Assembly: GCA_016550415.1 (NCBI GenBank)
Contig: JABXGU010000845.1
Location: forward strand, 1 to 11,165
DNA length: 11,165 bases
Source of the DNA: an archaeon
GTDB lineage: Archaea; Asgardarchaeota; Hermodarchaeia; Hermodarchaeales; Hermodarchaeaceae
Direction: 5' to 3'
The notes under the pieces were generated by a model. The model saw only the letters and a program-made list of their open reading frames with translations, ran no database searches and was not told the origin of the DNA. The translations under genes and the position numbers were made by a program. Positions 1 to 11,165 of the stretch are shown in pieces. Every line of letters begins with the position of its first letter. Position 1 is the first letter of the stretch.

Positions 1-2626
1 AAAGCACTTGAGCGCTTAAAATGACTAGGGGGCTGCGTACCAGTAATGGGTCCATAAGGGTATAGTTCTGAAGAGTGCCTGATGTGGCTATAGCGCCAGT
101 GAACACACCTATCAAAACAGCGAATATTACCCATGTAGTGCTCTCTGCTATCAAAACTGAGGCTGTTTGTCGGAAGGATAATCCACGGGCAGCCATAAGG
201 GCATTCTCTCTTTGCTTTTCTTTAAGCGTGAATGTAATAACAATCAATGTTCCCAAGGATGCAAGAAGGAAGGAGAAGATTAACCCCATCTGCATCATAT
301 TACTTTGTGCGTTAGTAATTGGATTCACTGTGTAATCTTCTAATTCCTCAATTGCTGAGGTTGCTTGACTAATCTCAGAAAATTCTTCGAGTGCCTCTGA
401 TACAGACGTTGCATTTGCTGATGGCGATATATTCACCAAGAGGTTTGCTGTACTGCTATTAATCTGGTCAAATTCGTCGAGCAACTCATATGAAACATAT
501 GAATGAAAGCCTCTCGTACTATAACCATAGTAGCTTGATTGAACCTCTGGTCCAAAGAAGCCTACAATCGTTAGCGAGACTACATTAGTTCCGATTGTAA
601 CTGTTATCTGGTCTCCAAGTGCCCTGTTATAGGTTTTAGCTATTCCACGTTGGATAATTATTGATCTGTTATCATTTGCTAAATCCTCTAGGGCTTGGTC
701 TGCAGTGATGAAACTGAACCAATTCTCTTCATAATATGCTGTCTGGGACCAGTTCTCCGCAATGATTCCTCGAATAGATAGTGTTTCATAGTATCCGAGG
801 GTGAAGCTGGTCAAGAACTCGACTGTTGCTGATTCTACACCAGTTATGCTTTCAGCCTTTGAAATCAAAGCGGTTGCGTTACTAGAGGGCGATATTGTGC
901 CGCTGATGTCAGCTCCCACATCTGTATAGATAGATCGGATAATGTAGTCTTGTTCGCTGGCAAGTACAGCAACAGTTTGTACACCATAGCCCAAGACAAG
1001 TGCTAGCATGAAGACGACAGCAGCTGTTCTTGTGGGATTACGTTGGATGCTCCTAGTGGCTAGGGCACCAAGGTCTCCCATGCTTTTACTAATTGCTTTC
1101 TCAGATATTCTGAAAATGAAAGTTGAGCCTTGCACAGCAATCTTGCTGAATCCATAAATGAAAAGTATGATCGCGAAGGGACTGAGTGATTGGTCAATTG
1201 ATAACCATATACCAAGCATAATCATCGCAAGAAAGCCTGGGTATGGAATTGAATATACTATCTCTTGGACGTTGATACCCAAAATCCATACGAAAATTTT
1301 GTATCCACCTAATATCAAAGCCGCCCATGCCAATGTTTTCCTGTATCCAGTAGATTGTGTGGCTGGGCTATATTCTCGTAGCGCTTCCACAGTAGATATT
1401 TTGGTTGCCTTTCGTGCTGCGAAATAAATGGATATACCTGCCACAAAACAGGCAAAGAAAATGCACCAAAATATTGTGTCCCATCCCAATGAATTAATGG
1501 AAACTGGTCTCCAAGGTCCAGTCCTAATGAAGAATGGAACGATGAGTAGTGCGATGAGGATGCCTCCAAAGCCAGTAAGGAGACCAATGATTGCCCCCTC
1601 GGTCATGTATAGCCGCAATATTGTGCCTCTTGTAAATCCCTTTGAAAGCAATAAGCCTGTTTCCCGTCGTCGTAAGTTGAAAGAGACATCACTCAAGGTA
1701 ACTCCCATATAGATGGCGATAAAGAAAATCGGTAAAGCAGTAAATATGAAGACAAAGAGCAAAGCTGAACTAAGGAAGCTTAAGCTATAGAGCGCCAAGG
1801 ACAGATGATTATTAATGTAACCGCCATAAATGAAGACTTCATTGGCAATTTGTTGCTCAATTGTTGTAAGCCGGCTTATGGTTCCCTGAATATCTACTGT
1901 GCTAATGACAGCTGCACGGTTTATATAAACTGAGATGAAAACCTCAAATTCAGGCCACCATCCCTGACTATCATAAAAGAAATCCAGAACAGGTTTTATT
2001 GTGGAAGTCCAGTCTATAATGAAGAGAAGGCGCTTTGATGCATATTCCCAATAATAGCTATCTCCGATGAGAATTCCCAAAGATTTATCGGTTGCTGAGA
2101 AAAAACCAGCAATTTCTAGTTCAAGGGTGCAATTTGTTCCATATCCGCCTCCAAGTGTCAGACTGATTGTATCATTAATTTCATATTCACTAGTACTGGC
2201 AGGGGATGTTAATAGATAGGTTTGATTGGCGCCAAGGGGTGTTGTTCCCGAGTCAATGGTGATGCCATCATATGTCACTGAATCATTCTCTATACCAACA
2301 AAAGCTTCATAACTCTCAGGAAGATAGGTTGGTCCCCAACTTACATTTTCCATCCGACTCTGAATCTCAGCATATTGAACATTGGCAACCCCGGCAACTT
2401 TGGGAACCAAGTTTTCAATTGAATTGGTTGAGATATCTCCACCCCATAAATAGACAGTCATATCGGTTGACACATCAGCGATAGCTTCATCAACCATGTC
2501 TCCAACAATCTCGTTGGATCCAATGTTAACTGTAGCAAACATAGTGGAGGATATGAGGACGCCTGCAATGACGGCGATGAAAAGTGGCCAACTTCGAATG
2601 ATTCTCTTGAAGGCGTGGCCAATCAT
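1..2626 (-). CDS. FtsX-family ABC transporter permease, large two-domain form (3' end beyond the window)
   Basis: The minus strand is open from an ATG at 2626 to the left edge, 875 codons with no stop, so the gene is incomplete at its C-terminus. Residues 13-33 form a first membrane helix after a short basic cytoplasmic start, followed by about 240 mostly polar residues, presumably extracytoplasmic. Residues ~276-400 hold a first FtsX core with three further helices and the cytoplasmic signature RRRETGLLLSKGFTRG (319-334), which fits the coupling region that contacts the ATPase. Two extra helices lie at ~430-495. A second helix-plus-outer-domain unit starts at ~530, and a second FtsX core at ~776-850 carries KEKQRENALMAARGLSFRQ (802-820). 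About ten helices in this double arrangement match large FtsX/MacB-like permeases that export or extract lipids, lipoproteins or peptides; the substrate cannot be told. No lipobox is seen. The ATPase may lie beyond the left edge. Only a weak ribosome binding site (GGAAGG) precedes the start. Confidence 0.88.
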   Translation of the reverse strand, partial: MIGHAFKRIIRSWPLFIAVIAGVLISSTMFATVNIGSNEIVGDMVDEAIADVSTDMTVYLWGGDISTNSIENLVPKVAGVANVQYAEIQSRMENVSWGPTYLPESYEAFVGIENDSVTYDGITIDSGTTPLGANQTYLLTSPASTSEYEINDTISLTLGGGYGTNCTLELEIAGFFSATDKSLGILIGDSYYWEYASKRLLFIIDWTSTIKPVLDFFYDSQGWWPEFEVFISVYINRAAVISTVDIQGTISRLTTIEQQIANEVFIYGGYINNHLSLALYSLSFLSSALLFVFIFTALPIFFIAIYMGVTLSDVSFNLRRRETGLLLSKGFTRGTILRLYMTEGAIIGLLTGFGGILIALLIVPFFIRTGPWRPVSINSLGWDTIFWCIFFACFVAGISIYFAARKATKISTVEALREYSPATQSTGYRKTLAWAALILGGYKIFVWILGINVQEIVYSIPYPGFLAMIMLGIWLSIDQSLSPFAIILFIYGFSKIAVQGSTFIFRISEKAISKSMGDLGALATRSIQRNPTRTAAVVFMLALVLGYGVQTVAVLASEQDYIIRSIYTDVGADISGTISPSSNATALISKAESITGVESATVEFLTSFTLGYYETLSIRGIIAENWSQTAYYEENWFSFITADQALEDLANDNRSIIIQRGIAKTYNRALGDQITVTIGTNVVSLTIVGFFGPEVQSSYYGYSTRGFHSYVSYELLDEFDQINSSTANLLVNISPSANATSVSEALEEFSEISQATSAIEELEDYTVNPITNAQSNMMQMGLIFSFLLASLGTLIVITFTLKEKQRENALMAARGLSFRQTASVLIAESTTWVIFAVLIGVFTGAIATSGTLQNYTLMDPLLVRSPLVILSAQVL

Positions 2627-2663
2627 ATATAACCTTCCGTTTATGTCTACCCAATAAGATAAG

Positions 2664-2671
2664 TATTTAAA
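2664..2671. promoter_or_regulatory. TATA-like element in the divergent permease / membrane-protein promoter region
   Basis: The sequence TATTTAAA reads TTTAAATA on the minus strand, close to the archaeal TATA box consensus. On the plus strand, a transcript start 25-27 bases downstream falls at about 2692-2695, leaving a ~37-base leader before the ATG at 2731. On the minus strand, a start would fall near 2641, ~15 bases before the permease ATG at 2626. One near-symmetrical element could therefore serve both genes, or either one alone. This is inferred from position and sequence only. Confidence 0.45.
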
Positions 2672-2720
2672 CCTTCATCTTCAGGCTTTCATTGAAAGAA
2701 ATAATTGGCACTATTGAATT

Positions 2721-2725
2721 GGTGA
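2721..2725 (+). promoter_or_regulatory. Ribosome binding site that decides the start of the small membrane protein
   Basis: GGTGA sits 5 bases before the ATG at 2731. The same core precedes three of the four genes at the right end of the window. It argues for 2731 over the in-frame TTG at 2692, which has no such site, although the TTG lies about where transcription would begin and a leaderless start there remains possible. Confidence 0.5.
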
Positions 2726-2730
2726 AGCAT

Positions 2731-3165
2731 ATGAATGGAGAGGAACTCCCTCTAATTAGTGAGATGATTGAAGGGAGCCCGGAACGCTCTATGCGTGAAC
2801 CTACCTTCGCATTATTCTCTGGTATCATTAACTTGCTTTACTCTTGGTGGCAATATCAAACAATACTTACACTGTTTAGCTATCTTGGATCTTATTTAGG
2901 AATTTTTTATGATCTAATCATTGAGATTTATTGGGCAATGCTAGTCGTTGGCATTTTCTGCGGCTTCATGATTCTACTTGGAGGACTAATGATGTTTGTG
3001 TTCAAGCCAAAGGCTGGCGGCGTCTTCACACTTATATTCTCAGTTTTGACTCTCATGTTGGGCATTGGATTTTTTGTAGGTCCTCTCCTTGGCATTGTGG
3101 GGGGTGCCCTAGCAGTTCAGCAAAAGAAGCTTCCTGAGCCTGGCGACTCCACTGAAATAATCTAA
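2731..3165 (+). CDS. Small four-helix membrane protein, DUF4064-like, function unknown
   Basis: I do not recognise a characterised family. With the ATG at 2731 the protein has 144 residues; an in-frame TTG at 2692 would add 13. After a polar, acidic N-terminus (residues 1-20) come hydrophobic stretches at about 25-40, 45-66, 68-91 and 97-129, so three or four membrane helices. The last part has a Gly-rich pattern, FKPKAGGVFTLIFSVL followed by GPLLGIVGGALAV, resembling DUF4064-type and other small archaeal membrane proteins whose final helices describe a GGxL motif. The C-terminus is short and polar (KKLPEPGDSTEII). It is divergent from the ABC permease and convergent with the creatininase-family gene, 12 bases away. 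A link to the transporter is possible from the shared promoter region but is not shown. The ribosome binding site GGTGA supports the chosen start. Confidence 0.72.
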   Translation: MNGEELPLISEMIEGSPERSMREPTFALFSGIINLLYSWWQYQTILTLFSYLGSYLGIFYDLIIEIYWAMLVVGIFCGFMILLGGLMMFVFKPKAGGVFTLIFSVLTLMLGIGFFVGPLLGIVGGALAVQQKKLPEPGDSTEII

Positions 3166-3177
3166 AGAATAACGCTG

Positions 3178-3963
3178 CTATTGACTGGCTAGTTTCGTAA
3201 TGAATGCTACTATTCGTTCAATTGCAGCCATAGCAACTTTCTTTCCCTTTTCTGGGTCTGCACGGGTTGCATAACCAATGGTTCCTGATTCAGTGAAGTC
3301 AGTCATATCGAAAGTGGGCATGAAATTGGGAGGCTCTGGAAACATGGTTGCCTTGGTGAATCCAGGGACAGGTTCCCGTCCAGGCTCATCTATCAGTTTA
3401 TCCTTAAGCACTCGTTGTTCCAAAGCCCATGTGACAGAGGTTTCCATCTCATCAGCATGGAAATGAGGCGGCTGAAAAGTCTCCTTTACGAGATCTGCCA
3501 CAATCTGCCACCAAGCAATTTGAACACACCAAAGTCCTGCATCGTGTAATTTACGCAAAGCGATGGAAAGTGCTGGTGTATTTCCTCCATGCGAGTTCAT
3601 GATAACAAGTTTCTTAGCACCATGCTTTGCAAGGCTCATCCCAATATCTACAATCAGTTCGATGAAGGTTTCATGTTGTAAGGTGATAGTTCCTGCAAAG
3701 GACATGTGATGTGGCGAGACACCATAAGATACTAGAGGTGTTACAACAGTTTTCACTTTAGGCCATAGCTGCTCAGCAACAGCATGAGCAAATTTCTCAG
3801 CCAAATAAGCATCATTATCCAAAGGCAAACCAGGACCGTGTTGCTCAGTCGATCCAACTGGGATAATAGCTATATCTGTCTCCTGGAAGAGTGTCTCTGC
3901 TTCCTGCCAAGTCATCTTCGCTAGAAGAAAGGGTTTTACATCTGTCAAGATATCCGCACCCAT
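3178..3963 (-). CDS. Creatininase-family metal-dependent amidohydrolase
   Basis: This 261-residue protein has the full length and motifs of the creatininase family, cytosolic metal enzymes that hydrolyse C-N bonds of cyclic amides or formamides. Visible motifs are PVGSTEQHGPGLPLDND (35-51; E40, H42 and an Asp of the LDND segment are likely metal ligands), SYGVSPHHMSFAGTITL (79-95), MNSHGGN (122-128; H125) and HADEMETS (169-176; Glu ligand). The C-terminal GTIGYATRADPEKG (227-240) matches the usual end of the family. Members include creatininase, the archaeal formamide hydrolase ArfB of riboflavin/F420 synthesis, and MftE of mycofactocin maturation, so the substrate cannot be assigned by motif. 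No mycofactocin or riboflavin gene is nearby. The ATG at 3963 lacks a ribosome binding site but has AATATAAG about 22 bases upstream, fitting a leaderless transcript. ahcY lies 78 bases upstream on the same strand. Confidence 0.9.
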   Translation of the reverse strand: MGADILTDVKPFLLAKMTWQEAETLFQETDIAIIPVGSTEQHGPGLPLDNDAYLAEKFAHAVAEQLWPKVKTVVTPLVSYGVSPHHMSFAGTITLQHETFIELIVDIGMSLAKHGAKKLVIMNSHGGNTPALSIALRKLHDAGLWCVQIAWWQIVADLVKETFQPPHFHADEMETSVTWALEQRVLKDKLIDEPGREPVPGFTKATMFPEPPNFMPTFDMTDFTESGTIGYATRADPEKGKKVAMAAIERIVAFITKLASQ

Positions 3964-3981
3964 GTGCTGGTTATGCTAATC

Positions 3982-3989
3982 TTATATTG
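3982..3989 (-). promoter_or_regulatory. Possible TATA box of the creatininase-family gene
   Basis: AATATAAG on the minus strand is centred ~22 bases before the ATG at 3963. This is close to the spacing expected if transcription starts at or next to the start codon. It would give the gene its own promoter in the gap after ahcY. Weak evidence from sequence and distance only. Confidence 0.3.
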
Positions 3990-4041
3990 TACTGCTTGAT
4001 AAGTCAGTACTACAGATTTTGATTTATTGGATTGAAGCTGG

Positions 4042-5298
4042 TTAAGTTCCTTCAGCATAGTCGGTTGCGTAGCGTTGTTGTGCTGGTGTTAGTTTGTCTA
4101 TTTTTATGCCCATTGAGGTTAATTTGAGTTGAGCAACTTCTTCATCGATTTCTTTGGGAAGTAGGTGTACTGAATTAGAGAGTTCTTTGCCTTGTTCCTT
4201 CAGATATAGCATGGCGAGGAATTGGTCAGCAAAGGACATATCCATCACTGATGAAGGGTGTCCCTCTGCTGCAACTAGATTGACAAGACGACCTTCGCCC
4301 AAAATATAGATGTGTTTTCCATTTGGCAAAGTATATTCGTGATTGTTATCTCGGACCATTCTATCGCTTTTCGCCAACTTAGCAAGAGCTTCTATATTTA
4401 CCTCGACGTTGAAGTGACCTGCGTTACAAAGAATGGCACCATCTTTCATATGAGGGAAGTGCTCTTTTGTAATCACATCTTTCATTCCTGTTGTCGTGAT
4501 GAAAACATCGCCCTGTGGAACAGCTTCTCGCATTGGCATTACACGGAATCCTTCCATCCGTGCCTTCAAGGCTTGGATTGGATTTACCTCCGTTACGATA
4601 ACTTCTGAGCCAAGGCCGCGCGCTCTGTGTGATACTCCGCGACCACAGTGTCCATATCCTGCTACCACTATTGTGCTGCCTGCAAATAGTATGTTGGTTG
4701 CTCGCAAAATGCCATCAAGGGCTGATTGACCGGTGCCATGTACATTATCCATCTCCCACTTTGTATCAGCATCATTGACAGCAATAACTGGGTAGAGTAG
4801 TTTTCCATCTGCTGCCATAGCTCGTAGTCTGTGTACGCCTGTGGTGGTTTCTTCAGCAGCGCCAATCACATTCTCTGCAAGCTTTTGTTGTTTTGTGTGG
4901 ACAGTAAATATCAGATCTGCGCCGTCGTCTAGGGTCATCTGGGGTTTAATCTTGAGAGTTTGCTCAATGCACCAGTAATATTCTTCTTTGTTGAGTCCAT
5001 GCCAAGCAAAAACGGATATGCCATTTGCAGCTAATGCGGCAGCAACATCATCCTGTGTAGAGAGTGGATTGCATCCACACCAAGCTACTTCAGCGCCAGC
5101 TGCAATAAACGTCTTTACAAGTACTGCTGTTTCTTTTGTCACATGCAAGCAGCCCGCGATTCTGTAACCTTTTAGAGGCTTGGTCTTTGCAAATTTCTTG
5201 CGAAGCTGCATCAAGACAGGCATCCTCGATTCTGCCCAGTCTATCTTTAATTGACCCTGATTAGCGAGTCCTAAATCTCTAACCTTGAAATCAGTCAA
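4042..5298 (-). CDS. ahcY: S-adenosylhomocysteine hydrolase (adenosylhomocysteinase)
   Basis: The enzyme reversibly splits S-adenosylhomocysteine, the product of methyltransferases, into adenosine and homocysteine using tightly bound NAD. The 418 residues carry the family's catalytic set: H52 (GCLHVTKETA), D125 (TLDDGAD), E150 (AAEETTTGVHRL), K180 and D184 (VNDADTKWEMDN), the Rossmann loop GYGHCGRG (214-221), and the late motif AAEGHPSSVMD (H347). The C-terminus ends in LTPAQQRYATDYAEGT and lacks the Lys/Tyr tail that in bacterial and eukaryotic enzymes reaches into the neighbouring subunit's NAD site; archaeal and Thermotoga-type enzymes are known to be short here. Some archaeal homologues prefer S-inosylhomocysteine, which motifs do not exclude. 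The start is a TTG at 5298 with AGGTG seven bases upstream. The gene is divergent from fpg and lies upstream of the creatininase-family gene. Confidence 0.96.
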   Translation of the reverse strand: MTDFKVRDLGLANQGQLKIDWAESRMPVLMQLRKKFAKTKPLKGYRIAGCLHVTKETAVLVKTFIAAGAEVAWCGCNPLSTQDDVAAALAANGISVFAWHGLNKEEYYWCIEQTLKIKPQMTLDDGADLIFTVHTKQQKLAENVIGAAEETTTGVHRLRAMAADGKLLYPVIAVNDADTKWEMDNVHGTGQSALDGILRATNILFAGSTIVVAGYGHCGRGVSHRARGLGSEVIVTEVNPIQALKARMEGFRVMPMREAVPQGDVFITTTGMKDVITKEHFPHMKDGAILCNAGHFNVEVNIEALAKLAKSDRMVRDNNHEYTLPNGKHIYILGEGRLVNLVAAEGHPSSVMDMSFADQFLAMLYLKEQGKELSNSVHLLPKEIDEEVAQLKLTSMGIKIDKLTPAQQRYATDYAEGT

Positions 5299-5326
5299 AT
5301 ACTGACACCTGCATCAGCATCAACAT
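5291..5326 (-). other. Possible 11-codon methionine-rich upstream frame overlapping the ahcY start
   Basis: On the minus strand an ATG at 5326 opens a short frame reading MLMLMQVSVFD, whose TGA stop overlaps the second and third codons of ahcY in another frame. Three of the first five residues are Met, which is notable in front of a methionine-cycle gene, but the run comes from a short ATGCTG repeat. The spacing of any ribosome binding site (GGAG, two bases before the ATG) is too short, so translation is doubtful. Confidence 0.15.
5306..5310 (-). promoter_or_regulatory. Ribosome binding site of ahcY supporting a TTG start
   Basis: AGGTG on the minus strand ends seven bases before the TTG at 5298. 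No in-frame ATG lies nearby that would give a family-like N-terminus, and the translated start (MTDFKVRDLGLANQG) matches the usual beginning of the enzyme. Confidence 0.5.
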
Positions 5327-5373
5327 TTCTCCACTTAAGCATTTCACCACTTTTCAGAGGGGAAAAAGGATGG

Positions 5374-5380
5374 TATATTA
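5374..5380 (-). promoter_or_regulatory. Possible TATA box of ahcY
   Basis: TAATATA on the minus strand lies ~80 bases before the ahcY TTG. A transcript start ~25 bases downstream would fall near 5350, giving a leader of about 50 bases that includes the AGGTG site. It lies in the 212-base divergent region shared with fpg, which otherwise shows only AT-rich sequence and no obvious hairpin or known riboswitch. Confidence 0.35.
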
Positions 5381-5453
5381 GAAACGAAATCTAGGCATAA
5401 TTTAGTGATAACTGGTTTTCATAGCCATTGTCTTTAATAGAAAAAAGCAATAC

Positions 5454-5462
5454 CGTTTAAGA
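5454..5462 (+). promoter_or_regulatory. Possible TATA box of fpg
   Basis: The stretch around CCGTTTAAGAAACC contains TTTAA preceded by purine-rich sequence (GAAAAAAGC), as in archaeal BRE/TATA pairs. A transcript start ~25 bases downstream near 5484 would leave a ~27-base leader with the AGAGGA site before the ATG at 5511. An alternative AT-rich site, AAATATGAAATATT, lies at ~5481-5494. Confidence 0.25.
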
Positions 5463-5498
5463 AACCAAACTTGCTAATACAAATATGAAATATTGACT

Positions 5499-5504
5499 AG
5501 AGGA
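5499..5504 (+). promoter_or_regulatory. Ribosome binding site that fixes the fpg start at 5511
   Basis: AGAGGA ends six bases before the ATG at 5511. A TTG further upstream (5493) is in frame, but starting there would bury the catalytic N-terminal proline, and this site lies inside that extension. Confidence 0.65.
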
Positions 5505-5510
5505 CGTAAT

Positions 5511-6323
5511 ATGCCGGAACTCCCAGATTTAGAAGTTACAAAGCATGTACTCAACCGGCGTATTGCCAACAGCACTACAGAAAAAGTTGAACTCCTCGAT
5601 CCTATTGTGCTTCGTCGACCAACCGCTGAAATTTTCCAACGGGAATTACTCAACCAAACCCTAAAGGAGGTTCAACGATATGGCAAGTTCCTTATTCTCA
5701 AATTCACTCCTTCCAATCGGTTAATAATTAATCCTATGCTTGCTGGGGTCCTAACTCTTCAGCCTCCATCAGATCGGATTCTGCGAAGGACTGGATTTCG
5801 GCTAAGTCTATCCAATGGTCTTGACCTTCGTTATCACGATAAAAAGCGCATGGGCAAGGTCTATCTACTTCTTGGCGATGAAACCACAGCCCTAATACCC
5901 ACCTTTAATGAGCAGGGTCCAGATGCCCTTGACTCATCTCTAACACAAGATGTGTTTCTGAAGCGTATCCGCAAATTCCATGCCATGATTAAACATGTGC
6001 TTCTAAATCAGCGGTTTATTGCTGGACTTGGCAATGCATATGCAGATGAAATCCTATTTGTTGCCCATATTAACCCATTTCGAAAACGCAGAACCCTAGC
6101 ACCTGAAGAAATCACATCATTATATCAATCCATGTTAATTGTCCTCCGTAATGCAATCTCGACCATCGCAGCACGTGCAGGTGAACATCCTCCTGCAAAG
6201 ATTCGTGATTTTCTGCAAATCCACGGGAAAGGTGGAGAACCCTGTCCTTCATGCGGGACAGTAATTTCGTCGGTGAAATCAGGCATCCGAATAGCCAACT
6301 TTTGCAGACATTGCCAACAGTAA
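5511..6323 (+). CDS. mutM: Formamidopyrimidine-DNA glycosylase (Fpg/MutM/Nei family)
   Basis: A base-excision repair glycosylase/AP lyase that removes oxidised bases such as 8-oxoguanine or FapyG. The start at 5511 gives MPELPDLEV, exposing Pro2 (the Schiff-base nucleophile after Met removal) and Glu3. K59 in QRYGKFLIL matches the conserved hairpin lysine. GLGNAYADEILFVAHINP (172-189) and KIRDFLQIHGKGGEPC (230-245) form the helix-two-turn-helix region. The C-terminal zinc finger is CPSCG...SGIRIANFCRHCQ (C245, C248, C265, C268) with R260 as the DNA-binding arginine. At 270 residues it is full length. Oddly, the usual HLGMTG becomes NPMLAG (75-80) and DPRRFG becomes DKKRMG (110-115), so the Met, Arg and Phe that normally fill the base gap read Leu77, Lys112 and Met114. 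All catalytic residues are kept, so it is probably active, with possibly different specificity. It is divergent from ahcY. Confidence 0.93.
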   Translation: MPELPDLEVTKHVLNRRIANSTTEKVELLDPIVLRRPTAEIFQRELLNQTLKEVQRYGKFLILKFTPSNRLIINPMLAGVLTLQPPSDRILRRTGFRLSLSNGLDLRYHDKKRMGKVYLLLGDETTALIPTFNEQGPDALDSSLTQDVFLKRIRKFHAMIKHVLLNQRFIAGLGNAYADEILFVAHINPFRKRRTLAPEEITSLYQSMLIVLRNAISTIAARAGEHPPAKIRDFLQIHGKGGEPCPSCGTVISSVKSGIRIANFCRHCQQ

Positions 6324-6422
6324 AAATTTATCAGTTTTGAGAAGGGAAAGAACCGTTAAAAGCAGCCATGCCAATTAGTAAATGGGTAAATTCTAGGCCT
6401 CAAACGAAAGAGATGCGGTAGA

Positions 6423-7811
6423 ATGGTTCTCTTCGGCATTTGGCTAATCGATTCAACAAGTGGTCTTCCACTAGCGTATACTACAACTCCTGGCTTCAAC
6501 ATCAATGCTGACCTCTTCTCTGGTTTCATCACAGCATCTCATGACTTTGCACATGAGGCTTCTGGCGGAACACTAGAAACGATCGCCCTTGGGAATTTTA
6601 AATTAATAATTCGTCGTAGTCCACTCGCATTGAAGGTTCTGGCTGTGGGTGCTAACGATCCAGAAACACGCTATTTACGCTTCTTTCAAGATCTTGAGGA
6701 ACGAATAAGTCCGATTCTTGTTCCCGTTCATAAGCGCCCAGAAGGTCTATCTGGCGTTCCAGGTTCGCTTCGGAAACGTTTGGAGGAAGTTATTTCAATT
6801 GAACTTGAAGCTTTTTCCACCCGCAAGGCGCCCTCTGACCTTAGTGAATTGTCGGTTCTCAGTGAAGAACCAGCAAGGCTCCTGCTCCAAGCCCTTATAG
6901 AAAGGAAGGGTGTTCAGCTTGTACCTGAACCTTCTACAACTGGTGAATGTTATTCATATCCTCTTGCAGAATCAATTACTGGACTATCGGATGAGGAGAC
7001 CGTAAAATTACTTGACCGATTAGCTGAATATGGCCTTTTACTCACCGAACCTATGGATACCTCTCTTAGTTGTCCTAATTGCAGTTCTCTAAACCTTCAC
7101 CCACGTCTTCTCTGTCCATCATGCAAAACACCTGCACAACCCGTTTCTCTCTATGAGCATCTTACATGCGGCCATATTGGTATCAGACCTCCTGATGGTG
7201 AACAACTTAAGTGTTCAATTTGTAAGGATACTAAGTATAGTGCCCAGGAATTCCGATTATTTCTTGGCTTTCAATGTTCTTCCTGTAACTCATTCTTTAA
7301 AACACCGAGCTTAATCTTCGTATGTCATAGTTGTAGAGAAAGCCTTGAACCTGAAAAAGCAAGTGTCAAGGTTCTCTCAAAATACCTGTTGAATCCTGCT
7401 TTGGTCTCCGAACTTGACACTCTTCTAAAAGCTAGTAGACCATCAGGTGGAATTATGGCGCGCCTTAAAGCAAAGCTTAGCGCTACTTCACAAACTGAAC
7501 CTTCTGATGAAGATGAATCTCCTATTACTCCTGAAAAGCCAATTGAAGTAATGGAGAGAGAGGAACCTTCAGTTGTTACTGTAACCCCTGAAAGAATAAT
7601 AAGTGAAGAGAAAATCGAGGCTTCATCACCTGTTCACTCTACTGCTTCTTCTACTATTGGAGACGATGAAGCTGCCATTTTACAGGAATTAGAGGAATTA
7701 GATAAGGCTCTCAAAAATAACAAGATATCAGAAGGAGAATATGACCGTAGCTTTGTGCGTCTCCGCCTTAAGCTTCGGGTTCTTCGTACCCAATCTGCTG
7801 ATGGCAAATAA
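6423..7811 (+). CDS. Multidomain protein: longin-like domain, winged-helix-like region, three zinc ribbons, SHOCT-like tail
   Basis: I know no characterised protein with this layout. Residues 1-100 start directly with two strands (FGIWLIDSTSGLPLAYT), then a helix (NADLFSGFITASHDFAHE), three strands (LETIALGNFKLIIRR, ALKVLAVG) and a helix (RYLRFFQDLEERI), the order expected of a longin fold as used in membrane-traffic and small-GTPase regulation. Residues ~145-210 look like a winged helix. Three paired zinc sites follow: C217/C220 with C231/C234; C249/H251 with C264/C267; C285/C288 with C301/C304. The segment from YEHLTCGHIG to the last pair resembles TackOD1, an archaeal output domain; that match is from memory. 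Residues ~355-412 are acidic, Ser/Thr/Pro-rich and probably disordered. Residues 414-452 (ILQELEELDKALKNNKISEG...) resemble a SHOCT helical hairpin. No membrane segment is seen, so it is probably a cytosolic scaffold or regulator. The ATG is the first start after an in-frame stop. It follows fpg by 99 bases. Confidence 0.85.
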   Translation: MVLFGIWLIDSTSGLPLAYTTTPGFNINADLFSGFITASHDFAHEASGGTLETIALGNFKLIIRRSPLALKVLAVGANDPETRYLRFFQDLEERISPILVPVHKRPEGLSGVPGSLRKRLEEVISIELEAFSTRKAPSDLSELSVLSEEPARLLLQALIERKGVQLVPEPSTTGECYSYPLAESITGLSDEETVKLLDRLAEYGLLLTEPMDTSLSCPNCSSLNLHPRLLCPSCKTPAQPVSLYEHLTCGHIGIRPPDGEQLKCSICKDTKYSAQEFRLFLGFQCSSCNSFFKTPSLIFVCHSCRESLEPEKASVKVLSKYLLNPALVSELDTLLKASRPSGGIMARLKAKLSATSQTEPSDEDESPITPEKPIEVMEREEPSVVTVTPERIISEEKIEASSPVHSTASSTIGDDEAAILQELEELDKALKNNKISEGEYDRSFVRLRLKLRVLRTQSADGK

Positions 7812-7825
7812 CTGCTTTGTGCCCT

Positions 7826-7838
7826 GTTTTTTATATAC
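7826..7838 (+). terminator. Possible T-rich terminator after the longin-like multidomain gene
   Basis: The sequence TGTTTTTTATATA begins 14 bases after the stop of the multidomain protein. Archaeal RNA polymerase ends at T-rich runs in the non-template strand without needing a hairpin. The ensuing ~100 bases carry a new leader for the next gene, which supports a transcription boundary here. Confidence 0.35.
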
Positions 7839-7839
7839 G

Positions 7840-7895
7840 AGGGGGGCATTAAAATAGAACCTTGAAACTCCGCATAACAACTTGAAGTCCCCCCT
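7840..7895. repeat. Short inverted repeat AGGGGGG / CCCCCCT
   Basis: AGGGGGG at 7840-7846 and CCCCCCT at 7889-7895 are perfect complements separated by 42 bases, in an otherwise AT-rich gap before the dehydrogenase gene. In RNA this would be a 7-base-pair GC stem with a large loop; in DNA it could be a paired protein-binding site. The role is not known. Confidence 0.3.
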
Positions 7896-7929
7896 TTATC
7901 CTCATACCATTTGAAAATAATCTAGGTAA

Positions 7930-7934
7930 GGTGA
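7930..7934 (+). promoter_or_regulatory. Ribosome binding site supporting the TTG start of the dehydrogenase
   Basis: AAGGTGA, with its GGTGA core here, lies six bases before the TTG at 7941. The dinucleotide-binding motif begins within ten residues of this start, as expected for the family, so no upstream extension is needed. The TTTATC at 7895-7900 could act as a TATA box for this gene, with a ~19-base leader. Confidence 0.6.
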
Positions 7935-7940
7935 AGCAAA

Positions 7941-8792
7941 TTGACTATTTCAAGAATCGCCGTTATTGGTGCAGGCGCCATGGGATCTGGAATCGCCTAT
8001 CAAGCCGCACGCTACGGAATTGAAGTTAATCTAAATGACATTAAACAAGAATACCTTGACAAAGGCATGAGCGGCATCAAGAACATGGTAAGAACCGGCG
8101 TTGATAAGGGCAAAATCGCCTTAAAAGATGCCAAAGAACTCCTTGATCGTATTCATCCCGTTCTTGACCTTGCTGAAAGTGTCAAAGATGTCGATCTTGT
8201 CGTCGAAGCAATTTTTGAAAACATGAAAGTCAAAAAGGAACTCTTTGCCAAAATAGAGGATGCCGCCAAACCAGAGACTATCTTTGCCTCTAACACATCC
8301 TCCCTTAGCATCAGTGAAATTGCTACCGCTACAAAGCGTCCTGATAAGGTTGTTGGTACTCATTTCTTCAATCCCGTTTACACAATGAAACTAGTTGAAA
8401 TTGTAGTTGGCAAGGAAACCTCTAATGAGACAGTCGAGGCAGCTATCGAGTTTTCTAAGCAACTACAAAAAACACCGGTCAAGGTGAAGGATTCACCTGG
8501 TTTCATCGTTAACCGAATTCTCATCCCAGTTCTATCGGAAGCTGTTAAAATACTTCAGGAAGGCTTAGCCACACGAGAAGACATCGATACCGCTATGACA
8601 CTCGGTGCTAACTTTCCCGCAGGTCCACTCCAGCTAGCTGATTTCGTGGGATTGGACATCGCAAAAGCGACAGCTGACACCTTGGCAGCAGGACTGGGTG
8701 ATTGCTATGCACCACCCAAGCTGTTAGTGGAAAAGGTGGAAAAAGGCGAACTCGGTATGAAATCTGGTAAAGGTTTCTTCGAATACACATAA
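7941..8792 (+). CDS. 3-hydroxyacyl-CoA (probably 3-hydroxybutyryl-CoA) dehydrogenase
   Basis: A cytosolic enzyme that oxidises (S)-3-hydroxyacyl-CoA to 3-oxoacyl-CoA, or the reverse. The 283 residues match the stand-alone Hbd/PaaH length. The N-terminal Rossmann loop is GAGAMGSG (10-17), and D33 at the end of the second strand favours NAD over NADP. Catalytic residues are in place: S120 (SNTSSLSI), H141 with E153 (GTHFFNPVYTMKLVEIV), and N191 (PGFIVNRI). The C-terminal helical dimerisation domain holds GPLQLADFVGLD and ends with the usual GMKSGKGFFEY. The start is TTG with a GGTGA site. An enoyl-CoA hydratase follows 37 bases downstream, then a thiolase, so it likely works in a butyryl-/crotonyl-CoA to acetyl-CoA route. 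Substrate chain length cannot be set by motif; C4 is inferred from the compact, single-domain form. Confidence 0.94.
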   Translation: MTISRIAVIGAGAMGSGIAYQAARYGIEVNLNDIKQEYLDKGMSGIKNMVRTGVDKGKIALKDAKELLDRIHPVLDLAESVKDVDLVVEAIFENMKVKKELFAKIEDAAKPETIFASNTSSLSISEIATATKRPDKVVGTHFFNPVYTMKLVEIVVGKETSNETVEAAIEFSKQLQKTPVKVKDSPGFIVNRILIPVLSEAVKILQEGLATREDIDTAMTLGANFPAGPLQLADFVGLDIAKATADTLAAGLGDCYAPPKLLVEKVEKGELGMKSGKGFFEYT

Positions 8793-8811
8793 CCCCTGAA
8801 TTATGAACAAC

Positions 8812-8818
8812 AAGGAGG
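8812..8818 (+). promoter_or_regulatory. Ribosome binding site that favours the enoyl-CoA hydratase start at 8830
   Basis: AAGGAGG lies 11 bases before the ATG at 8830, and sits inside the coding sequence if the in-frame ATG at 8803 were used. The extension it would add (MNNKEEYNK) is polar and not family-like. The spacing is slightly long, so 8803 cannot be fully excluded. Confidence 0.5.
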
Positions 8819-8829
8819 AATACAACAAA

Positions 8830-9633
8830 ATGGAAACTCTCACGTACGGTGTCGAGGGTCATTTCCTTGCTGATACTGAGCAAATAGGTGTTATCACCCT
8901 CAACCGTGCTGCAAAACTCAACTCTATTAACCCGAAATTAGTTGAAGAATTCAATGAGCTCCTCGATAAAATCGAGAAAGATAACAACGTTCGTGTCGTC
9001 ATTATTCGATCAGCCTCAGAGAAAGCATTCTCTGTAGGAGCAGATCTCTCAGCTGCTGCCCAGCTGGCACAAGACTTGGAGAAAGGTCGTAAGTTTCTAG
9101 CTGCGGGGCAAGCATTGTTCAGGCGTATCGAAAGTTTTCCTAAGCCTGTTATCGCTGAAATTAATGCCCTTACTTTAGGTGGCGGATTGGAGATGGCAAT
9201 GGCTTGCGACATCCGAATAGCTTCAAAGGATGCAAAACTTGGTAATCCCGAAGTTAAGCTAGGTCTTCTTCCCGCGTGGGGTGGAACCCAGCGTATGCCA
9301 AAGATAATCGGGCTTGGCAAGGCAAAGGAACTCATACTCACAGGGAAGGATATCCCTGCAGAGGAAGCCTACCAATACGGTCTCGTAAATAAGGTGGTTG
9401 AACCTGACGAACTTCACTCTGAAACTCTTTTCATAGCTCAGCAAATAGCTGATAATGCCCCCATTGCAGTCGCATTATCAAAAGAGACACTGAACATGGC
9501 ACTATCAGTGCCAATAGAAAAAGGCAATGAAGCTGAACTCGAAGCCTGTATCAAATGCTTCCAAACTGAAGATATAGCCATCGGCATTTCCGCTGTGTTC
9601 TCCAAATCCAAAGCCAAATTCAAAGGCAAATAA
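8830..9633 (+). CDS. Enoyl-CoA hydratase (crotonase family)
   Basis: This enzyme adds water to trans-2-enoyl-CoA to give (S)-3-hydroxyacyl-CoA, the substrate of the dehydrogenase encoded just upstream. The 267 residues have the crotonase fold markers: VGVI-type start strand with TLNRAAKLNSI (23-33), the first oxyanion segment AFSVGADL (66-73), and ALTLGGGLEMAMACDIRIA (113-131). Both catalytic glutamates of true hydratases are present, E121 (GGGLEMA) and E141 (LGNPEVKLGLLPAWGGTQR), which argues against isomerase-only or dehalogenase relatives. The C-terminus GISAVFSKSKAKFKGK fits the usual GxxAFxxKRxPxFxG end. It is likely cotranscribed with the dehydrogenase (37-base gap). A 112-base gap with no clear hairpin separates it from the thiolase. 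Confidence 0.94.
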   Translation: METLTYGVEGHFLADTEQIGVITLNRAAKLNSINPKLVEEFNELLDKIEKDNNVRVVIIRSASEKAFSVGADLSAAAQLAQDLEKGRKFLAAGQALFRRIESFPKPVIAEINALTLGGGLEMAMACDIRIASKDAKLGNPEVKLGLLPAWGGTQRMPKIIGLGKAKELILTGKDIPAEEAYQYGLVNKVVEPDELHSETLFIAQQIADNAPIAVALSKETLNMALSVPIEKGNEAELEACIKCFQTEDIAIGISAVFSKSKAKFKGK

Positions 9634-9731
9634 GCAGAAATAACTCCTATATCCATCTAACTAAACCATTGAATTGAAAAATACAAAAGATACAATTAAT
9701 GAGAATTGCTAAAAACCTGAAAGAAATTCTT

Positions 9732-9738
9732 GAGGTGA
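9732..9738 (+). promoter_or_regulatory. Ribosome binding site of the thiolase (GTG start)
   Basis: GAGGTGA, a seven-base match to the complement of the 16S rRNA 3' end, ends seven bases before the GTG at 9746. The first residues (MAIPKVAIVGIG) are the normal beginning of this thiolase type. Confidence 0.7.
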
Positions 9739-9745
9739 AAAATAA

Positions 9746-10957
9746 GTGGCAATACCTAAAGTCGCGATTGTTGGCATTGGTCACAGTAAATACGGCAAAC
9801 GCGGCAAAATCATTAACGAAGATATTGAAGGTGAAAAAGCGACCTACCCTGCTGTTACCCTAAGAGAACTCGCCCATGAATCCTATTTCCCAGCCCTCGA
9901 ACATGCAGGAATAACAAACGACGATATCGAATCCTCCGTCATTGGCATCGCAGCTGAAGCCTTTGCAGGGCAAGGAGCTGCAGCAGCCCTTGTTGCTGAC
10001 GAAGTTGGCATTATTGGCAAACCTACTATGCGCGTTGAAACTGCTTGTGCAACAGGATCCACTGCTATCAGAACGGCATGGGCGCAAGTTGCTTCTGGAC
10101 AGTTTGATGTCGTAGCAGCTATCGGCTGCGAAACCATGACTTGGGTCAGTAGCGCCTATGCAACTGAACTCATGTCAGTGGCAGGTGATCATCGCTGGGA
10201 GTATGTTTATGGCATTAGCTTCCCGACATTCTATTCATTATATGCTGCACGAAAAATGGCTGTAGATGGATTGACTCGTGATCAACTATCCATGGTTTCA
10301 ATGAAAAGCCATGAATATGGCTACTACAATAAGCTCGCTCATTTGCGTCGAAAGATTACACTTGATGATGCAAATCAAGCAGTACCGATAGCTATGCCAT
10401 TACGTCTTTATGACTGCTGCTTAATTAGTGATGGTTCAGCTACAGTGATTCTTGCTAACGAAGAAAAGGCTAAAGAAATGTCTAGTGACCCTCTCTGGAT
10501 AACAGGTGTTGGCTGCTCCTCTGATACAATGCGGGTTACTGATCGTCCCAACTTGACTAACATCGGTGGTTCACAACGAGCAGCCAAAATGGCATATAAG
10601 CAAGCTGGAAAAGAACCCAAAGACATTGACGTCGCCTACGTGCACGACTGCTTCAGCATCGCTGAAATCATGGCTTATGAAGACCTTGGATTTTGTGAAC
10701 GGGGGCAAGGTGGAAAATGGATGGAAGATCGTGGATCATACATCGACGGACCTGGCGTTCCTGTCAACGTAGATGGTGGTCTAAAGTCTAAAGGGCATCC
10801 ACTAGGTGCCACAGGAATCGGACAAGTCGTAGATGCCTACAAACAAATCTATAACAAAGTTGAAAAGCAACGGCAAGTCCCCAATGTAAAAGTCGCCCTC
10901 TGCCATAATGTAGGGCAGCACGGACAATTCGCTAATGTTCTAATTTTGGAGCCCTGA
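9746..10957 (+). CDS. Archaeal/SCP2-type thiolase (acetyl-CoA C-acetyltransferase-like)
   Basis: A thiolase that either condenses two acetyl-CoA to acetoacetyl-CoA or cleaves 3-oxoacyl-CoA. The 403 residues include the nucleophile C101 in VETACATGSTAIRTA, the HDCF motif (300-303) typical of SCP2-type and archaeal thiolases in place of NEAF, GHPLGATG with H351, and C386 in ALCHNVGQHGQFANV. The last motif normally reads NxGGxG; here it reads NVGQHG, a Gln in place of a Gly near the active site. Such thiolases in archaea are usually encoded next to a DUF35 OB-fold/zinc-ribbon protein, as here (11-base gap, its ribosome binding site overlapping this stop codon). In methanogens the thiolase, DUF35 protein and HMG-CoA synthase form a channelling complex; no HMG-CoA synthase is in view. 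With dehydrogenase and hydratase upstream, a beta-oxidation or reverse role is likely. Confidence 0.93.
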   Translation: MAIPKVAIVGIGHSKYGKRGKIINEDIEGEKATYPAVTLRELAHESYFPALEHAGITNDDIESSVIGIAAEAFAGQGAAAALVADEVGIIGKPTMRVETACATGSTAIRTAWAQVASGQFDVVAAIGCETMTWVSSAYATELMSVAGDHRWEYVYGISFPTFYSLYAARKMAVDGLTRDQLSMVSMKSHEYGYYNKLAHLRRKITLDDANQAVPIAMPLRLYDCCLISDGSATVILANEEKAKEMSSDPLWITGVGCSSDTMRVTDRPNLTNIGGSQRAAKMAYKQAGKEPKDIDVAYVHDCFSIAEIMAYEDLGFCERGQGGKWMEDRGSYIDGPGVPVNVDGGLKSKGHPLGATGIGQVVDAYKQIYNKVEKQRQVPNVKVALCHNVGQHGQFANVLILEP

Positions 10958-10962
10958 GGTGA
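10956..10962 (+). promoter_or_regulatory. Ribosome binding site of the DUF35 gene, overlapping the thiolase stop codon
   Basis: GAGGTGA shares its first two bases with the thiolase TGA stop and ends six bases before the ATG at 10969. The overlap points to tight translational coupling of thiolase and DUF35 subunits, as expected for partners made together. Confidence 0.7.
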
Positions 10963-10968
10963 GAAACA

Positions 10969-11165
10969 ATGAGTGAATTACAGATGGGTATCGTACACGA
11001 AGTATTTGGAGCAGCAAAACAACGTATGACCGCTGGTTTCCATAAGTTCATTGAAGGCTTAAAAGAAGGAAAATTCCTAACTACGCAGTGTAAGAAATGT
11101 GGTAAGAAGTTCATGCCTCCGCGTTTCAGGTGTCCTTGTGGTGGCACGGAAATGGAATGGTTTGA
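10969..11165 (+). CDS. DUF35 OB-fold / zinc-ribbon acyl-CoA-binding protein (3' end beyond the window)
   Basis: Only the first 65 codons are present. After an N-terminal helical segment (FGAAKQRMTAGFHKFIEGLKEG) comes a rubredoxin-like zinc ribbon with CKKCGKKFMPPRFRCPCGG (41-59): C41 and C44 form the first pair, C55 and C57 the second. The KFMPPR turn and the TEMEW that follows the second pair are hallmarks of the DUF35 N-terminal domain. The second pair is CxC rather than the more usual CxxC. The OB-fold that follows in the family would lie beyond the right edge. DUF35 proteins lend a CoA-binding surface to the thiolase and sometimes to HMG-CoA synthase. The 11-base gap and overlapping ribosome binding site indicate cotranslation with the thiolase. 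Confidence 0.9.
   Translation, partial: MSELQMGIVHEVFGAAKQRMTAGFHKFIEGLKEGKFLTTQCKKCGKKFMPPRFRCPCGGTEMEWF

Follow-up and report, generated by a model that had tools for sequence, protein, structure and literature searches.

A protein of Hermodarchaeota-type Asgard archaea that joins a longin domain to a complete TackOD1 zinc module

The window analysed here, which is the whole stretch of 11,165 nucleotides from contig JABXGU010000845.1 (assembly GCA_016550415.1), carries an open reading frame (ORF) for a 462-aa protein between the gene of formamidopyrimidine-DNA glycosylase (Fpg) and those of a 3-hydroxyacyl-CoA dehydrogenase, an enoyl-CoA hydratase and a thiolase (Table 1). The frame was confirmed, and a chance ORF was ruled out by the homologues and by the codon pattern, since third codon positions were the most variable in 10/10 pairwise comparisons among five orthologues. 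Using a protein search in which the best 7996 candidates were scored and those at E ≤ 1e-3 were kept, at least 41 relatives besides the protein itself were obtained; the resulting alignment has 42 rows, in which the 41 relatives are 46-86% identical. The labels of some relatives, as deposited, name Hermodarchaeia, Promethearchaeota, Odinarchaeota or Thorarchaeota metagenome-assembled genomes, which agrees with an earlier sequence-only reading that had placed the protein in an archaeon with eukaryote-like trafficking domains. One relative is annotated as 'TackOD1 domain-containing metal-binding protein', and the remaining ones are a 'hypothetical protein', unnamed, or listed under the JGI names 'uncharacterized OB-fold protein' and 'Fe2+ or Zn2+ uptake regulation protein'; no plasmid relatives were found by tblastn. 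Except for TackOD1, all Pfam matches of the 462-aa protein lie under the cut-off. Its predicted structure has a pTM of 0.42, at which the placement of the domains relative to each other is uncertain.

Table 1. Coordinates of the longin-TackOD1 gene, the parts of its product and the neighbouring genes
Feature	Positions	Residues	Strand	Basis
Fpg, formamidopyrimidine-DNA glycosylase	5493-6323		+	full length; NCBIfam equivalog 183.4 bits, below the cut-off of 203.3 bits
Whole gene, longin-TackOD1-linker-hairpin protein	6423..7811		+	ORF call, homologues, full-length matches in 5 genomes
Longin domain, strand-strand-helix-three strands-two helices	6423..6833	1-137	+	
Winged-helix-like N-terminal part of TackOD1	6852..7070	144-216	+	PF18551 match and predicted structure
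Three putative zinc sites of TackOD1: CPNC/CPSC, HLTC/CSIC, CSSC/CHSC	7071..7334	217-304	+	conserved motifs
Low-complexity linker, predicted disordered	7440..7652	340-410	+	pLDDT mostly under 50
C-terminal helical hairpin, weakly GvpG/SHOCT-like	7653..7808	411-462	+	H411-431, H437-461 (predicted)
Fatty-acid-type row: 3-hydroxyacyl-CoA dehydrogenase, enoyl-CoA hydratase, thiolase, start of a zinc-ribbon protein	7941-11163		+	Pfam; zinc-ribbon protein by eye

The fold of the N-terminal domain was assigned from the predicted model, which begins with a strand (E3-10, E16-21, H29-47, E53-55, E59-65, E69-76, H81-99, H114-133). The roadblock/LC7 fold was dropped because the model lacks a leading helix before the first strand, and in the fold search solved longins matched residues 1-137 along the whole domain, among them SNARE longins and AP/COP subunits; the Lokiarchaeal longin structure 8yqg also turned up. 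The preference of the sequence-only reading for a longin over a roadblock, drawn from the same strand order, is thus borne out by the predicted fold. At the sequence level, no Pfam model matched residues 1-137 at E ≤ 10, and the family profile gave four weak and unusable matches (E 0.11-6.7) to solved structures. One relative (L041) exceeded the cut-off of PF19036, Fuz_longin_1 (27.5 vs 26.1 bits), and its group was aligned with the family profile at 99.4%, over 66 columns only.

The central part of the protein matches PF18551 (TackOD1) over residues 146-321 with 79.6 bits against a cut-off of 32, and TackOD1 was matched in 42/42 family members at E ≤ 1. In its winged-helix-like part, helices 149-160, 180-186 and 190-202 and a strand at 206-216 are predicted. 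The earlier reading had listed the winged helix and the zinc sites as separate parts; both are present, and they belong to one family, because the PF18551 match spans them. Five CxxC motifs start at residues 217, 231, 264, 285 and 301 and one HxxC at H246, and all 12 ligands (217/220 and 231/234, 246/249 and 264/267, 285/288 and 301/304) are invariant in 42/42 rows. We read these motifs, as was done before, as pairing into three predicted zinc sites. The same set of five CxxC and one HxxC defines TackOD1 in the available text of PMC5847659, which presents it as a novel output domain of archaeal response regulators with an 'obscure' function.

The linker (about residues 340-410) shows little conservation, with a mean identity of 0.16 over 29 rows. 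It had been described as acidic, and it is so here with a net charge of -7; across the family the charge runs from -19 to +4 (mean -2.7), and therefore acidity is not a conserved trait. The last 52 residues are conserved (mean identity 0.50) and form the predicted hairpin, for which a SHOCT-like tail had been proposed. The hairpin stood, and its SHOCT likeness is weak: SHOCT (PF09851) was matched in 32/42 members at E ≤ 1 (best 6.2e-4) and GvpG (PF05120) in 41/42 (best 4.7e-5), while the tail of the 462-aa protein itself matches GvpG only (23.2 bits, cut-off 30.6) and SHOCT not at all. The linkage of the longin domain, the full three-zinc TackOD1 module and the C-terminal hairpin of helices in one protein is conserved.

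The spread of this architecture was traced in 227 genomes of the phylum. Of these, 124 show a hit to at least a portion of the family profile (E ≤ 0.001), but only five (G001-G005) carry a protein that matches it over its full length (profile 1-460), one in each; metagenome assemblies may miss genes, so that absence elsewhere is no proof. These five are the genomes of the orthologous loci recovered by the contig scan, four from Hermodarchaeum/Hermodarchaeota and one from archaeon isolate H03M_Hermod_104. As judged by sequence starts, the dehydrogenase and hydratase genes lie downstream in 5/5 orthologous loci, thiolase follows in all three that reach that far, and Fpg lies upstream in all four that reach that far. 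Elsewhere at these loci, an extra ORF of 255-262 aa stands between AdoHcyase and Fpg in L001, L002, L003 and L005 and is absent from the window (5299-5492), and a small ORF of the window (2692-3165, + strand) has a DUF6114 match below cut-off and a counterpart of similar look at L005 5407-5913.

The sequence-only reading had considered that the protein could link a GTPase or membrane-traffic-type module to nucleic-acid or protein binding, and had suggested a look for GTPase genes near orthologues. Using a Ras profile built from five Ras ORFs, together with a longin profile, neither a Ras-like ORF nor a second longin gene was detected in any of the six stretches holding the gene and its five orthologues (0/6, flanks of 0.4-10 kb a side). 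The sole ORF with the P-loop motif used for the scan of these stretches looks like an ABC ATPase (L005), and the matches listed for the Ras model on the orthologues' contigs comprise two places, both on G005:C10 and more than 40 kb off.

Outside this family, TackOD1 was found over its cut-off in 56/227 phylum genomes and in 0/14 controls, and it occurs in several architectures, including proteins of about 300 residues. In L013:1468-2592 it is joined in one chain to a helix-turn-helix and a ligand-binding domain of Lrp/AsnC type; similar sequences, judged by eye, were seen in L023, L029, L031 and L033. Another type (L030:1297-2568) has a short coiled-coil-like N-terminus with weak CdvA/GvpG matches, then TackOD1, then about 170 C-terminal residues that match no Pfam family. 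A second TackOD1 group, first met within Hermodarchaeota, yielded 61 proteins, and in a widespread second TackOD1 family longin genes lie beside the TackOD1 genes. Near one TackOD1 gene, two longin-helix-turn-helix genes are followed by a MinD/ParA-type ATPase gene (L107:8843-11845), an order that by eye recurs in L100 and L101. Between the TackOD1 and longin genes of the same locus lies a 531-aa protein with a C-terminal HHH_5 helix-hairpin-helix (L107:7102-8694, - strand, start MLEYREFP), whose start is resembled, by eye, by ORFs in some other loci, e.g. L098-L101.

In the TackOD1 tree (48 rows), the 462-aa type forms one clade of eight rows (support 99/100), and 15 rows of a family of about 306 aa are set apart (100/99), with the L035 row outside them. 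The tree does not establish independent fusion, because the branching order deeper down is open and long branches cluster. Comparison by hhalign of the present longin with the N-domains of two other TackOD1 groups gave no similarity (E 0.07-0.54), which indicates either separate fusions or divergence past recognition. A specific NPRL2 kinship of the ~306-aa family did not stand out, as the rows of GATOR1, AP and the FLCN complex lie within 1 Z of one another and Foldseek in this comparison returned nothing at E ≤ 0.001 (best E 6.4e-3).

GTPase genes do adjoin TackOD1 in places. In one subgroup of the second TackOD1 group a P-loop ORF stands tail-to-tail in 4/4 loci (L015, L017, L019, L020). 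Its Ras-family identity comes from a Pfam match in G005 and from PF00071 places in G001, G002, G004 and G005; in the other subgroup (L014, L016, L018) the stretches read contain no P-loop ORF. In one further genome (G083) the ORF downstream of TackOD1, in the same orientation, belongs to the Ras family, and whether the two overlap hinges on the start codon. Adjacency was seen in this one Hermodarchaeal orthologous set and that one genome. PF00071 matches, which count other GTPases too, number 72 in G083 and 20-31 in each of five Hermodarchaeota genomes, so single adjacencies can be chance. A general GTPase-neighbour rule was dropped, as a Ras-like ORF was present in 2/37 loci of the ~306-aa family, loci that share synteny by descent and are hence non-independent, and adjacent in none. 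A GTPase link of the 462-aa protein is suggested only indirectly, through other TackOD1 lineages.

Asgard archaea, which among known archaea stand nearest to eukaryotes, have numerous small GTPases and longin/roadblock proteins. GTPase binding is not universal among longins. We propose, with a probability of about 0.5, that the 462-aa protein serves Asgard archaea of the Hermodarchaeota type as an adaptor, relaying to a partner of TackOD1 which state a small GTPase or a longin complex is in. Its longin domain would pair with itself or with one of the many other longin proteins of the cell, and a Ras/Rab-like GTPase would dock on the resulting homo- or heterodimer, a role that longin/roadblock dimers often have in other systems. 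TackOD1, whose winged helix is acidic and whose zinc ribbons would be rigid, would form the output end and bind a protein partner there, and the flexible linker and hairpin might serve oligomerisation or the reach to a further partner. The GTPase or longin-complex state would then pass to the TackOD1 partner, an arrangement comparable to archaeal response regulators, in which TackOD1 is the output end. In available text, longin/roadblock dimers are stated to interact often with small GTPases (PMC10933270), and an ESCRT survey proposes small-GTPase activation by Asgard longin fusions (PMC10936438). The adaptor reading is weakened by the 0/6 stretches with a Ras-like ORF or second longin and by neighbours that are Fpg and fatty-acid-type enzymes. 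The sparse GTPase adjacency in other TackOD1 lineages, the existence of longins that bind no GTPase and the uncertain domain placement in the predicted structure also count against it. It is quite doubtful that it extends to an unrecognised class of GTPase-coupled regulators across several Asgard lineages, in which the longin, alone or with a neighbouring longin-helix-turn-helix protein, would read a Ras/Rag-like GTPase with TackOD1 as output, and in which, together with the longin-helix-turn-helix proteins, the longin and winged-helix layout of eukaryotic NPRL2/NPRL3 would already have been present in archaea ahead of internal membranes.

Nucleic-acid binding is common among winged helices and zinc ribbons, and the 462-aa protein could, though this is unlikely, be a regulator of transcription or RNA whose longin senses or dimerises and reports a GTPase or membrane state. 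The joining of TackOD1 to Lrp/AsnC transcription-factor domains in L013 and similar-looking sequences at other loci, the output role in response regulators (PMC5847659, available text), and the position beside Fpg in the window and the four orthologous loci reaching that far are all consistent with it. However, the winged-helix part is acidic, with a net charge (K+R minus D+E) of -8 here and a family mean of -6.7 (range -10 to -1, 42 rows), so that the nucleic-acid binding considered in the sequence-only reading is not favoured; the fusion in L013 has its own separate AsnC helix-turn-helix and therefore does not require DNA binding by TackOD1; and the remaining Pfam matches of the 462-aa protein are under cut-off. 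Rather improbable is a scaffold without a GTPase role, a structural part of a membrane-bound (pilus, secretion or coat-like) complex with a longin as in SNAREs or coat subunits and TackOD1 as a stiff spacer: the SNARE and AP/COP fold matches, the missing Ras-like neighbours and the arCOG06883 TackOD1 proteins of thaumarchaeal type IV pilus loci (PMC5847659, available text) suit it, but no transmembrane segment is evident by eye, and the neighbours included no recognisable pilus, coat or SNARE gene (Pfam on seven of the window's other ORFs; L001-L005 by sequence start).

Under the adaptor reading, the longin-TackOD1 protein may couple GTPase-type switches to other proteins. The available text of PMC10933270 reports that internal membrane compartments were not seen in the two Asgard isolates that it describes. 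By holding in one chain a longin and a metal module that is known from signalling outputs, the family provides named proteins for testing a signalling role of archaeal longins, and the same pairing in a widespread second family, which has longin genes beside it, provides further ones. It also gives a lead on TackOD1, described by its authors as obscure in function. We regard the finding as a real and useful test case of middling surprise.

Compared with the known TackOD1, REC-TackOD1 and REC-wHTH-TackOD1 proteins (PF18551; PMC5847659, as available), the 462-aa protein is alike in its complete TackOD1, whereas it lacks the receiver domain of the REC-TackOD1 proteins and has a longin in the N-terminal place; the main text of that paper does not contain the word longin, nor does that of PMC10307638. 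With the Asgard longin proteins fused to GTPase, roadblock or TRAPPC3 domains it shares the longin fold, the Asgard host and the modular fusion, but the available part of PMC10933270, which solved no longin structure, holds no fusion to TackOD1 or zinc ribbons. The ESCRT-associated longin proteins of Asgard archaea are likewise modular, are proposed to act on small GTPases and are mentioned with HTH/PCI domains; in the available text of PMC10936438 they carry Vps28-C and often an adaptin appendage, neither of which is matched by the 462-aa protein in Pfam (a weak VPS28 match occurs in 2/42 family members, best E 0.069). Eukaryotic NPR2/NPR3 of GATOR1/SEA have a longin followed by winged helices (PMC3521125, available text), whereas in the 462-aa protein three predicted zinc sites and a hairpin take the place of more winged helices; AP and FLCN-complex chains tie with NPR2/NPR3 in Z, and no NPR2/NPR3 Pfam match is among those listed for the protein or the scanned relatives. 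The available part of PMC9834061 names a category 'NPRL2-like longin domain' for Asgard genomes. No description of a longin joined to TackOD1 was found in the open-licence literature, in keeping with the sequence-only reading, which knew of no protein with this combination; nor is the architecture an already named family in the literature searched. The kinds of domain are known, and the longin-TackOD1 architecture is new as far as the open-licence literature shows.
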